This document shows positions 1 to 64,000 of a stretch of 64,000 nt of DNA, piece by piece. A model generated the notes under the pieces. The model made no database searches. It was given only the letters and a program-made list of their open reading frames with translations, and had not been told where the DNA came from. The position numbers were made by a program, and so were the translations under genes. The stretch's first letter is position 1. Every line of letters starts with the position of its first letter. The stretch is from Bradyrhizobium roseum (GTDB lineage: Bacteria > Pseudomonadota > Alphaproteobacteria > Rhizobiales > Xanthobacteraceae). The DNA lies in the NCBI RefSeq assembly GCF_030413175.1, contig NZ_CP129212.1:2790001-2854000 (forward strand). The letters run 5' to 3'.

Positions 1-11
1 TACCCACTACG

Positions 12-41
12 GCCGGCGGGGTCATACCCGCCGGCTTTTTT
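12..41 (+). terminator. Rho-independent terminator of an upstream off-window gene
   Basis: A perfect 9-bp stem (GCCGGCGGG at 12-20 with CCCGCCGGC at 27-35), a 6-nt loop and six T (36-41). It reads on the + strand and no + strand gene precedes it here, so it should end a transcript entering from the left edge. The 42-242 stretch after it shows no gene. Confidence 0.85.
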
Positions 42-242
42 CCTGCTGCTGCAAAGTAACCGGCCGGGCCGGTGGGCCGGATAAGCGGAGCGATATCGGG
101 GGAGTCTCTCGAGCTGATACGTCCAGGGTATTACGATGGCCCGCTGCCGCCATAAATCGGAGGGCGAGAAGGAACTCGCCTTGGCGAGGTCCTTTTCTCG
201 AAATCGGCACGACGTGAACTGTGATGCGCACACACCCGCTAT

Positions 243-1022
243 TCAGGCAGTAGGAATCGTGCCGCCGTCGATCACGTGCTCCGACCCGGTAATGGACTTG
301 GCCCGATCCGAGGCAAGGAAAGCTATCAAGTCGGCGACCTCCTCCGGCGCGGCCGGCCGTCCCAGCGGAATGCCGCCGAGCGACTTCATGATCACCTCCA
401 CCGCATCGGCATAGTCAATGCCGGCTTCCTCGGCGATGCGCAGGGCCAGGCCATTGGACCCCGGACTGGCAATCCAGCCGGGAGAAACCCGCACGACCCG
501 TACTCCCTTCGGAGAAATCTCCTTGGAGATGCTTTTGCTGTAGGTGTTGAGGGCTGCTTTGGCCGAAGCGTAGCCGGTCGTCGCCTCCGGGAGCGGAAGG
601 CGGTTCTGAATCGAGGTGACGTGGATGACGACACCACTTCCCTGAGCGATCATGCCAGGAATGAGAGCGCGGTCGAGCCTGACGGCCGGAAAGAAGTTGA
701 GATTGAACTCCTTGTCCCATTCCGTGTCGGTGAGCGCAGCAAAGCCGCCTGAAGGGGCCGAAGAGCCGCCCAGCACGTTAACAAGGATATCGAGACCGCC
801 GAACTCCCGATGCACCGCGTCGACAACGGCTTGCACTCCCGCCTCTGTGGTAAGATCGGCTTCGACGAATGCCGCATCAGAAAAGTCGGCCGGCTTGGTG
901 CGCGCCGTTGTCAGCACACGCGCTCCTAACTCCCGGAAGAGCGCCACGGTTGCGGCGCCGGCACCCAATGTGCCGCCGGTGATCAGGGCTCGACGTCCCT
1001 GCAGCGTGAGGAACGCGGTCAT
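243..1022 (-). CDS. SDR family NAD(P)-dependent oxidoreductase
   Basis: A 259-residue classical short-chain dehydrogenase, predicted cytosolic. The nucleotide-binding glycine motif TGGTLGAG is at residues 15-22, the NNAG-like segment is NVLG near 82, and the catalytic set Ser137, Tyr151 and Lys155 (YASAK) is intact. The C-terminus ends in the usual IDGG segment. The substrate cannot be read from sequence. The gene is second in a two-gene - strand operon: its ATG overlaps the stop of the SnoaL-like gene by 4 nt. A LysR gene is divergent to the pair and is the likely regulator (inference from arrangement). Confidence 0.9.
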
Positions 1023-1348
1023 ACGGTGATCTCCAATTCGGCGATCTTGTCGTCCGCGAGGACAAAGAAGAACCGAAGATCGATCGGGCTTCCCGGGAAA
1101 TCGCCGACCGCGTGGCCCGTCACTTGGGTCTTCCCGTTTTCGGTCGCGATGAAGAAGGGCTCCACCGTGTAGCTGTATTGCTGGGCGGGGTCAGCCATCC
1201 ACTTGCGGATGGCTTCCCGGCCCGTGTGGGTTTCGCCCTTATCCTTCACGATGCCGTCTTCGGTGAAAGAAGCAGCAACAGCATCGGGGCCGCCATCCCG
1301 GTCGGCGTCAAAATAGGCTTGGATACTGCTCGGTAATTTCAAGGTCAT
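1019..1348 (-). CDS. SnoaL-like / NTF2-fold small protein
   Basis: A 109-residue protein with the pattern of the SnoaL-like polyketide-cyclase/NTF2 fold: an N-terminal helix with YFDADRDGG, then [23 protein letters not shown], and a C-terminal beta hairpin ending in ELEITV. Members are small alpha+beta cone-shaped proteins, either enzymes or ligand binders, so no reaction is assigned. A GGAG Shine-Dalgarno lies about 8 nt before the ATG. It leads the operon with the SDR gene (4-nt overlap). Such pairs often accompany a LysR regulator in small oxidoreductase modules. Confidence 0.8.
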
Positions 1349-1490
1349 TTTCGTCTCCAGTTATGAAGCCAGCCTTCGCCGACTTTGGGCCTCAACCCCT
1401 CAAAGGCTGACAGGGACGATCTAGACGAGAGCAATTGACACGATAACTGGGACAAAGCAGGATGAAGAATTGCGAAAAACAGGATAATTG
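1349..1490. promoter_or_regulatory. Divergent promoter region between SnoaL/SDR operon and LysR gene
   Basis: 142 bp between divergent starts, the usual place for LysR binding sites. A TTGACA hexamer at 1435-1440 points toward the LysR gene, but no good -10 box at the right distance is visible. No clear T-N11-A palindrome was identified, so the call rests mainly on arrangement. Confidence 0.4.
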
Positions 1491-2393
1491 ATGACGCGAT
1501 CTCTTCTCGCCGACCTGGATGCTGTCCTTAGTATTGCCAGCCTGGGCTCTTTTCGGGCTGCCGCCCTGGAGCTAGGCATGTCCACGACGGCACTGAGCAA
1601 TGCCATCGCAAAGCTCGAGCAGCGCCTGGGTATTCGTCTGTTCAACCGCACAACGCGAAGCGTATCGCTGACCGATGCGGGAAAGACCTTTGTCGAGCGG
1701 GTTGGGCCGGCAATGACCGACATCCACGATGCCATGCTCGCAGCTCAATCGCTTCAGGAGACTCCGACCGGCACATTGCGCATCAATGCATTTGCGTCTG
1801 CGGCCCGAGAGGTGATGGCTCCGATTATCCTCTCGTTCCTGCGCCGCTATCCTCAGGTGCATGTCGATCTGGTAACGGAGGGACGGCTCGTCGACATCGT
1901 TGCGGCCGGCTTTGACATTGGCCTGAGGCCGGCCGATCTCGTGCCGAGCGATATGATCGCCCTGTCACTCGGCCTGCATCGCAGCAATGCCGTTGTGGCG
2001 TCGCCGGAGTTCCTGCGCATTCATGGTAAGCCAATCGTTCCAGCCGACCTCTACCGGTTTCGCTGTATCCGCGCCCGCCTGCCCAATCACGCATTGTTGC
2101 GTTGGCGTTTCGAAAAGGCCGGAAGCGCGGTGCAGATCGATGTGCAGGGCCCGATCACCCTCGATGAGCCGAGCCTTGTCAGAATTGCCGCGCAAAACGG
2201 GATTGGACTTGGCTATATCATGGAGGCGGATGTGCGCGCCGACCTTGTCGCCGGTCGACTGGTGCGCGTTCTCGAGGATTGGACGCCACCTCTGGCCCCG
2301 CTGGCGCTGTACTATCCCGGCAGAAAAAATCCGCCGGCTGCCTTCAAAGCATTTATCCAGGTCGCTCGCGAGTTCGCTGGCAGCACTACATAG
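1491..2393 (+). CDS. LysR-type transcriptional regulator
   Basis: A 300-residue regulator. The N-terminal winged helix-turn-helix is typical ([19 protein letters not shown], then [22 protein letters not shown]). An effector-binding domain of the periplasmic-binding fold follows from about residue 90, with GFDIGLRP and [10 protein letters not shown] as characteristic segments. The ATG at 1491 is preferred over an in-frame TTG at 1488 because AGGA (1481-1484) sits at a suitable distance. It is divergent from the SnoaL/SDR operon, which it probably controls in response to a small effector (inference). Confidence 0.9.
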
Positions 2394-2404
2394 CCATGTG
2401 CTGA

Positions 2405-2840
2405 TTCAGCAGGCCTGATCAGGGATTGCGCCGGAGAAAGAGATGGCGTAGGCGCCGTTGCGAACATCGATCATCGCATCGTCGGACTGCTCGGTCCCGT
2501 CGGTAAGTTGACCGGCAGAAGCAGAAGCTTCTTCTGCGCCTCATCACTGGTCGTTACGGCCTTGTCGATCGTCAGCACGCCAAGCTGGATCACCTTGCGA
2601 TCATTCAGCGCCGCCGAATAGCGCCGCCTTTCTCAAACCGGCGGATTCTCAAGAGGCGTTGAATTTCCCCTCGGCCACGACGCCCTTGGCGTGATTGGCG
2701 CGGAATCCGGCGTGGACACCGAACACCTTGTTCGTCTGATTGACGATCTGCTGCTCAACCGGTGCGTCCTGCGCGCGGGTGATGGCGGGGAAGGTTCGGT
2801 TTAAACCGCGACCGGCGGCAACCGGCTTGCTGTTCATCAT
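2405..2840 (-). pseudogene. Decayed catalase-related peroxidase (SrpA-like) gene
   Basis: Two pieces of one catalase-family reading frame survive on the - strand. The first, starting with ATG at 2840, reads FRANHAKGVVAEGKF, the family HAKG segment, and is cut by an in-frame TGA at 2649-2651. The frame continues after that stop as ESAGLRKAALF, as homologues do. It then jumps directly to a C-terminal piece (RYSAALNDRKVIQLGVLTI, then LLPVNLPTG), so roughly 200 central codons including the haem site are missing. A one-base frameshift separates LPTG from the terminal piece SDDAMIDVRNGAYAISF, which ends at TGA 2405. No functional enzyme can be made. Confidence 0.75.
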
Positions 2841-3134
2841 CAGCGGCTCCTCCTGTCGTGGGCATCGCAGCAGAGCAGCATGAGTTGATGAATGTGACTT
2901 TCGTGACGATGACGACGGACGCGCGCAACTGCCCCGCTGATGCCTGTCCCTCGACTGGTTGGCCCAGTCTGCTCATCCTCCGGAAGCGGACGGTTGCGAC
3001 CGGGACCGGACCCACCCCGGCGTCTAGGCTACCAAGTCACCCCGTCTGGAAAAACTCGGGAGCAGTTGACCGATCACGCGGTTCTATGCACGAGGTAGCC
3101 CATAAAAGCAGACGAACCCGTGAGGATCCGCCCG

Positions 3135-4304
3135 ATGCAGACAGAAGCCGCCTTTATCCTGCCCGACGATTTCGCCAACGCCGCGCTGATGGGGAGGGTC
3201 TGGCGTCCCGATCTCGCCGGCCCCGCGGTGGTCGCCATCCGCGAGAAGGGCGTCTTTGACATCACCGACGAGTTTCCAACCGCGAGCCAGTTGGCCGCCT
3301 CGGATCCGGCCGAGGCCTTGCGCGCCACCAAAGGCGTGCGGATCGGCGCGCTGCAGGATATCCTGAACAACACGCCGCCCGACACCCGCGACCCGACAAA
3401 ACCGTGGCTACTGGCGCCGATCGACCTGCAGGTGATCAAGGCCGCCGGCGTCACCTTCGCCATCTCGATGCTGGAACGGGTGATCGAGGAGCGGGCGCGC
3501 GGCAATCCGGATTCGGCGCAGGCCATCCGCGCCGAGGTGACGCGGATCGTCGGCACGGATCTATCGCAATTGAAGCCGGGCTCGGCCGAAGCGCAGCACA
3601 TCAAGGACGTGCTGGTCTCGCAAAACGCCTGGAGCCAGTATCTCGAAGTCGGCATCGGGCCGGACGCGGAGGTGTTCACCAAGGCGCCCGTGCTGTCGGC
3701 GGTCGGCACCTGCGTGGATGCGGGCCTGCACCCAAAGTCGACCTGGAATAATCCGGAGCCGGAGGTGGTGCTGGTGGTGGCGCGGGACGGAAAAATCGTC
3801 GGCGCGACGCTCGGCAACGACGTCAACCTGCGCGACTTCGAGGGCCGTTCGGCGCTGCTGCTGTCGAAAGCCAAGGACAACAACGCCTCCTGCGCCATCG
3901 GCCCGTTCGTGCGGTTCTTCGACAGGAATTTTACGCTGGACGACGTCCGGAAGATGGAGATCTCGCTGGAGGTGAAGGGGCCGGAAGGGTTTGTCCTGCA
4001 CGGCGCGTCGTCGCTGAGCCAGATCAGCCGCGATCCGGCCGATCTCGTCGGCCAGACCATCAACGAGAACCATCAATACCCCGATGGCTTCGTGCTGTTC
4101 CTCGGCACCATGTTCGCGCCGATCCAGGACCGCGCCGCGAAGGGGCAGGGGTTCACCCATGTCGAGGGCGACCTGGTGACGGTGGCCACCCCCAAACTCG
4201 GCCGGCTGACCAACCGGATGCGCCACAGCGGCGATTGCGAGCCCTGGAATTTCGGCATCACCGAGCTGTTCGAGGCTTTGATGCGCCGCAAGGGCGCTAG
4301 CTGA
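3135..4304 (+). CDS. Fumarylacetoacetate hydrolase (FAH) family protein
   Basis: About 389 residues with a FAH-fold domain in the C-terminal two thirds. The metal-binding pattern is visible: NNPEPEVVLVV, then LGNDVNLRDFEG, then a Lys in LLLSKAKD. FAH-fold enzymes hydrolyse, decarboxylate or dehydrate beta-keto or 2-keto-3-deoxy acids with a divalent metal. The longer N-terminal region resembles sugar-acid catabolic members, so a 2-keto-3-deoxy acid substrate is plausible but unproven. ATG 3135 is chosen over GTG 3120 because GAGG lies about 10 nt upstream. One nucleotide separates it from the Gfo/Idh gene, so the two are co-transcribed. Confidence 0.85.
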   Translation: MQTEAAFILPDDFANAALMGRVWRPDLAGPAVVAIREKGVFDITDEFPTASQLAASDPAEALRATKGVRIGALQDILNNTPPDTRDPTKPWLLAPIDLQVIKAAGVTFAISMLERVIEERARGNPDSAQAIRAEVTRIVGTDLSQLKPGSAEAQHIKDVLVSQNAWSQYLEVGIGPDAEVFTKAPVLSAVGTCVDAGLHPKSTWNNPEPEVVLVVARDGKIVGATLGNDVNLRDFEGRSALLLSKAKDNNASCAIGPFVRFFDRNFTLDDVRKMEISLEVKGPEGFVLHGASSLSQISRDPADLVGQTINENHQYPDGFVLFLGTMFAPIQDRAAKGQGFTHVEGDLVTVATPKLGRLTNRMRHSGDCEPWNFGITELFEALMRRKGAS

Positions 4305-4305
4305 A

Positions 4306-5475
4306 ATGGCGAAAATCAGGGTCGGTCTGGCCGGCTGCGGCTTTGTATCCGAGCTGCACATGCATGCCTACCGCCGTGTGTACGGCGTCGATGTCGAGGT
4401 CAAGGCCGTCGCGGCGCGGGGCGAGCAGGTCGTCGAGTTCGCCCGCCGCCACCAGATACCTGTCGCCTATCGCAGCTTTCGCGAGCTGATCGCCGACAGC
4501 GAGATCGACGTCGTCGACATCTGCACGCCGCCCAACCTGCACGCCTCGATGATCGTGGACGCCATGCAGGCCGGCAAGCATGTGATCTGCGAAAAACCGT
4601 TCAGCGGCTATTTCGGGCGCGAAGGCGACGCGCAGCCGATCGGCAAGCATGTGCGGAAAGCGCAGATGTACGAGCGGGTGATGGAAGAGATGGCCGCGAC
4701 CCGCGCCGCGATCGAGAAGACCGGCCGGCTGTTCATGTATGCCGAGGACTGGATCTACGCGCCCGCGGTGAGCAAGACCGCGGAGATCCTGAAAGCGACC
4801 AAAGACAAGATCCTGTTCATGAAGGGGAACGAGAGCCATTCCGGCTCGCATGCCGCGCACGCCGCGCAATGGGCGATGACCGGCGGCGGCTCGCTGATCC
4901 GGATGGGATGCCATCCGCTCTCGACCGTGCTCTATCTCAAGCAGGTCGAGGCCCGTGCGCGCCGCGAGACGATCACGGTCGCCAGCGTTACCTGCGACGT
5001 CGGCAACGTCACGGCATGCTTGCGTCCGGATGAACGCGCCGTGCTCAAGGCCAACCCCGTCGACGTCGAGGATTGGGGCATGCTCAACGTCACCTTCTCC
5101 GACGGCACCAAGGCGACCGTGTTCTCCGGCGACATGATTTTGGGCGGCGTGCGCAACCTGATCGAAACCCATACCAATAGCGGCGCGCTGTTTGCCAACA
5201 TCACGCCCAACACGCACATGATGAGCTATCAGACCAGCGAGGAGAAACTCGCCGGCGTCTACATCACCGAAAAGGTCGACCGCAAGACCGGCTGGCAATA
5301 TGTCTGCATCGAGGAAGAGTGGACGCGCGGCTACATCCAGGAAATCCAGGATTTCATGGAATGCGTCGCGACCGGGCGGCAGCCACTGTCGGATCTGGCG
5401 CTGGCGTTCGAGACGATCAAGGTGAACTACGCCGGGTATTGGGCGGCGGAAGAGGGGCGGCGGGTGGTGTTGTGA
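4306..5475 (+). CDS. Gfo/Idh/MocA family NAD(P)-dependent oxidoreductase
   Basis: A 389-residue protein. The N-terminal Rossmann motif GLAGCGFVSE begins near residue 8, the family EKP signature (ICEKPFSG) is near residue 100, and an alpha/beta C-terminal substrate domain follows. Family members oxidise or reduce sugars, inositols and related polyols. It directly follows the FAH-family gene and both probably act in one sugar or sugar-acid route (inference). An insertion after EKPFSGYFG (GREGDAQPIG) is longer than in many relatives. No regulator or transporter is adjacent. Confidence 0.88.
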   Translation: MAKIRVGLAGCGFVSELHMHAYRRVYGVDVEVKAVAARGEQVVEFARRHQIPVAYRSFRELIADSEIDVVDICTPPNLHASMIVDAMQAGKHVICEKPFSGYFGREGDAQPIGKHVRKAQMYERVMEEMAATRAAIEKTGRLFMYAEDWIYAPAVSKTAEILKATKDKILFMKGNESHSGSHAAHAAQWAMTGGGSLIRMGCHPLSTVLYLKQVEARARRETITVASVTCDVGNVTACLRPDERAVLKANPVDVEDWGMLNVTFSDGTKATVFSGDMILGGVRNLIETHTNSGALFANITPNTHMMSYQTSEEKLAGVYITEKVDRKTGWQYVCIEEEWTRGYIQEIQDFMECVATGRQPLSDLALAFETIKVNYAGYWAAEEGRRVVL

Positions 5476-5569
5476 GGCGCTGGATTGACCGCGGGAAGCT
5501 ACGCCTTCCCGATCATGCCTCGCGATCGACCTGTTATCGTCGACCTCGCTTCAGCGCGATGGGTTGGAA

Positions 5570-5605
5570 AGCGGACTTCGGCGAAGGATGGCCGAGAGGT
5601 CCGCT
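5570..5605. repeat. Small palindromic repeat, copy 1
   Basis: A 36-bp imperfect palindrome whose outer arms are AGCGGAC and GTCCGCT with inner TTCGGC/GCCGA pairing. A second copy at 6702-6737 differs at two positions. The two copies bracket the CPBP gene. The AGCGGAC...GTCCGCT arms resemble REP-like repeats frequent in Bradyrhizobium intergenic DNA. Confidence 0.7.
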
Positions 5606-5646
5606 ATGTGTCAAAAACAGAAGTGCTCACACTGTGCCGCCGGGCA

Positions 5647-6378
5647 TTAGGTCGGCGCGAGGCCGAGCGTCACAACCAAGAATCCCGGCCCATTGACCCC
5701 CGCATGGATGATGATGCCGACAGACGTATTCCGCGTGCGCTGTACGGCCCACGGTATGACGAGCACGACCGGCAACAGAAGAAACAAGACGCCAAAGCCA
5801 AAGCTGAAGTGAAAGAGGCCATGAAGAAGGCCTTGGACGAGCCATGTGCTCCGACCAAACACCGGCTCCTGGCGCGGCTGGATGAACCCGCGCCACCAGA
5901 ACTCCTCACCCACAATGTTGAGCACAAAGAACGGCAGCCAGAAGGCAAGAATGTAGTACTGACCAATCATTAGCGGCCTAACCGCCATGAAGGACGGATG
6001 AGGCGGCAGTCCCGGCCAGACATTTGCGTTGAAAAGCTGCAAACCAGCCACAGCCGCGAAGGTAAACAGCAGCACAAGTCCGGCTAGGCGCCAATCTTCG
6101 CCGCTCAGCGGGCGAACGCGCAAGTGCTCCAAGATCGCGGGCGCGGTTGGCGCTGCCAGCGCCATCCGTGCGCCGAGCAATGCAGCGACGAGAAGGGGTG
6201 CCAAGACAAGCCCACCGCTCGCGAACCACGCCAAAAGTGGCTCCCAGCCCCGCCCCACCAGGATGGGCAGCAACTGAGTTGTAGCCAGCCAAAGCAGCAG
6301 TGCAGGAACGCCGAATAAGAGAAGCGAGAGCCCAGCGCCAATCCGGCCCAGCAAGGGTTTTTGCTGTTGATCGTCCAT
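5647..6378 (-). CDS. CPBP family intramembrane metalloprotease
   Basis: A 243-residue polytopic membrane protein with about seven hydrophobic segments. It carries the complete CPBP/Rce1-like motif set: GEEFWWRGF (Glu158, Glu159, Arg163), HGLFH (His186, His190) and HAGVN (His225, Asn229). These residues hold the catalytic water or metal in this membrane-embedded protease family. Bacterial members process membrane-anchored peptides or confer bacteriocin self-immunity, but the substrate here is unknown. It is monocistronic and bracketed by two copies of a 36-bp palindromic repeat. Confidence 0.88.
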   Translation of the reverse strand: MDDQQQKPLLGRIGAGLSLLLFGVPALLLWLATTQLLPILVGRGWEPLLAWFASGGLVLAPLLVAALLGARMALAAPTAPAILEHLRVRPLSGEDWRLAGLVLLFTFAAVAGLQLFNANVWPGLPPHPSFMAVRPLMIGQYYILAFWLPFFVLNIVGEEFWWRGFIQPRQEPVFGRSTWLVQGLLHGLFHFSFGFGVLFLLLPVVLVIPWAVQRTRNTSVGIIIHAGVNGPGFLVVTLGLAPT

Positions 6379-6701
6379 CTAGCCTCGCGAATTGGATCGG
6401 TGGCTTTGGACATAAAGGGTCCAGAGTTGGACGGTCGCACAGTTCGTATTAGAAGCAAATGATGAGTTGCTTTACCGACATTGGTGTCTGGCTCACTACG
6501 CTCGATCGCGACTTTGCGTCTCTTTTGGCGCATCCGTTCTTGGTAGCAGCATTGCGCCAAAAAGTGCCAAACCCTCAATTGACACGTATTCCCCTCACCG
6601 TGTCTGACGGATCGCCAATCCTAACTACAAGGGTGGCCAACCCGAGACTTCAAGAGGAACACAGGGCGCCTTTGCCTTTCCGAGTCCGTTCCGGGGTCAG
6701 A

Positions 6702-6737
6702 AGCAGACTTCGGCGGAGGATGGCCGAGAGGTCCGCT
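6702..6737. repeat. Small palindromic repeat, copy 2
   Basis: Near-identical to 5570-5605 (AGCAGAC versus AGCGGAC in the left arm, one further change in the loop) and in the same orientation. It lies about 320 bp upstream of the CPBP start. Confidence 0.7.
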
Positions 6738-6824
6738 ATGGGACCATAAGCAGAGTTCGGCTACGCCTTCTCAATATCACAGCCCGAAAGTTTTGTCCGA
6801 CGCTGCGGACCGGGCGTAGCGCGC

Positions 6825-6850
6825 CGCAAGCCGGGTGACCCCGGCTTGCG
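6825..6850 (-). terminator. Hairpin downstream of the His-rich protein gene
   Basis: A perfect 11-bp stem, CGCAAGCCGGG (6825-6835) with CCCGGCTTGCG (6840-6850), and a TGAC loop, about 30 bp past the stop of the - strand gene at 6880. No T-run follows on the - strand, so termination is possible but not certain. Confidence 0.5.
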
Positions 6851-6879
6851 GATGTTTCGGAAACCGCCGGCTCCGACGG

Positions 6880-7176
6880 TTAGATCCAGCCGCGGCCGCC
6901 GCTCAGGTGGCTGAAGCCGTCGGCCTCGTGCTGCCTGGCCGAGGCCAGTTCCGACAGGCCGCCGAACACGTCGCCCCGCGCGAAATCCTGCGCGGCGTCG
7001 CGGTAATCCTGCTGAGCCGCGCGGAAGTCCTGAGCGGCTTCACGCAAGTTGTTGTGGCCGTGGCTGTGGTGGTGGTGACCATGGCAGCCGTGGCCACCCT
7101 GGTTAGCCAGGCCGCCCAAGATACCGCCGATCATGTTTCCAATGAGAGGTGCTGCAAGACCTGCCAGAGCGAACAT
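6880..7176 (-). CDS. Small His-rich hypothetical protein
   Basis: A 98-residue protein starting MFALAGLAAPL; GGAGAA lies just upstream of this ATG, and longer upstream frames run into a repeat and are rejected. Residues 1-25 form a glycine-rich hydrophobic segment (IGNMIGGILGGLA). A compact metal-binding-like stretch follows, GHGCHGHHHHSHGHNN, with eight His and one Cys. The C-terminal half is helical and charged with an internal repeat (AAQDFRAAQQDYRDAAQDFARGD). I recognise no characterised family. Metal binding or buffering is suggested by composition only. The hairpin at 6825-6850 may end the transcript. Confidence 0.65.
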   Translation of the reverse strand: MFALAGLAAPLIGNMIGGILGGLANQGGHGCHGHHHHSHGHNNLREAAQDFRAAQQDYRDAAQDFARGDVFGGLSELASARQHEADGFSHLSGGRGWI

Positions 7177-7531
7177 AGTGCATTCTCCGTTTTGAAAAGG
7201 GTACCGGCGCTGACCCAATGCCAGACGCTCGGGGCCTCGCTGCTGTTTGTGCCAGCGAATCGAGGTGAACTCCGTGCTGCAGATCACGGATGTCATGGTC
7301 CATGACGCGCGGGAACGGGCGCGCGAAGGCTGCATTTCACTCGCGAGGATTACCCTCGGCTGATCGCAAGAGCCGGGGGGCTTTTTGCAATCGGGCTCGA
7401 TCGCCATGGGTCATTCCGTCGGTTTGACCGGGCGACCTTCCGTATAGGAGGGCATGTCTCAAAGGTGCAAACAGCGGACAGTTCGTCGGTCGAAATCTCC
7501 CGAATTTCTGCGCAAAAATTAACGCTGCGCC
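7177..7531. other. Intergenic region carrying direct repeat copy 1
   Basis: 355 bp containing the 116-bp direct repeat (7276-7391). The rest shows no gene or recognisable site apart from the leader of the small protein gene at 7532. Confidence 0.6.
7276..7391. repeat. 116-bp direct repeat, copy 1
   Basis: About 93 percent identical by eye (8 mismatches, no gaps) to 8437-8552 in the same orientation. It contains the 15-nt palindrome GTCATGGTCCATGAC and ends in a GCAAGAGCC...GGCTTTTTGC hairpin that could terminate + strand transcription. The two copies enclose two orphan genes. Confidence 0.85.
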
Positions 7532-7969
7532 ATGCTACATCGCTTCGAACACCGACTGTGGGAATGTCGTTTGAAAAGTCGAACCCGCAAGATCTTACTT
7601 GGCATATTCGCACCGATCCTGGCGGCACTCGCGGTTGTGACTTACGCCATCTCGTCGTTCATGGAGGAGTTCGGAAGATGCGAGACCAACGTCATTGGGT
7701 CAATTCCTTCTCCAAACAACAAGATGGAGTTGGTGACCTTCAGCCGGGAGTGTAATGCCACCGTGGGCTTTAATACACTGGTGAGCGTCAGTTATGGCAC
7801 TTTGCCCTTCTCGCCTGATCGCAATCCCTCGTTCCTCAGTGTGTCGCAAAGACGGTCCATCTTACTTCGTTGGGTTTCGGATGGTCTCGTTGAGGTCGTG
7901 TTGCCCCCAGATGTGACGATCTATCGTCGCGATACAGAAGTTGGCGACGTCAGGATAGACTATAAATAG
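7532..7969 (+). CDS. Membrane-anchored hypothetical protein
   Basis: A 145-residue protein with one N-terminal membrane segment (ILLGIFAPILAALAVVTYAI, about residues 21-40) and an outward-facing domain. The domain has the pattern C-x(n)-SPNNKMELVTFSRECNATVGFNTLVS, which recalls small uncharacterised proteins with a SPDGK...CGATTGF motif. The conserved cysteines probably form a disulfide. Function is unknown. Base composition is visibly lower in GC than neighbouring genes. It sits with the next gene between two 116-bp direct repeats, suggesting a mobile or recombined cassette. Confidence 0.6.
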   Translation: MLHRFEHRLWECRLKSRTRKILLGIFAPILAALAVVTYAISSFMEEFGRCETNVIGSIPSPNNKMELVTFSRECNATVGFNTLVSVSYGTLPFSPDRNPSFLSVSQRRSILLRWVSDGLVEVVLPPDVTIYRRDTEVGDVRIDYK

Positions 7970-8032
7970 CGACGTGTCCGCTCGGAGCCCGATAAACACC
8001 GCGCATTTCGACGGGCGAGGAAGGACGTGTGC

Positions 8033-8425
8033 ATGACGAACTACTTGATCAGCGTGAGCTTTGCCTTGGTCTCCGCTTTCGTTGGCATGTTTCTACCAAT
8101 GGCCTCCACAGTTGGGCCAATTCAAAAGCCAACAAATATTTTTCTTGGACTCGTTTATGGGCTGGGATGGTTTTTTGGGGGATTCATAGCGAATGTAAGA
8201 TCCCCGAACGTAGAAGCATTCGGCTCGACGATCTGGCCCCTCATAGTCATGCTGATGGTGACGTACTTTCTCGGACAGCTGCTTTCCAGGTATCCCGAAA
8301 AACGACTTGCGATTGTTGTCGGCTGCATCTTCCTCTTACTCTTGATCGTGCCGGGACACTGGGTTGCGACCACGTCATTGAAATACATTCCGACATATTC
8401 AAGCACTCTGATTGCGGTCTACTGA
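8033..8425 (+). CDS. Small polytopic membrane protein, unknown
   Basis: A 130-residue hydrophobic protein with about four membrane segments, at roughly residues 3-22, 36-53, 67-85 and 92-110. ATG 8033 is preferred over GTG 8027 because GAGGAAGGA (8017-8025) is at ideal distance. I recognise no family. Low GC relative to the window and location between the 116-bp repeats suggest that it travelled together with the gene at 7532. No charged or catalytic motif stands out in the membrane segments. Confidence 0.55.
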   Translation: MTNYLISVSFALVSAFVGMFLPMASTVGPIQKPTNIFLGLVYGLGWFFGGFIANVRSPNVEAFGSTIWPLIVMLMVTYFLGQLLSRYPEKRLAIVVGCIFLLLLIVPGHWVATTSLKYIPTYSSTLIAVY

Positions 8426-8436
8426 ATTTCACGGGC

Positions 8437-8552
8437 GCTGCAGATCACGGATGTCATGGCCCATGACGCGCGGGAACGAGCGCGCGAAGGCTGCATTTCG
8501 CTCGCGAGGAAGACTCTCGGCTGATCGCAAGAGCCGGGGGTCGTTTTGCAAT
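8437..8552. repeat. 116-bp direct repeat, copy 2
   Basis: Second copy of the repeat at 7276-7391, same orientation, starting 1161 bp downstream and 12 bp past the stop of the membrane protein gene. The internal palindrome reads GTCATGGCCCATGAC. Confidence 0.85.
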
Positions 8553-8588
8553 GAAGAAATAGCTCCGTCATTGCGAAGAGCTCGACGA

Positions 8589-8609
8589 CAAAATTGCAAA
8601 GCAATTTTG
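8589..8609. repeat. AT-rich perfect hairpin
   Basis: CAAAATTGC (8589-8597) and GCAATTTTG (8601-8609) form a 9-bp stem with an AAA loop. It lies downstream of the orphan gene pair and may act as a weak terminator or be a dispersed palindrome. Confidence 0.45.
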
Positions 8610-8800
8610 CGCTGAAGCGAGGCCGCGCCGACAAGTTCTCCTTCGTCCTGAGAGACGCGGCAATGTCACGCGCCTCGCAGGACGAATGCCTCGAGCCCCA
8701 TTACCAGCGGCGCTTGCACCGATGATCTCGGCAGCGGGAACACCAGGGGAAGCGGCTCCCGGGAGGTTGGAGACGGGCAGCCAGCTCTTTGATCCGCTAG

Positions 8801-9148
8801 CTAATAGCCATAGTAACCGCCGTAGCCGCTGCCGCCGCCATAACCGCCGTATCCGCCGCCATAACCGGCGCCGTAATAGCCGCCATCGTAGCCACCACGA
8901 TCCCAGCCGCCGCCATAGACGCAGCAGGGCGGCGGCGTATAGACGCGGCAGCAGGGCGGCGGCGGAGGAGGCGGGACATAGGCTTGGCAGCAGCCGCCTG
9001 CGTAATAGCCGCCGCCATATCCGTAACCGCCGCGACCATAGCCGCCGCGGTAGTAGCCATCGGCTTCGGCGCTGGAAGGAACGATGGCGGCAACGAGTGC
9101 GAGAACCGTCGCGGACACGACGGCTATCCTGCCGAATTTCAGCATCAT
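8801..9148 (-). CDS. Secreted Gly/Tyr-rich protein with Pro-Cys blocks
   Basis: A 115-residue protein. ATG 9148 (or ATG 9145) is preceded by AGGAG. Residues 1-30 are a clear signal peptide (LKFGRIAVVSATVLALVAAIV...SAEA). The mature part is low complexity: GYYRGGYGRGGYGYGG blocks, then three Pro-Cys blocks (GGCCQAY, PPPCCRVY, PPPCCVYGG), then Gly/Tyr repeats to the end. The paired cysteines suggest disulfide or metal cross-linking, and Gly/Tyr repeats occur in surface or matrix proteins. No enzymatic domain is present. The function is unknown. Confidence 0.65.
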   Translation of the reverse strand: MMLKFGRIAVVSATVLALVAAIVPSSAEADGYYRGGYGRGGYGYGGGYYAGGCCQAYVPPPPPPPCCRVYTPPPCCVYGGGWDRGGYDGGYYGAGYGGGYGGYGGGSGYGGYYGY

Positions 9149-9343
9149 GAGACGTCTCCTGTTATTTGTCTGGCGGTGAACCCGCACTTGGATCGCAGTC
9201 TGCCAACAAAGACGACGAACAAGGCGCAAGCTGGGACTTTCGGGCGGCGATGCCGCGATATCTCCCGATATGGTTAAGCCGCGGACGTCGGATGGTTCGC
9301 CGGCGCCCTTCCGTTCGGATCTTACACGAGCGCGACAGCACGA

Positions 9344-9368
9344 CGTCACGCAGCAACGATGCGTGACG
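9344..9368 (-). terminator. Hairpin downstream of the porin-like gene
   Basis: A perfect 9-bp inverted repeat, CGTCACGCA (9344-9352) and TGCGTGACG (9360-9368), about 77 bp past the porin stop on the - strand. No T-run follows, so it could instead be an operator upstream of the gene at 8801. Confidence 0.4.
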
Positions 9369-9444
9369 GTTTGATGTGCTCACGCACACCAACCGCAGGC
9401 ATCGCGCTGCGCTTCCTTGACGCCCTTCTTATCGAGACCGACCT

Positions 9445-10152
9445 TCAGAAGTGATAGTTCACGCCGACGCGCATCACGTTCGACGGGAAGCCAGATGAGA
9501 CTGCGGCCGGAAGGACAGACGACTGCGACAGGCCGAGGTAAAGATATTCGACCTTGGCCGACCAGTTCGGACCAAAGCCGATCGGAGCCAATCCGAATTC
9601 AGCGCCGGCCCCGATCGTCCAGCCCGCAGTCACACTGGTATCCGACAGCCCACCGAGCGTGACCGTGTTGATGCCGACGGCGAGGCCCGCCGTGCCGTAG
9701 AGAAAGACGATGTTGTTGATGAGGTATCCGGCGCGCCCGCGCAGCGTTCCGAACCATGGGTTGGAGAACTGGTAGTCGGCAAACTTCCCGCCGGCGCTCG
9801 AGAGGTTGAAATCCGCCTCCACGCCATACACGAACGCGCCGTTCTGCCAGTTGTAGCCACCCTGTATGCCGCCAGTGACTCCGCTCGAACCGAAGCCGCC
9901 GACGTTCGAGGTCCACTGGAAACCGGCATTGGCGCCGACATAAGGACCCAGCCAGAGACAGGGAAGCAGCGGTGCCGGTGGCGGTGGCGCGTATGGCGGC
10001 GGCCCATATTGCGGAGGGGGCCCGTATTGCGGAGGAGGTGCGCCATAGCGAATAGGCGCATCGGCCGCATTCGCCGAAGCGACTGCGAGCATCGTAACCA
10101 AGACTGTCCCACCCGGCGCCAGAAAACTTTGGCGCCGCCAACAAAAATTCAT
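9445..10152 (-). CDS. Outer-membrane beta-barrel protein (Omp25/porin-like)
   Basis: A 235-residue protein with a signal peptide (cleavage after SANAA, about residue 30) and a Pro/Tyr linker rich in PPPQYGPPP. An eight-stranded-type beta barrel of the Omp25/RopB-like family follows: alternating hydrophobic strands, GGIQGGYNWQNGAFVYGVEADF, LRGRAGYLINNIVFLYGTAGLAVG, and the C-terminal VGVNYHF with terminal Phe needed for BAM insertion. Such proteins are abundant structural outer-membrane proteins of rhizobia. An AGAGG site precedes the ATG. It is monocistronic. Confidence 0.85.
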   Translation of the reverse strand: MNFCWRRQSFLAPGGTVLVTMLAVASANAADAPIRYGAPPPQYGPPPQYGPPPYAPPPPAPLLPCLWLGPYVGANAGFQWTSNVGGFGSSGVTGGIQGGYNWQNGAFVYGVEADFNLSSAGGKFADYQFSNPWFGTLRGRAGYLINNIVFLYGTAGLAVGINTVTLGGLSDTSVTAGWTIGAGAEFGLAPIGFGPNWSAKVEYLYLGLSQSSVLPAAVSSGFPSNVMRVGVNYHF

Positions 10153-10358
10153 GGCGACCTCTACAAGTGTCGCCCACCGAGCCCGTTCATGAAAATAGAG
10201 GAACCGAGTTAATGCAGCGCTAATGCGCGCCGCTCATCCGACTGGGCTCGGCGCGAAATCGACCGAGACTGCCTGTTCGTCAGGGTTGCTCGGCAAGCAA
10301 CCGAATTCTCAGACGGCGGCTCACTTGGATCTGACAGGCGCTGAGGCCTTGGGAGAGT

Positions 10359-10390
10359 TTCCGTCTCCCCGCATGCGCGGAGAGACGGAA
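10359..10390 (-). terminator. Hairpin downstream of the LivJ-type gene
   Basis: TTCCGTCTC (10359-10367) pairs with GAGACGGAA (10382-10390), and the loop itself contains CCGC/GCGG pairing. It lies 30 bp past the stop of the - strand binding-protein gene. It lacks a T-run, so the terminator call is tentative. Confidence 0.5.
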
Positions 10391-10419
10391 TGTACTTTCG
10401 GTGTGGCTACCAATTCGCC

Positions 10420-11730
10420 TTACGCCGCATACACCGATGATTTCGGCAGCGGGAACACCGGGTCCTGCGTGCGAATGTTGGTCGGCCACACCACCGAAAT
10501 ATGCTCGCCGGCATTCTGCATCACCACCGGAGTCGAGCGTTCGTTCTGGCCGGAGAGCGGCGTGCCGGGCCGGAAGAACTTTACGCCATAGCCCTGGATG
10601 GTGCCGCCGGCGGGGATATCGACGTCGAGCGCAGCCTTGCGGATCGCCTCGGGATCGAAGCCGCCATATTTGTCCTTGGCCACGGGCAGCACGTTGTTGA
10701 GCAGGATCCAGGTCTGGTTGAAACCCATCGAACAATGCGGCGGCACGTCGGTCGCGGAGGTCTTGGCCTTGTAGCGCTCCATCATGGTCTTGGTGAGGTC
10801 GCCGATCCCCGGCGCGAGCTTTGAGGCGTCGAGCAACTGCGCCGGCACCGGATCGATGTTGCAGAAATTATCGATGTCGGCCGCGAACGTCGCCCGCAGC
10901 TTGTCGAGCTGGCTGTAGCCCGCGCCGGCGCCGAACAGCATCTTGAACTTGAGGCCGTTCTCGCGCGCCTGGCGCAGGAACAGCGTGATGTCGGGGTTGT
11001 ATCCCGCGTGCGAAATCACGTCGGCCTTGGCGCGCTTGATTTTTGTGACCAGCACCGAGAGGTCGGGGGCCGACGCCGAATAGCCTTCCTTCAGCACGAC
11101 CTGCAGGCCGGCTTCCTTGGCATAGGCCTCGTCGGCGGCGGCGACGCCGACGCCATAAGGGCCGTCCTCGTGGATCAGCGCGATCTTGACGTCCTTGGGC
11201 TCCATACCGAGCTTGGCCTTGGCGTGCTCGGCGAGGAAGCCGGCAAAGGCCTGGCCATACTGGTCGGAATGGATCTGCGCGCGGAACACGTATTGCAGGT
11301 TCTTGTCCTTGAACACGGCGGTCGAGACCGCGGTCGTGATCCAGAGGATCTTCTTCTGCTGCTCGACCTTGGCGGCCAGCGGCACCGCGTGCGAGCTGGC
11401 ATAGACGCCGTTGATGATATCGATCTTTTCCTGGTCGATCAGCCGGTTGGCCTCGTTGATCGCGACATCGGGCTTGCTCTGGGAATCGGCGGAGACAGCG
11501 GCAACCTTGTACTTGCCGCCGACGCCGCCCTTTTCGTTGACGAGGTCGATGGCGATCTGCGCGCCGATCGAGGAAGCCACCGAGCCGCCCGCGGCGAACG
11601 GCCCGGTCAGGTCGTAGATCAGCCCGATGCGCACCGTCTCGGCCTGGGCCTGCGCGCGCGTCCAATCAAAGCTGAATGCAGCGGCGGCAGCCGCAGAAGT
11701 CTTCAGCAGCGTCCTGCGTGACGTCGGCAT
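10420..11730 (-). CDS. LivJ-type ABC transporter substrate-binding protein
   Basis: A 436-residue periplasmic binding protein of the branched-chain amino acid/amide type. It has a Tat-like signal (SRRTLLKTSAAAAAA, residues 4-18). The mature start VRIGLIYDLTGPFAAGG is characteristic, followed by DLVNEKGGVGGKYKV, IINGVYASSHAVPLA and NPDITLFLRQARENG. It carries no transmembrane part and no liv permease or ATPase genes lie nearby, so it is an orphan binding protein that must use a transporter encoded elsewhere. The ligand is unknown. A good promoter is visible 49 nt upstream. Confidence 0.9.
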   Translation of the reverse strand: MPTSRRTLLKTSAAAAAAFSFDWTRAQAQAETVRIGLIYDLTGPFAAGGSVASSIGAQIAIDLVNEKGGVGGKYKVAAVSADSQSKPDVAINEANRLIDQEKIDIINGVYASSHAVPLAAKVEQQKKILWITTAVSTAVFKDKNLQYVFRAQIHSDQYGQAFAGFLAEHAKAKLGMEPKDVKIALIHEDGPYGVGVAAADEAYAKEAGLQVVLKEGYSASAPDLSVLVTKIKRAKADVISHAGYNPDITLFLRQARENGLKFKMLFGAGAGYSQLDKLRATFAADIDNFCNIDPVPAQLLDASKLAPGIGDLTKTMMERYKAKTSATDVPPHCSMGFNQTWILLNNVLPVAKDKYGGFDPEAIRKAALDVDIPAGGTIQGYGVKFFRPGTPLSGQNERSTPVVMQNAGEHISVVWPTNIRTQDPVFPLPKSSVYAA

Positions 11731-11778
11731 CGTGTCCTCCCCCTGGATTTATCGCCCGGTTTTTCCGGTGCTGGGTCA

Positions 11779-11807
11779 AGTATTTGGAGAATGCGATGAG
11801 AAGTCAA
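11779..11807 (-). promoter_or_regulatory. Sigma-70-type promoter of the LivJ-type gene
   Basis: On the - strand, TTGACT (11802-11807) and AATACT (11779-11784) are separated by 17 bp. The -10 box lies 49 nt before the ATG at 11730. Confidence 0.55.
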
Positions 11808-11866
11808 CCGGCGGCCGGGCCGCAGGGGATGCTTAGCGACTGCGAAACGCGCCCGGTCTGCGCGGG

Positions 11867-12130
11867 CTACTTGCCCTTGGTGTCGACCTTCTGCTTTTCG
11901 TCCTCGTTCATCTTCTTCACCACCGGATCACGCGGGGCTTCGCCGGTGGTCTGGTCTGTCCTGGCCGGCGCCGCGTCGCTGGGAAGCGATGTCTGGCCGG
12001 GCGGCGTCGTTGCCGGCCGCGTCGCGGTGGCGCTTGGCGGCGACGAGGTTTGGGCGGTCGCCGCCTGCGCATTCAGAAGTAGCGCGCCCGACAGCAGCGA
12101 TGCCGCGAGCGCTATTGAATTGGGTTTCAT
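11867..12130 (-). CDS. Small secreted Pro/Thr-rich hypothetical protein
   Basis: 87 residues: a signal peptide (SIALAASLLSGALLLNAQAATA, cut near residue 26), a disordered Ser/Pro/Thr/Ala region, and a charged Lys/Asp/Glu C-terminus (KKMNEDEKQKVDTKGK). No domain is recognisable. A short separate transcript downstream of the molybdenum hydroxylase gene pair is likely. The reading frame has the codon pattern of its neighbours and a GAGG site upstream of the ATG, which supports it as a real gene of unknown function. Confidence 0.6.
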   Translation of the reverse strand: MKPNSIALAASLLSGALLLNAQAATAQTSSPPSATATRPATTPPGQTSLPSDAAPARTDQTTGEAPRDPVVKKMNEDEKQKVDTKGK

Positions 12131-12184
12131 GGGTGTGAACTCCTCTCAGACCCATGAAACGGCCCGTCTTGCCGAACGTTCCCG

Positions 12185-14503
12185 TCACGCCTCCAATTGC
12201 TTGCCGATCGGCATGGCGCGGATGCGCTTGCCGGTCGCGGCGAAGATCGCGTTGATCAGCGCCGGGGCAAAAGGCGGCACGCCGGGTTCGCCGACGCCGC
12301 TGGGTGGCGTGTCGGGACCTGGCGGCACGATGTAGACATTCGTGACGCCGGGGGCCTCGTCCATCCGGATCACGGGGAAGTCGTCGAAATTACCCTGCTG
12401 CACCTTGCCGTCCTTGAACGTGATCGCGCCATGCTTGGCCAGGCTCATGCCCATGATCGCGGCGCCCTCGATCTGGGACTGGACCCGCTCCGGATTGACG
12501 TAAGTGCCGCAATCGATCGCGGTATCGACCCGGGGCACGGTGAGCTTGCCTTTGTCATCGACGGCCACCTCGACGATGGTCGCGACATAACTGACGAAGC
12601 TGCGGTGCGCGGCAATGCCGAGCCCGTGGCCCTTGGGCAAGGATCGCCCCCAGCCGCCCTTGTCCGCGACCAGCTCGACAACCTTGCGCAGGCGCGCGGT
12701 GTCGATCGGGTAGCTGTCATAGGGCTCGCCGTAGTTCCAGAGGTCCTTCACCGAATCGAGTTTCACGATGCGGGGCGAGCCGATCAGCTCGAGCAGCATG
12801 TCCTTCGGATCGCGGTTGGCAGCCTTGGCGATCTCGGCGACCATCGACTGCACCGCGAAGGCGCGCGGGATGTTCGACACCGAGCGGAACCAGCCGATGC
12901 GGTGATGCGCGGCCGCTTCCGGGTTTTCGCACTGCACGTTGGCGATCTCGAAGGGCATGTCGACGAGGCCCATGCCGATCTCGAACGGCGCCTGGTTCTT
13001 TGCGCCGGCGGCAAAGGTCGAGGCGATGGTCGGCGCGACGCTGCGATGCCGCCACGCCGTCACCTTGCCGCTCTTGTCGAGCCCGGCCTCGATGCGTTCC
13101 ACCGAGACGGTGTGCAGGAAACCGTTGCGAACGTCGTCTTCGCGGGTCCATTGCACCTTGACGGGGGCGCCGAGCTCCTTCGACAGCAGCGCGGCCTCGA
13201 TGGCGAAGTCGCATTTCGACTTGCGGCCGAAACCGCCGCCGAGCAGGGTGACGTTGACGGTGACATTCCCCTCGGGAATGCCGAGCGTCTTGGCGACGTC
13301 CTCGCGCGTTCCGCCCGAGCTTTGCACCGGCGCCCAGATTTCCACCTTGTCGCCGCTGACGTTCGCGATCGCGACCGGCGGCTCCATGGCGACATGGGCC
13401 AGATGGGGCAGATAATATTCGCCTGTTATCACCTTGTCGGCGCCTTTCAGGGCGGCTTCGACGTCGCCTTCCTTGCGCAGCACCAGGCCGGGTTTTCGCG
13501 CGGCTTCCTCGAGTTCGGCGCGGTAGGCGACCGACTCATATTTGCCGTTGGGGCCGTCGTCCCAGACGATCTTCAGGGCGTCGCGGCCCTTGATCGCCGC
13601 ACCGGTGTTGCGCGCGATCACGGCGATGCCGCCGAGCGGCTGGAACTTTGACGGCCACGGCCAGCCCTTCACCTCCATCACCTTCTCGACGCCGGACACC
13701 TTCATCGCCGCCGAACCGTCGAACGACGCGACCTTGCCGCCGGTCACGGGCGGACGGGCGATGACGGCGTATTTCATGCCGGGCAGGCGAACGTCGGCGC
13801 CATAGCGCGCTGTGCCCACCGTGATGTCGCGCAGGTCGACCATGCTGATCTGGCCCTTGCCCAGGTAGCGGAAGTCCTTCGCCTCCTTCAGCTTGAGGCC
13901 TTCCACGCTCGGCACCGACTGCTTGGCGGCGTCGGCCGCCAGATCGCCAAAGCCGATGCGCCGGCTGGTCGCGCTATGGACGACCTCGTGATTGACCGCC
14001 TTTACTTCGGCGGCGGGCACGCCCCAGCGTTTCGCCGCGGCGGTTTCCAGCATCGAGCGCGCCGACGCACCGATCTGCCGCATCGGCATCAGATAATGAC
14101 GCGTGCTGCGCGATCCGTCGGTATCCTGGTTGCCGAACTTGACCTCGTCGCCATGGGCCTGCTGGACGCGGACGCGCGACCAGTCGGCCTCCATCTCCTC
14201 GGCGACGATCATCGGCAGGCTGGTGCGGACGCCGGTTCCCATCTCGGCGCGGTGCGCGACGATGGTGACGATGCCATCGGGCGCGATCGCGACGAACACG
14301 CGCGGATCCACCACCGTGCCGTGCGGCATCTCGCCCGCACCGGTCTTGTACGCGGCAAAGCCCGGTCGTGACATCACGGGGGCGGCGAGCACGAAGCCGC
14401 CGGCGAGGCCAAGGCCTTTCAGCATGCTGCGGCGCGAAACATTGTCGACCCTGACGTAGCGTTCAAAGCCACGGAGTTTTTTGGGGTTGGTTGACATGTT
14501 CAT
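12185..14503 (-). CDS. Molybdopterin-binding subunit, IorB/xanthine dehydrogenase family
   Basis: A 772-residue large subunit of a molybdenum hydroxylase of the isoquinoline 1-oxidoreductase/aldehyde dehydrogenase type. A Tat signal (RRSMLKGLGLAGG) near residue 25 indicates export in a complex with the 2Fe-2S subunit. The Moco-binding GGGFGRKSKCDFAIEA segment and the C-terminal GVGEPG motif with the catalytic Glu are intact. It hydroxylates an aldehyde or N-heterocycle; the substrate is unknown. ATG 14503 lies 2 nt past the stop of the small-subunit gene. No cytochrome c subunit or CoxF/XdhC-type maturation gene is adjacent. Confidence 0.9.
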   Translation of the reverse strand: MNMSTNPKKLRGFERYVRVDNVSRRSMLKGLGLAGGFVLAAPVMSRPGFAAYKTGAGEMPHGTVVDPRVFVAIAPDGIVTIVAHRAEMGTGVRTSLPMIVAEEMEADWSRVRVQQAHGDEVKFGNQDTDGSRSTRHYLMPMRQIGASARSMLETAAAKRWGVPAAEVKAVNHEVVHSATSRRIGFGDLAADAAKQSVPSVEGLKLKEAKDFRYLGKGQISMVDLRDITVGTARYGADVRLPGMKYAVIARPPVTGGKVASFDGSAAMKVSGVEKVMEVKGWPWPSKFQPLGGIAVIARNTGAAIKGRDALKIVWDDGPNGKYESVAYRAELEEAARKPGLVLRKEGDVEAALKGADKVITGEYYLPHLAHVAMEPPVAIANVSGDKVEIWAPVQSSGGTREDVAKTLGIPEGNVTVNVTLLGGGFGRKSKCDFAIEAALLSKELGAPVKVQWTREDDVRNGFLHTVSVERIEAGLDKSGKVTAWRHRSVAPTIASTFAAGAKNQAPFEIGMGLVDMPFEIANVQCENPEAAAHHRIGWFRSVSNIPRAFAVQSMVAEIAKAANRDPKDMLLELIGSPRIVKLDSVKDLWNYGEPYDSYPIDTARLRKVVELVADKGGWGRSLPKGHGLGIAAHRSFVSYVATIVEVAVDDKGKLTVPRVDTAIDCGTYVNPERVQSQIEGAAIMGMSLAKHGAITFKDGKVQQGNFDDFPVIRMDEAPGVTNVYIVPPGPDTPPSGVGEPGVPPFAPALINAIFAATGKRIRAMPIGKQLEA

Positions 14504-14505
14504 GA

Positions 14506-14958
14506 TCAGACCCCCGTCGATGCGAGGTGGACCGCGTTTTCGATGCGCTGATAGCAGCCGCAGCGGCAGATATTGCCCGCCATCGCCTCGCGGATCTGGT
14601 CGTGGTTGGGTTTGGGATTGTCGTTCAGCAGCGCGGCGGCCTGCATGATCTGGCCAGCCTGGCAGAAGCCGCATTGCGGGACGTTGAGCTGGCGCCACGC
14701 CTTCTGAACCGCATGGTCCCCGGTCGGATGCAGGCCTTCGATCGTCGTGACTTCCCGGCCGACCACGTCGGAAACCGAGGTGATGCAGGCGCGCACCGCC
14801 TGCTTGTCGACGATCACGGTGCAGGCGCCGCACAGTGCCTGGCCGCAACCATATTTCGTGCCGGTCAGCCCGGCTTCGTCGCGCAGGAACCAGAGCAGCG
14901 GAAGGTCGGGATCGCCATCCCAGTTCTTTTGCTGGCCGTTTATCTTCAAAGTAATCAT
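14506..14958 (-). CDS. (2Fe-2S)-binding subunit, IorA/CoxS type
   Basis: A 150-residue small subunit with two 2Fe-2S clusters: a plant-ferredoxin-type N-terminal set ([11 protein letters not shown] plus a downstream Cys) and an all-helical C-terminal set (CGFCQAG ... CRCGCY). It passes electrons from the Moco site of the large subunit toward an acceptor. It lacks its own signal sequence, as in Ior-type enzymes that cross the membrane with the Tat-tagged large subunit. It is the first gene of the two-gene operon. Confidence 0.92.
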
Positions 14959-15476
14959 GATCGATCCTCGCTCTTCATAAGCTGCTGATGGTTGGCGCGG
15001 CGTGAGCGAAGAACGTTACGGCTGATCGCTGGAGGCCGGCGCTTCGAAATTCCTTGCTGTCTCGTCTGGCTGGGATTTCTTCGAGCCATCCTCCTGATCG
15101 AATTGTTGTTTGCTGTTGTTCAGTCGGTCGCATTTGCGGTTTCGATCGCCGCAACGCGTTCGATATTTGCGTCCGCATGTTGGGCGAAAGCGGGGCGCTG
15201 GTAAAGAATTGCATTTGGTCAGCAGCGCTGACGCAGTCGCATGCGCAACAATTCGTGCGCACCGGTATGGCGTACCGCACATCACCAAAAGGCTGAGCTG
15301 TTCTGCGAAATAAGCATGATGGGCGCTGCGGCGTTTTGCGAGCGTAAGGAGCGCGGCAAATGCCAATTTTTCCTGAATCTGATTGAGCTTGTCGAATCAA
15401 CCAGAGGGTGATTCGTCTAAAATGCGAATTGGTCGGCCGCCATCGTTTTGACTGACTCCCTCCATCACTTTGCGTG
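14959..15476. other. Divergent intergenic region, no gene seen
   Basis: 518 bp between the divergent ior and Rieske genes. Several frames are open but none has a start context, codon pattern or motif that supports a protein. It presumably holds both promoters; I could not place boxes with confidence. Confidence 0.5.
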
Positions 15477-16127
15477 ATGTGCAAATCAGATCAACCGACG
15501 ACGTCGATCACGCGCACAGACCTGGAACGCGCGACAGCGTCGGGTCCGGATCAAACAAGGCGCGTGCTGATCCTGACTGCTCTCGCCACCGGGGCTTGCC
15601 TGGCGTCGGCAGGCTCATCCATCGCCCAGGAAGATTTGCCGGGAAGCAGCGAGCGACCTCAGAAGGCCGACGTGCTGGTCTACTCCGAAGGGGAACGCGC
15701 CGGCGACGCGATCAGGCCGGCCGACCTGAAAGCCGGCGGACCGCCGGTGCGGGCGTGGCCGAAGGACCCGAAGACATCGGTCGTCCGCAAGGGCTCGCGC
15801 CTCAACGAAATCCTCGTCGTGAAACTCGATCCGGCGGAACTGGATGACGAGACACGGGCGCGTGCCGCGGATGGTGTCGTGGCCTATTCGGTGATCTGCG
15901 TCCACACCGGTTGTCCGATCACGGCATGGGTGAAGGCGGCGAGCGGCGACAAGGACGTATTCAAATGCGTCTGTCACAACTCGGAATACGACCCCCGGCA
16001 AAGCGCGCAAGTGGTGTTCGGCCCGGCGCCGCGGCGATTGCCGGCGCTGCCGCTGGCGGCAGACGACGGGACGCTGACGGTGGCCGCAGCATTCATTGGA
16101 AAGGTAGGTGCCCAGACCGGCCGGTGA
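15477..16127 (+). CDS. Rieske 2Fe-2S protein, exported
   Basis: 216 residues. A twin-arginine-like signal anchor (QTRRVLILTALATG) lies at about residues 27-40, and a Rieske domain follows. Cluster ligands are Cys141/His143 (CVHTGC) and Cys164/His167 (CVCHNSEYD). Cys146 and Cys166 are the disulfide pair found in high-potential bc1-type Rieske proteins. No cytochrome b or c1 genes are nearby. The next gene, 63 bp downstream on the same strand, is a PQQ dehydrogenase, so this protein may carry its electrons in the periplasm (inference). ATG 15477 is preferred over GTG 15474. Confidence 0.88.
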   Translation: MCKSDQPTTSITRTDLERATASGPDQTRRVLILTALATGACLASAGSSIAQEDLPGSSERPQKADVLVYSEGERAGDAIRPADLKAGGPPVRAWPKDPKTSVVRKGSRLNEILVVKLDPAELDDETRARAADGVVAYSVICVHTGCPITAWVKAASGDKDVFKCVCHNSEYDPRQSAQVVFGPAPRRLPALPLAADDGTLTVAAAFIGKVGAQTGR

Positions 16128-16190
16128 CGGCGTCGATCCACGACAAGGAAACAGAAATTCGGGAGCTGAAAACAAAGGGGAGGTTGCGTT

Positions 16191-17912
16191 ATGGCCTTGA
16201 AGCAATGGCTTTTGGCGGTTTTGCTCGCGTCCACCTGTCTCGTTCCGATCGCGACCGCCGGTCCGATCGAAAACTACAGCCCGGTCACCGCCGACCGGCT
16301 CAAGAATCCGGAACCCGGCAACTGGATGCATTATCGCCGGACCTATGACGGCCAGGGCTATAGCCCGCTGGACCAGATCAACACCACGAACGTGAAAAAC
16401 CTGGCGCCGGTGTGGACGTTCTCGACCGGTGTGGTCGAGGGCCACGAGGCGCCGCCGATCATCAACAACGGCATCATGTTCATCGCAACGCCGTCCGGAC
16501 AGGTGATCGCGCTCAATGCCAAGACCGGCGACGAGTACTGGCGGTACAAGCGCCAGCTTCCCGAGGATCTCTTTCAACTGCATCCGACCAACCGCGGCGT
16601 CGGCCTGTGGCAGGACAAGGTGTACCTCGCCACCACCGACGACCATCTGGTCGCGCTCGACGCCAAGACCGGCAAGGTGGTGTGGGACACCAAGGTGCAG
16701 GACTACAAGAAGGGACAGTACCTGACCCTGATGCCGCTGGTCGTCGACGGCAAGGTGATCGTAGGCGGCTCCGGCGGCGAGTTCGGCGTGCGCGGTTACG
16801 TCGTGGCGTTCGATGCCGAAACCGGCAAGGAGCTATGGCGGACCTTCACCATTCCCGGCCCCGGCGAGCCCGGCCATGAAACGTGGAGCGGCGACGACTG
16901 GAAAACCGGCGGCGCGCCGGCCTGGATGACCGGCACCTACGACACCGAGACCCGGACGATCTATTGGGGCACCGGCAACGCCGCGCCCTGGCCTGGCGAA
17001 ACCCATCCCGGCGACAATCTCTATTCGACGTCGGTGCTCGCGCTCGACCCCGACAGCGGCAAGCTGAAATCGTACTTCCAGTACCATCCGAATGATTCCT
17101 GGGACTGGGACGAGGTCGATGCCCCGATGTTGATCGACCTGCAAAGGGATGGTCGGACCATCAAGAGCCTGATCCATCCGGGCCGCAACGCGATCTTCTG
17201 GGTGCTGGAGCGCAAGCCGGAAGGCATCAAATACGTCGCGGGCTGGCCATTCGTTTACACCGACGTGTGGAAGGGCATCGACCCCTCGGGCAAGCCGATC
17301 GTCGATCCCGCGCACAAGCCGGGCGTCGGCAAGCGGGTCGAATTCTGCCCGTCGCTGTGGGGCGGCAAGGATTGGCCGTCGGCGGCGTATAGCCAGAGAA
17401 CCGGCCTGGTCTACGTTCCGGCCAACGAGAATTTCTGCGGCGGCTTCACCGGCGAGAAGGTGCCGCTGAAGCCCGGCCAGCTCTGGCTCGGCACCAAGCC
17501 CGAAGACATCGGCCTGACGCCGCGTCCCGGCGCCACGCATTTCGGCGAGTTGCAGGCGTGGGATCCGGTCACCGGCAAGAAGGCGTGGTCGCACAATTTC
17601 CCGAAATCGCAGTTGTTCGGTTCGGTGACCGCGACCGCGGGCGATCTCATCCTGGTCGGCGGCACCAACGACCGGATGTTCCGCGCCTTCCATGCCAAGA
17701 CCGGCGAATTGCTGTGGGAGCAGAAGACCAACTCCGGCATCATGGCCATGCCGATCGCCTATGAGGTGGACGGCACGCAATATATCGCGGTGCAGTCCGG
17801 CTGGGGCGTCGACGCGCAGCGCATCCAGGATGCGCTCGCGGGCAAGGTCCCCGGGTTCGAGAACAACGTGCCGCAGGGCGGCGTCGTGTGGGTGTTCGCC
17901 GTCAAGAAGTGA
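16191..17912 (+). CDS. PQQ-dependent alcohol dehydrogenase, probably lanthanide type
   Basis: A 573-residue periplasmic quinoprotein with signal peptide (residues 1-23, ending TAG) and eight-bladed propeller repeats (LNAKTGDEYWRY, LDAKTGKVVWD, FDAETGKELWR). Metal and PQQ ligands fit the methanol/ethanol dehydrogenase family: Glu197, Asn263 and catalytic Asp305 in DSWDWD. Asp307, two residues after the catalytic Asp, marks lanthanide-using XoxF/ExaF/PedH enzymes; calcium enzymes have Ala or Ser there. The adjacent-cysteine disulfide of the family is absent. The electron acceptor is unknown; the Rieske protein upstream is a candidate. Confidence 0.88.
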   Translation: MALKQWLLAVLLASTCLVPIATAGPIENYSPVTADRLKNPEPGNWMHYRRTYDGQGYSPLDQINTTNVKNLAPVWTFSTGVVEGHEAPPIINNGIMFIATPSGQVIALNAKTGDEYWRYKRQLPEDLFQLHPTNRGVGLWQDKVYLATTDDHLVALDAKTGKVVWDTKVQDYKKGQYLTLMPLVVDGKVIVGGSGGEFGVRGYVVAFDAETGKELWRTFTIPGPGEPGHETWSGDDWKTGGAPAWMTGTYDTETRTIYWGTGNAAPWPGETHPGDNLYSTSVLALDPDSGKLKSYFQYHPNDSWDWDEVDAPMLIDLQRDGRTIKSLIHPGRNAIFWVLERKPEGIKYVAGWPFVYTDVWKGIDPSGKPIVDPAHKPGVGKRVEFCPSLWGGKDWPSAAYSQRTGLVYVPANENFCGGFTGEKVPLKPGQLWLGTKPEDIGLTPRPGATHFGELQAWDPVTGKKAWSHNFPKSQLFGSVTATAGDLILVGGTNDRMFRAFHAKTGELLWEQKTNSGIMAMPIAYEVDGTQYIAVQSGWGVDAQRIQDALAGKVPGFENNVPQGGVVWVFAVKK

Positions 17913-17929
17913 AGACGAGAGAATGGACC

Positions 17930-17961
17930 GCGCCTGGCCGCTGACAACAGTGGCCAGGCGC
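17930..17961. terminator. Strong bidirectional hairpin between convergent operons
   Basis: GCGCCTGGCC (17930-17939) pairs with GGCCAGGCGC (17952-17961); inside it a G-T pair and CTG/CAG extend the stem to 14 bp around an ACAA loop. It stands between the PQQ gene (ends 17912) and the convergent ABC gene (ends 18004) but has no T-run. Confidence 0.6.
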
Positions 17962-18003
17962 TGCCAAAGGTAATTTGCTAGTTACCGATGTCTAGGGGAC
18001 CGA

Positions 18004-18789
18004 CTAGGCATCCACCGCCACCTTCAGTGCCTCGGCGCGGATCTCCTCGACGAGCCGTTCCTTCAGGCGGACGAATTCAGGCGCGGTCTTGATCTTGTAG
18101 GATCGCGGGTGGGGCAGATCGATTGCGATCTCGGCCTTGATGCGGCCGGGGCGGGCGCTCATGACGATGACGCGGCTGCCCAGGAAGATCGCCTCCTCGA
18201 TATCATGGGTGACGAACAGCACGGTCTTCTGCTCGCGCTCCCAGATGCCGAGCAGCATTTCCTGCATCAGCACGCGGGTCTGGTTGTCGAGCGCGCCGAA
18301 CGGCTCGTCGAGCAGCAGGATCTTTGGATCGTTGGCCAGCGCGCGTGCGATCGCGGTGCGCTGCTGCATGCCGCCGGAGAGTTGCTTGGGCCAGTGGTTC
18401 TCGAAGCCGGACAGGCCGACCCGCTGGATGAATCCGTCGGCGATCCTGCCGCGCTCGGCTTCCGATACCCCGCGCTCGCGCAGGCCGAACGCGATGTTCT
18501 CGCGCACCGTCAGCCAGGGGAACAGCGTGTAGGACTGGAACACCATGCCGCGGTCGGCGCCGGGGCCTTTGACTTCCTGGCCGTCGAGGATGACGCGGCC
18601 GCTGGTCGGCCGGTCGAGCCCGGCGATGATCCGCAGCAGCGTGGATTTTCCGCAGCCGGACGGGCCTAGGATGGTGACGAAGTCGTTGTTGCCGACGTCA
18701 AGATTGGTTGGTTCCAGCGCCCGCGTCGGCGCGTTGCCCTGGCGCGCGGGGAAGGTGCGGGAGACCTGGTCGATCTTCAGCGTGGTCAC
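18004..18789 (-). CDS. NitT/TauT-type ABC transporter ATP-binding protein
   Basis: A 261-residue ATPase: Walker A GPSGCGKST near residue 43, Q-loop, signature LSGGMQQR, Walker B ILLLDEPFGALD and the switch His in THDIEEA. The pattern DNQTRVLMQEMLLGIW is typical of the nitrate/taurine/sulfonate subclass. GTG 18789 overlaps the permease stop (GTGA), so translation is coupled. It energises uptake with the permease and binding protein encoded just upstream. The ligand is not known; position behind hutC suggests a histidine-related or other nitrogenous compound. Confidence 0.92.
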   Translation of the reverse strand: MTTLKIDQVSRTFPARQGNAPTRALEPTNLDVGNNDFVTILGPSGCGKSTLLRIIAGLDRPTSGRVILDGQEVKGPGADRGMVFQSYTLFPWLTVRENIAFGLRERGVSEAERGRIADGFIQRVGLSGFENHWPKQLSGGMQQRTAIARALANDPKILLLDEPFGALDNQTRVLMQEMLLGIWEREQKTVLFVTHDIEEAIFLGSRVIVMSARPGRIKAEIAIDLPHPRSYKIKTAPEFVRLKERLVEEIRAEALKVAVDA

Positions 18790-19559
18790 GCCAATCTCCA
18801 CGGGAACAGCCAGGCGTTGAAGGCCTTGAACAGGAAGTCCGAGACGAGGCCGATCAGGCCGATGACGATGATGCCGAAGATGATCTGGCCGGTGTTGAGC
18901 AGCGCCTGGCTGTCGGTGATCATGTGGCCGATGCCCGAGGACGAGCCGATCAGTTCGGCGACGATGACATAGGTCCATGCCCACCCGAGCACGAGTCGAA
19001 GGATTTCGGCGATCTCCGGCGCGGAGGAGGGCAGCAGCACGCGGCGGATGATGCCGCTGTCGCCGGCGCCGAGCGTATAGGCGGCTTCGACAAGGTCGCG
19101 CCGCGTATTGCCGACGTTGACGGCGATCATCAGGATGATCTGGAACACCGAGCCGATGAAGATGACCAAGAGCTTCTGCAGCTCGCCGATGCCCGCCCAC
19201 AGGATCAACAGCGGGATGAAGGCCGAGGCGGGCAGGTAACGGGCGAACGACACGAACGGCTCGAGAAAAGCCTCGATCGGTTTGTACGCGCCCATCAGCA
19301 CGCCGAGCGGCACCGCGATAAGCGCAGCCAGCACGAAGCCGCCGATGACGCGCCAGATCGTCATGCCGATGTCGAACAGGAAGCCGTGCTTGGTCAGGAG
19401 TTCAAAGCCCTCCTGCAGCATGGTCAGCGGGTTGGCGAGAAACGTCTTGGAGACATAACCGCCAAAGGTTGCCCATGCCCACAGGGCGACGAACAGGACA
19501 AAGAACGCAAAGCCATAGGCTGCGCGCTGCTTCGACGTCACGGGATCCAGGGGACGCAT
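18786..19559 (-). CDS. NitT/TauT-type ABC transporter permease
   Basis: A 257-residue inner-membrane permease with about six membrane segments and the EAA-type loop (EAAYTLGAGDSGIIRRVLLPSSAPEI) that docks to the ATPase. The family is SsuC/TauC-like. ATG 19559 is chosen over GTG 19562. It is the middle gene of binding protein-permease-ATPase, 91 bp after the binding-protein gene and overlapping the ATPase start. Confidence 0.92.
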   Translation of the reverse strand: MRPLDPVTSKQRAAYGFAFFVLFVALWAWATFGGYVSKTFLANPLTMLQEGFELLTKHGFLFDIGMTIWRVIGGFVLAALIAVPLGVLMGAYKPIEAFLEPFVSFARYLPASAFIPLLILWAGIGELQKLLVIFIGSVFQIILMIAVNVGNTRRDLVEAAYTLGAGDSGIIRRVLLPSSAPEIAEILRLVLGWAWTYVIVAELIGSSSGIGHMITDSQALLNTGQIIFGIIVIGLIGLVSDFLFKAFNAWLFPWRLA

Positions 19560-19650
19560 CACGGGGCATCTTCCTCAAAGCGTTGCGCCAATCGCGGACG
19601 GCCCCGCATCCACTGGTGTGGAAGCGGAGCCAGCGCGGCGCCGGACGAAC

Positions 19651-20595
19651 CTACTTGATGAAGCTCGTATCAACGAGGTCGTCGATCTTCGGAATCGATT
19701 TGATGATGCCGATCTCGAGCAACAGGTCCGCGGCTTCCTTGGTGAAAGCCTGGAATTCGCCCGCGAAGAACTTCTGGTTTGCGGCCTTGTCCTGCCAGCG
19801 CAGATATTTTGCCGAATTGCCGAACTGCTCGCCGGACTGTTTCACATCGGAACCCATGATCTCGTAGGATTTGGCCTTGTCCTTCTCGATCAGGGCGACC
19901 GCCTCGAAATAGCTGTCGGCTAACGCCTGCGCGGCTTTCGGATTCTCGGTCAGGAACTTTGGTGTGCAACCGAACGTGTCCATGATCATGGGATAGTCGA
20001 GCGTGGTGGCGATGATCTTTCCCTTGTCGGGTGCTGCGCGCACGGTCGAGAGATAGGGCTCATAGGTCATGGCCGCATCGTTCTGGCCGGCCACGAAGGC
20101 CTGCGCGGCCGCGGCCGGCTCCAGGTTCACCACGGTCACGTCCTTGACCGTGAGTCCGTTCTTCTTGAGCATCCAGGCCAGCGTGAAATAGGGCGCGGTG
20201 CCGGGCGCGGACGCCGCGACCGTCTTGCCCTTCAGGTCCTTGATCGCTGCGACGTCGTTTCGCGTCGCCATGCCGTCGGCGCCGTAGCTCTTGTCGAGCT
20301 GGAAGATCTGCTTGGTGGCGACGCCGTTTGCGTTCCAGGAAATCCAGGTTTCGACCGTGGTCGCCGCGCACTGGATGTCGCCCGAGGCAACGGCCAGATG
20401 CCGGTCCTTCTGCGGGATCTTCTTGATCGTCACGTCGAGGCCGTTCTTCTTGAAGATGCCGGCCTGGTTGGCCAGCGTGAGCGGCGCAAAGCCGGTCCAT
20501 CCCGAGATACCGATGGCGACTTTCACGTCCTGGGCGAGGGCTGGCGAGGACGCCAGACAAACGGCGGTTGCGGCGAGTATTTTATAAGTACGCAT
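19651..20595 (-). CDS. NitT/TauT-type ABC transporter substrate-binding protein
   Basis: 314 residues with signal peptide (MRTYKILAATAVCLASSPALAQ) and a periplasmic binding fold of the SsuA/TauA/NMT1-like type: GISGWTGFAPLTLANQAGIFKKNGLDV, then SGDIQCAATTVET, then a PGTAPYF ligand loop. An AGAAGGAAG site precedes the ATG. It heads the three-gene transporter operon, with its own sigma-54-like promoter about 95 nt upstream. Genes to the left in transcription are hutF-hutC, so uptake of histidine, urocanate or a related nitrogen compound is possible. It is not the HutX type (glycine-betaine-like) known from Sinorhizobium. Confidence 0.88.
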   Translation of the reverse strand: MRTYKILAATAVCLASSPALAQDVKVAIGISGWTGFAPLTLANQAGIFKKNGLDVTIKKIPQKDRHLAVASGDIQCAATTVETWISWNANGVATKQIFQLDKSYGADGMATRNDVAAIKDLKGKTVAASAPGTAPYFTLAWMLKKNGLTVKDVTVVNLEPAAAAQAFVAGQNDAAMTYEPYLSTVRAAPDKGKIIATTLDYPMIMDTFGCTPKFLTENPKAAQALADSYFEAVALIEKDKAKSYEIMGSDVKQSGEQFGNSAKYLRWQDKAANQKFFAGEFQAFTKEAADLLLEIGIIKSIPKIDDLVDTSFIK

Positions 20596-20667
20596 GATGA
20601 GCTTCCTTCTGCCTGTTTTATCGATGGGGTCGTGTCGTTCTATTGCTGCATGACACGCTGCTGCATT

Positions 20668-20695
20668 ATCTCCTGCACAATATCTCCTGCACAAT
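20668..20695. repeat. Two tandem 14-bp repeats in the ABC promoter
   Basis: ATCTCCTGCACAAT occurs twice in tandem without change (20668-20681 and 20682-20695). On the - strand they cover the -12 element and likely start site of the ABC operon promoter, so they may bind a regulator. Confidence 0.7.
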
Positions 20696-20703
20696 TTGTG
20701 CCG
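20688..20703 (-). promoter_or_regulatory. Sigma-54-like promoter of the ABC transporter operon
   Basis: On the - strand CGGCACAAATTGTGCA shows GG-N10-GC with a good GGCAC -24 box and GTGCA in place of TTGCA at -12. The centre is also a perfect palindrome GCACAA-A-TTGTGC, so an operator is the alternative reading. Confidence 0.5.
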
Positions 20704-20725
20704 TACTCGATTTGCATTGACGCTC

Positions 20726-21466
20726 TCAGCCTCCCTTGAAGCGGGCGATCAGTTTGTGGGATTCGCCGGGATAGACGAGGCGCACGGCCGTCAGCGTCCG
20801 CGCGCTGCGCCAGGTGTGGCGGTCGATGACGAGGCAGGGCGCGCCGGCCGCGATGTCCAACGCTTTTGCGGTGGGATTATCGGCGACGATCGCGCTGATC
20901 GCATGTTCGGCCTCCGTCCACGGCACGTGGTGCAACAGCCAGGTGCCGGGCGGTTCGCTGGCAAAATCAGCCTTGGCGGCTTCGGGCACGGCGTCGAGAT
21001 CGATCAGCCGGTCCTCGATCGCGAACGGCACGTTATCGGCGCTGTGGCGGCACGAGATGGCGATCACCTGGCCCGTCTTGCGAACGCCGAGGCGTTCGCG
21101 GTCGGCGGCGTTGGCTGTCCGGCGCGTGCGTCGGATCAACTGATAGCCATAGACGCGGCCGAGCGCGGTGATCTCCGCACGGATATCCGGGATGGTCAGC
21201 ACCGCCGACAGGAATGTGGGGCGGCGCACAAAGGTGCCGGCGCGTCGCCGCCGCTCGATCAGATCGGCCTGCGCCAATTCCGACAGCGCCTTGCTCACGG
21301 TCATGCGCGAGCAGCCATAGCGCGTCATCAGCTGGTGCTCGAACGGGATGCGATGGCCCGGTGGCCACTCGCCGGTCAGGATACGGCGCTCGATGTCGAG
21401 CCGGATCTGCTTGTAGAGCGTCGGCGTATCGCCCGCCGCTTTGCCGCGATCCGTCGCGAGGCTCAT
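20726..21466 (-). CDS. hutC: Histidine utilization repressor HutC (GntR family)
   Basis: A 246-residue GntR/HutC-family regulator. The N-terminal winged HTH is at about residues 15-80 (PFEHQLMTRYGCSRMTVSKALSELAQADLIERRRRAGTFV), followed by the UTRA ligand domain that binds urocanate in HutC. ATG 21466 overlaps the hutF stop (ATGA), so repressor and deiminase are translated together, giving feedback control. Its likely operator is the palindrome at 22859-22874 between the divergent hut operons. Confidence 0.92.
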   Translation of the reverse strand: MSLATDRGKAAGDTPTLYKQIRLDIERRILTGEWPPGHRIPFEHQLMTRYGCSRMTVSKALSELAQADLIERRRRAGTFVRRPTFLSAVLTIPDIRAEITALGRVYGYQLIRRTRRTANAADRERLGVRKTGQVIAISCRHSADNVPFAIEDRLIDLDAVPEAAKADFASEPPGTWLLHHVPWTEAEHAISAIVADNPTAKALDIAAGAPCLVIDRHTWRSARTLTAVRLVYPGESHKLIARFKGG

Positions 21467-22821
21467 GCCACCAGCCTCCGCACCGCGGCGTTGAATTTGT
21501 CGCGTGCGCGCTGACGCAGCCGGTGGCGTCCGCCCTCGACGACCTTGTTGCCGCCTGCCCACACGCAATCGACGGCATCGGAGCGCGCTGCAAAGATCCA
21601 GCCGTCGATCACCGCGTCCTTGCTGCGCCCGGCGAGGGAGGGATGCGCGATGTCGAGCGTGACGATGTCGGCGCGTGCCCCCGGCGTGAGGCCGGCGATC
21701 GGCTGCGCGAGCGCCTGGGCGCCGCCGGTCAGCGCGGCGTCGAACAGCGCGCGGCCGGTGGATATGCCGGGACCGCCGGACAGCACATTGCGCTCGCGAT
21801 GCTTCAATCGCTGGCCATATTCCAGCTGACGCAGTTCGTCGGCGATGCCGACCAGGACATTGGAGTCCGTGCCGATACCGAACCGGCCGCCGGCGTCGCG
21901 GAATTCACGCGTCGGAAAAACACCGTCGCCGAGGCTCGCCTCGGTGATCGGGCAGAGGCCCGCGACGGCGCCGCTGGCGGCAAGCGCTGATATCTCCGCC
22001 GCGGTGGTGTGGGTCGCGTGGATCAGGCACCAACGCCGGTCGACGGGCGCGTGTTCGAGCAGCCACTCGACCGGCCGCCGGCCCGACCAGGCGATGCAGT
22101 CCTCGACCTCTTTTGTCTGCTCTGCGGCATGGATGTGAACCGGACCGCCTTCGGCGAGCGGTGCGATCGCCGCCAGTTCGTCCGGCGTCACGGCGCGGAG
22201 GCTGTGCGGGGCGACGCCGACATTGGCGCCGGGCAATGCGCGGATGACGCGTTTTGTCGCGTCCATCAGCTTTGCGAACTGGTCGACCGAGCAGATGAAC
22301 CGGCGCTGGCCGGCATGCGGCGCGGCGCCGCCGAACGAGCCGTGCGCATAGAAGCTCGGCAGCATCGTGAGACCGATGCCGCTGATCTCGGCGGCCCCGG
22401 CAATACGCGTGGCCATCTCGGCGGGATTGGCGTAAGGCGCCCCGTCGTGGTCGTGATGCAGATAGTGGAATTCCCCGACCCGCGTAAAACCTTGCTCGAG
22501 CATCTCGACATAGAGCAGCGTCGCGACGGCCTCGGTGTCTTCCGGAGTCATTTCCAGCGCGAAACGATACATCGTCTCGCGCCATGTCCAGAACGTGTCC
22601 GCGGTATCGCCGCGAGTTTCGGCAAGGCCCGCCATGCCGCGCTGGAAGGCGTGACTGTGCAAGCTGGGTATTCCAGGGATGGCGAGGGGATGGCGTTCGT
22701 CGCCGGCAGCAGGCGTCACGCCGGCCGTCACTCCTGCAATGCTTCCATCGGCGATGATCACCTGCACGTCGTCAGCCCACCCGGACGGAAGCAGCGCTGA
22801 AGCGAAATGCAGCGTGGACAT
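21463..22821 (-). CDS. hutF: Formimidoylglutamate deiminase
   Basis: A 452-residue amidohydrolase-superfamily enzyme that converts N-formimino-L-glutamate to N-formyl-L-glutamate and ammonia, in the five-step histidine pathway. The metal motif HSHAFQRGMAG, the GEFHYLHHD and HIHAAEQTKEVEDC segments and the GTDSN metal Asp are all present. ATG 22821 (MSTLHFASALL) matches family starts. An ATG at 22872 lies inside the predicted operator and is rejected. The next enzyme in this route, N-formylglutamate deformylase (HutG), is not in the window. Confidence 0.93.
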   Translation of the reverse strand: MSTLHFASALLPSGWADDVQVIIADGSIAGVTAGVTPAAGDERHPLAIPGIPSLHSHAFQRGMAGLAETRGDTADTFWTWRETMYRFALEMTPEDTEAVATLLYVEMLEQGFTRVGEFHYLHHDHDGAPYANPAEMATRIAGAAEISGIGLTMLPSFYAHGSFGGAAPHAGQRRFICSVDQFAKLMDATKRVIRALPGANVGVAPHSLRAVTPDELAAIAPLAEGGPVHIHAAEQTKEVEDCIAWSGRRPVEWLLEHAPVDRRWCLIHATHTTAAEISALAASGAVAGLCPITEASLGDGVFPTREFRDAGGRFGIGTDSNVLVGIADELRQLEYGQRLKHRERNVLSGGPGISTGRALFDAALTGGAQALAQPIAGLTPGARADIVTLDIAHPSLAGRSKDAVIDGWIFAARSDAVDCVWAGGNKVVEGGRHRLRQRARDKFNAAVRRLVA

Positions 22822-22858
22822 GTTTTCCAAACCGGATGGACAGACCGTCGAACCGGGA

Positions 22859-22874
22859 ATATGTATAGACATAT
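22859..22874. promoter_or_regulatory. Probable HutC operator
   Basis: A perfect inverted repeat ATATGT-ATAG-ACATAT midway between the divergent hutF and hutI starts (38 and 44 nt away). Its core TGTATAGACA differs by one base from the TGTA-N2-TACA core reported for HutC sites in Pseudomonas. Confidence 0.6.
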
Positions 22875-22917
22875 CGAACCCCCCGTCAAGTTTCCGAACC
22901 CTTGAGGGAAATGCTGC

Positions 22918-24132
22918 ATGGCCGAGCGCTTCGATACGATCTGGCATAACGCCCGGCTCGCCACGGTCCGCGCGGATCTGCCCGACCTCGGCGTGATCGA
23001 GCACGGCGTGATTGCCGCGCGACAAGGCCGGATTGCCTTTGCAGGCAGCCGTTCCGATTTTCCAACCGACGCAGATGCAAAAGAACGGATCGATTGCGAG
23101 GGGCGGTGGATCACGCCCGGGCTGGTCGATTGTCACACCCATCTGGTGTTCGGCGGAAACCGCGCCCACGAGTTCGAACTGCGGTTGAAGGGCGCGAGCT
23201 ACGAGGAGATCGCGCGCGCCGGCGGCGGCATTGTCTCGACGGTGGCGGCGACGCGGGGCGCCAGCGAGGCTGAGCTCGTTGCGGGCGCGCTGCCGCGGCT
23301 CGACGCCCTGATCGGCGAGGGTGTGACGACGATCGAAATCAAGTCCGGCTATGGACTCAATACCGAAACCGAGACGCGTCAATTGTCCGCGGCACGCGCG
23401 CTCGGCAACAAGCGGTCCGTCGGCGTCCGGACGTCATTTCTCGGCGCGCATGCGCTGCCGCCAGAAGCCGAGGGCGACAAGGATCGATACATCGATCTGG
23501 TTTGCCGCGAGATGCTCCCCGCGGTGGCGAAGGCAGGGCTGGCTGACGCCGTCGACGCCTTCATGGAAGGCATCGCTTTTTCGGGTGAGCAGACAGCGCG
23601 GGTGTTTGGTGCGGCGAAGGCGCTGGGCCTGCCGATCAAACTGCACGCGGATCAATTGTCTGACCTCGGCGGTGCGGCGCTCGCGGCGGAATTCTCCGCG
23701 CTGTCCGCTGATCACCTCGAGCACACGGATGAGGCCGGCGTTGTCGCGATGGCACGCGCCGGCACAGTCGCGGTGCTTCTGCCGGGCGCGTTCTATTTCA
23801 TTCGCGAAACGACAAAACCGCCGGTCGAGCTGTTCCGGGCCCACGGCGTCAACATGGCGCTCGCCACCGACTGCAATCCCGGCAGTTCGCCGCTGACGTC
23901 GCTGCTGCTCGCCATGAACATGGGCGCGACGCTGTTCCGGATGACCGTCGCCGAGTGCCTCGCCGGCGTGACGCGGGAGGGCGCGCGGGCGCTCGGCATG
24001 CTCGATGAAACCGGTACGCTCGAAGCCGGCAAATATTGCGACCTCGCGATCTGGGACATCGAACGGCCGGCCGAGTTGATCTACAGGATGGGTTTCAACC
24101 CGCTGCACCGCCGGGTGTGGAGGGGAAAATGA
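22918..24132 (+). CDS. hutI: Imidazolonepropionase
   Basis: A 404-residue amidohydrolase that opens 4-imidazolone-5-propanoate to N-formimino-L-glutamate, step three of histidine degradation. Metal ligands His73 and His75 are in [19 protein letters not shown] and [11 protein letters not shown] hold further metal and substrate residues, and [10 protein letters not shown] holds the metal Asp. Length is normal for the family. GAGGGA ends 8 nt before ATG 22918. It leads hutI-hutH-hutU, with a 4-nt overlap at each junction, divergent from hutF-hutC. Confidence 0.95.
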
Positions 24133-25706
24133 ACGGCCCGCGCGCAACCATTGTGGTCTCGCCGGGAGCAGTCAGCCTCGATGATCTGGCGCGGGTGCTT
24201 GCCGGCGAAGCGGTGGTGCTCGATCCGTCGTTCTGGCCGCGCGTCGAGGCGGCATCGGCCCTTGTTGCGAAGGCCGCAGGCGCGGACGCGCCGGTTTACG
24301 GCATCAATACCGGATTTGGAAAGCTGGCGTCGAAACGCATTCCGCCGGATCAGACCGCGCTGCTGCAGCGAAACCTCATCGTGTCGCATTGCTGCGGGGT
24401 AGGGGCACCGACGCCCGAACCGATCGTTCGCCTGATGATGGCGCTGAAGATCGTCTCCTTGGGGAGAGGTGCGTCGGGCGTGCGCCGCGAGATCATCGAG
24501 CAGTTGCAGGCGATGCTGGCGCGCGGCGTTTGCCCGCTGGTGCCGCAGCAGGGATCGGTCGGTGCTTCCGGCGATCTGGCGCCGCTGGCGCACATGACCG
24601 CCGTGATGATCGGCGAGGGGCAGGCGCTGGTCGACGGCAAGATCATGCCGGGCCGCGATGCGCTGGCCGCGGCCGGTATCGCGCCGATCACGCTGGGGCC
24701 GAAGGAAGGTCTTGCCCTGATCAACGGCACGCAGTTCTCGACGGCCTATGCCGTTTCCGGGGTGCTGCGCGCCCATGGCCTGCTTTGCGCGACGCTTGTG
24801 ACGGGCGCCTTGTCGGTCGACGCCGCAATGGCCTCGACCGCGCCGTTCCGCCCGGAGATTCAGCAATTGCGCGGGCAGGCTGGGCAAATCGCGGCCGGCT
24901 TTGCCCTGACGGCGTTGCTGGACGGCAGCGACATCCGCCTGTCGCATCTGGAAGGCGACGAGCGCGTGCAGGATCCCTATTGCCTGCGCTGCCAGCCGCA
25001 GGTGGCCGGTGCGGCGCTTGACCTGTTGATGGAGGCGGCCCGCACGCTGACGATCGAGGCCAACGCCGTCACGGACAATCCGCTGGTGCTGGTCGACAGC
25101 GGCGAGATCGTCTCGGGCGGAAACTTTCACGCCGAGCCGGTCGCTTTCGCCGCCGATCAGATCGCACTGGCGCTGTCCGAGATCGGCGCGATCAGCGAGC
25201 GGCGCATCGCCACGCTGGTCGATCCCGCGCTGAATTTCGGACTGCCGCCGTTCCTGACGCCGGACCCCGGCATCAACTCCGGCTTCATGATTGCGGAGGT
25301 GACGGCGGCGGCGCTGTATGCCGAGAACAAGCAGCGCGCCGCGGCCTGCTCGATCGATTCGACGCCGACCAGCGCCAACCAGGAAGACCACGTGTCGATG
25401 GCCGCCCATGCCGCGCGACGCCTGTCCGACATGGCCGATAATCTGGCCGCCATTCTCGGCATCGAACTGCTGGTGGCCGCGCAAGGCATCGGGCTGCGCG
25501 CGCCGCATACGACCAGCCCCGCGCTTGCCGCGGCCATCGCCCTGCTGCGCGAGCAGGTGCCGGCGCTCGGTGGCGACCGCTACATGGCCGACGATCTCGC
25601 GAACGCCGCGGCGCTGGTCGCAGCCGGCGCACTGCCGGCCGCCGTGATGACGGTGCTCAAGAACAACCCATTCCCAATCCTTGCCGGAAGAGGCCATCTG
25701 TCATGA
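24129..25706 (+). CDS. hutH: Histidine ammonia-lyase
   Basis: 525 residues. It deaminates L-histidine to urocanate and ammonia, the first step of the pathway. The Ala146-Ser147-Gly148 triad in [15 protein letters not shown] cyclises to the MIO electrophile. [17 protein letters not shown] and the [17 protein letters not shown] segment are all present. ATG 24129 overlaps the hutI stop by 4 nt. Cytosolic homotetramer by family knowledge. Confidence 0.96.
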
Positions 25707-27373
25707 ACCGCCGACTGGACAACGACCGCACGATCCGGTCGCCGCACGGGTCTCAACTCAGTGCCAAAAGCTGGCTGACCGAAGCGCCGTTGCGGATGCT
25801 GATGAACAATCTCGATCCCGATGTCGCCGAACGGCCGAGCGAACTCGTCGTCTATGGCGGCATCGGCCGCGCCGCCCGCGACTGGGACAGTTTTGACCGC
25901 ATTGTTGCATCGTTGCGCAAGCTCGAGGCTGACCAGACGCTGGTGGTGCAGTCGGGCAAGCCGGTCGGCATTTTCCGTACCCATGCCGATGCGCCCCGCG
26001 TGCTGATCGCGAACTCGAACCTGGTGCCGCACTGGGCGACGCTCGATCATTTCAACGAACTGGACCGGCAGGGTCTGATGATGTTCGGCCAGATGACGGC
26101 CGGATCCTGGATCTATATCGGCAGCCAGGGCATCGTGCAGGGGACCTACGAAACCTTTGTCGAGGTGGGCCGGCGTCACTACGGCGGCAGCCTTGCCGGC
26201 AAGTGGATATTGACCGCGGGGCTCGGCGGCATGGGCGGCGCCCAGCCGCTGGCCGCGACGATGGCCGGCGCGTCGATGCTCGCGATCGAGTGCCAACCAA
26301 GCCGTATCGAGATGCGGCTGCGCACCGGCTATCTGGACCGGCAGGCCGGCACGCTGGACGAGGCGCTCGCGATCATGGCGGAAGCGGCGCGGAGCAGGAA
26401 GCCGGTCTCGGTCGGCCTGCTCGGCAACGCCGCCGATATTTTTCCCGAGCTGGTGCGTCGTGGCGTCAAGCCGGACATCGTCACCGACCAGACCAGTGCG
26501 CATGATCCAATCAACGGCTATTTGCCGAGCGGGTGGACGCTTGCGGACTGGGCGTCGCGCCGCGAAAGCGATCCGAAGGCGGTCGAGGCCGAGGCCAAGA
26601 TGTCGATGGTCGATCATGTCCAGGCGATGCTGGATTTTCATGCCCAGGGCATTCCGACGCTCGACTATGGCAACAACATCCGCCAGATGGCGAAGGACAT
26701 GGGCTTGAAGAACGCGTTCGACTTTCCGGGCTTCGTTCCGGCCTATATCCGCCCGCTGTTCTGCCGCGGCGTCGGGCCGTTCCGCTGGGCAGCCCTCTCG
26801 GGCGATCCCGAAGATATTTTCCGCACCGACGCCAAGGTCAAGGAGCTGATGCCCGACGACAAGCATCTGCACAACTGGCTCGATATGGCGAAGGCGCGGA
26901 TCAAGTTCCAGGGCCTGCCAGCGCGGATCTGCTGGGTCGGCCTTGGCGATCGTCACCGGCTGGGCCTGGCGTTCAATGACATGGTGGCGCGCGGCGAGCT
27001 GAAGGCGCCGGTCGTGATCGGCCGCGATCATCTCGACAGCGGCTCGGTGGCGAGCCCGAACCGCGAGACCGAAGCGATGCGCGACGGCTCGGACGCAGTG
27101 TCCGACTGGCCGCTCCTCAACGCCTTGCTCAACTGTGCGAGCGGGGCGACATGGGTCTCGCTGCATCACGGCGGCGGCGTCGGCATCGGCTATTCGCAGC
27201 ATGCCGGCATGGTGATCGTCGCCGATGGAACTCCGGAAGCGGCGCGTCGGATCGAGCGGGTGCTATGGAACGATCCGGCGACGGGCGTGATGCGTCATGC
27301 CGACGCGGGCTATGAAAGTGCGATAGAGTGTGCCCGCGACAACGGGCTCGATCTGCCGAGTTTGGCGTTGTAA
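25703..27373 (+). CDS. hutU: Urocanate hydratase
   Basis: A 556-residue NAD-dependent urocanase that converts urocanate to 4-imidazolone-5-propanoate. Full family length, with the NAD-binding [10 protein letters not shown], the [15 protein letters not shown] segment and the C-terminal [23 protein letters not shown] signature. ATG 25703 overlaps the hutH stop. It is the last gene of the hutIHU operon; no intrinsic terminator is evident, but a dispersed palindromic repeat follows at 27424. Confidence 0.96.
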
Positions 27374-27423
27374 CGCCCCGAGGTTTGTTCCGCCGATGGT
27401 GCGGGCCGGGCTCGACGCTCCCA

Positions 27424-27530
27424 CTAGAGCCGTATCCGTTCCGATTGAATCGGAACGGGGCTCTAGATTCTTGTTTTGACGCGTTTTCTTGCAGCGAACC
27501 GGTGTCCACTTCGCTGGAAAACGCTTTGGA
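27424..27530. repeat. Dispersed repeat, copy A, with long palindrome
   Basis: It begins with a long hairpin: CTAGAGCC/GGCTCTAG outer arms (27424-27431, 27459-27466) and CCGTTCCGAT/ATCGGAACGG inner arms around TGA. The following stretch, TTGACGCGTTTTCTT ... GCGAACCGGTGTCCAC ... GAAAACGCT, matches 53011-53099 in inverted orientation. It is a typical Bradyrhizobium-style intergenic repeat. Confidence 0.75.
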
Positions 27531-27544
27531 CAGCGAGAGAAGCC

Positions 27545-28828
27545 ATGGTGAAACCGTTCCCGTCCAAGACCCACATCGGCAATCACGTGCTGCATCCGGA
27601 AACGCTGATGCTGAACTACGGCTACGATCCGCAGCTGTCGGAAGGCGCCGTCAAGCCACCGGTGTTCCTGACGTCGACCTTCGTCTTCAAGACCGCCGAG
27701 GACGGGCAGGACTTCTTCAATTACGTATCGGGGCGGCAGGAGCCACCCGAGGGGATGGGCGCGGGGCTGGTCTATTCCCGGTTCAATCATCCCAACAGCG
27801 AGATTGTCGAGGACAGGCTCGCCGTCTACGAGCGCGCCGAGTCCTGTGCGCTGTTCTCGTCCGGGATGTCGGCGATATCAACCACGATTCTCGCGTTCGT
27901 GCGGCCGGGCGACGTCATCCTGCATTCGCAGCCGCTCTATGGCGGCACCGAAACGCTGCTTGCCAAAACGCTGGCCAACTTCTCGATCGGCGCGGTGGGG
28001 TTTGCCGACGGCATTGATGAAAGCGCCGTCGAACTGGCGGGGGATGAGGCGATGCGCAAGGGGCGGGTCGCGATGATCCTGATCGAAACCCCGGCAAACC
28101 CCACCAACGGTCTTGTCGATATCGCCATGGTCCGCCGCATCGCCGACAACATCGGCGAGGCGCAGGATCACGTGCCGATCGTCGCCTGCGACAATACGCT
28201 GCTAGGGCCGGTGTTTCAGCGGCCGATCGAGCATGGCGCGGATATCTCGCTGTACTCGCTGACCAAATATGTCGGTGGTCATTCCGATCTGATCGCCGGC
28301 GCCGCGCTCGGCTCAAAGGCGCTGATGAAGGACATCAAGGCGCTGCGGGGCGCGATCGGCACCCAGCTCGATCCGCATTCCTGCTGGATGCTCGGCCGCT
28401 CGCTGGAAACGCTGAGCCTGCGGATGGAAAAAGCGGACCAGAATGCGCGGCGCGTCGCGGATTATTTGCGCGACCACGACAAGGTGGAGAGAGTTCACTA
28501 CCTCGCGCATCACGACAAGGCCTCCGACGCCGGCCGCCTGTTCGCGCGGCAATGCCTCGGGGCGGGCTCGACGTTTTCGTTCGACATTGTCGGCGGCCAG
28601 GGCGCGGCGGAGCGGTTTCTGAACGCGTTGCAGATCTTCAAGCTGGCGGTGAGCCTGGGCGGCACGGAGTCGCTTGCCAGCCTGCCAGCCACCATGACGC
28701 ACTCGGGCGTTCCCGCCGACATCCGTCAGAAGATCGGCATTCTCGACTCCACGATCCGGCTGTCGATCGGCATCGAGCACCCGTCGGACCTGATCGCGGA
28801 CATCGCGCAGGCGCTGAATGCGGCATGA
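27545..28828 (+). CDS. Cystathionine gamma-synthase/methionine gamma-lyase family PLP enzyme
   Basis: A 427-residue PLP enzyme of the Cys/Met metabolism family. The Schiff-base lysine is Lys241 in [14 protein letters not shown] phosphate and ring contacts appear in [15 protein letters not shown] and ACDNTLL. Family enzymes make or break thioethers (cystathionine synthase, beta- or gamma-lyase, methionine gamma-lyase). The exact reaction cannot be decided; the segment between [10 protein letters not shown] and YSRFNHPN is longer than in MetB. It is preceded by repeat copy A and appears to be monocistronic. Confidence 0.85.
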
Positions 28829-28966
28829 ACAGGCGATCCGGATAGCCTCGGCGTCGAGCCGCGACATTTTTGAACAATGTCCGCTCAAAATTCACGCACA
28901 TGGCCGAAGGGCGCTTGTCGAGAGGCGCGGCTGAGGCGGCCTGCTTCGCCACCGGTGCATCGCTTG

Positions 28967-28982
28967 CGGCATGGACATTGCT
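28967..28982 (+). promoter_or_regulatory. Sigma-54-like promoter upstream of binding protein gene
   Basis: CGGCATGGACATTGCT has GG-N10-GC spacing with GGCA at -24 and TTGCT at -12, 76 nt upstream of ATG 29058. The rest of 28829-29057 shows no gene. Confidence 0.5.
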
Positions 28983-29057
28983 TGAAGGGGCAGTGATGGC
29001 AAGAGGCTTTCGCTTGCCAGCCCTCGCAGACGTTCTCACGAACCTGAAAAGGCGTTC

Positions 29058-30620
29058 ATGCCCACATTGAGAGTTTTCCTTCCCGCGATGTTTTCGTTTG
29101 CGCTCGCCACGGCTCCGGCGATTGCACCCGCCCATGCCGCTGGCAATCTGATCGCGGTGCTGGAAGCGGAAATCGCCACGCTCGATCCGCATTTCACGCC
29201 GGCCTATATCTCGCGTACTTTCGGGTTCATGGTGTTCGACACTTTGTTCGCCAAGGATGGCAAGGGCGAAATCAAGCCGCAGATGGTGCAGGACTGGAAG
29301 GTCTCGCCGGATGGCCTCGTCTATACGTTCACGCTGCGCGACGGGCTGAAGTGGCATGACGGCCAGCCGGTCACGGCTGCGGACTGCGTCGCATCGCTGC
29401 GGCGCTGGGGACAGCGCAACGCGCTCGGCCGGCGGATTTTCGCGGTCACCGCTGCGCTCGAACCCAGTGACGCCAAGACTTTCGTGCTGACGCTGAAGGA
29501 ACCGTCTGGCCTGGTGATCGACGCGCTGGGCAATCCCGTCAGCCCTGTTGCTTTCATGATGCCCGAGCGCGTGGCCAAGACCCCCGCCGATCAGCGCATC
29601 ACCGAAATCATCGGCTCCGGCCCCTTTATCTACAGCAAGGCCGACCACCGCACCGGCGATCGCATGATCCTGAAGAAATTCGCCGACTACGCGCCGCGTT
29701 CCGAACCCGCCGATTTCCTGGCCGGTGGCAAGCGCGTCAACATCGATACGCTGGAAATTCGCGTCATCCCGGACGGGTCGACGGCTGCATCCGCGCTGCA
29801 GGCCGGCGAAGTGGATTACATGCAGTATGCGCCATTCGATCTGCTGCCGGTGCTCGAAAAGAACGCCAAGGTGAAGGTCGTCAATTTCACCGGCGGCAAC
29901 ATGTTTGCCGGCGCCTATCGCCTCAACGCCGCGCAAAAGCCGTTCGACGATCCGGCAATCCGGCGCGTGCTGTGGAAGCTGGTCGACCAGCGCGAGGTGA
30001 TGGACGGGCTCGGCCTCGATGCCAAATACGCCACGCCTTGCGCCACGTTCTTCACCTGCGGCACCACCTATGACAGCAAGGCCGGTGCCGAGGCCGCAGC
30101 CAACCCGTCGGTCGAGGCGGCCCGTGCGGCGCTCAAGGCGACGAAATATGCCGGCGAGCCCGTGATCGTGATGCAGGCCAGCGACCTCGAGGCGCCGCGC
30201 GTTTCGGCGCAGGTTCTTGCCGAGAAGCTGAAGCAGGCCGGCTTCACCGTCGATCTGCAGGTGATGGATTGGGCTTCGGTGCTTGCGCGCCGTGTCAAGA
30301 AGGAAGGCTGGAGCGTTTACGGCGTTCATGCCGGCGGCTACGATCTGGCGTCGCCGCTCACCAACGTCATGGTGGCGTTCAACTGCGTCGACTTCACCGG
30401 CTGGCAATGCGACCCGCGGATCACGCCGCTGCTGGATGCCTTCGCCAAGTCACCCGCCGAGGCGGATCGCAAGAAGATTGCGGCCGAGATCCAGACTGTG
30501 ATGTACGATCAGGCGCCGGGCATCCCGTGGGGGCAGTTCGCCCAGCCGGCGGCCCATCGCGCCGGTCTGCGCGGTCTGATACCGTCCGCGATACCGATCT
30601 TCTGGAACATCGAGAAGTAG
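29058..30620 (+). CDS. Family-5 ABC transporter substrate-binding protein
   Basis: A 520-residue periplasmic binding protein of the dipeptide/oligopeptide/nickel type (SBP_bac_5). The Sec signal ends at AHA-AG (about residue 28). Then come TLDPHFTPAYISRTFGFMVFDTLF, DGLKWHDGQPVTAADC and the C-terminal AYDQAPGIPWGQF-like end. No permease gene is adjacent; the next gene, 18 bp on, is a GMC oxidoreductase, so the pair probably imports and oxidises one compound (inference). The only Dpp-type permease set in the window is at 44530-48375. Confidence 0.9.
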   Translation: MPTLRVFLPAMFSFALATAPAIAPAHAAGNLIAVLEAEIATLDPHFTPAYISRTFGFMVFDTLFAKDGKGEIKPQMVQDWKVSPDGLVYTFTLRDGLKWHDGQPVTAADCVASLRRWGQRNALGRRIFAVTAALEPSDAKTFVLTLKEPSGLVIDALGNPVSPVAFMMPERVAKTPADQRITEIIGSGPFIYSKADHRTGDRMILKKFADYAPRSEPADFLAGGKRVNIDTLEIRVIPDGSTAASALQAGEVDYMQYAPFDLLPVLEKNAKVKVVNFTGGNMFAGAYRLNAAQKPFDDPAIRRVLWKLVDQREVMDGLGLDAKYATPCATFFTCGTTYDSKAGAEAAANPSVEAARAALKATKYAGEPVIVMQASDLEAPRVSAQVLAEKLKQAGFTVDLQVMDWASVLARRVKKEGWSVYGVHAGGYDLASPLTNVMVAFNCVDFTGWQCDPRITPLLDAFAKSPAEADRKKIAAEIQTVMYDQAPGIPWGQFAQPAAHRAGLRGLIPSAIPIFWNIEK

Positions 30621-30638
30621 CGCCGGGAAAGTAACACC

Positions 30639-32222
30639 ATGTATGACGTCATTGTCGTCGGCGGCGGTTCTGCCGGCGCCGCGATCGCTGCCCGACTCTC
30701 CGAGGATTCCACGCGTCGCGTGCTGCTGCTGGAAGCGGGCCTCGACTGGCGCGCCGACGAGGCGCCGTGGGAAGTCCGGACGCCGAATCCCATTCCGATC
30801 ATCCACCAGCGCGAATACCAGGAGAAGTGGCAGTGGCCGAACCTGCTGACGCGCCGCGTGGCAGGGCAGGAGGCCCGCTTCTATTGGCGCGGCAAGGGCC
30901 TTGGCGGCAGTTCGATGATGAACGGCCAGATCGCCATCCGCGGCGTTGCGGATGCATTCGACGAATGGGCCGCCGGCGGCTGCACCGGCTGGTCGGCGAA
31001 AGAGGTGATGCCGCTGTTCTCGGCCATCGAGGATGATTTCGAGTTCGGCGACCGCGCAGGCCATGGCCGTGGCGGACCGTTGCCGGTCTATCGCGCGCCG
31101 CCGGAGAAATGGGGCCCGATCGATCGCGGGATGCGCGACGCCGCACTGGCATCGGGGTATCCGTGGTGCGCCGACCTCAATGGCCCGGATGGCGAGGGTG
31201 TTGCCTGCTACCCGATCAACAGCCGCGATAGCCGCCGCATCACCACCAATGAGGCCTATCTGGAGCCGGCGCGCGGCCGAGCCAATCTGGAAATTCGGGG
31301 GCGCGCGCTGGTCGATCGCGTCCTGATGAAGGACGGCCGGGCCACCGGCGTACTGGTTCATTTCGAAGGGCAGGGCACCTCCGAGATCAGCGCGTGCGAG
31401 ATCGTGCTGTGTGCCGGCGCCATCCATAGCCCGGCGATATTGTTGCGTTCGGGCATCGGCCCCGCCGACGAACTGAAGGCAATGGGCATCGCGGTCGAGC
31501 GCGACCTGCCGGTCGGCAAGCACTTCTTCGATCATCCGCTGTTTCGCGCCACCATCAAGTTGCGCGAGGAATTACAGCCGACCGACCCGGATACAAGGCA
31601 CACCAACTGCTGCGTGACCTATTCGTCCGGGCTTGCGGATGGCGGCAAGCGCGACATGATCCTGATCGCGTTCAACCACCGCGGCGTCGGCAACCCCGGC
31701 GCCATCGGGGCCGGGCTGTTCAACGCCTATTCGCGCGGGCATGTGAAACTGGCTTCGACCGACGCGTCGATCGATCCGGTCGTCGAGGAGAACATGCTGG
31801 CCGACCACCGCGACCTGTTGCGCATGGTCGATGCGGTGAAGCGGCTGGCTGTGATCACCAGCCAGCCGGCGCTCGTGGATATCAGCGAGTGGATTCGCCT
31901 GACCGATACCGAGCTGACGCTGCAGCAGGCAGCGGCACTGCCGAATGGCGAACTCGAGGCGCTGCTCCGACGCGATACCGGCGACATACAGCATGCCGCC
32001 GGTTCCTGCCGCATGGCGGGCTTCAACGACGCCAACGGCGTGGTGAACCCGGACGGCACCGTGAAGGGCATCGCCGGCTTGCGCGTGGCGGACGCATCGA
32101 TCATGCCGTCGGATTGCCGCGCCAACACCCATTTCACCACGGTGGTGATCGGCGAGGCCATCGCGCGGATGATGATGCGCAAGGCTGGCGTGTCGAACAA
32201 CGCCGCCGCCATGGCACTGTGA
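30639..32222 (+). CDS. GMC family FAD oxidoreductase (choline dehydrogenase-like)
   Basis: A 527-residue flavoprotein. The FAD-binding GGGSAGAAIAARLSE begins at residue 9, followed by LEAG and the GMC signature region GKGLGGSSMMNGQI near 90. SIHSPAILLRSGIGP-type and C-terminal HAAGSCRMA...NTHFTT segments hold the active-site His/Asn area. Such enzymes oxidise primary alcohols to aldehydes with FAD. The substrate is unknown; linkage to the family-5 binding protein upstream is the only hint. It converges with a LysR gene. Confidence 0.9.
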   Translation: MYDVIVVGGGSAGAAIAARLSEDSTRRVLLLEAGLDWRADEAPWEVRTPNPIPIIHQREYQEKWQWPNLLTRRVAGQEARFYWRGKGLGGSSMMNGQIAIRGVADAFDEWAAGGCTGWSAKEVMPLFSAIEDDFEFGDRAGHGRGGPLPVYRAPPEKWGPIDRGMRDAALASGYPWCADLNGPDGEGVACYPINSRDSRRITTNEAYLEPARGRANLEIRGRALVDRVLMKDGRATGVLVHFEGQGTSEISACEIVLCAGAIHSPAILLRSGIGPADELKAMGIAVERDLPVGKHFFDHPLFRATIKLREELQPTDPDTRHTNCCVTYSSGLADGGKRDMILIAFNHRGVGNPGAIGAGLFNAYSRGHVKLASTDASIDPVVEENMLADHRDLLRMVDAVKRLAVITSQPALVDISEWIRLTDTELTLQQAAALPNGELEALLRRDTGDIQHAAGSCRMAGFNDANGVVNPDGTVKGIAGLRVADASIMPSDCRANTHFTTVVIGEAIARMMMRKAGVSNNAAAMAL

Positions 32223-32255
32223 GAAACGATGGTGGCCGATCTCAAGCCGCAACGT

Positions 32256-33155
32256 TCAAGAGGCATCCTGATCGAGGGAGCGGCTCGCCTGCCGGACTTC
32301 ATTCAGGAACGCCTTGGCCAGGCGCGATAGCGGCTCTGCCTCGGACCACAGCATATAGGCCACCGCCACGGTCCTGGGTGTGAAAGGCCGAACGATCAGG
32401 CCCTGGCCGCCGCCCTGGCGCGGTGAAAACGGATCGACAACGGCCGCGCCGACGCCGGCGGCCGCGAGGACGCAGGCCGTATTGCAGTATCGCACCTCGA
32501 CGGTCGGCTGGAACGGTGCACCGGCCTGGGCAAAACTTTCGCGCACGGCTTCGCCCAATCGCGTGCCGCGCTCCAGCCCGATGAAGGGCAAGCCGACAAG
32601 GTCGGACGCGGAAATGACCGGCCGTTCCGCCAGCGGATGGTTCGGCGGCAGGACGCAGACCATTTCACCGGTATGAACCACCTCATGCGCAATGCCGGGA
32701 TGGTGCGATAGCCCGAGCGCAAAGCCGAGCTCTGCGACCCGGCTCGAGACGCCGTCGATGATCCCTTCGTAGCGCCGTACGTCGAAGAAGACGCGCGTCT
32801 GCTGACGGCGGCGCAGGAAGTCCGATAGCGCGCGCGGAATGATGCTGTAGGCCAGCGGCGGCGTCGCCACGATCGACAGAAGCCCCGAGCGGCACTCCCT
32901 CAGATCGCGCACGCGATTTTCGAGCTTGGCGTGCAGCGCAAAGATCGCTTCGCTTTCCTTGTAGAGCGCCATCGCCTCCGATGTCGGGAACAACCGGTTG
33001 TTGACGCGCTCGAACAAAGCGAAGCCGGCCTGCGCCTCCATCGCTTTCAGCGCGTTGCTGATCGCCGGCTGCGACAGCGCCAGCTCATCGGCTGCCGCGA
33101 CCGTGGTGCGATGGCGGATCACCGCACGCAGGATCTCCAATTGGCGCAGGTTCAT
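32256..33155 (-). CDS. LysR-type transcriptional regulator
   Basis: A 299-residue regulator starting MNLRQLEILRAVIRHRTTVAAADEL, with HTH segment LSQPAISNALKAMEAQAGFALFERVNNRLFPT. The effector domain has YSIIPRALSDFLRR and AAGVGAAVVDPFSP, like regulators of amino-acid (for example arginine/nopaline) catabolism. It is divergent from the carbamoylase/amino-acid ABC operon with 149 bp between starts, the likely target. A longer upstream frame is ignored because ATG 33155 fits the family start. Confidence 0.9.
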   Translation of the reverse strand: MNLRQLEILRAVIRHRTTVAAADELALSQPAISNALKAMEAQAGFALFERVNNRLFPTSEAMALYKESEAIFALHAKLENRVRDLRECRSGLLSIVATPPLAYSIIPRALSDFLRRRQQTRVFFDVRRYEGIIDGVSSRVAELGFALGLSHHPGIAHEVVHTGEMVCVLPPNHPLAERPVISASDLVGLPFIGLERGTRLGEAVRESFAQAGAPFQPTVEVRYCNTACVLAAAGVGAAVVDPFSPRQGGGQGLIVRPFTPRTVAVAYMLWSEAEPLSRLAKAFLNEVRQASRSLDQDAS

Positions 33156-33304
33156 ATCACTACCGGTTATGGTCTCACCGAAAATATCATAGCACGCGTG
33201 ATTGCGTTTAGGGCTGCGCTTGCGCGTAATCACCCCTGCAACGGAGCGCTATCGGAGCGGGATCATCCGCCTCTTGAGTAAGCAGTCCGCTCAGATTGGA
33301 GGCA

Positions 33305-34303
33305 ATGTTGGTTCGAGTTCTCCGCGCCGCCGCCGCTCAGATGGGGCCGACGCAAAAAGCGGACTCGCGGGAGCACACGCTTGGCCGGATGCTGGCGTTG
33401 CTGGAGGAGGCGGCTGCGCGCGGCGCATCACTGGTGGTTTTTCCCGAACTGGCGTTCACCACCTTCTTCCCGCGATGGCTCATCGAAGGCGATGCGCTCG
33501 ATGATTACTTCGAGCGCGGGATGCCAAATCCGGCCGTGCAGCCGTTGTTCGATCGCGCCCGGGCGCTCGGCATCGGCTTCTATGTCGGTTATGCGGAGCT
33601 GACATCGGATGGACAGCGCTTCAACGGTTCGGTCCTGGTCGATCGCGACGGCGGAATTCTCGGGCGCTATCGCAAGGTGCATTTGCCGGGCTCGGTCGAG
33701 CCTCGCGCCGGCGCCGCCTATCAGCAGCTCGAAAAGCGCTATTTCGAATATGGCGATCTGGGATTTCCCGCTTTCAGGGCGGGGCCGGACTGGCGGGATG
33801 CGATCATGGGCATGATGATCTGCAATGATCGCCGCTGGCCGGAAGCCTGGCGGGTGCTCGGCCTGCAGGGCGTCGAGCTGGTTTGCGTGGGCTACAATTC
33901 GGCCGCTTACGATCCAAACGGCGGTGTCTCCGAAGACGCTGCGCTACGCACCTTTCATTCCAGGCTCGTGACCCAGGCCAACGCCTACATGAACGCCACC
34001 TGGGCGATCGCGGTTGCCAAGGCGGGGAATGAGGATGGCTCCGGGCTCATCGGGGGCTCCTGCATCGTGGACCCCAATGGCCGGATCGTTGCTGAGGCGC
34101 AAACGCTGGCAGACGAAGTCATCGTCGCCGACCTCGACCTCGATCTCTGCCGCCAGGGCAAGGACAAGATGTTCAATTTTGCCGCGCATCGGCGGCCGCA
34201 GCAATATGCAGCCATCACCGAGCGTGCGGGGGTTGTCGAGCCGGCCGCGTTCGATGCGTTCAAACATCAAGCAGCCGGTCGCGGTGCGGGCCGAGGGAGT
34301 TGA
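33305..34303 (+). CDS. Nitrilase-superfamily amidohydrolase, N-carbamoyl-D-amino acid hydrolase-like
   Basis: A 332-residue carbon-nitrogen hydrolase. The Glu48-Lys124-Cys173 triad lies in FPELAFT, YRKVHLPG and MMICNDRRWPE. The CNDRRWPE form and the FFPRWLIEGD and NGSVLVDRDG segments match N-carbamoyl-D-amino acid amidohydrolases, which release the amino acid, CO2 and ammonia from the carbamoyl compound. GGAGG precedes ATG 33305. It leads a + strand run with an amino-acid ABC transporter one nucleotide downstream. It is paralogous to the gene at 52061. Confidence 0.85.
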   Translation: MLVRVLRAAAAQMGPTQKADSREHTLGRMLALLEEAAARGASLVVFPELAFTTFFPRWLIEGDALDDYFERGMPNPAVQPLFDRARALGIGFYVGYAELTSDGQRFNGSVLVDRDGGILGRYRKVHLPGSVEPRAGAAYQQLEKRYFEYGDLGFPAFRAGPDWRDAIMGMMICNDRRWPEAWRVLGLQGVELVCVGYNSAAYDPNGGVSEDAALRTFHSRLVTQANAYMNATWAIAVAKAGNEDGSGLIGGSCIVDPNGRIVAEAQTLADEVIVADLDLDLCRQGKDKMFNFAAHRRPQQYAAITERAGVVEPAAFDAFKHQAAGRGAGRGS

Positions 34304-34304
34304 A

Positions 34305-35129
34305 ATGACGCCTGTCTCGTTCTTCCTTGGGGGAGCTGCGCTCCTCGCCGTTACAACGGCAAAGGCGGCCGAATTGCCGGAAGCGATCAGGCAGGCGGGC
34401 GCGTTGCGTCTGACGGTCAACTCGACCTACGCCCCCATGGAATATCGCGATCCCTCGACCAACCAGCTCGTCGGGCTCGATGTCGACCTCGCCAACGAAC
34501 TCGCCAGGCGCCTCGGCGTGAAGATCATCTGGAGCGAAACGCCGTTCGCCGAGCTGATCCCCGCATTGCAGACCAAGCGCGCGGATTTCATCATCAGCGG
34601 CATTTCGGACCGCGCCTCGCGGCGCGAGACCGCTGATTTCATCGACTATCTGGCGACGGGCCCGCAGTTCTTCGTCCTGACCGACAGTGCCGCGAAGTTG
34701 CCCATCGATCTTTGCGGCAGGAAGGTCGGGACCACGCGCAGCACCAGCTTCCCGGTCGAGATCGAGAAATGGAGCAAGCAGAATTGCGAGGCGAACGGCA
34801 AGCCCGCCGTGCAATACATGCCGGGCGAAAACAGTATCGATGTCCGCAATCAGCTTAAGCAGGGCCGCATCGACGCCGCGGTACAGGGCAGTGAAACACT
34901 GCCCTACGCGCAAGGGCAGGAGGCCGGGAAGTACCGCATTGTCGGTGAGCCGTTCTCGACGGGCTATCAGGGCATCATGTTCCGGAAAGACGATGCCGCG
35001 CTTCGCGAGGTGGTGACGGAACATCTCGCTGCCATGATATCAGACGGTTCCTACAAGGCGATTCTCGACAAATACGGATTGGGCGCGAACGCGGTGGCCC
35101 AGCCGATGATGAATGCGTCGCCGCAATGA
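34305..35129 (+). CDS. Polar amino-acid ABC transporter substrate-binding protein 1
   Basis: A 274-residue SBP_bac_3 protein with signal peptide (SFFLGGAALLAVTTAKA) and the motifs STYAPMEYRDPSTNQLVGLDVDLANELARRLG and DFIISGISDRASRRE. It would bind an amino acid or derivative in the periplasm. ATG 34305 follows the carbamoylase stop by one nucleotide and its own stop overlaps the permease start (ATGA). A second, related binding-protein gene lies after the ATPase, an unusual duplicated set. Confidence 0.9.
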   Translation: MTPVSFFLGGAALLAVTTAKAAELPEAIRQAGALRLTVNSTYAPMEYRDPSTNQLVGLDVDLANELARRLGVKIIWSETPFAELIPALQTKRADFIISGISDRASRRETADFIDYLATGPQFFVLTDSAAKLPIDLCGRKVGTTRSTSFPVEIEKWSKQNCEANGKPAVQYMPGENSIDVRNQLKQGRIDAAVQGSETLPYAQGQEAGKYRIVGEPFSTGYQGIMFRKDDAALREVVTEHLAAMISDGSYKAILDKYGLGANAVAQPMMNASPQ

Positions 35130-35983
35130 GAGCGGCACCCACGCTTGCGGAGGGTTTCCCCGATATTTCGGGGATGACGGTCGCGCGTCAGGTCCATTGG
35201 GGACGATGGCTCGCCGCGGCGGCGATTCTCGTCGTACTGGCTGCGATCGGCCGCGCCTTCGTCAACGGCCAGATCGAATGGACCTATGTCGGCCGCTTCC
35301 TGACCGCGAAGGTGATCCTCGAGGGCATCGCCAACACCATGGTGATGGCGGTGCTCGCGATGGCGTTCGGCATCGTGTTGGGCGTCGTCGTCGCGGTCAT
35401 GAGGCTCTCGTCCAATCCAGTCCTGGCGTCCGTCGCCGCCGGCTATACGTGGTTGTTCCGCGGCACGCCGCTGATCCTGCAGCTGCTGTTGTGGTTCAAC
35501 ATCGCGCTGGTGTTCCCGACGATCGGCATTCCCGGCCTGTGGTCGGCCCGGGCGGTCGATGTCATGACGCCGTTCCTGTCCGCGCTGCTCGGCCTCGGCC
35601 TCAATCAGGGCGCCTACACGTCCGAGGTGATGCGGGCGGGCATCCTGTCGGTCGACGTCGGACAGTATGAGGCGGCGCAGGCGATCGGCATGGGACGGCT
35701 GCGGGCGCTGCGCCGGATCGTCCTGCCGCAGGCCATGCGGGTCGTGATCCCGCCGCTCGGCAACGAATTCATCGGCATGGTGAAGGCGACATCGCTGGCC
35801 AGCGTCATCCAGTATCCGGAGGTGCTGCACGCCGCGGAGAATATCTACTACGCGAATTCGCGCGTGATCGAACTCCTGATCGTCGCCGGCTCCTGGTATC
35901 TGCTCGTCGTGTCGATTCTGACGCCCCTGCAGATGCTGCTTGAGCGCCGCTTCGCGCGTGGCGCATTGCAGATCACCCGATGA
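35126..35983 (+). CDS. Polar amino-acid ABC transporter permease
   Basis: A 285-residue HisM/GlnP-type permease with about five or six membrane segments. [23 protein letters not shown] and [19 protein letters not shown] are characteristic, and the EAA loop reads [32 protein letters not shown]. Only one permease gene is present, so the channel is probably a homodimer. Overlaps of 4 nt at both ends couple it to the binding protein and the ATPase. Confidence 0.93.
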
Positions 35984-36744
35984 CCCAGCCTCTCGTCGCC
36001 ATTCGCTCGGTCAGCAAGAACTTCGGGGAATTTCAGGCCCTGAACCGTGTCTCGCTCGATGTCCGGGCCGGCGACGTGCTTTGCCTGATCGGGGCGTCGG
36101 GATCGGGCAAGACGACGCTGCTGCGCTGCATCAATCAGCTGACGTCGATCGACAGCGGCGGCATCTGGCTGGATGGCGAGTTGCTGGGCGTGCGCGAAGA
36201 GGGCGGGCGATTGCACCGCCTCACCGAGCGGCAGATCGCCCGCCAGCGCCTGAAGACCGGGATGGTGTTTCAGCGCTTCAATCTGTTTCCGCACAGGACC
36301 GCGCTTGAAAATATCACCGAAGGTCCGGTGCAGGTGCAGGGCCGCAAGCAGGAAGAGGCGCGGGCGGAGGCAATGGAGCTTCTCGCACGCGTCGGGCTGG
36401 CGGCGAAAGCCGAGGCCTATCCCTCGCAGCTTTCCGGCGGGCAGCAGCAGCGGGTGGCGATTGCCCGCGCGCTCGCGATGAAGCCGAAGCTGATGCTGTT
36501 CGATGAGCCGACCAGCGCACTCGATCCTGAACTGGTCGGCGAAGTACTCACCGTCATGAAGGAGCTGGCGCGCAGCGGCATGACAATGATGGTGGTGACG
36601 CACGAACTCGGTTTTGCGCGCGAGGTGGCGGACATGGTCGTCTATATGGACCATGGCGCGATCGTGGAGTCCGGACCTGCGGCGGAGGTTCTCGGCAAGC
36701 CCCGTGAAGTGCGTACCCAATCCTTTCTTTCCGCGGTGATCTGA
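35980..36744 (+). CDS. Polar amino-acid ABC transporter ATP-binding protein
   Basis: A 254-residue GlnQ/HisP-type ATPase. Walker A is GASGSGKTT (about residues 40-48), signature LSGGQQQR, Walker [15 protein letters not shown], switch [12 protein letters not shown]. An insertion after Walker A ([20 protein letters not shown]) is of the kind seen in HisP-like proteins. It overlaps the permease gene and is followed 13 bp later by the second binding-protein gene. Confidence 0.93.
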
Positions 36745-36757
36745 TGGGGCTGATGTG

Positions 36758-37573
36758 ATGATGCAATGGGTTCTCGCTGCCGCGCTTACTTGCGCCGTTC
36801 TTGCTCCGGTCATGGCGATCGAACTGCCTCCGGAAATCGCCAGGCAGGGCAGCATCAAGGTTGCCATCGTACCGAACTATCCGCCGCTGGAATTCCGCGA
36901 TCCCGCGACCAACACGCTGACCGGCTTCGACGTCGAACTCGGCGAGGCGCTCAGCAAGAAGCTCGGCATCAAGATCGACTGGCAGCAAACCAGTTTCGAC
37001 CAGATGATGCCTGCGATTTCGACCGGGAGGGTGGACGCGATCCTGTCCGGCATGACGGACATGGCGAGCCGGCAGGACACGGCAACCTTTGTCGACTACC
37101 TGCGCAACGGTCCTCGATTTTTTGTGCAGCAATCGCGCGCCGCCGAGTTCAAGGACATGGCGGCATTTTGCGGGAAAAAGGTCGGCGCCAGCCGGCGCAC
37201 CTCGTTTCCGAAGCTGATCGCTACCTGGAGCGATGCCCATTGCGGCGGCAACCCGATTCAATTCGTCGGCACGGAGGGCTCGGCCGATGCCCGGACCCAA
37301 CTCAGGCAGGGACGGATCGACGCGGCCGTCCAGGGCGGCGAAACGCTTCCCTACATCATGGACCTCGAGCCCAACACTTATGTTCCGGTCGGCGATGTGT
37401 TCGCCGTCCAGTTCACCGGGCTTGCTGTGAACATCAAAGAGAAGGCACTCCAGCAGGCGTTCGTGGAGGCCCTGAATTCGTTGATCGCGGACGGCACCTA
37501 TCGTGCGTTGCTGGCGAAGTGGAAATTGACCGACTACGGCGTGGAGAAGGCGACCATCAATGCTGGACAGTAA
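36758..37573 (+). CDS. Polar amino-acid ABC transporter substrate-binding protein 2
   Basis: About 271 residues: signal peptide (QWVLAAALTCAVLAPVMA), then YPPLEFRDPATNTLTGFDVELGEALSKKLG and DAILSGMTDMASRQDTATFVDYL. It is clearly homologous to binding protein 1 (34305) over its whole length, including GRIDAAVQGGETLPY. The start may be ATG 36758 or 36761. Its last 14 nt overlap the NodB-fold gene. Two binding proteins could give one permease two ligands, for example a free and a carbamoylated amino acid (inference). Confidence 0.88.
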   Translation: MMQWVLAAALTCAVLAPVMAIELPPEIARQGSIKVAIVPNYPPLEFRDPATNTLTGFDVELGEALSKKLGIKIDWQQTSFDQMMPAISTGRVDAILSGMTDMASRQDTATFVDYLRNGPRFFVQQSRAAEFKDMAAFCGKKVGASRRTSFPKLIATWSDAHCGGNPIQFVGTEGSADARTQLRQGRIDAAVQGGETLPYIMDLEPNTYVPVGDVFAVQFTGLAVNIKEKALQQAFVEALNSLIADGTYRALLAKWKLTDYGVEKATINAGQ

Positions 37574-38444
37574 AGCGCTCGCGAGCATTCCGCTCATTCC
37601 CGCCAACACCGCGCCGCCGGCTCCGGACTATCCGTGGCCCAAGCCCTATACATCTGCGATGTTCCTGTCTTTCGATGTGGACGCCGAGAGCGCATGGACC
37701 AGCAAGGATGCAGCCCACGCCCAGCGGCTCATCACCATGAGCTATGGCGGCTACGAGGCGCGCGTCGGGACGCCGAAGCTGCTTGAGTTGCTCGATCAGC
37801 TTGATCTGAAGGCGACATTCTTCGTCACCGGCTGGTCGGTCGATGCCCATCCCGCGATGGCAGAGGCCATTCTCAAGGCGGGCCACGAGATCGGCCATCA
37901 TGGCTATCACCATCTGCTGCCGGATCCGGGCGATCCATGGATCGAGGAGGAACTCGAGCGCGGTTTTGAGGCGCTGAAGCGCCGGCTCGGTGTCAGGCCG
38001 ACCGGCTACCGGGCGCCTTATGGCGAGTTCACCGAGGAACTGCGCGTGGCGTTGGTGCGCCATGGCATCGCGTACACCTCGTCCTTTCGCGACGACGTGC
38101 GGCCTTATCGCCATCGTCTCGCGGATGGCAGGCCCGGTACGATCGAGCTGCCGGTAACGGCGAGCTACGACGACTGGATGCACGGTCTCTCCGCCCGGTT
38201 CAGCCCGCGGCCGATCTTCCCGAAGGAGCACGTGCTCTCGATCTGGAAGGATGAGCTCGACGAGGTCAGGGATTGGGGCGCGATGGTCACGACCGTGCTG
38301 CACCCGCAATGCAGCGGCCGTCCGATGCGGCTCCGGCTGCTGCGGGAATTTCTCACCTACGCCAAATCCTGCCCCGATCTGTGGATCACGACCGGAGAGG
38401 CGATCGCGGCGAACTTTAAAAGTCACGAGGCGGCCAACCTCTGA
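37560..38444 (+). CDS. NodB-fold hydrolase (polysaccharide deacetylase family; possible cyclic imide hydrolase)
   Basis: A 294-residue cytosolic protein with NodB motifs: FDVDAES (Asp41 region), HEIGHHGYHH (His109-His118) and YRAPYGEF (residues 150-157). It lacks a signal peptide, unlike secreted deacetylases. The overall pattern, including SYGGYEARVGTPKLLELL and the C-terminal TTVLHPQCSGRP, resembles the intracellular HpPgdA/cyclic-imidase branch, whose Pseudomonas member is about the same length. In this amidohydrolase/carbamoylase setting a ring-opening amidase fits better than a polysaccharide deacetylase (inference). Confidence 0.75.
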   Translation: MLDSKALASIPLIPANTAPPAPDYPWPKPYTSAMFLSFDVDAESAWTSKDAAHAQRLITMSYGGYEARVGTPKLLELLDQLDLKATFFVTGWSVDAHPAMAEAILKAGHEIGHHGYHHLLPDPGDPWIEEELERGFEALKRRLGVRPTGYRAPYGEFTEELRVALVRHGIAYTSSFRDDVRPYRHRLADGRPGTIELPVTASYDDWMHGLSARFSPRPIFPKEHVLSIWKDELDEVRDWGAMVTTVLHPQCSGRPMRLRLLREFLTYAKSCPDLWITTGEAIAANFKSHEAANL

Positions 38445-38478
38445 GACCCGCGACCGACCAATATCCCAGGAGTCATCG

Positions 38479-40062
38479 ATGTTCTTTTCCCGTCGTTCAC
38501 TGCTAAAGGCCGCCGCCGCAACGCCGGCGTTGGCGCTGCCGGGCAAGCTGCGGGCGCAGTCGCAAACCACGCTGCGCTTTATGCCGGTGATCGACCTGAC
38601 CTTTCTCGATCCGATCTACTCGACCGCGCAGGTTTCCCGAAACCATGGCTTCATGGTCTACGATACGCTCTACGGGATGAATTCGGCGCTCGAAGTCTCG
38701 CCTCAGATGGTGTCCGGGCATGTGGTGTCGAACGAGGGACGGCAGTGGGACCTGACGCTGCGCGAGGGCCTGCTGTGGCACGACGGAGAGCGCGTGCTGG
38801 CGCGCGATTGCGTCGCGAGCATTCGCCGCTGGGCGGCCCGCGACGGGTTCGGCGCCGAGCTGATGGCCGCGACGGACGAACTGTCGGCGCCGGATGACCG
38901 CACTATCCGTTTTCGGTTGAGCAGGCCGTTCCCGCTGCTTCCGGCGGCGCTCGGCAAGGCCGCGATCCAGGCGGCCTTCATGATGCCCGAGCGGCTGGCG
39001 AGCCAGGATCCGTTCAAGCCGCTGACCGAGGTCGTGGGCAGCGGTCCCTTCCGCTTCGTGGCGGACGAGCGCGTGCAGGGCGCGCGCAATGTCTATGCGC
39101 GTTTTGATCGCTATCAGCCGCGCCAGGACGGCAAGCCTGACTGGACCGCCGGCCCCAAGATCGTTCATTACGACCGCGTGGTCTGGACCACGATGCCGGA
39201 TGCCGCGACGGGCGTGGCTGCGCTGCAAACGCGCGAGCAGGATTGGCAGGAAACGACGCCGCACGATCTGCTGCCGGTGCTGAAGCGTACCGGCGGCATC
39301 ACCACGCGGATCCTCGATCCACGCGGCTACACCTGCATGATGCGCGTCAACCATCTGCAGCCGCCGTTCGACAATCCCGCCATTCGCCGGGCGCTGCTAG
39401 GGGCGATCGACCAGTCCGCCTTCATGACCGCGGTCGCAGGCGACGATCCGGCCCATCAAACCGCGCCGATCGGCTTCTTTGCGCCGGGTACGCCGATGGC
39501 GAGCGATGTCGGCCTCAATGTGTTCCGCGGGCCGCGCGACATGGCGAAAGTCAAGGCCGATCTGAAAGCCGCCGGTTACAATGGCGAGAAGGTGGTGCTG
39601 CTCGTCCCCACCAACTCGCTTGCGCAAAAGCCGCTCGGCGACGTCGCGGCCGACATGCTGCAGCAGGCCGGCATGAACGTCGAATATGCCGGGATGGATT
39701 TCGGCGTGCTGCTGCAGCGGCAGTTGAAAAAGGATCCGGTCGCGCAGGGCGGCTGGAGCGCCGGCGTCGGCAACTGGCAGGGCATCGACTGGCTGAATCC
39801 GGCCGGCAATTCGAACCTGCGCGGCGACAGCAAAGTGGCCGGCTGGTACAAGAGCGAGAAGATGGGAGCGTTGCGTAGCCAGTGGCTCGCGGCCGCCAGC
39901 CTCGCGGAGCAGCAGCGCATCTGCCGCGACATCCAGGCGCTGTCGTTCGAGGAAATTCCCTATTTCCCGATCGGTCAGTACAAGCAACCCACCGCGTACC
40001 GCTCGAACATTACCGGCATTCTCGACGGCACGGCGGTATTCTGGAATGTGAGGCCGGCATGA
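38479..40062 (+). CDS. Family-5 ABC transporter substrate-binding protein
   Basis: 527 residues with a Tat-like signal (SRRSLLKAAAATPALALPG). The family-5 fold is shown by DLTFLDPIYSTAQVSRNHGFMVYDTLYG, EGLLWHDGERVLARDC, LTEVVGSGPFRF and a C-terminal IPYFPIGQY segment. AGGAG lies 6-7 nt before ATG 38479. Its stop overlaps the start of the amidohydrolase gene (ATGA), so transport and hydrolysis are coupled. The ligand is probably a cyclic or acylated nitrogen compound handled by the neighbouring hydrolases (inference). Confidence 0.9.
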   Translation: MFFSRRSLLKAAAATPALALPGKLRAQSQTTLRFMPVIDLTFLDPIYSTAQVSRNHGFMVYDTLYGMNSALEVSPQMVSGHVVSNEGRQWDLTLREGLLWHDGERVLARDCVASIRRWAARDGFGAELMAATDELSAPDDRTIRFRLSRPFPLLPAALGKAAIQAAFMMPERLASQDPFKPLTEVVGSGPFRFVADERVQGARNVYARFDRYQPRQDGKPDWTAGPKIVHYDRVVWTTMPDAATGVAALQTREQDWQETTPHDLLPVLKRTGGITTRILDPRGYTCMMRVNHLQPPFDNPAIRRALLGAIDQSAFMTAVAGDDPAHQTAPIGFFAPGTPMASDVGLNVFRGPRDMAKVKADLKAAGYNGEKVVLLVPTNSLAQKPLGDVAADMLQQAGMNVEYAGMDFGVLLQRQLKKDPVAQGGWSAGVGNWQGIDWLNPAGNSNLRGDSKVAGWYKSEKMGALRSQWLAAASLAEQQRICRDIQALSFEEIPYFPIGQYKQPTAYRSNITGILDGTAVFWNVRPA

Positions 40063-41432
40063 GCACGATCGCGATCTTCGGCAGCTACGTGTTGTCGCGC
40101 AAGGATGGCGCGCAGGAGGTGTTGCGCGATCACTGGGTATTGCTGGAGGGCAGGCGGATCGCCGCCGTCACCCGCGACCGGCCGGCTGCTGCCGAGATAT
40201 TCGACAGGCCGGGCCGTTTCGTCCTGCCCGGACTGCTGAACCTGCACAACCACTGCTTCAGCGAAGCCGTCGCCCGGACCCATACCGAGGACGGCAATGG
40301 TCGGAAGAACAATCAGAGCATCGTCTATACGGTGCTGCTGCCGCTGACCAAGCGGGGCGCCGAGCTGCTGTCGCCGTCGGAGCGGCTCGCCATCGCGCGG
40401 CTCGGGATTCTGCAGTTGCTGAAGGGCGGCGCGACCACGGTGATGGAGCCGTTCCGCAACACCATCCCTGAGATGTTCGACGCGGCCGAGGAAATGGGCA
40501 TCCGCTTCTACGGCGCGCCGTATCTGTTTTCGACCTCGGACGCCAAGGCCGGTCCAGACGGCGTGGTGCATTACGCGGGCGACGATGGCCAGGCCGATAT
40601 GGACACCTGGAACGCGCTCTATCAGCGCTGGAATGGACGCGGCGACGGCCGGATTGGCCTGGCGATGAGCCCGCACGCGACCGATACATGCGGTCCGGAT
40701 CTGCTGCGGGCGTGCGCGGCCCGCGCACGCGAACTCGACATTCCCATCACCACCCACCTCGCGCAAAGCCAGGCCGAAGTCGCGACGATCGGAAGCCGTC
40801 ACGGCGGGCGCACGCCGGCCGAATTTCTCGACTGGCTCGGCCTTCTGGCGCCCGATCTGATGGCCGCGCACTGCATCGCGAGCACCGATGGCGATTTGAA
40901 GCTGATGGCGGCAAGGGGCGCCACGGTGCTGAACTGCCCGCGCGTGTTCGCCCGCTCGGGCTTAACCGCCGCATTCGGCCGCTTTGCGGAGCACGGTGTC
41001 CGGACGGTGGTCGGAACCGACGGCTACAACATGGACCTGCTCGGCGAACTCAACGCGGCTTCGATGATCTCGAAGATTGCATCCGCGCGCGCGGATGTCG
41101 CCAACGCACCTGAGCTGATCGAGTCGGTCACGGCGACCGCGGCTGATGTCGTCAAGCGGCCGGATCTCGGCGTGATCACGCCGGGCGCGACCGCCGATCT
41201 CACCGTCGTCGACCTGACCCATCCCCATCTGCAGCCGCTGTTCGATCCACGGCGCGGGCTGGTCGCGCTCGGCAACCGTGCCAACATCGACCAGGTCATC
41301 GTCGACGGGCGTGTGCTGATTGATGCCGGCCGGTACGTTCGCGGCGACGAGGCGGCGATCACGTCGGCGGCGTCAGCGGCAATCGGCAAGATCTGGGATC
41401 TGCCGGAAGCCCAGGCGGCCTTCAACGGTTGA
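40059..41432 (+). CDS. Amidohydrolase family protein (chlorohydrolase/deaminase type)
   Basis: A 457-residue amidohydrolase of the SsnA/AtzA/guanine-deaminase-like class. The metal site is LNLHNHCFSE (two His), THLAQSQAEV (third His), DLMAAHCIAST (fourth His) and VGTDGYNMD (metal Asp). These enzymes deaminate or dechlorinate N-heterocycles; the substrate is undetermined. ATG 40059 overlaps the binding-protein stop by 4 nt. The N-terminal and C-terminal beta-sandwich segments are complete (ITPGATADLTVVDLTHPH). Confidence 0.87.
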   Translation: MSTIAIFGSYVLSRKDGAQEVLRDHWVLLEGRRIAAVTRDRPAAAEIFDRPGRFVLPGLLNLHNHCFSEAVARTHTEDGNGRKNNQSIVYTVLLPLTKRGAELLSPSERLAIARLGILQLLKGGATTVMEPFRNTIPEMFDAAEEMGIRFYGAPYLFSTSDAKAGPDGVVHYAGDDGQADMDTWNALYQRWNGRGDGRIGLAMSPHATDTCGPDLLRACAARARELDIPITTHLAQSQAEVATIGSRHGGRTPAEFLDWLGLLAPDLMAAHCIASTDGDLKLMAARGATVLNCPRVFARSGLTAAFGRFAEHGVRTVVGTDGYNMDLLGELNAASMISKIASARADVANAPELIESVTATAADVVKRPDLGVITPGATADLTVVDLTHPHLQPLFDPRRGLVALGNRANIDQVIVDGRVLIDAGRYVRGDEAAITSAASAAIGKIWDLPEAQAAFNG

Positions 41433-41507
41433 CGGCTCATCGGTGCACGAGCCTTTGTGGATGGACGAGGCGCCCTCGCGCGGCCTCTCTCACTTCTGGA
41501 GATCACG

Positions 41508-42677
41508 ATGCCTTTCGATTTGATCCTGCGCGGTGGCCGGGTGATCGACCCATCCCAGAAGCTCGATGCGGTGACGGATGTCGCCTTTGCCGGCGGCAAG
41601 GTGGCCATGGTCGGAAACGAACTCAAGGCCGATACGGTAACCGACCTGCGCGACGTGTCGGGCTACATCGTCACGCCTGGCCTGATCGATCTGCACACCC
41701 ACGTCTATTGGGGCGGCACGTCGCTCGGCATCGACGCCGAGGAGTTCTGCCGCACCTCCGGCGTCACCACGGCGGTCGATACCGGCAGCGCCGGCCCGGG
41801 TAATTTCGCGGGCTTCCGCAAGCACGTCATCGAGCCGAGCCAGGTCCGCATTCTGGCTTATCTGCACGTCTCCCACGCCGGCATCTACGGCTTCTCGCAT
41901 CGGGTCATGGTCGGCGAGAGCGAGGAGATGCGGCTGATGAACCCGATCGATGCGGTCGCGGTGGCAGAGGCCAACCGCGACCTCATCGTCGGCATCAAGG
42001 TGCGGGTCGGTCTCCACGCTTCGGGCACTTCGGGGATCGCGCCGCTCGACATCGCGCTCGAGGTCGCCGAGCAGGTCGGCATGCCTTTGATGGCGCATAT
42101 CGACCACCCGCCGCCGAGCTACGAGGAGGTGCTCGCGCGCCTGCGGCCGGGCGACGTGCTCACGCATGCATTCCGGCCATTTCCCAACACGCCCGCGACC
42201 GCCCAGGGCACGGTGAAGAGGGCGGTGCTGGAAGCACGCGAACGCGGCGTGTTGTTCGACATCGGCCACGGCAAAGGCTCATTCGCCTTCAAGACCGCGC
42301 GCGCGATGCTGGCCAACGGCTTCTATCCCGACACCATTTCCTCGGATGTCCATGCCCTGTGCATCGACGGGCCGGCCTTCGATCAGGTAACGACCATGTC
42401 CAAGTTTCTATGCATGGGCATGCCGCTCCCTGATGTGGTCGCGGCTTCGACGGTCAATGCAGCGATGGCGCTGCGGCGTCCCGAACTCGGCAGCCTCAAG
42501 CCGGGAAGCGCGGGAGATGCCACGCTCATCTCGGTCCAGCAAGGCCAGTTCGACTATACCGACGTCGTCGGCGAGCATCTGACCGGCGACCGCAAGATTG
42601 TGTCCGAGGGCGTCGTCATTGGCGGCGCCTGGTGGCACCCGAAACAATCGCCGAAATTCAAGTCGCTCGGCAGGTGA
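41508..42677 (+). CDS. Amidohydrolase/deacetylase family metallohydrolase
   Basis: A 389-residue amidohydrolase of the dihydroorotase-like deacetylase branch. LRGGRVIDPSQKLD starts the beta-sandwich, GLIDLHTHVYWGGTSLGID carries the first metal His pair, and GIKVRVG holds the lysine at the carboxylated-Lys position. HIDHPP and SSDVHALC complete the site. It is 75 bp downstream of the previous amidohydrolase and GGAG precedes ATG 41508. A role in hydrolysing an N-acyl or cyclic amide is likely; the exact substrate is unknown. Confidence 0.85.
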   Translation: MPFDLILRGGRVIDPSQKLDAVTDVAFAGGKVAMVGNELKADTVTDLRDVSGYIVTPGLIDLHTHVYWGGTSLGIDAEEFCRTSGVTTAVDTGSAGPGNFAGFRKHVIEPSQVRILAYLHVSHAGIYGFSHRVMVGESEEMRLMNPIDAVAVAEANRDLIVGIKVRVGLHASGTSGIAPLDIALEVAEQVGMPLMAHIDHPPPSYEEVLARLRPGDVLTHAFRPFPNTPATAQGTVKRAVLEARERGVLFDIGHGKGSFAFKTARAMLANGFYPDTISSDVHALCIDGPAFDQVTTMSKFLCMGMPLPDVVAASTVNAAMALRRPELGSLKPGSAGDATLISVQQGQFDYTDVVGEHLTGDRKIVSEGVVIGGAWWHPKQSPKFKSLGR

Positions 42678-42777
42678 GGCAGGCCGCGAATGGATGTGAT
42701 CCCGCGAAAATGTGATCGCCCGGACCTGCTTTCGGCAGGGCGAGCCGGGAATTTGCCGCGGCGCGACGAGGCCCTGC

Positions 42778-42793
42778 TGGCATACCGCTTGCA
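42778..42793 (+). promoter_or_regulatory. Sigma-54-like promoter of the Dpp-type operon
   Basis: TGGCATACCGCTTGCA matches TGGCAC-N5-TTGCA with one change at -24 and correct GG-N10-GC spacing, 117 nt upstream of ATG 42910, in otherwise featureless intergenic DNA (42678-42909). Confidence 0.6.
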
Positions 42794-42909
42794 AGAAAAA
42801 TGAACTGATAGGCATCGGTTTGACTGGCCGCTTCACCTCACGCGGCGTCGAACCTTCGGCCATCGAACTGGCCGGAATCGCCGTGACAAACCACGACTGG
42901 GAGAGCTTG

Positions 42910-44514
42910 ATGGATCGCAGGACTGTGTTGAAGGGATTGGCCGGGGTAGGCACCCTGGCGGCGACGGGCGGCTTGTCGATGCCGGCGCTCTCCCAAGGGG
43001 CTGCGGCGCGCACGCTGAAATTCGTACCGCAGGCCAATCTCGCGAATTTCGATCCGATCTGGGGCACCCAATATGTCGTGCGCAACGCGGCGGCGCTGGT
43101 GTGGGATACGCTTTATGGCCTCGACGCCACATTGCAGCCGCAACGACAGATGGTCGAATCGGAACAAGTATCGGATGACGGTCTGGTCTGGACCTTCAAG
43201 CTGAGATCCGGGCTGAAGTTTCATGACGGCACGCCCGTGCTGGCCAAGGACGTGGTCGCGAGCCTGACGCGATGGTCGTCGCGTGACCCGATGGGCCTGA
43301 TGCTCAAGGCGATCCAGAACGAGCTGACCGCCGTCGACGACAAAACCTTCAAATGGGCGCTGAAGGCGCCTTATCCGAAGATGCTGCTGGCGTTGGGCAA
43401 GAACAGCACGCCCTGCGCCTTCATCATGCCGGAGCGCATCGCGCAGACCGATCCGTTCAAGCAGATTCCCGAATATATCGGCTCGGGCCCGATGAAATTC
43501 GCCAAGGGCGAATGGGTGCCCGGCGCCAAGGCGGTGTTCGAGAAATTTGCGGACTACGTGCCGCGGCAGGAAAAATCATCATGGCTTGCCGGCGGCAAGC
43601 AGATGCTGGTCGACCGCATCGAATGGGTGGTGATCCCGGATCCGGCGACGGCCGCGGCAGCCCTTCAGAACGGCGAGGTCGATTGGTGGGAGAGCCCGAT
43701 CACCGATCTGGTGCCGTCGCTCAAGAAGAACAAAAACATTGAGGTCGATATCGCCGACCCGCTCGGCAACATCGGTTCGTTCCGGATGAATCACCTGCAT
43801 CCGCCATTCAACAACGTCAAGGTACGGCGTGCGGTGCTCGCCGCACTGAACCAGGAAGATTACATGCGCGCGCTGGTCGGCGACGATACCGCGCTGTGGA
43901 AGACGCTGCCGGGCTTCTTCACGCCGGGTACGCCGCTGTACACCGAAGAGGGCGGCGAAATACTGAAAGGCAAGCGCGATCTTGCGATGGCCAAGAAGCT
44001 TTTGGCCGAGAGCGGCTATGCGGGCCAGCCGGTGACTTGCGTGGTGGCGCAGGACCAGCCGATCACCAAGGCGCAGGGCGATGTCACCGCCGACTTGCTG
44101 AAGCAGATCGGCATGAATGTCGACTTCGTCGCGACCGACTGGGGCACGGTTGGTTCCCGCCGGGCGCAGAAAACGCCGCCCGGGCAGGGCGGCTGGGGCA
44201 TGTTCCACACTTGGCACGCCGGCGCGGACTGCATCAATCCCGCCGCCTACAACGCCATCCGCGCCAATGGCGACAAGGCGTGGTTCGGCTGGCCCACCAG
44301 CGAGCCCGTGGAAAAGGAAGTGCTGTCGTGGTTCGAGGCCAAGAATCTCGAGGAGGAGAAGACCGCGGTCAAGCGCCTCAACAAGGCGGCGCTCGACGAC
44401 GTGGTCTATGCGCCGACCGGCTTCTTCCTGAGCTATACCGCGTGGCGCAAGAACGTCTCCGGCATCGCGAAGGGGCCGCTGCCGTTCTTCTGGGGCGTGT
44501 CGAAATCCGCATGA
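42910..44514 (+). CDS. Family-5 ABC transporter substrate-binding protein (Dpp-type operon)
   Basis: 534 residues with a twin-arginine-like signal (DRRTVLKGLAGVGTLAATGG). The family-5 pattern is ANLANFDPIWGTQYVVRNAAALVWDTLYG, SGLKFHDGTPVLAKDV, PEYIGSGPMKFAKGEW and RMNHLHPPFNNVKVRRAVLAALNQ. It is related to the binding protein at 38479 but belongs to the operon that also encodes both permeases and both ATPases. The sigma-54-like site at 42778 would make the whole five-gene unit nitrogen-regulated. Confidence 0.92.
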   Translation: MDRRTVLKGLAGVGTLAATGGLSMPALSQGAAARTLKFVPQANLANFDPIWGTQYVVRNAAALVWDTLYGLDATLQPQRQMVESEQVSDDGLVWTFKLRSGLKFHDGTPVLAKDVVASLTRWSSRDPMGLMLKAIQNELTAVDDKTFKWALKAPYPKMLLALGKNSTPCAFIMPERIAQTDPFKQIPEYIGSGPMKFAKGEWVPGAKAVFEKFADYVPRQEKSSWLAGGKQMLVDRIEWVVIPDPATAAAALQNGEVDWWESPITDLVPSLKKNKNIEVDIADPLGNIGSFRMNHLHPPFNNVKVRRAVLAALNQEDYMRALVGDDTALWKTLPGFFTPGTPLYTEEGGEILKGKRDLAMAKKLLAESGYAGQPVTCVVAQDQPITKAQGDVTADLLKQIGMNVDFVATDWGTVGSRRAQKTPPGQGGWGMFHTWHAGADCINPAAYNAIRANGDKAWFGWPTSEPVEKEVLSWFEAKNLEEEKTAVKRLNKAALDDVVYAPTGFFLSYTAWRKNVSGIAKGPLPFFWGVSKSA

Positions 44515-44529
44515 CGGTGCATTGACCCC

Positions 44530-45471
44530 ATGCTCTCGTATATTTTTCGGCGAATTCTCTCGACGCTCCCCGTGATGGGGATCGTCGCGCTGTTCGTGTT
44601 CAGCCTGCTTTACATCGCGCCCGGCGATCCGGCCGCGGTGATCGCCGGCGACCAGGCGAGCCCCGCCGATGTCGAGCGCATTCGGCAGGGCCTCGGGCTC
44701 GACCGGCCGTTTCTGATCCAGTTCGGGTCCTGGGTCTGGAATATCCTGCACGGCGATCTCGGCACCTCGATCTTCACCAACCTGCCGGTCTCGGCGATGA
44801 TCGTGCAGCGGCTTGAGCCGACATTGTCGCTGATGGCGATCACGCTGGTGTTGACCATTCTGGTCGCGGTCCCGCTTGGCGTAGTGGCGGCGTGGAAGGC
44901 GGGAAGCTGGGTCGACCGCAGCATCATGGCGTTCGCCGTGTTCGCTTTCTCGCTGCCCGTTTTCGTGGTCGGCTATGTGCTGGCCTATATCTTTGCGCTG
45001 CAGTTCGAATGGCTGCCGGTGCAGGGCTATACGCCGTTGAAATCAGGCGTATGGCCGTGGCTGCAGAACCTTATTCTGCCCGCGCTCGCGCTCGGCAGCG
45101 TCTATATCGCGCTGATCGCGCGCATTACCCGCGCTTCCATGCTCGAGGTGCTGCAGCAGGACTATGTCCGCACCGCCCGCGCCAAGGGGCTCGGGCAGCG
45201 CGACATCCTGTTCATCCATGCGCTGAAGAACGCCGCGGTGCCGATCGTCACCGTGATCGGCATCGGCATCGCGCTGTTGATCGGCGGCGCGGTGGTGACC
45301 GAAAGCGTGTTCGCGATTCCGGGCCTTGGCCGGCTGACGATCGACGCCATCCTGCGGCGCGATTATCCGGTCATTCAAGGCATCGTGCTGCTGTTCAGCT
45401 TCCTCTACGTGCTCGTCAACCTGATGGTTGACGTCACCTACACCTTGGTCGATCCGAGGATCCGCTATTGA
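44530..45471 (+). CDS. Dpp/Opp-type ABC transporter permease 1 (DppB-like)
   Basis: A 313-residue inner-membrane permease: MLSYIFRRILSTLPVMGIVALFVFSLL at the N-terminus, the GDPAAVIAGDQASPADVERIRQGLGLDRP periplasmic segment, about six membrane helices, and the EAA loop (QDYVRTARAKGLGQRDILFIHALKNAAVPIV). It follows the binding-protein gene by 15 bp and its stop overlaps the TTG start of the next permease. Confidence 0.94.
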   Translation: MLSYIFRRILSTLPVMGIVALFVFSLLYIAPGDPAAVIAGDQASPADVERIRQGLGLDRPFLIQFGSWVWNILHGDLGTSIFTNLPVSAMIVQRLEPTLSLMAITLVLTILVAVPLGVVAAWKAGSWVDRSIMAFAVFAFSLPVFVVGYVLAYIFALQFEWLPVQGYTPLKSGVWPWLQNLILPALALGSVYIALIARITRASMLEVLQQDYVRTARAKGLGQRDILFIHALKNAAVPIVTVIGIGIALLIGGAVVTESVFAIPGLGRLTIDAILRRDYPVIQGIVLLFSFLYVLVNLMVDVTYTLVDPRIRY

Positions 45472-46390
45472 GTATCTCTGCCTCCAGCACGGCGCCGCTG
45501 CCGCCGGGCCTCGTCATCGCGCCGCAACTGCCGGACCTGATGGTGCCGGTGGCGATCCGGCGCGGTGTGCTTGGATTCCTGCGCAATCATCCGACGGTGG
45601 CGATCGGCGGCGCCTTGCTGCTGTGTCTTGTCCTGATCGGGATTTTCGCGCCCTGGCTCGGGACCGTCGACCCGACCACGATATCGCCTGCCAAACGGAC
45701 AAGGTTGCCCTCCGCGGACTACTGGTTCGGCACCGACATCCTCGGCCGCGACGTCTATTCGCGCGTGCTGTACGGGGCGCGGGTCTCGCTCACCGTGGGC
45801 CTCTCGGTGGCCATCCTGGCCTCGCTGGCCGGTCTCGCCATCGGACTGGTGTCGGGGTTTGTGCGATGGGCCGACAGTATTCTGATGCGGTTCATGGACG
45901 GGTTGATGTCGATCCCGCCGATTTTGCTGGCCGTCGCGCTGATGGCGCTGACTCGGGCGAGCGTCGGCAACGTGATTCTCGCGATTACTATCGCCGAAAT
46001 CCCGCGCGTCTCCCGGCTGGTGCGCAGCGTCGTGCTGTCGCTGCGCGAACAGCCGTATGTGGACGCCGCCACGGCCTCCGGCACGCGAACACCGATGGTG
46101 ATCCTGCGCCACATCCTGCCCAACACGCTGGCGCCGATGCTGGTGCAGGCCACCTATATCTGCGCCAGCGCGATGATCGTGGAGTCGATTCTGTCCTTCA
46201 TCGGCGCCGGCACGCCGCCGACCATTCCGTCCTGGGGCAACATCATGGCTGAGGGCAGGGCGCTGTGGCAGGTCAAACCGTATATCGTGTTCTTTCCCGC
46301 CGCGTTCCTCTCCGTCACCGTGCTCGCCGTCAACCTGCTGGGCGACGGCCTGCGCGATGCGCTCGATCCGCGAATGGCGAAGAGTCTCTG

Positions 46391-46391
<1 letters not shown>
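45468..46391 (+). CDS. Dpp/Opp-type ABC transporter permease 2 (DppC-like)
   Basis: A 307-residue permease with the typical N-terminal cytosolic stretch, first helix (VAIGGALLLCLVLIGIFAPWL), FGTDILGRDVYSRVLYGARVSL, and the EAA loop (QPYVDAATASGTRTPMVILRHILPNTLAPM). The start is TTG 45468, overlapping the previous stop as TTGA; no ATG fits better. It forms a heterodimeric channel with permease 1. Confidence 0.92.
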
Positions 46392-47376
<985 letters not shown>

Positions 47377-47380
<4 letters not shown>

Positions 47381-48375
47381 ACGCGCCACTGCTCCAGGTC
47401 AACGACCTCAAGAAGCATTTTCCGGTCTCTGGCGGGCTGTTCAGCCGTCAATCGAAATGGGTCTATGCGGTGGACGGCGTGTCCTTTGAGGTCGCGCGCG
47501 GCGAGACGCTGTCGCTCGTCGGCGAGTCCGGCTGCGGCAAGTCGACGGTCGGCCGGGCCATCCTGCGGCTGTTCGACATCACCTCCGGCCAGGTCGTGCT
47601 GGACGGCCAGCGGATCGACGATCTTTCGCCCGGGAGCTTGCGCAGCATGCGCCGCCGCGTCCAGGTGGTGTTCCAGGATCCGTTTTCCAGCCTCAACCCG
47701 CGCATGCGCGTCCGCGATATTTTGGCCGAGCCGATCCGCAATTTCGGCCTCGCCAAATCTTCCGCCGAACTGGAAAAGAAGGTGGCGGCGCTGATGGACA
47801 CCGTGCGGCTGCCGCGCGACGCGCTGGGCCGCCGGCCGCACGAATTTTCAGGCGGCCAGCGCCAGCGCATCGGCATCGCCCGGGCGCTTGCCGCCGAACC
47901 CGAACTGATCGTCTGCGACGAGGCGGTTTCGGCGCTCGACGTGTCGGTCAAGGCGCAGATCGTCAATCTGCTGCAGGACCTGCAGCGGGAGTTCGGTCTC
48001 GCGCTGCTGTTCATCAGCCACGATCTGGCGATCGTCGAGCACATGACGCACCGTGTGGCGGTGATGTATCTCGGCAAGATCGTCGAGTTGGCGCCCAGGC
48101 GGCAGATCTTTGCGGCGCCGCAGCATCCTTACACCCGCGCGCTGCTGTCAGCCGTGCCGGTGCCGGAGCCCGGCGCGATTCGAAATCCGATCATCCTCAA
48201 GGGCGACGTGCCGAGCCCGATCAGTCCGCCGAGCGGCTGCCGCTTCCACACCCGATGCCCCTACGTGTTCGATCGCTGCCGGACCGAGGAGCCGGAACTG
48301 CGGTCGACCGAAGACGGGCAGTGGGTGGCGTGTCATCTCAAGGCGCTGCCGGAACGGCCAGGACCTTCGCACTGA
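47377..48375 (+). CDS. Dpp/Opp-type ABC transporter ATP-binding protein 2 (DppF-like)
   Basis: A 332-residue ATPase: HFPVSGGLFSRQSKWVYAVDGVSF at the N-terminus, Walker A GESGCGKST, signature FSGGQRQR, Walker B LIVCDEAVSALDV, switch SHDLAIVEHM, and the Cys-rich tail (GCRFHTRCPYVFDRC). The Glu-Ala after the Walker B Asp (DEAVSALD) replaces the more common DEPVSALD, as in many DppF proteins. It closes the transporter operon and converges with upp, 22 bp apart. Confidence 0.94.
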
Positions 48376-48397
48376 GTTTTCTGCGACGCTGTCGAGC

Positions 48398-49027
48398 CTA
48401 CTTCGTGCCGTAGGCGCGATCGCCGGCATCGCCGAGGCCCGGCACGATGTAGCCGTTGTCGTCCAGCCCCTCGTCGATCGCCGCGAGCCAGATCGGAACG
48501 TCGGGGTGAATGCCGCGCGTCCGCTCGATGCCTTCGGGCGCGCCGATCAGGCAGACCAGCCGGATATCGTTCGCACCGCGTTCCTTCAGCCGGTCGATCG
48601 CGGCCACGGCGGAGTTTCCGGTGGCCAGCACCGGCGAGATCACGATCACCAGCCGCTCGTGCAGGTCGCTCGGCGCCTTGAAGAAGTATTCGACGGCGGT
48701 GAACGTCTCCGGCTCACGGTAGAGGCCGATATGGGCGATGCGCGCGGTCGGCACCAGGTCGAGCATGCCTTCCGCAAAGGTGACGCCGGCACGCAGCACC
48801 GGCGCGAATACCAGTTTCTTGCCCGCGATCTGCGACGACTTCATGTGCGCCAGCGGTGTGTCGATTTCGATATCGGCCAGCGGCAGGTCGCGGGTGACCT
48901 CGTAGCAGAGCAGCATTCCGATTTCCTTGAGGAGCTCGCGGAATGATTTTGTCGAAATGTCCTTGTTCCGCAGCAGCGTCAGCTTGTGCTGCACCAGCGG
49001 ATGACTGACGATCGTAACGCCTTCCAT
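48398..49027 (-). CDS. upp: Uracil phosphoribosyltransferase (URC6-type)
   Basis: A 209-residue enzyme forming UMP from uracil and PRPP. The uracil-binding C-terminus is canonical ([19 protein letters not shown]). The PRPP loop reads [10 protein letters not shown] (residues 130-139), with Ser131 where most Upp proteins have Asp (VDPMLATGGS). It is the last gene of urc1-urc4-upp, 15 bp after urc4. In the yeast URC route, URC6 is a uracil phosphoribosyltransferase that feeds the pathway, so a catabolic rather than salvage role is likely here. A GAGG site precedes ATG 49027. Confidence 0.92.
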
Positions 49028-49042
49028 GCTTCTGACCTCGAT

Positions 49043-50275
49043 CTAGAAAACCGTCCCGTCGCTGATGACCTTGATCGGGGGCGACGCATCCGCGCGGCGT
49101 TCGCGGGCCAGCCGCCGGCCCGCGGCCCATGTGCCGCCCTCGAGAATCTTTGCCAGCGGCATCGAGGTGGCATCGCGTCCCAGCCGCTGCCGCACGCCAT
49201 CCGCGACGCGATCGAGCAGCGCCACCGTCAGCGCCCGCCATTCCACGACAAGCGGCGACGATACCTGATGCTCTCGCTCCGCATCGGCCGCGTCGCGACA
49301 CGTCAGCACGCCGGTATCGACGAACAGTCCGCCGTTGCGGTATTCGGCGAGGCCGGTGAGGCCATCGATGTCGGTCACGTCGATCCCGGACCGCTGCAGC
49401 GGTTCGATCAGCGAATAGGCGAGCCATTGCGAGAGCTTGTGCAGCGGTACCAGGCCGCTGGTGGCATCGGCGGTCGTCATCGCCGGATGCCGCCAGCAGT
49501 CGCCGAGTGCGATACCGCCGAGCGTCAGCCGCGACGGCCAGATCGGCCCAAGTTGCTGCAGCAGTTCTGCCAGGATCGTCGGTGCGGGCAGCTTGCCGCC
49601 GTCCGCCCGCATTGCCAGCCGGTCGTACAGGCCGCCGGGCCGCGGGTTGTCATGACTGCCGAAGATGTCCGGCTTCGAGGTCACGAGTTGGCCGAGGCGG
49701 CGCAACAGGTCGGCGCGGCCATCCAGCCCGACCAGCGGATTGTCATCCCTCACCTGCATGCCGCGTGCGAGATCGACGACATCCAAATTCGCCAGCTTGT
49801 CGGCATCGGCCCGCAATGGCTCGGATGACGCGGCCGAGAAGGCGCCGCTTGTGAACATCGCCAGGCTCGCCAGCCCCAATCCTTCCGAGCGACCGATGGC
49901 CAAGCCCGTGGCGGGATCGCGGTAGCGCCACGATGGGCCGGCGCCGGCATCGAGGAACACGCTGACGATGGCGAGATCGAATTCCGCCCTGGCGCGGGCG
50001 GCACGGTCGGGCCAGCCGGCGACGGCCGCCCAGCGGTCGTCGCCATCGATGACGAAGTGCCGCCAGCGCGAATGAAAGGGAACGTCGAACGACGGGTAGG
50101 CGGTGCGCGTCGTTTCCAGCACCAGTTCGACCACATCATCCATGCGGCCGAGATCGATACGAAAACTGGGCAGCCTGTCTTCAAGGCCGATGGCGAGCAT
50201 GCGGTGCGCGCGCTCGCGGACGGCGGCGGCATTCAGCAGCGACACGGCGGCTGAGGTCTCCGGATTGACTGCCAC
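49043..50275 (-). CDS. urc4: URC4/Urg3 family protein, uracil catabolism (DUF1688)
   Basis: A 410-residue protein of the URC4/Urg3 family. The hallmark segment PFHSRWRHFVIDGDDRWAAV is near residue 75, and GLIPLHKLSQWLAYSLIEPL-like and GLTGLAEYRNGGLFVDTGVL segments follow. In the yeast Lachancea kluyveri URC4 is required to use uracil as nitrogen source; its chemistry is not settled. GTG 50275 starts 7 nt after the urc1 stop; no ATG fits as well. It has no signal or membrane segment. Confidence 0.87.
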   Translation of the reverse strand: MAVNPETSAAVSLLNAAAVRERAHRMLAIGLEDRLPSFRIDLGRMDDVVELVLETTRTAYPSFDVPFHSRWRHFVIDGDDRWAAVAGWPDRAARARAEFDLAIVSVFLDAGAGPSWRYRDPATGLAIGRSEGLGLASLAMFTSGAFSAASSEPLRADADKLANLDVVDLARGMQVRDDNPLVGLDGRADLLRRLGQLVTSKPDIFGSHDNPRPGGLYDRLAMRADGGKLPAPTILAELLQQLGPIWPSRLTLGGIALGDCWRHPAMTTADATSGLVPLHKLSQWLAYSLIEPLQRSGIDVTDIDGLTGLAEYRNGGLFVDTGVLTCRDAADAEREHQVSSPLVVEWRALTVALLDRVADGVRQRLGRDATSMPLAKILEGGTWAAGRRLARERRADASPPIKVISDGTVF

Positions 50276-50282
50276 GGCGCGC

Positions 50283-51533
50283 TCAATATTTTTCGAGCGG
50301 GCGGCCGACCGGGTTTTCCGGGTCTTCCTGCGGGTCAGGCGTGTAGTAACCCGCGGCCTTTTTCGCCGCGATCTCCACATGTGCGTCGGCCGGGATCATG
50401 TCGTCGGGGATCGGCACGCGCTCGACGATGTCGATTCCCTGGCCGGTCAGCGCGTCGTGCTTCATGTCGCTCATGGAAATGAAACGGTCGATCCGCTTCA
50501 GGCCGAGCCAATGCACCACATCGGGCATCAGCTGCTGGAAGCGGGCATCCTGCACGCCGGCGACGCATTCGGTGCGCTCGAAATATTGCGCCGCCGCATC
50601 GCCACCTTCCTGGCGCTTGCGGGCGTTATAAACGAGGAATTTCGTGACCTCGCCGAGCGCGCGGCCTTCCTTGCGATTGTAGATGATGATGCCGAGCCCG
50701 CCGCTCTGGCCGGCGCGCGCGCATTCCTCGATACCGTGGATCAGATAGGGGCGGCAGGTGCAGATATCGGACCCGAACACGTCGGAGCCGTTGCATTCGT
50801 CATGCACGCGGCAGGTGATCTTCGTGGAATGATCCGGCAGCTTGCTGACGTCGCCGAACAGATAGGCCGTGGTGCCGCCGATCGGCGGCAGAAACACCTG
50901 CAGGTCGGGCCGGGTCACCAACTCCGGAAACATGCCGGCGGTCTGCTCGAACAGCTGCCGGCGCAGATTATTCTCGGTGGTGGCGAAGCGCGCCGCGAGG
51001 CCGGGCAGGTGCCAGACCGGGTCGATCGCAATCTTGACCACGGAGACGCTGCCATTCTTGTGCACGACCTCGCCATCCTGCTTGAGCCGGCCGGCTTCGA
51101 TCGCGGCCTGCAGCTCGGGCAGATCGAGCCGGGCGCGCGTGATGGCGATGCTCGGACGGATGTCGATACCTTCGGCGATCTCGCTTGCAAAGTTTTCCGC
51201 GGCGAGGTGGCCCCATGGATCGAGCGAGACGATACGCTGCGGCTCGGTCCATTGCGGAAAGGGACCGATCGTTTCGGCCGGGTGGGTGTTGGTGAGGTCC
51301 GGGCGGCGGACGGGATCGAGCGCACCGGAAGAGACGGCCAGCGCGCGATAGACCGAGTAGGAGCCGCCGTGCGTGCCGATGACGTTGCGGTCTCCCGGGC
51401 GCGACACGGTACCGATGACAGGTCCGCGTTCGCGCGCGCTGGCTGCGCCCCAGCTAATGGGAAATTTGAGCTTCGCGCCCGGCGCCGGGTGCGACGTAAT
51501 GCGAATATGATCAATCCGATTGGAACGAGTCAT
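50283..51533 (-). CDS. urc1: URC1-type GTP cyclohydrolase II homologue, uracil catabolism
   Basis: 416 residues. The C-terminal half is a RibA/GTP cyclohydrolase II domain with the zinc cysteines Cys247, Cys258 and Cys260 (VHDECNGSDVFGSDICTC) and the YNRKEGRALG segment (285-294) that holds the catalytic Arg in RibA. The roughly 200-residue N-terminal extension is absent from riboflavin RibA and typical of URC1. By homology to yeast URC1 it acts on a uracil nucleotide rather than GTP, opening the pyrimidine ring. ATG 51533 is preferred over GTG 51539. It is the first gene of the operon. Confidence 0.88.
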   Translation of the reverse strand: MTRSNRIDHIRITSHPAPGAKLKFPISWGAASARERGPVIGTVSRPGDRNVIGTHGGSYSVYRALAVSSGALDPVRRPDLTNTHPAETIGPFPQWTEPQRIVSLDPWGHLAAENFASEIAEGIDIRPSIAITRARLDLPELQAAIEAGRLKQDGEVVHKNGSVSVVKIAIDPVWHLPGLAARFATTENNLRRQLFEQTAGMFPELVTRPDLQVFLPPIGGTTAYLFGDVSKLPDHSTKITCRVHDECNGSDVFGSDICTCRPYLIHGIEECARAGQSGGLGIIIYNRKEGRALGEVTKFLVYNARKRQEGGDAAAQYFERTECVAGVQDARFQQLMPDVVHWLGLKRIDRFISMSDMKHDALTGQGIDIVERVPIPDDMIPADAHVEIAAKKAAGYYTPDPQEDPENPVGRPLEKY

Positions 51534-51557
51534 CGCCACGAACCCTGAAACGGCAAC

Positions 51558-51579
51558 GGCCCGCCTGAATAGACGGGCC
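51558..51579 (-). promoter_or_regulatory. Hairpin in the urc1 leader
   Basis: On the - strand GGCCCGTCT-ATTC-AGGCGGGCC folds into a 9-bp stem (one G-U pair) ending about 25 nt before the urc1 ATG and about 40 nt after the predicted start of transcription. It could act as an attenuator, stabiliser or protein site. Confidence 0.45.
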
Positions 51580-51624
51580 TGTCACACCAACGTTAATATC
51601 AGCAGCGGTTGCAGCTGAGAGAGT

Positions 51625-51652
51625 AGTATAATCATTTTTCGGCGGAATTCAA
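51625..51652 (-). promoter_or_regulatory. Sigma-70-type promoter of urc1-urc4-upp
   Basis: On the - strand TTGAAT (51647-51652) and TATACT (51625-51630) are separated by 16 bp, giving a start near 51618, about 85 nt upstream of urc1. Confidence 0.6.
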
Positions 51653-52060
51653 CGCCCTCGATCCGGCGACCGTTAGGTGGGCGTTAACGCTTTGGGCGCG
51701 GACACGTACCCTGCAGATGCTCGCTGCGCTGCGGTCGTCGACCGAAAACAAGATATGGAATCCTCGCCGGCGTCCTGCTTGAAGCGCTCGATCGCGTGCC
51801 GATTGCGTGACCGGCACCACGGCTTGCGGGCTCATTCAAGATGCAATCGTCGCAAGACCAGAACGGACGACGGCGGGTTGCGAGCGATCGGGACGCAGGA
51901 CTGAAGTGCAGTGCACGAGGCGTTTCCTGAATTGACTCGGCACAAACCAAAACTTTAACTGCGGCTCACGCCGCTTGAACCAGATCGGACTCCGGGCTCC
52001 GAAAACTGCTTCATTTGCATGCAAACGCTGCCCGATATGGCAGCATTCAGGAAGTTATTT
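51653..52060. other. Divergent intergenic region upstream of carbamoylase gene
   Basis: About 410 bp between the urc promoter and the carbamoylase start. Frames on both strands lack recognisable features and ribosome-binding sites. No sigma-54 site with correct spacing is present here. Confidence 0.5.
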
Positions 52061-52993
52061 ATGCGCGTCATCAACGTAGCCGCCGCCCAGCTGGGCCCGA
52101 TCCAGAAAGCCGAGAGCCGTGAGGCCGTCGTCAAGCGCATGATCGCGCTGATGGATGAAGCGAAGGCAAAGGGCGCCGACCTGATCGTCTATCCCGAGCT
52201 CGCGCTCACCACGTTCTTTCCGCGCTGGTACATGGAGGATCAGGCCGAAGTCGATACCTGGTTCGAACGCGAGATGCCGAATGCGGCGACAAGACCGTTG
52301 TTCGAACGCGCCGCGCAGCATCAGATCGCGATGAATTTCGGCTATGCCGAGCTGACGCCGGACGGACATCATTTCAACACCTGCATCCTCACCGACAAGT
52401 CCGCAAAGATCGTCGGCAAGTACCGCAAGGTTCATCTGCCCGGCCACGCCGAGTTCGATACCAAGCGCGCGTTCCAGCATCTGGAGAAGCGCTACTTCGA
52501 ACCGGGCGATCTCGGCTTCAAGGTCTGGCGCGCGCTCGGCGGTATTTTCGGCATGGCCGTCTGCAACGACCGGCGTTGGCCGGAGACTTATCGCGTGATG
52601 GGCCTGCAAGGCGTCGAGATGGTCTTGATCGGCTACAACACGCCATCGATCAATGCCGAGAAGACCGAGGAGGGGGCGGAAAAGCGGCTGTTTCATAACC
52701 GGCTTTCCGCACAGGCCGGCGCCTATCAGAACTCGACCTGGGTCGTCAGCGTTGCGAAGGCCGGCGTTGAGGACGGACATCCCCTGATCGGCGGCAGCCT
52801 GATCGTCGATCCCGATGGTGAGATCGTCGTCGAGGCCAGGACGGAGGAGGACGAGCTTCTCGTCCACCCCTGCGATCTCGATGCCACGACGTTCGGCAAG
52901 GAGACGATCTTCAATTTCGCGCTCCATCGCCGCATCGAGCATTACGGCCTGATCGCCAACCAGACAGGCGTCGTGCTGCCGCCGGAGAACTAG
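52061..52993 (+). CDS. N-carbamoyl-D-amino acid hydrolase-like nitrilase-superfamily enzyme
   Basis: 310 residues with the catalytic triad Glu46 (YPELALT), Lys123 (KYRKVHLPGH) and Cys168 (MAVCNDRRWPE). Length and motifs fit D-carbamoylases, which hydrolyse N-carbamoyl amino acids made by hydantoinase; a ureidopropionase-like role is the alternative. AGGAAG ends 6 nt before ATG 52061, which is preferred to an upstream ATG at 52019. A racemase-like gene (convergent) and a hydantoinase gene lie just downstream, completing a hydantoin set. Paralogue of the gene at 33305. Confidence 0.87.
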   Translation: MRVINVAAAQLGPIQKAESREAVVKRMIALMDEAKAKGADLIVYPELALTTFFPRWYMEDQAEVDTWFEREMPNAATRPLFERAAQHQIAMNFGYAELTPDGHHFNTCILTDKSAKIVGKYRKVHLPGHAEFDTKRAFQHLEKRYFEPGDLGFKVWRALGGIFGMAVCNDRRWPETYRVMGLQGVEMVLIGYNTPSINAEKTEEGAEKRLFHNRLSAQAGAYQNSTWVVSVAKAGVEDGHPLIGGSLIVDPDGEIVVEARTEEDELLVHPCDLDATTFGKETIFNFALHRRIEHYGLIANQTGVVLPPEN

Positions 52994-53010
52994 ATGTCCC
53001 GCGCTGCTTG

Positions 53011-53099
53011 GAGCGTTTTCGAGCGAAAGCCTGCCCCGGACTTGATCCGGGGTGGATACCGGTTCGCGTGAAGAAAACGCGTCAAGATAAAAATCTAGT
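53011..53099. repeat. Dispersed repeat, copy B, with nested palindrome
   Basis: An inverted-orientation relative of 27424-27530 (AGCGTTTTCGAGCGAA ... GGTTCGCGTGAAGAAAACGCGTCAAGA). It carries an extra perfect palindrome CCCCGGA-CTTGA-TCCGGGG (53034-53052) missing from copy A. Its end includes the stop codon of the racemase gene (53095-53097). Confidence 0.75.
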
Positions 53100-53757
53100 G
53101 ATGTCCGAACTGCACCGTGCCGAACGCCATGGTCACGGCCGCCTGGGTCGGGTCGATCACGGGAATGCCGAGCGCTTGTTCCAGCTGATGGCGGTGACGC
53201 GCCATGCCGGCGCAGCCCATCACTATGGCGCCGGACCCGTCCTCGTCCTTGAGAGCGCGCCCGACCTCGATCATCTTCGCCAGCGTTCCTTCGCCCGATG
53301 CAGTTTCAGCCACGCTCATGTTGAGCGGCCGCTCATTGGTCAGGCGATCCGTCAGGCCCATCTGCCGGAGATAGCGGACGTGACGGCGGATCGAGCGCTG
53401 CGCGATCGCAATCACGCCAAAGGTCTCGGCGCGCGCCAGCGCCGTCAGCACGCCACATTCGGCGATGCCGAATACCGGCCGGTCAGTGGCTTCGCGGCAG
53501 ACATGCAGGCCCGGATCGCTGTAGCAGGCAATCACGAAAGCGGCCGACTGGTTGTCGCCCTCGACGAGGCGGCGCAGCGGCATCGCCACGCCATCGACGT
53601 CGGCCTGGCTCTCGATTCCGAAAGGACCTTCCGCCAGCGTCTCGCAAACGATCTCCGGTCCGCCGTCGAAGTCGAGCGGCTTCAGGGCCTGCTCCAGCCC
53701 TTGGGTAACGAGATGGTTGGAGTTGGGATTGATGACGAGGATGCGCGGTCGTGACAT
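53095..53757 (-). CDS. Asp/Glu/hydantoin racemase family protein
   Basis: 220 residues. The two catalytic cysteines are Cys78 (IACYSDPGL) and Cys182 (VMGCAGMA), and the N-terminus ILVINPNSN is typical of hydantoin racemases. It would interconvert D- and L-5-monosubstituted hydantoins so that a D-specific hydantoinase can use both. Allantoin racemase is the alternative. AGGA precedes ATG 53757. It is transcribed opposite to the carbamoylase and divergently from the hydantoinase. Its stop codon lies in a dispersed repeat. Confidence 0.83.
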   Translation of the reverse strand: MSRPRILVINPNSNHLVTQGLEQALKPLDFDGGPEIVCETLAEGPFGIESQADVDGVAMPLRRLVEGDNQSAAFVIACYSDPGLHVCREATDRPVFGIAECGVLTALARAETFGVIAIAQRSIRRHVRYLRQMGLTDRLTNERPLNMSVAETASGEGTLAKMIEVGRALKDEDGSGAIVMGCAGMARHRHQLEQALGIPVIDPTQAAVTMAFGTVQFGHH

Positions 53758-53848
53758 GGTGTGTTCCTGCGGGGCGACGCGACGGATGATACAGCAAGAG
53801 CGTCGCGCAACAAGGCGACAAAGAAGGCAATGCACCACGAGCGGGGGA

Positions 53849-53864
53849 CGGCACGATCTGTGCT
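53849..53864 (+). promoter_or_regulatory. Sigma-54-like promoter of the hydantoinase operon
   Basis: CGGCACGATCTGTGCT has GG-N10-GC spacing, a full GGCACG -24 box and GTGCT in place of TTGCT at -12, 56 nt before ATG 53920. Confidence 0.5.
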
Positions 53865-53919
53865 TTCATCCGGCCAGCGCAGGATCTAAGAGTTTAGAAT
53901 TGATACCGGAGAGTTTGCC

Positions 53920-55389
53920 ATGACCGAGCCCGTCTACGACCTTGTCATCCGCGGCGGACGTGTCGCGACCGTGAGCGACGTGTTCGAGGCCGATGTCGCC
54001 ATATCGGGCGAGACGATCGTGGCCGTCGGCCGCGGGCTGCCGGGCGCGCGGCGCGAGATCGACGCGCGGGGCAAGCTGGTTCTGCCCGGCGGCGTCGACA
54101 GCCATGCCCATATCGAACAGCTCTCGGCCGCAGGCATCGTGAACGCCGATACGTTCGAGAGCGCCACCGTCTCGGCCGCTTTCGGCGGCACCACCACGGT
54201 GATCCCGTTTGCGGCCCAGCATGTCGGCATGAAGCTGCCGCAGGTGCTGGAGGAGTATCATGCGCTCGCAAAAAAGGGCGCGGTGATCGATTACGCCTTC
54301 CACATGATCATTGCCGATCCGACCAAGGAGACGCTGGAAAAAGATCTGCCTGAGCTGATCAAGCAGGGCCACGGTTCGATCAAGATATTCATGACCTATG
54401 ATCGTCTGAAGATCGACGACGAACCGCTGCTCGACATTCTGCTTGCCGCGCGCGACGGCGGTGCGATGCTCTGTGCCCACGCCGAAAATCACGGCATCAT
54501 CGCCTGGATGGTGAAGCGGCTGTTGGCGCGCGGCTACACCGCGCCAAAGTATCACGCCGTCAGCCATGCCCGCTTCTCCGAGGCCGAGGCGTTCAACCGG
54601 CTGATCGGCATGGCCGCGCTGATCGACCAGCCGATCATGATTTTTCACGTCTCGACCGCCGAAGGCGCCAAGGTGATCCGCGACGCGCGCGGGCAGGGGC
54701 TGAAAGTGTTTGCGGAAACCTGCCCGCAATATCTGTTCCTCACCGCCGCCGATCTCGACAAACCGGGAAATGAAGGCGCCAAATGGATGTGCAGCCCGCC
54801 GCCGCGCACCACCGCCGATCAGGAAGCGCTGTGGCAGGCGCTGGCGCTCGGCGATCTGCAGACCGTTTCGTCCGATCATGCGCCGTACCGGTTTGACGAG
54901 ACCGGCAAGCTGCGTGCCGGCCCCAATCCGAATTTCAAGCAGGTGGCGAACGGTCTGCCGGGCCTTGAGGTCCGCCTGCCGTTGCTGTTCGACGCCATGG
55001 TATCGAAGGGCCGATTGGGTCTCGAAAAATTCGTCGAACTGACCGCGACCGCGCCGGCCAAGATCTACAACCTGCATCCGCGCAAGGGCTCGATTGCGGT
55101 CGGCGCGGATGCCGATATCGCGATCTGGGACCCGGCGCGCGAGGTCACGCTGAGCGACGCGATGATGCATGACCTGACGGGCTACACGCCGTTTGCCGGG
55201 CGCAAACTGCAGGGTTGGCCGACGACCGTGCTGTCGCGCGGGCGCGTCATCGTGGCGGACGGCAAGCGTTCGGTCGAGGCAGGCACGGGCCGCTTCCTGC
55301 CGCGCAGCGGCGGCGAGGCGGCGAAGCCGACCGGGCGGCTGGTGCCGGACATGAACCCCGAGCAGAACTTTGGCGCGACTCTGCTGTGA
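53920..55389 (+). CDS. D-hydantoinase/dihydropyrimidinase
   Basis: A 489-residue cyclic amidohydrolase that opens hydantoin or dihydropyrimidine rings to N-carbamoyl acids. Zinc ligands His62 and His64 lie in DSHAHIEQ, the carboxylated Lys155 in SIKIFMTYD, and further ligands in CAHAEN, IFHVST and SSDHAPY. Length and the C-terminal extension (GRLVPDMNPEQNFGATLL) are normal for the family. It leads hydantoinase-epimerase-SDR-monooxygenase on the + strand and probably acts with the carbamoylase at 52061 and the racemase at 53095. Confidence 0.92.
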   Translation: MTEPVYDLVIRGGRVATVSDVFEADVAISGETIVAVGRGLPGARREIDARGKLVLPGGVDSHAHIEQLSAAGIVNADTFESATVSAAFGGTTTVIPFAAQHVGMKLPQVLEEYHALAKKGAVIDYAFHMIIADPTKETLEKDLPELIKQGHGSIKIFMTYDRLKIDDEPLLDILLAARDGGAMLCAHAENHGIIAWMVKRLLARGYTAPKYHAVSHARFSEAEAFNRLIGMAALIDQPIMIFHVSTAEGAKVIRDARGQGLKVFAETCPQYLFLTAADLDKPGNEGAKWMCSPPPRTTADQEALWQALALGDLQTVSSDHAPYRFDETGKLRAGPNPNFKQVANGLPGLEVRLPLLFDAMVSKGRLGLEKFVELTATAPAKIYNLHPRKGSIAVGADADIAIWDPAREVTLSDAMMHDLTGYTPFAGRKLQGWPTTVLSRGRVIVADGKRSVEAGTGRFLPRSGGEAAKPTGRLVPDMNPEQNFGATLL

Positions 55390-55420
55390 TCGATCCGTCG
55401 CGACGTTTCTGGATTGAGCG

Positions 55421-56398
55421 ATGAAGGTTCTTGTCTTCGGCGGCGCCGGTTTCGTCGGGCTCAATATCGCCGCGGCGCTGCTGGTGCGCGGTCATAGCGT
55501 GACGTCGTTCGACCGCGCGGGCCTACCGCGCGGCGCAACGAATGATTTTGCGCGGTATGGCGATCGGCTGACGGCCGTCCAGGGCGATGTCAGGGATAGC
55601 CAGGCCGTGCAAGCCGCAGTCACGGCTGGTTATGACGCCATCATCCTCGGGACGGCGATCACGGCCGGACCGGAACGCGAGGCCAGCGATCCCGAGACCA
55701 TTTTGCAGGTCAATCTGCTGGCGCAGACGCCGATCCTGATGGCCGCACAAAAGACCGGCGTCAAACGGATCATCAATCTGTCGTCCGCAGCCGCCTATGG
55801 CGCGAGCGCATTCCATCATCCGCTGCTCGATGAAGAAACGCCATGTGACCCGGCCTCGCTCTATGCCATCACCAAATTCGCATCCGAGAAGGTGGCGGCG
55901 CGGCTGGCCGGTCTCTGGCAGCGGGAAATCGTCAGCGTGCGGCTGAGCGCCGTGTTCGGGCCCTGGGAGCGCAGCAACGACGTGCGCGACACGCCGAGCC
56001 CGCAGGCGCAGATCCTGTCGGCGATGCAGGGAGGGTACCAGGCCATCCTGTCGCGCCCGGGCGTCAGGGACTGGATTTATGCGGCCGATGTTGCGGATGC
56101 CGTGTCGTTGCTGATCGAGGCGCCGAAGCCGGAGTATCAACTCTATAACATTTCAAGCGGCATGGAATGGTCGGCGTTGCAGTGGGGTGAGGAACTCGCC
56201 GCGTTGCATCCGGGCCTTGTTTGCCGGCTGGCCGATGCCGGTGAAGTGGCAACCGTCGACCTGCATAGCGCCGCCGACCGCGCGCCGCTGTCGGTGGCGC
56301 GCATGGCGGATGAATTCGGCTGGCGCGCGCGGTTCGGCTGTGCCGACTCGGCCGCTGATCTGAGCGCGTGGTGGAAGCGGCATCGGGAGGACACATGA
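55421..56398 (+). CDS. NAD-dependent epimerase/dehydratase family protein
   Basis: A 325-residue extended SDR. The nucleotide-binding GGAGFVG is at residues 7-13, the catalytic Ser in NLSSAAAYG and Tyr-Lys in YAITK. Substrates in this family include nucleotide sugars but also sugar acids and small aldehydes, so none is assigned. It follows the hydantoinase gene by 31 bp and its stop overlaps the next start (ATGA), implying a role in processing a product of the same pathway. Confidence 0.87.
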   Translation: MKVLVFGGAGFVGLNIAAALLVRGHSVTSFDRAGLPRGATNDFARYGDRLTAVQGDVRDSQAVQAAVTAGYDAIILGTAITAGPEREASDPETILQVNLLAQTPILMAAQKTGVKRIINLSSAAAYGASAFHHPLLDEETPCDPASLYAITKFASEKVAARLAGLWQREIVSVRLSAVFGPWERSNDVRDTPSPQAQILSAMQGGYQAILSRPGVRDWIYAADVADAVSLLIEAPKPEYQLYNISSGMEWSALQWGEELAALHPGLVCRLADAGEVATVDLHSAADRAPLSVARMADEFGWRARFGCADSAADLSAWWKRHREDT

Positions 56399-57156
56399 GA
56401 CTGGCAGGACGGACGGCGATCGTGACCGGTGCCGGCTCCGGCATCGGCCGGGCCAGCGCGGTGCTGTTTGCGAAGGAGGGTGCGTTTGTCGCGCTGGTCG
56501 ATCGCGATGGCGCGGGCTTGCAGGAAACGCTGGCGGCAATCGCAGAAGCGAAGGGCGAGGCGTCGCTGCATGTCGGCGATGTCGGCGAGGCCGATTTTGC
56601 AAAGGACACGGTGGGCGATGTCATCGCGCGGCGCGGCCAGCTCGACGTTCTGATGACGGCGGCCGGCTTTTCCTGCGGCGGCACCGTGCTGACCACCGAT
56701 CCGGCCGACTGGGACGCGGTGTTCCGCACCAATGTCGGCGGCACCTGGCTATGGGCGCGCGCGGCGATCCCTGACATGCAGCGGCAGGGCAGCGGCTCGA
56801 TCATCACGCTGGCGTCGCAGCTTGCAATCGCCGGTGGCCGCGGCAACACGGCCTACATCGCCGCCAAGGGCGCGATCATCAGCCTGACCCGGACAATCGC
56901 GCTCGATTTCGCCACCGACGGCATCCGCGTCAACGCGATTGCGCCGGGCGCCATTGATACCCCGATGCTGCGGCGCAGTTTTGCCCGGCACGCCGACCCC
57001 GAACCGGTGCGCGAAGCCTCCCGCAACCGCCATGCCATGAAACGGTTTGGCCAGGCCGAGGAGGTGGCGCAGACCGCGCTGCACCTGGCCAGTGATGCAT
57101 CTTCGTTCACGACCGGCACCGTGATGCCGGTCGACGGCGGCTGGCTCGTGGCATGA
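56395..57156 (+). CDS. SDR family NAD(P)-dependent oxidoreductase
   Basis: A 253-residue classical SDR: TGAGSGIG at residues 11-18, Ser141, Tyr154 and Lys158 (YIAAK), and the C-terminal VDGGWLVA. GGGAGG precedes ATG 56395. It is translationally coupled on both sides by 4-nt overlaps with the epimerase and monooxygenase genes. The NNAG motif is replaced by TAAG, as in some family members. Confidence 0.9.
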   Translation: MRLAGRTAIVTGAGSGIGRASAVLFAKEGAFVALVDRDGAGLQETLAAIAEAKGEASLHVGDVGEADFAKDTVGDVIARRGQLDVLMTAAGFSCGGTVLTTDPADWDAVFRTNVGGTWLWARAAIPDMQRQGSGSIITLASQLAIAGGRGNTAYIAAKGAIISLTRTIALDFATDGIRVNAIAPGAIDTPMLRRSFARHADPEPVREASRNRHAMKRFGQAEEVAQTALHLASDASSFTTGTVMPVDGGWLVA

Positions 57157-58586
57157 ACGACGCTCTTGCCGCTCTCGAAGACCGGGTTCGCGCCGATCTT
57201 GCCAAGACCGCGCATCCGGATGCCGCGTGGCTGACGCCAAAGCTCGGGCCGGACGACAGGCCGGCACTGGACGTGCTGATCGTGGGCGCCGGGCAATCGG
57301 GGCTCGCAACGGCATTCGGGCTGTTGCGCTCACAGGTCAGCAACATCCTCGTGCTCGACAAGTCCGAACAGGGACAGGAGGGACCGTGGCTCACCTACGC
57401 CCGCATGCACACGCTGCGCAGCCCAAAGCATTTCACCGGCCCGGATCTCGATATTCCGAGCCTGACCTATCAATCGTGGCACGAGGCGCGGTTTGGTGAA
57501 GAAAATTGGCGAAAGCTCGACCTGATCTCGCGTGAACTCTGGGCGGAATATCTGCTCTGGTTCAGGCGGATCGTAGACGTGCCAGTGCGCAATGGCTGTG
57601 CGGTCGTCGAGATATCGCCGGCCCCGGGCGGATTGCTCGCGGCCAGGGTGCAAACGGTTGATGGCTTCGATATGCTGTTTGCACGGAAAATTGTGCTGGC
57701 GACCGGGCAGGAGGGCATGGGCGACTGGACCGTTCCAGAGCCGCTGCGTCATCTGCCGCCGTCGCTTTGCGCGCATGCGGCGCAGCCGATCGATTTTGCG
57801 GCCTTGCGCGGCAAGCGCGTCGCGGTGATCGGCGCCGGCGCGTCGGCCTTCGACAATGCCGCGGTGGCACTGGAATCCGGCGCGGCAGAGGTGAACCTGT
57901 TCTGCCGCAGGGCGGAGATTCAGGTCATCCAGCCCTATCGCTGGCTCACCTTTCGCGGTTTCCTGCGGCACTTTTCCGATCTCGACGATGCCTGGCGCTG
58001 GCGCTTCATGCGCACCGTCCTGGAGATGCGGGAAGGTTTTCCGCAGGCGACCTATGACCGGTGTGCGCGCCATGCCCATTTTCACCTGCAGGAGGGCGCG
58101 CCGGTCGATGCCGCACGGGAGTTGCCTGACGGCGTGGAATTGCAGACGCCGCGTGGCATGTTCGCGGTTGACTTTGTGATCTGCGGTACCGGCATCGACA
58201 TGAATTTTGCGGGCCGGCCCGAACTGAAGAATTGCGCCGCCAACATCGCGACCTGGGCCGACCGCTACCAGCCGCCGCCGGAGGAGCGCAGCCCGCGGCT
58301 CGGACGCTTTCCGTATCTCGCCGACGACTACGCGCTGATGGAACGCACCGAAGGCGACACGCCATGGATAGCTAACATTCATGTGTTCGCGATTGCCTCC
58401 ACCATGAGCTTTGGCGCCTCGGGCTCGTCGATCAACGCGATGACCACAGCGGTGCCGAAACTGGTGCACGGGCTGACGCGCGGCCTGTTCCGCGCCGATG
58501 TCGAGCGACACTGGGCGTCATTCAGGGCCTACGACGTGCCGCAGGCGGCCGTCGCGCGAAAGATCACAGATCGAGCGTCACGCTGA
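57153..58586 (+). CDS. Flavin-containing monooxygenase-like NAD(P)/FAD protein
   Basis: A 477-residue flavoprotein with two dinucleotide folds: VGAGQSGLATA near residue 46 for FAD and GAGASAFDNA near 226 for NADPH. The order fits flavin-dependent N-hydroxylating or Baeyer-Villiger monooxygenases, although the BVMO fingerprint is not evident. It ends the hydantoinase operon and overlaps the convergent reductase gene by 23 bp. It may oxygenate an amine or amino acid released by the upstream enzymes (inference). Confidence 0.85.
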   Translation: MNDALAALEDRVRADLAKTAHPDAAWLTPKLGPDDRPALDVLIVGAGQSGLATAFGLLRSQVSNILVLDKSEQGQEGPWLTYARMHTLRSPKHFTGPDLDIPSLTYQSWHEARFGEENWRKLDLISRELWAEYLLWFRRIVDVPVRNGCAVVEISPAPGGLLAARVQTVDGFDMLFARKIVLATGQEGMGDWTVPEPLRHLPPSLCAHAAQPIDFAALRGKRVAVIGAGASAFDNAAVALESGAAEVNLFCRRAEIQVIQPYRWLTFRGFLRHFSDLDDAWRWRFMRTVLEMREGFPQATYDRCARHAHFHLQEGAPVDAARELPDGVELQTPRGMFAVDFVICGTGIDMNFAGRPELKNCAANIATWADRYQPPPEERSPRLGRFPYLADDYALMERTEGDTPWIANIHVFAIASTMSFGASGSSINAMTTAVPKLVHGLTRGLFRADVERHWASFRAYDVPQAAVARKITDRASR

Positions 58587-59505
58587 CGCGCGCGCGCGAC
58601 ACGCACAGCATCAGCCGGTCCTGCCGCTTCGATGTCGGCAGCACCTTGTCGCGATGCAGCACAATGCCGTCGCGGTAGCCGCATTCGCAGGAACCGCACA
58701 CGCCCATTTCGCAGGACGACGGCAGGGGAAAATCATTGGCGCGCAACACGTCGAGCAGTGACTTGTCCGCGGGCACCAGCAATCGCTGACCGGTCGATGC
58801 GACGGTCGCCTCGAACGGCTCGGGCTTGAAGTTCTCGTCGACCGTCATCTGAAAGACTTCGCCGTGAACCTGTTCTTCGGGCCATGCGCTCAAGGCCGAC
58901 TGTACGGCATCCAGCAGCCGCTGCGGCCCACAGATGTAGACGTGCGTATTCTCGTCATAGGGTCCGACGGCCGCCGGATCGAAGCGCCGGCGGTCTGCGG
59001 AGAACCAGCACTGCAGGTTTTTGCCGCAAACATCCTGGAGTTCGGCGAGCAGCGGCGCCTGCTCTGCCGATCGCGCGCAATAGTGGAGAGTGAAATCCTT
59101 GTCCTGGCGCTTCAGCATGCGGGCCATCGACAGGAACGGCGTGATGCCGATGCCACCGGCGATCAGAACGTAATGCTTTCCCTTGTCGCTGAGCGGAAGA
59201 TTGTTGCGCGGCGTGGAGATGTGCACCTCGCTGCCTTCACGCAGGTTCTCGTGAACCCAGATCGATCCGCCGCGGCCCCCGGCCTCGCGCTTGACGGCGA
59301 TCTCGTACCTGGAGCGGTCGTCAGGGTCGCCGCATAGCGAATATTGCCGAACCCGGCCATCGGGCATGCGCAGGTCGACATGCGCGCCTGGGGACCATTC
59401 CGGAAGCACCGGCCGAAGCGGATGAACCAGTTGCAGGTGCAGAACATCCGGCGTCGTGAGGCGCATCTTTTCGACGCGCAGCTTCATGATGAGACGCGCG
59501 GTCAT
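58564..59505 (-). CDS. PDR/VanB-type FMN/2Fe-2S oxidoreductase
   Basis: 313 residues. Flavin-binding RQYSL is at 53-57, NAD-binding GGIGITP at 117-123 and CGPQ at 192, and a C-terminal plant-type ferredoxin domain has Cys265, Cys270, Cys273 and Cys301. It moves electrons from NAD(P)H through FMN to 2Fe-2S and on to a partner. No Rieske oxygenase gene is nearby. The partner is more likely the MOSC protein, whose stop overlaps this ATG by 4 nt. It is last in the five-gene MFS operon. Confidence 0.9.
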   Translation of the reverse strand: MTARLIMKLRVEKMRLTTPDVLHLQLVHPLRPVLPEWSPGAHVDLRMPDGRVRQYSLCGDPDDRSRYEIAVKREAGGRGGSIWVHENLREGSEVHISTPRNNLPLSDKGKHYVLIAGGIGITPFLSMARMLKRQDKDFTLHYCARSAEQAPLLAELQDVCGKNLQCWFSADRRRFDPAAVGPYDENTHVYICGPQRLLDAVQSALSAWPEEQVHGEVFQMTVDENFKPEPFEATVASTGQRLLVPADKSLLDVLRANDFPLPSSCEMGVCGSCECGYRDGIVLHRDKVLPTSKRQDRLMLCVSRARVSVTLDL

Positions 59506-60086
59506 TGATCGAGCAACTCTATCACGTCGCCGGGCCGGATGATTCCGCCGCGCTCGATGCCGCAGTTCAGGCCTGAGCGGTTATAGAGCGGAAGGAATAC
59601 GGGAAGCCCCAGCAGTTCTTCGAGATATTTGCAGGGAAAGTTCAACCGGCCACCGCGCAGAATCACGTCGCCGACCCTGAACCGGCGTCCGACCAGATGA
59701 TTGAGCGGCACGCCGATAACGGTCAGATTCCGGCGGTGGTCGCGCGGCTCAAGCGTGATCGGGCCATCCTGCAGCGGCGGATCGTTCCGTGACAGCGCAT
59801 CGAGCGCTTCCTGTTCGATCAGCGTCACCTCACGCACGTCGGGTTTTGGCGAATAGGTGCCGGTGCCCTCAAAATAGCGGTCGCCGACGATGCCGCGACC
59901 AGCGATGCATTCGGCCTCCTGGAGTTCTTCCATCTCATAACTGGCGCTGGGCGCGACATGGATGTGAAGCAGCTTTCCTTGCCATCGGGTGGCGCCGCCG
60001 GGCTTGGCGACGGCGATGGACCCCGCGGGATGCGCAAACGCCTCCGTCATTTTGGGCGGCGGTCTTCGAGAGGGTTGGAAATTCAC
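59502..60086 (-). CDS. MOSC domain protein (YiiM/YcbX-like)
   Basis: 194 residues with a full MOSC (Moco sulfurase C-terminal) domain: GIVGDRYFEGTG, EVTLIEQEALDAL, RRNLTVIGVPLNHLVGRRFRVGD, and the probable molybdenum-binding Cys152 in NFPCKYLEELLG. Stand-alone MOSC proteins such as YiiM and YcbX reduce N-hydroxylated compounds using electrons from a flavin/2Fe-2S partner. GTG 60086 with AGGA upstream is preferred over ATG 60050. It lies 4 nt after RidA and overlaps the PDR reductase gene, fitting a split YcbX-like system. Confidence 0.85.
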   Translation of the reverse strand: MNFQPSRRPPPKMTEAFAHPAGSIAVAKPGGATRWQGKLLHIHVAPSASYEMEELQEAECIAGRGIVGDRYFEGTGTYSPKPDVREVTLIEQEALDALSRNDPPLQDGPITLEPRDHRRNLTVIGVPLNHLVGRRFRVGDVILRGGRLNFPCKYLEELLGLPVFLPLYNRSGLNCGIERGGIIRPGDVIELLDQ

Positions 60087-60090
60087 GGGA

Positions 60091-60480
60091 TCATCCTTTC
60101 GTGCGCAAGGCGATCGCTTCGACTTCGACCAGCGCATCTTTGGGCAGGCGCGCGACGTCGATGGTCGAGCGGGCCGGCGGCTGATCGCTGAAGAATTCGG
60201 CGTAGATTCCGTTCATGACGGCAAAGTCGTCCATGTTCTTCAGGAACACGGTCGTCTTCAGGACGCTCGCGAAAGACGCGCCGCCAGCTTCCAGCACGGC
60301 CGACAGATTCGCCAGCGACTGCCGGGTCTGCTGCTCGATGCCGTCCGGAATAGCCCCGGAGGCCGGATCGATCGGCAGTTGCCCGGACGCAAACACCAGC
60401 TGTTCAGTGCGGGTTGCCTGCGAGTAGGGGCCGGCTGCCGGTGCGGCGTTGGTGGTGCTGACGATGGATTTCGTGGTCAT
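60091..60480 (-). CDS. RidA/YjgF family enamine/imine deaminase
   Basis: 129 residues. The conserved Arg104 (PPARSTIDVARLPKDALVEVEAIA), QLPIDPASG and FLKNMDDFAVMN are all present. RidA proteins hydrolyse reactive 2-aminoacrylate-type enamines/imines to ketoacids and ammonia; relatives such as RutC act in pyrimidine catabolism. AGGAGA precedes ATG 60480. It is the third gene of the MFS-PfpI-RidA-MOSC-reductase operon, where it may remove imines made during amine or N-hydroxy compound breakdown (inference). Confidence 0.92.
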   Translation of the reverse strand: MTTKSIVSTTNAAPAAGPYSQATRTEQLVFASGQLPIDPASGAIPDGIEQQTRQSLANLSAVLEAGGASFASVLKTTVFLKNMDDFAVMNGIYAEFFSDQPPARSTIDVARLPKDALVEVEAIALRTKG

Positions 60481-60508
60481 GGTGTCTCCTGTCGACGGAT
60501 TGATCTGC

Positions 60509-61129
60509 TTATCCCGCGAGGAATGCTTTCGCGTTGCTGTTGGCTTCGCGGGCACGCCGGTATTCCAGAATTCGCGCCGTTTCGCCGGCGAGCTGTTCGC
60601 CGAGCATGTCTGCCAGGATATGAAGCGTCGTATCGATGCAGAGCGAGACGCCGCCGCCGGTCACGACGGCGCCGCTATGGACGATCGCCGCTTCCCGTGC
60701 ATCGATGCGGGGATACATGGCGCGCATTCGCGCGAGCGGCGAGACTTCGGGAGGCACGACCGAACGCTTCGTGGTAGCTTCGCCGTCATCGAGAACGCCG
60801 CTCGCCGCCAGGATCATGGCACCCGTGCACACCGATGCGATCCGGCCGGAGGCGTGGACCCGCCTGATATACGCAAGCGTCGCGGGAGACCGCGTCTGAT
60901 CCTCCCACCCTGGGCCTCCCGTCACGATCACAATGTCGCAGCCCGGCGCGTCATCGATGCCGAACTGCGCGATGACGTCGAGCCCGCTGGATAGCCGGAC
61001 GATGCCTGCTTTTGGCGCGATGGTGCAGACTTCAATCTGCGGCGCGATCCGGCGCGCCATCGAGAGCACGCCGAATGTCGCGAGATCGATCGGTTCGACA
61101 CCGTCATAGATGAATATTCCGAACCGCAT
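60509..61129 (-). CDS. DJ-1/PfpI family protein (isonitrile hydratase-like)
   Basis: 206 residues. The nucleophile is Cys101 in the elbow ASVCTGAMILAASG, and an N-terminal Asp/Glu (GVEPIDLATFG) is near the active site. The pattern is that of GATase1-like domains found alone as isonitrile hydratase (InhA) or as the sensor half of GlxA regulators; no DNA-binding domain is attached here. ATG 61129 fits the family start. It is second in the operon, 17 bp after the MFS gene. Confidence 0.85.
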   Translation of the reverse strand: MRFGIFIYDGVEPIDLATFGVLSMARRIAPQIEVCTIAPKAGIVRLSSGLDVIAQFGIDDAPGCDIVIVTGGPGWEDQTRSPATLAYIRRVHASGRIASVCTGAMILAASGVLDDGEATTKRSVVPPEVSPLARMRAMYPRIDAREAAIVHSGAVVTGGGVSLCIDTTLHILADMLGEQLAGETARILEYRRAREANSNAKAFLAG

Positions 61130-61146
61130 GCCGAACCGATCCTTTG

Positions 61147-62454
61147 TCAGCCGATCAGGGCTTCGTCTTTTGTTTCCCGCGCGGCAAGGGCCGCCCACAG
61201 CGTGATCAGCGCGATCCCGATCATCATGATCGAGACACCCGCCGTTCCGCCGAGATATCCGACCAGCGCCGTTGCGATGATCGGCGAGAAGCCGCCGCCG
61301 ATCGCGGCCGCGACCTGGAAGCCGAACGACGCGCCGCTATAGCGCACGCGCGGACCGAACAGTTCCGGGAAGTAGGTCGACTCCAGTCCGAACATCATGC
61401 CGTGGCCGAAGTTCATGGCGATGATGATCGCCGTCGTCACCAGCGCGACACTCTTGGTCTCCAGCATCCAGAACAGCGGAAATGCGAAGGCCATCGTGAA
61501 GATCGCGCCCAATATGAAGAGGGGGCGTCGCCCGATCTTGTCCGATAGCCATCCGAACATCGGCAGCGTCAGCAGCTCGAACAGCGCCGCATACATCACG
61601 GCGTCGAGCAGCAACTGCTTGGGCATATCCAGCTTCGTGGTCGCGTAGACGACGACGAACACCGTCAGCATGTAGACCCACGACACTTCCGACAGTTTCA
61701 GGCCCACGGCGATCAGGAAGGTTTTGAAGTTCTTGCCGACGACTTCGCCGACCGGGTTGCTCGAGAACGAGTCTGTGGCTTTCATCCGTTCGAACACCGG
61801 GGTCTCCGGAACCCTGGACCGGATGAACGTGCCGAGCCCGAGCAGGACGATGCTGGCCAGGAAGGGGATGCGCCAGCCCCAGGACTGGAAATCGGCCTCG
61901 GGAAGTTTTGTCGCGAGCGCAAACACCAGCGATGCCAGCACCAGCCCGATCGGGAATCCGATTTGAACGAAACTGCCGTAGAATCCGCGCTTGTCGGCCG
62001 GCGAATGCTCGATCACCATCAGCGAAGCGCCGCCCCACTCGCCGCCAAGGCCGATGCCCTGAACGATGCGCAGCAGGATGAGGAGGATGGGAGCGAGCAC
62101 GCCGATCGACGCGTAGTTCGGCAGCAGGCCGATGCAGAACGTGCTCAGCCCCATGATGAACATGGTCAGCACCAGCATCGATTTGCGGCCGAGCCGGTCG
62201 CCGAAATGACCGAACAGCGCGCCGCCGAGCGGACGCGCGAGAAAACCGACGGCATAGGTCCCGAGCGCCGCCAGTGTTCCGGCGAGGGGGTCGACGGTCG
62301 GAAAGAATGCCTTGTTGAACACCAGCGCCGCGGCCGTTGCATAGATCAGGAAATCATACCACTCGATGATGGTGCCGACGCTGCTCGCAAACACGATCGA
62401 TCGCATTTTCGAGCCAGCCGTTCGGGTGTCAGTCATAGTCGCCGCGATGCTCAT
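61147..62454 (-). CDS. MFS transporter, MHS (metabolite:H+ symporter) family
   Basis: A 435-residue symporter with about 12 membrane segments. IIEWYDFLIYATAAALVF is characteristic of the ShiA/ProP-like MHS group, and the loop motif GHFGDRLGRKSML lies between helices 2 and 3 with a second copy at GWLSDKIGRRPL. Members import organic acids, betaines or shikimate. ATG 62454 is preceded by a GGGAGTGGGG stretch. It heads the operon, has a strong sigma-54-like promoter at 62523 and a perfect palindrome at 62488 just after the predicted start site. Confidence 0.92.
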   Translation of the reverse strand: MSIAATMTDTRTAGSKMRSIVFASSVGTIIEWYDFLIYATAAALVFNKAFFPTVDPLAGTLAALGTYAVGFLARPLGGALFGHFGDRLGRKSMLVLTMFIMGLSTFCIGLLPNYASIGVLAPILLILLRIVQGIGLGGEWGGASLMVIEHSPADKRGFYGSFVQIGFPIGLVLASLVFALATKLPEADFQSWGWRIPFLASIVLLGLGTFIRSRVPETPVFERMKATDSFSSNPVGEVVGKNFKTFLIAVGLKLSEVSWVYMLTVFVVVYATTKLDMPKQLLLDAVMYAALFELLTLPMFGWLSDKIGRRPLFILGAIFTMAFAFPLFWMLETKSVALVTTAIIIAMNFGHGMMFGLESTYFPELFGPRVRYSGASFGFQVAAAIGGGFSPIIATALVGYLGGTAGVSIMMIGIALITLWAALAARETKDEALIG

Positions 62455-62487
62455 TTCCCCACTCCCGGTTGAAAGCCAGAGGAACAA

Positions 62488-62503
62488 TTCCTCTTTAGAG
62501 GAA
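62488..62503. promoter_or_regulatory. Probable XRE-cupin operator at the MFS promoter
   Basis: A perfect palindrome, TTCCTCT-TT-AGAGGAA, 34 nt upstream of the MFS ATG and just downstream of the sigma-54-like promoter, where a bound repressor would block transcription. Confidence 0.6.
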
Positions 62504-62522
62504 GCTTTTCCAATGTAGTGGA

Positions 62523-62538
62523 TGCAAGGGGCGTGCCG
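62523..62538 (-). promoter_or_regulatory. Sigma-54-like promoter of the MFS operon
   Basis: On the - strand CGGCACGCCCCTTGCA matches the consensus GGCACG-N4-TTGCA exactly, with GG-N10-GC spacing, about 70 nt before ATG 62454. It is the best match in the window. The rest of 62455-62760 has no gene. Confidence 0.7.
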
Positions 62539-62741
62539 GGAATACCCTCTGCGCTTTCGGACTCACGCCGGTTCAATGATGAGTTTTGATGCGCCAGATG
62601 CTCAAAATGAACGCATTGCGGCTGAAAAATCGGACGTGGAAGTTCTTAGCCGCTACAGCCGATGATCGGGTGAGACGTGTCCGGGCGGCTTGATCGCCGC
62701 GCCGGGCTGTTGGTGTATGGGTGCGCTCATAGGGGAATAAT

Positions 62742-62757
62742 TTCCACTTTGAGTGGA
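62742..62757. promoter_or_regulatory. Related palindrome next to the regulator stop
   Basis: TCCACT-TTG-AGTGGA (62743-62757) resembles the 62488 palindrome but with a 3-nt spacer. It begins 3 nt past the regulator stop, so it may be a second upstream operator for the MFS operon or a weak terminator stem. Confidence 0.4.
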
Positions 62758-62760
62758 GCG

Positions 62761-63348
62761 TCAGCGCACTTTCGAGGTGTCGATCACCAGAAAATACTCG
62801 CACTGGGTCTTGCCGAGGTTCAGGAAGGAGTGGTCGGCGTCCGCCTGGAAATACAGCGAGTCGCCCTGGCTCAGCGTGACCCGCTGATCGCCGATCGTGG
62901 CGCGCATCCGGCCGCGCAGGACGTAAATGTATTCCTCGACGCCGCGGCGATGCGCGACGAAATTGCCGGTCTCGGCCTCGGGCGGCAGCGTATTGAGCAC
63001 CCAGTCGATGCCGCGTCCCGGCAGTACCGGCGAAATGCATCGGCGCAGGAAACCGGATTCATCGTCCTTCAACACGGGCTGGCGCCCGGCCGGGATGTGA
63101 ACGATCTCGCGCTCTACCGCAGGCGCCATCAACTGCGAGAAAGTGACGCCCAATGCCTCCGCCAGCTTTGACAGGATCACGGTCGACGGGACCGTCTCGC
63201 AGCGCTCGATCTTGGATATCATCGAGCGGCTGACGCCCGACGCATCGGCCAGCATTTCGAGGGAGAAGTGGTTCTTCTTGCGAAAATGGCGGATCTCGTC
63301 GGCCAAGACCGAAAGCTGAGAATTATCGGGGATATGTTCAGTACTCAA
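62761..63348 (-). CDS. XRE family regulator with cupin sensor domain
   Basis: A 195-residue regulator: HTH_3 domain at about 15-72 (LADEIRHFRKKNHFSLEMLADASGVSRSMISKIERCETVPS) and a C-terminal cupin at about 105-190 (GVEEYIYVLRGRMRATIGDQRVTLSQGDSLYFQADADHSF). Such PuuR-like proteins repress catabolic operons for amines and related compounds and are released by the substrate. The start is TTG 63348 (no suitable ATG), so the exact N-terminus is uncertain. It lies upstream of the MFS operon in the same direction and shares palindrome-like sites with it. Confidence 0.9.
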   Translation of the reverse strand: MSTEHIPDNSQLSVLADEIRHFRKKNHFSLEMLADASGVSRSMISKIERCETVPSTVILSKLAEALGVTFSQLMAPAVEREIVHIPAGRQPVLKDDESGFLRRCISPVLPGRGIDWVLNTLPPEAETGNFVAHRRGVEEYIYVLRGRMRATIGDQRVTLSQGDSLYFQADADHSFLNLGKTQCEYFLVIDTSKVR

Positions 63349-63376
63349 AGTCGCGAATCCCTTGATCCTTACGCAT

Positions 63377-63392
63377 GCCCTTTTTAGAGGCT
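63377..63392. promoter_or_regulatory. Degenerate operator upstream of the XRE-cupin gene
   Basis: CCTTT-TT-AGAGG here matches the 62488 palindrome at 11 of 16 positions with the same TT spacer, about 30 nt upstream of the TTG start, a position suited to autoregulation. Confidence 0.35.
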
Positions 63393-63527
63393 TTATAGGC
63401 CTCCGAGCAATCTGTGTGGCGATTTGCGATGCACGGCCGTCGCCCGGACAAGATTACCGTTCGGTTTCGGCCGCCAGATCGCAGTTGCAGACCGCGTGGC
63501 AACCTGCTGCACTGACGCCTGTCGGGT

Positions 63528-63543
63528 TGGCATATCCCTTGCT
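63528..63543 (+). promoter_or_regulatory. Sigma-54-like promoter of the last binding-protein gene
   Basis: TGGCATATCCCTTGCT has GG-N10-GC spacing and differs from TGGCAC-N5-TTGCT at one base, 52 nt upstream of ATG 63595. It closely resembles the site at 42778. Confidence 0.6.
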
Positions 63544-63594
63544 TTTAAGTTGATGTTCTCATTTGGAAAACTTGGCAAAACGAGGAATTGGTCG

Positions 63595-64000
63595 ATGAGC
63601 GTTACAGGATCCAGGCGTCTGCTTGCGGTGGTGGCCATCGCCGCGTGTTCACTGGCAGCCGGATCGGCACAGGCGCAAACGCGCGCCGAGACGTTGCGCT
63701 ACGTGACCGGGGCATCCGTCAACACGCTCGATCCGAACATTCCCGGCTCGACCCGCGAAGCCTTTGCCGTCAGTCTCAGCACCTACGACCGGCTGGTTTC
63801 GTTCGGCCGCAAGCAGCTCAACGGCAAATGGGTGTTCGATCTCGGCAAGATCACCGGCGAACTGGCGGAATCCTACGAGGTCAGTCCCGACGGACTAAAG
63901 ATGACGTTCCGCCTGCGCAAGGACGCCAAATTCCAGGACGGCTCGCCGGTCACGGCTGATGATGTCAAATGGTCGCTGGACCGGGTGGTTACCGCGCCGG
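63595..64000 (+). CDS. Family-5 ABC transporter substrate-binding protein (partial)
   Basis: The first 135 codons of a gene cut by the right window edge. The Sec signal is SRRLLAVVAIAACSLAAGSAQAQ. Then come YVTGASVNTLDPNIPGSTREAF, LAESYEVSPDGLKMTFRLRKDAKFQDGSPVTADDVKWSLDRV, the hallmark N-terminal part of dipeptide/oligopeptide-type binding proteins. GAGGAA ends 7 nt before ATG 63595. It is the fourth such binding protein in the window and probably starts another transporter operon to the right. Confidence 0.9.
   Translation, partial: MSVTGSRRLLAVVAIAACSLAAGSAQAQTRAETLRYVTGASVNTLDPNIPGSTREAFAVSLSTYDRLVSFGRKQLNGKWVFDLGKITGELAESYEVSPDGLKMTFRLRKDAKFQDGSPVTADDVKWSLDRVVTAP

Follow-up and report, generated by a model that had tools for sequence, protein, structure and literature searches.

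The urc1-urc4-upp locus and its occurrence

The window, by which we mean the whole 64,000-nucleotide stretch analysed here (positions 2,790,001–2,854,000), belongs to a single-contig genome of 7.32 Mb, whose nearest named relatives in our searches are Bradyrhizobium. Within it, three minus-strand genes follow one another with intergenic gaps of only 7 and 15 nt. The first, urc1 (50283–51533, ATG start), encodes a protein of the UTP cyclohydrolase type, in which an N-terminal GTP_CH_N domain is followed by a RibA-like C-terminal domain; an alternative GTG start is found at 51539, the ATG end at 51533 lying six bases inside the longer GTG-started frame. The second, urc4 (49043–50275, GTG start), encodes a DUF1688 protein of the URC4/urg3 family, predicted from its modelled fold to be a 5-phosphoribosylurea N-glycosidase, and the third, upp (48398–49027, ATG start), encodes a uracil phosphoribosyltransferase. 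Our open reading frame calls reproduce the strand, spacing and coordinates given in the original prediction, and the families that it assigned to the three proteins are borne out by profile matches far above chance (PF12471, PF07958 and PF14681).

This compact three-gene unit is probably a bacterial URC uracil-catabolism operon, of a kind already known. The URC pathway of Lachancea kluyveri (URC1, URC4, URC6) was reportedly described by Andersen in 2008 and Rasmussen in 2014. Homologues of URC1, URC4 and the UPRT URC6 of this yeast are all present in the window operon, but here, unlike in the yeast, they form one compact unit of three genes. Current annotation and the yeast literature already have a name for this kind of operon; what is new here is the assignment of a fold and an active site to Urc4, and a dyad specific to the urc1 leader. 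A passage of PMC12507026 lists URC as a named uracil breakdown route alongside the reductive, oxidative and Rut ones, and it has already been published, as an excerpt of PMC3869809 states, that many bacteria and fungi conserve URC1 and URC4.

Of 299 genomes sampled across the phylum, 18 carry DUF1688, as do 33 of 60 relatives, among which the same genus accounts for 28 of 36; the window's own genome is counted each time. Loci were fetched for 36 of the 49 distinct DUF1688 genomes (L003–L038, with L010 the window's own genome). Here urc1 adjoins urc4 without exception (36/36), and upp is present in 33/36; among the three loci with no upp within roughly 1.5 kb, L007 stops at a contig end, unlike L004 and L011. 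In a scan of named genomes, at least 588 loci were confirmed, 80 of which were kept for analysis (37 titled Bradyrhizobium). All three genes occur in 75 of these 80, and the remaining five consist of three loci without urc1, one that ends just after urc4, and one without urc1 and upp. The four with no nearby urc1 have it elsewhere in the genome (69–71% identity), and urc1 and urc4 co-occur in all 80 named genomes examined. The genes are also carried by plasmids: urc4 was found in 13 plasmid records, and of the four regions opened, the annotated ones from Gordonia (Actinomycetota), Azospirillum and Pseudoroseomonas keep the same gene order, while the unannotated one from Cupriavidus encodes all three proteins, again in this order. 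Thirteen stretches of viral contigs fit the Urc4 pattern, none of them confirmed as a relative.

Predicted fold and proposed active site of Urc4

The match of Urc4 to DUF1688 (PF07958) reaches 479 bits against a cut-off of 25 (E 1.4e-143), identifying it as the URC4 homologue of the pathway; annotators call the family URC4/urg3, and Pfam labels DUF1688 as a family of unknown function. The original prediction was right in naming the family but gave Urc4 no activity, and it is here that the fold and motifs now point to an N-glycosidase resembling Qng1. The AF2 model of Urc4 (pLDDT 94.9) matches the Qng1/DUF2419 structures at 14–19% identity, the chains compared being 7u07, 7u1o, 7u5a, 7u91 (the complex with queuosine-5'-monophosphate), 7ulc, 7uk3 and 7ugk. 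Judged from this model, the overall fold is common to Urc4 and the Qng1/Q_salvage (PF10343) proteins, and where a structural neighbour of Urc4 is clear, it is an N-glycosidase acting on nucleotides or DNA.

The active-site residues K199, D231, D298 and W302 of Qng1 have K280, E311, E379 and W383 as their putative counterparts in Urc4, with Glu replacing Asp at E311 and E379; the pairing of D298/W302 with E379/W383 follows from their spacing and not from aligning the structures residue by residue. Among 83 aligned Urc4 members, K280, E311 and W383 are each present in 83 and E379 in 78, the other five having a Gln at this position.

Urc4 scores 15.2 bits against Pfam Q_salvage, under the cut-off of 25, and thus falls outside that family as defined by its profile; E-values in this range cannot settle the matter, because in the same scan two Urc4 members matched the unrelated CATRA-N with a slightly better value (E 3.8e-4). 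Two-sequence hhalign comparison of Urc4 and Qng1 gave low probabilities (1.6% local and 9.5% global, with E-values of 0.031 and 8.6e-4), and when the PDB was searched by sequence, with the whole of Urc4, with its profile or with the C-terminal part only, no Qng1 chain was among the matches listed (in one listing the best 60 of 113). The DARPin and kinase matches in these searches were judged to reflect chance or composition. A Q_salvage profile search of 299 genomes of the phylum gave no match, but its control was silent too, so that it is uninformative.

Fold and motifs would make Urc4 an N-glycosidase relative of Qng1, a homology that is clear by fold only, and Urc4 may work like this queuosine-5'-monophosphate N-glycosidase without being filed as a Q_salvage member. 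It differs from Qng1, apart from the low identity and the replacement of Asp231 by Glu, in its gene neighbours and in its predicted substrate, phosphoribosylurea. An open-access literature search found no publication on the fold or active site of Urc4; a role for it has already been proposed, since PMC7530994, in an excerpt, has yeast URC4 turning ribosylurea into urea. The link to Qng1 adds a chemical mechanism, named residues and a substrate for assay.

Urc1 and the proposed route for uracil

In profile searches Urc1 scores 743.9 bits against NF005536 (cut-off 403), and its N-terminal domain matches GTP_CH_N (PF12471) with an E-value of 1.3e-78, the RibA-like domain following behind. These two models, which we take to cover yeast URC1, mark it as the URC1 homologue. 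The closest solved chains in a PDB sequence search are 7ej3 and 7eev (E about 1e-176, residues 4 to 408), to which Urc1 is 63–64% identical over about 390 residues, and Foldseek matches the Urc1 model to the same two chains with an E-value of 3.9e-49; since the model is middling (pLDDT 75.2), the family assignment rests on sequence. The two entries are titled 'UTP cyclohydrolase' and 'Structure of UTP cyclohydrolase', while GTP cyclohydrolase II is the molecule name given by the depositors. From this close, full-length relation in sequence and fold, Urc1 is probably a cyclohydrolase of the RibA fold acting on UTP. The original prediction had the ring opened at UMP; because the closest solved relatives bear the title 'UTP cyclohydrolase', UTP is the more likely substrate. 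Its remark that URC enzymology is only partly known also falls behind the present state, with these relatives solved and a UTP cyclohydrolase paper (ACS Catal 2021) cited for the URC pathway in a passage of PMC12507026.

In the proposed route, Upp would convert uracil and PRPP into UMP, an activity established for its family, and housekeeping kinases would raise UMP to UTP. Urc1 would then hydrolyse UTP, opening the uracil ring and releasing a C3 part to leave N-(5-phosphoribosyl)urea, the activity being suggested by the titles of its relatives and the exact products being our proposal. From its fold and active-site correspondence, Urc4 would cut the ribose–nitrogen bond, yielding urea and ribose-5-phosphate, in agreement with the ribosylurea-to-urea step given for yeast URC4 in PMC7530994. 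A urease encoded elsewhere in the genome would finally turn urea into ammonia, in contrast to the yeast, which uses urea amidolyase according to an excerpt of PMC7530994. In effect, uracil would serve as a nitrogen source, paid for in PRPP and ATP. The C3 part may have the fate of its yeast counterpart, 3-hydroxypropionate, which is reported for yeast in passages of PMC7530994 and PMC3869809. Overall, we hold it to be quite likely that the operon encodes a URC route that opens the ring at UTP and has urea released by Urc4.

Such an opening of UTP would be expected to release pyrophosphate, and it may be compared with an observation in two genomes of Enterovirga that carry urc1 away from urc4: an inorganic pyrophosphatase-like ORF, recognized by eye, is found near urc1 (L145, 218–787; L146, 3458–4027).

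An improbable alternative is that UMP, or some other uridine compound, is where the ring is opened, or that Urc4 is not a glycosidase but a ureido-chain hydrolase or a scaffold. The activities of Urc1 and Urc4 are both predictions, the residue at Qng1 position 231 has changed from Asp to Glu, and the homology of Urc4 to Qng1 appears in the fold only, all of which leaves some room for it. On the other side stand the structural neighbours of Urc4, every clear one of which is an N-glycosidase, its near-invariant active-site positions, the step at which PMC7530994 places URC4 in the excerpt available, and the titles of the structures closest to Urc1.

The rest of the genome fits uracil catabolism. 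Urease alpha is present (TIGR01792, 961.2 bits, cut-off 680), providing the urea-degrading enzyme, whereas RutA found no match over its cut-off (best 71.1 against 498.3 bits) and neither did NF006183 (PRK08318), presumably PreA (best 37.5 against 335). That the operon degrades uracil is made easier to accept by the presence of urease and by these two misses. A search for the barbiturase-type PF09663 gave no match and its control was equally silent, so this search is uninformative. The original assignment of the operon to URC is supported, as is the exclusion of RibA described below; that this bacterium degrades uracil is what we infer.

Upp itself is a clear uracil phosphoribosyltransferase, the counterpart of URC6 (PF14681, E 1.1e-70; NF001097, 277.5 bits; TIGR01091, 259.2 bits, cut-off 208.35), and it is the only full-length UPRTase (PF14681) found in its genome. 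This single Upp must also serve salvage, and its presence alone does not show catabolism. It is very unlikely, in our opinion, that the unit works mainly in pyrimidine salvage, in control of the UTP pool or in a defence that depletes nucleotides, instead of scavenging nitrogen, even if having the only full-length UPRTase in the operon would favour such a role and a UTP-consuming enzyme would drain a central pool. Among the genomes of the genus, several of them drafts, each of the 28 bearing urc4 has at least one full-length UPRTase and 20 keep two, against 1 of 8 where urc4 is lacking. In other genera, the urc genes have phosphopentomutase (10/80 loci) or thymidine phosphorylase (8/80) as neighbours, and in the Azospirillum plasmid region a BMP-family ABC transporter. 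These two enzymes, the UPRTase counts, urease and the RutA and PreA misses fit pyrimidine catabolism. Anti-phage defence was rejected on a PADLOC search, in which none of the three proteins matched a defence family at E ≤ 0.01.

In seven urc4-bearing genomes of the genus, some of them drafts (the window's own, G299, G310, G317, G321, G325 and G332), the only full-length UPRTase found adjoins urc4, and uracil salvage and destruction would share one enzyme there. In a Prosthecomicrobium locus (L118, 4567–13410), ribokinase-like and nucleoside phosphorylase-like ORFs, identified by eye, lie near the urc genes, and so do ORFs that fall into the phosphopentomutase and thymidine phosphorylase clusters (the cluster names come from L100 and L117); upp is upstream on the opposite strand.

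Urc1 has a C-terminal fold domain and three cysteines in common with riboflavin RibA. Cys249, Cys260 and Cys262 (C249-x10-C260-x-C262) are present in all 36 aligned Urc1 proteins and line up with cysteines in the GTP cyclohydrolase II of E. coli; in RibA these presumably bind zinc. By its profile scores Urc1 falls outside the RibA family (TIGR00505, 49 bits against 205.85; NF001591, 58.6 against 148), and it carries GTP_CH_N in front. A separate RibA of 379 residues is encoded elsewhere in the genome, with 227.5 bits on NF001591, over the cut-off of 148, and 200.5 on TIGR00505, slightly under the cut-off of 205.85. In a tree of the shared domain, built from 12 Urc1 (10 of the 36 aligned and two from plasmid records) and 4 RibA sequences (the genome's own and three assigned to RibA by 41–50% identity to it), the two groups split with a support of 1.000, the branch between them measuring 2.07 substitutions per site, as the original prediction, in which Urc1 was not riboflavin RibA, would have it. 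The idea of a second riboflavin GTP cyclohydrolase II in a mixed biosynthesis and salvage operon, to which the shared domain and cysteines and the name GTP cyclohydrolase II in NF005536 and the plasmid annotations lend some colour, is made very improbable by the scores, the canonical RibA elsewhere, the tree, the UTP cyclohydrolase titles and the tight linkage of urc1 to urc4 and upp.

The urc1 leader and the flanking genes

The operon had been proposed to have its own promoter, which is plausible in the form of a putative site. A consensus scan picked out TTGAAT-16-TATACT (51625–51652, minus strand, 9/12 matches) upstream of urc1; such promoter-like sites number 2 in the 3.85 kb scanned, against a shuffle mean of 0.7. 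TATACT is kept in three of six aligned relatives (L039, L040 and L043), and the first hexamer is not.

Between this site and the gene, 24 nt upstream of the urc1 ATG, lies a dyad, GGCCCGTC-TATTCA-GGCGGGCC (51558–51579, minus strand), with the general form GGCCCGYC-N-GGCGGGCC, of which a symmetric version was used for counting. Of the 76 named loci with urc1, 47 have this version in the 120 nt preceding the gene (26 of the 47 identical in sequence); as the pattern was derived from the same leaders, this count is not independent, and the control is the number of sites elsewhere in the 1.22 Mb of these loci, which is zero. The 29 loci without the dyad include Microvirga and Bosea, and the window's own genome holds one other site, palindromic. 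Arms that vary at T/C only, around a variable loop, are compatible both with a protein operator and with an RNA hairpin, and the dyad is best described as a candidate for either, specific to urc1 leaders. An Rfam search of the leader found no known RNA family at E ≤ 1, and its RNA folding is unexceptional (z −1.56, a fold equalled or surpassed by 14 of 200 shuffles). A first hairpin scan of the upstream regions was discarded as too loose, with any hairpin in 57/76 against 542/1520 in the control.

The dyad offers a concrete place to look for control of the operon. In this unit, a predicted UTP-destroying enzyme is combined with the only full-length uracil salvage enzyme found in the genome, and control would therefore have to be tight. 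Taken together, we consider the following reading reasonably probable. Within the helix-hairpin-helix N-glycosidases of the Qng1 type, Urc4 would form a second branch that cuts nucleotides; it would act on 5-phosphoribosylurea as an N-glycosidase, with Lys280, Glu311, Glu379 and Trp383 as active-site residues, completing the bacterial and fungal URC pathway and recycling ribose-5-phosphate. In the Bradyrhizobium group, the urc1-specific leader dyad would set the operon, guarding the UTP pool.

Next to urc1, at 52019–55389, are genes for a carbon-nitrogen hydrolase, an Asp/Glu/hydantoin racemase and a dihydropyrimidinase, a cluster that probably serves hydantoin use. A part for it in uracil breakdown is unsupported, because the genome has no PreA over cut-off to feed it. 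The hydrolase and racemase clusters occur near urc in five of the 80 named loci (L039, L042, L043, L047 and L060), and an amidohydrolase cluster in nine. On the other side, at 42712–48375 and convergent with the urc operon, lies a peptide/nickel-type ABC transporter with a binding protein, two permeases and an ATPase recognized by profile, as well as a second ATPase ORF; its substrate could be hydantoin or a peptide.
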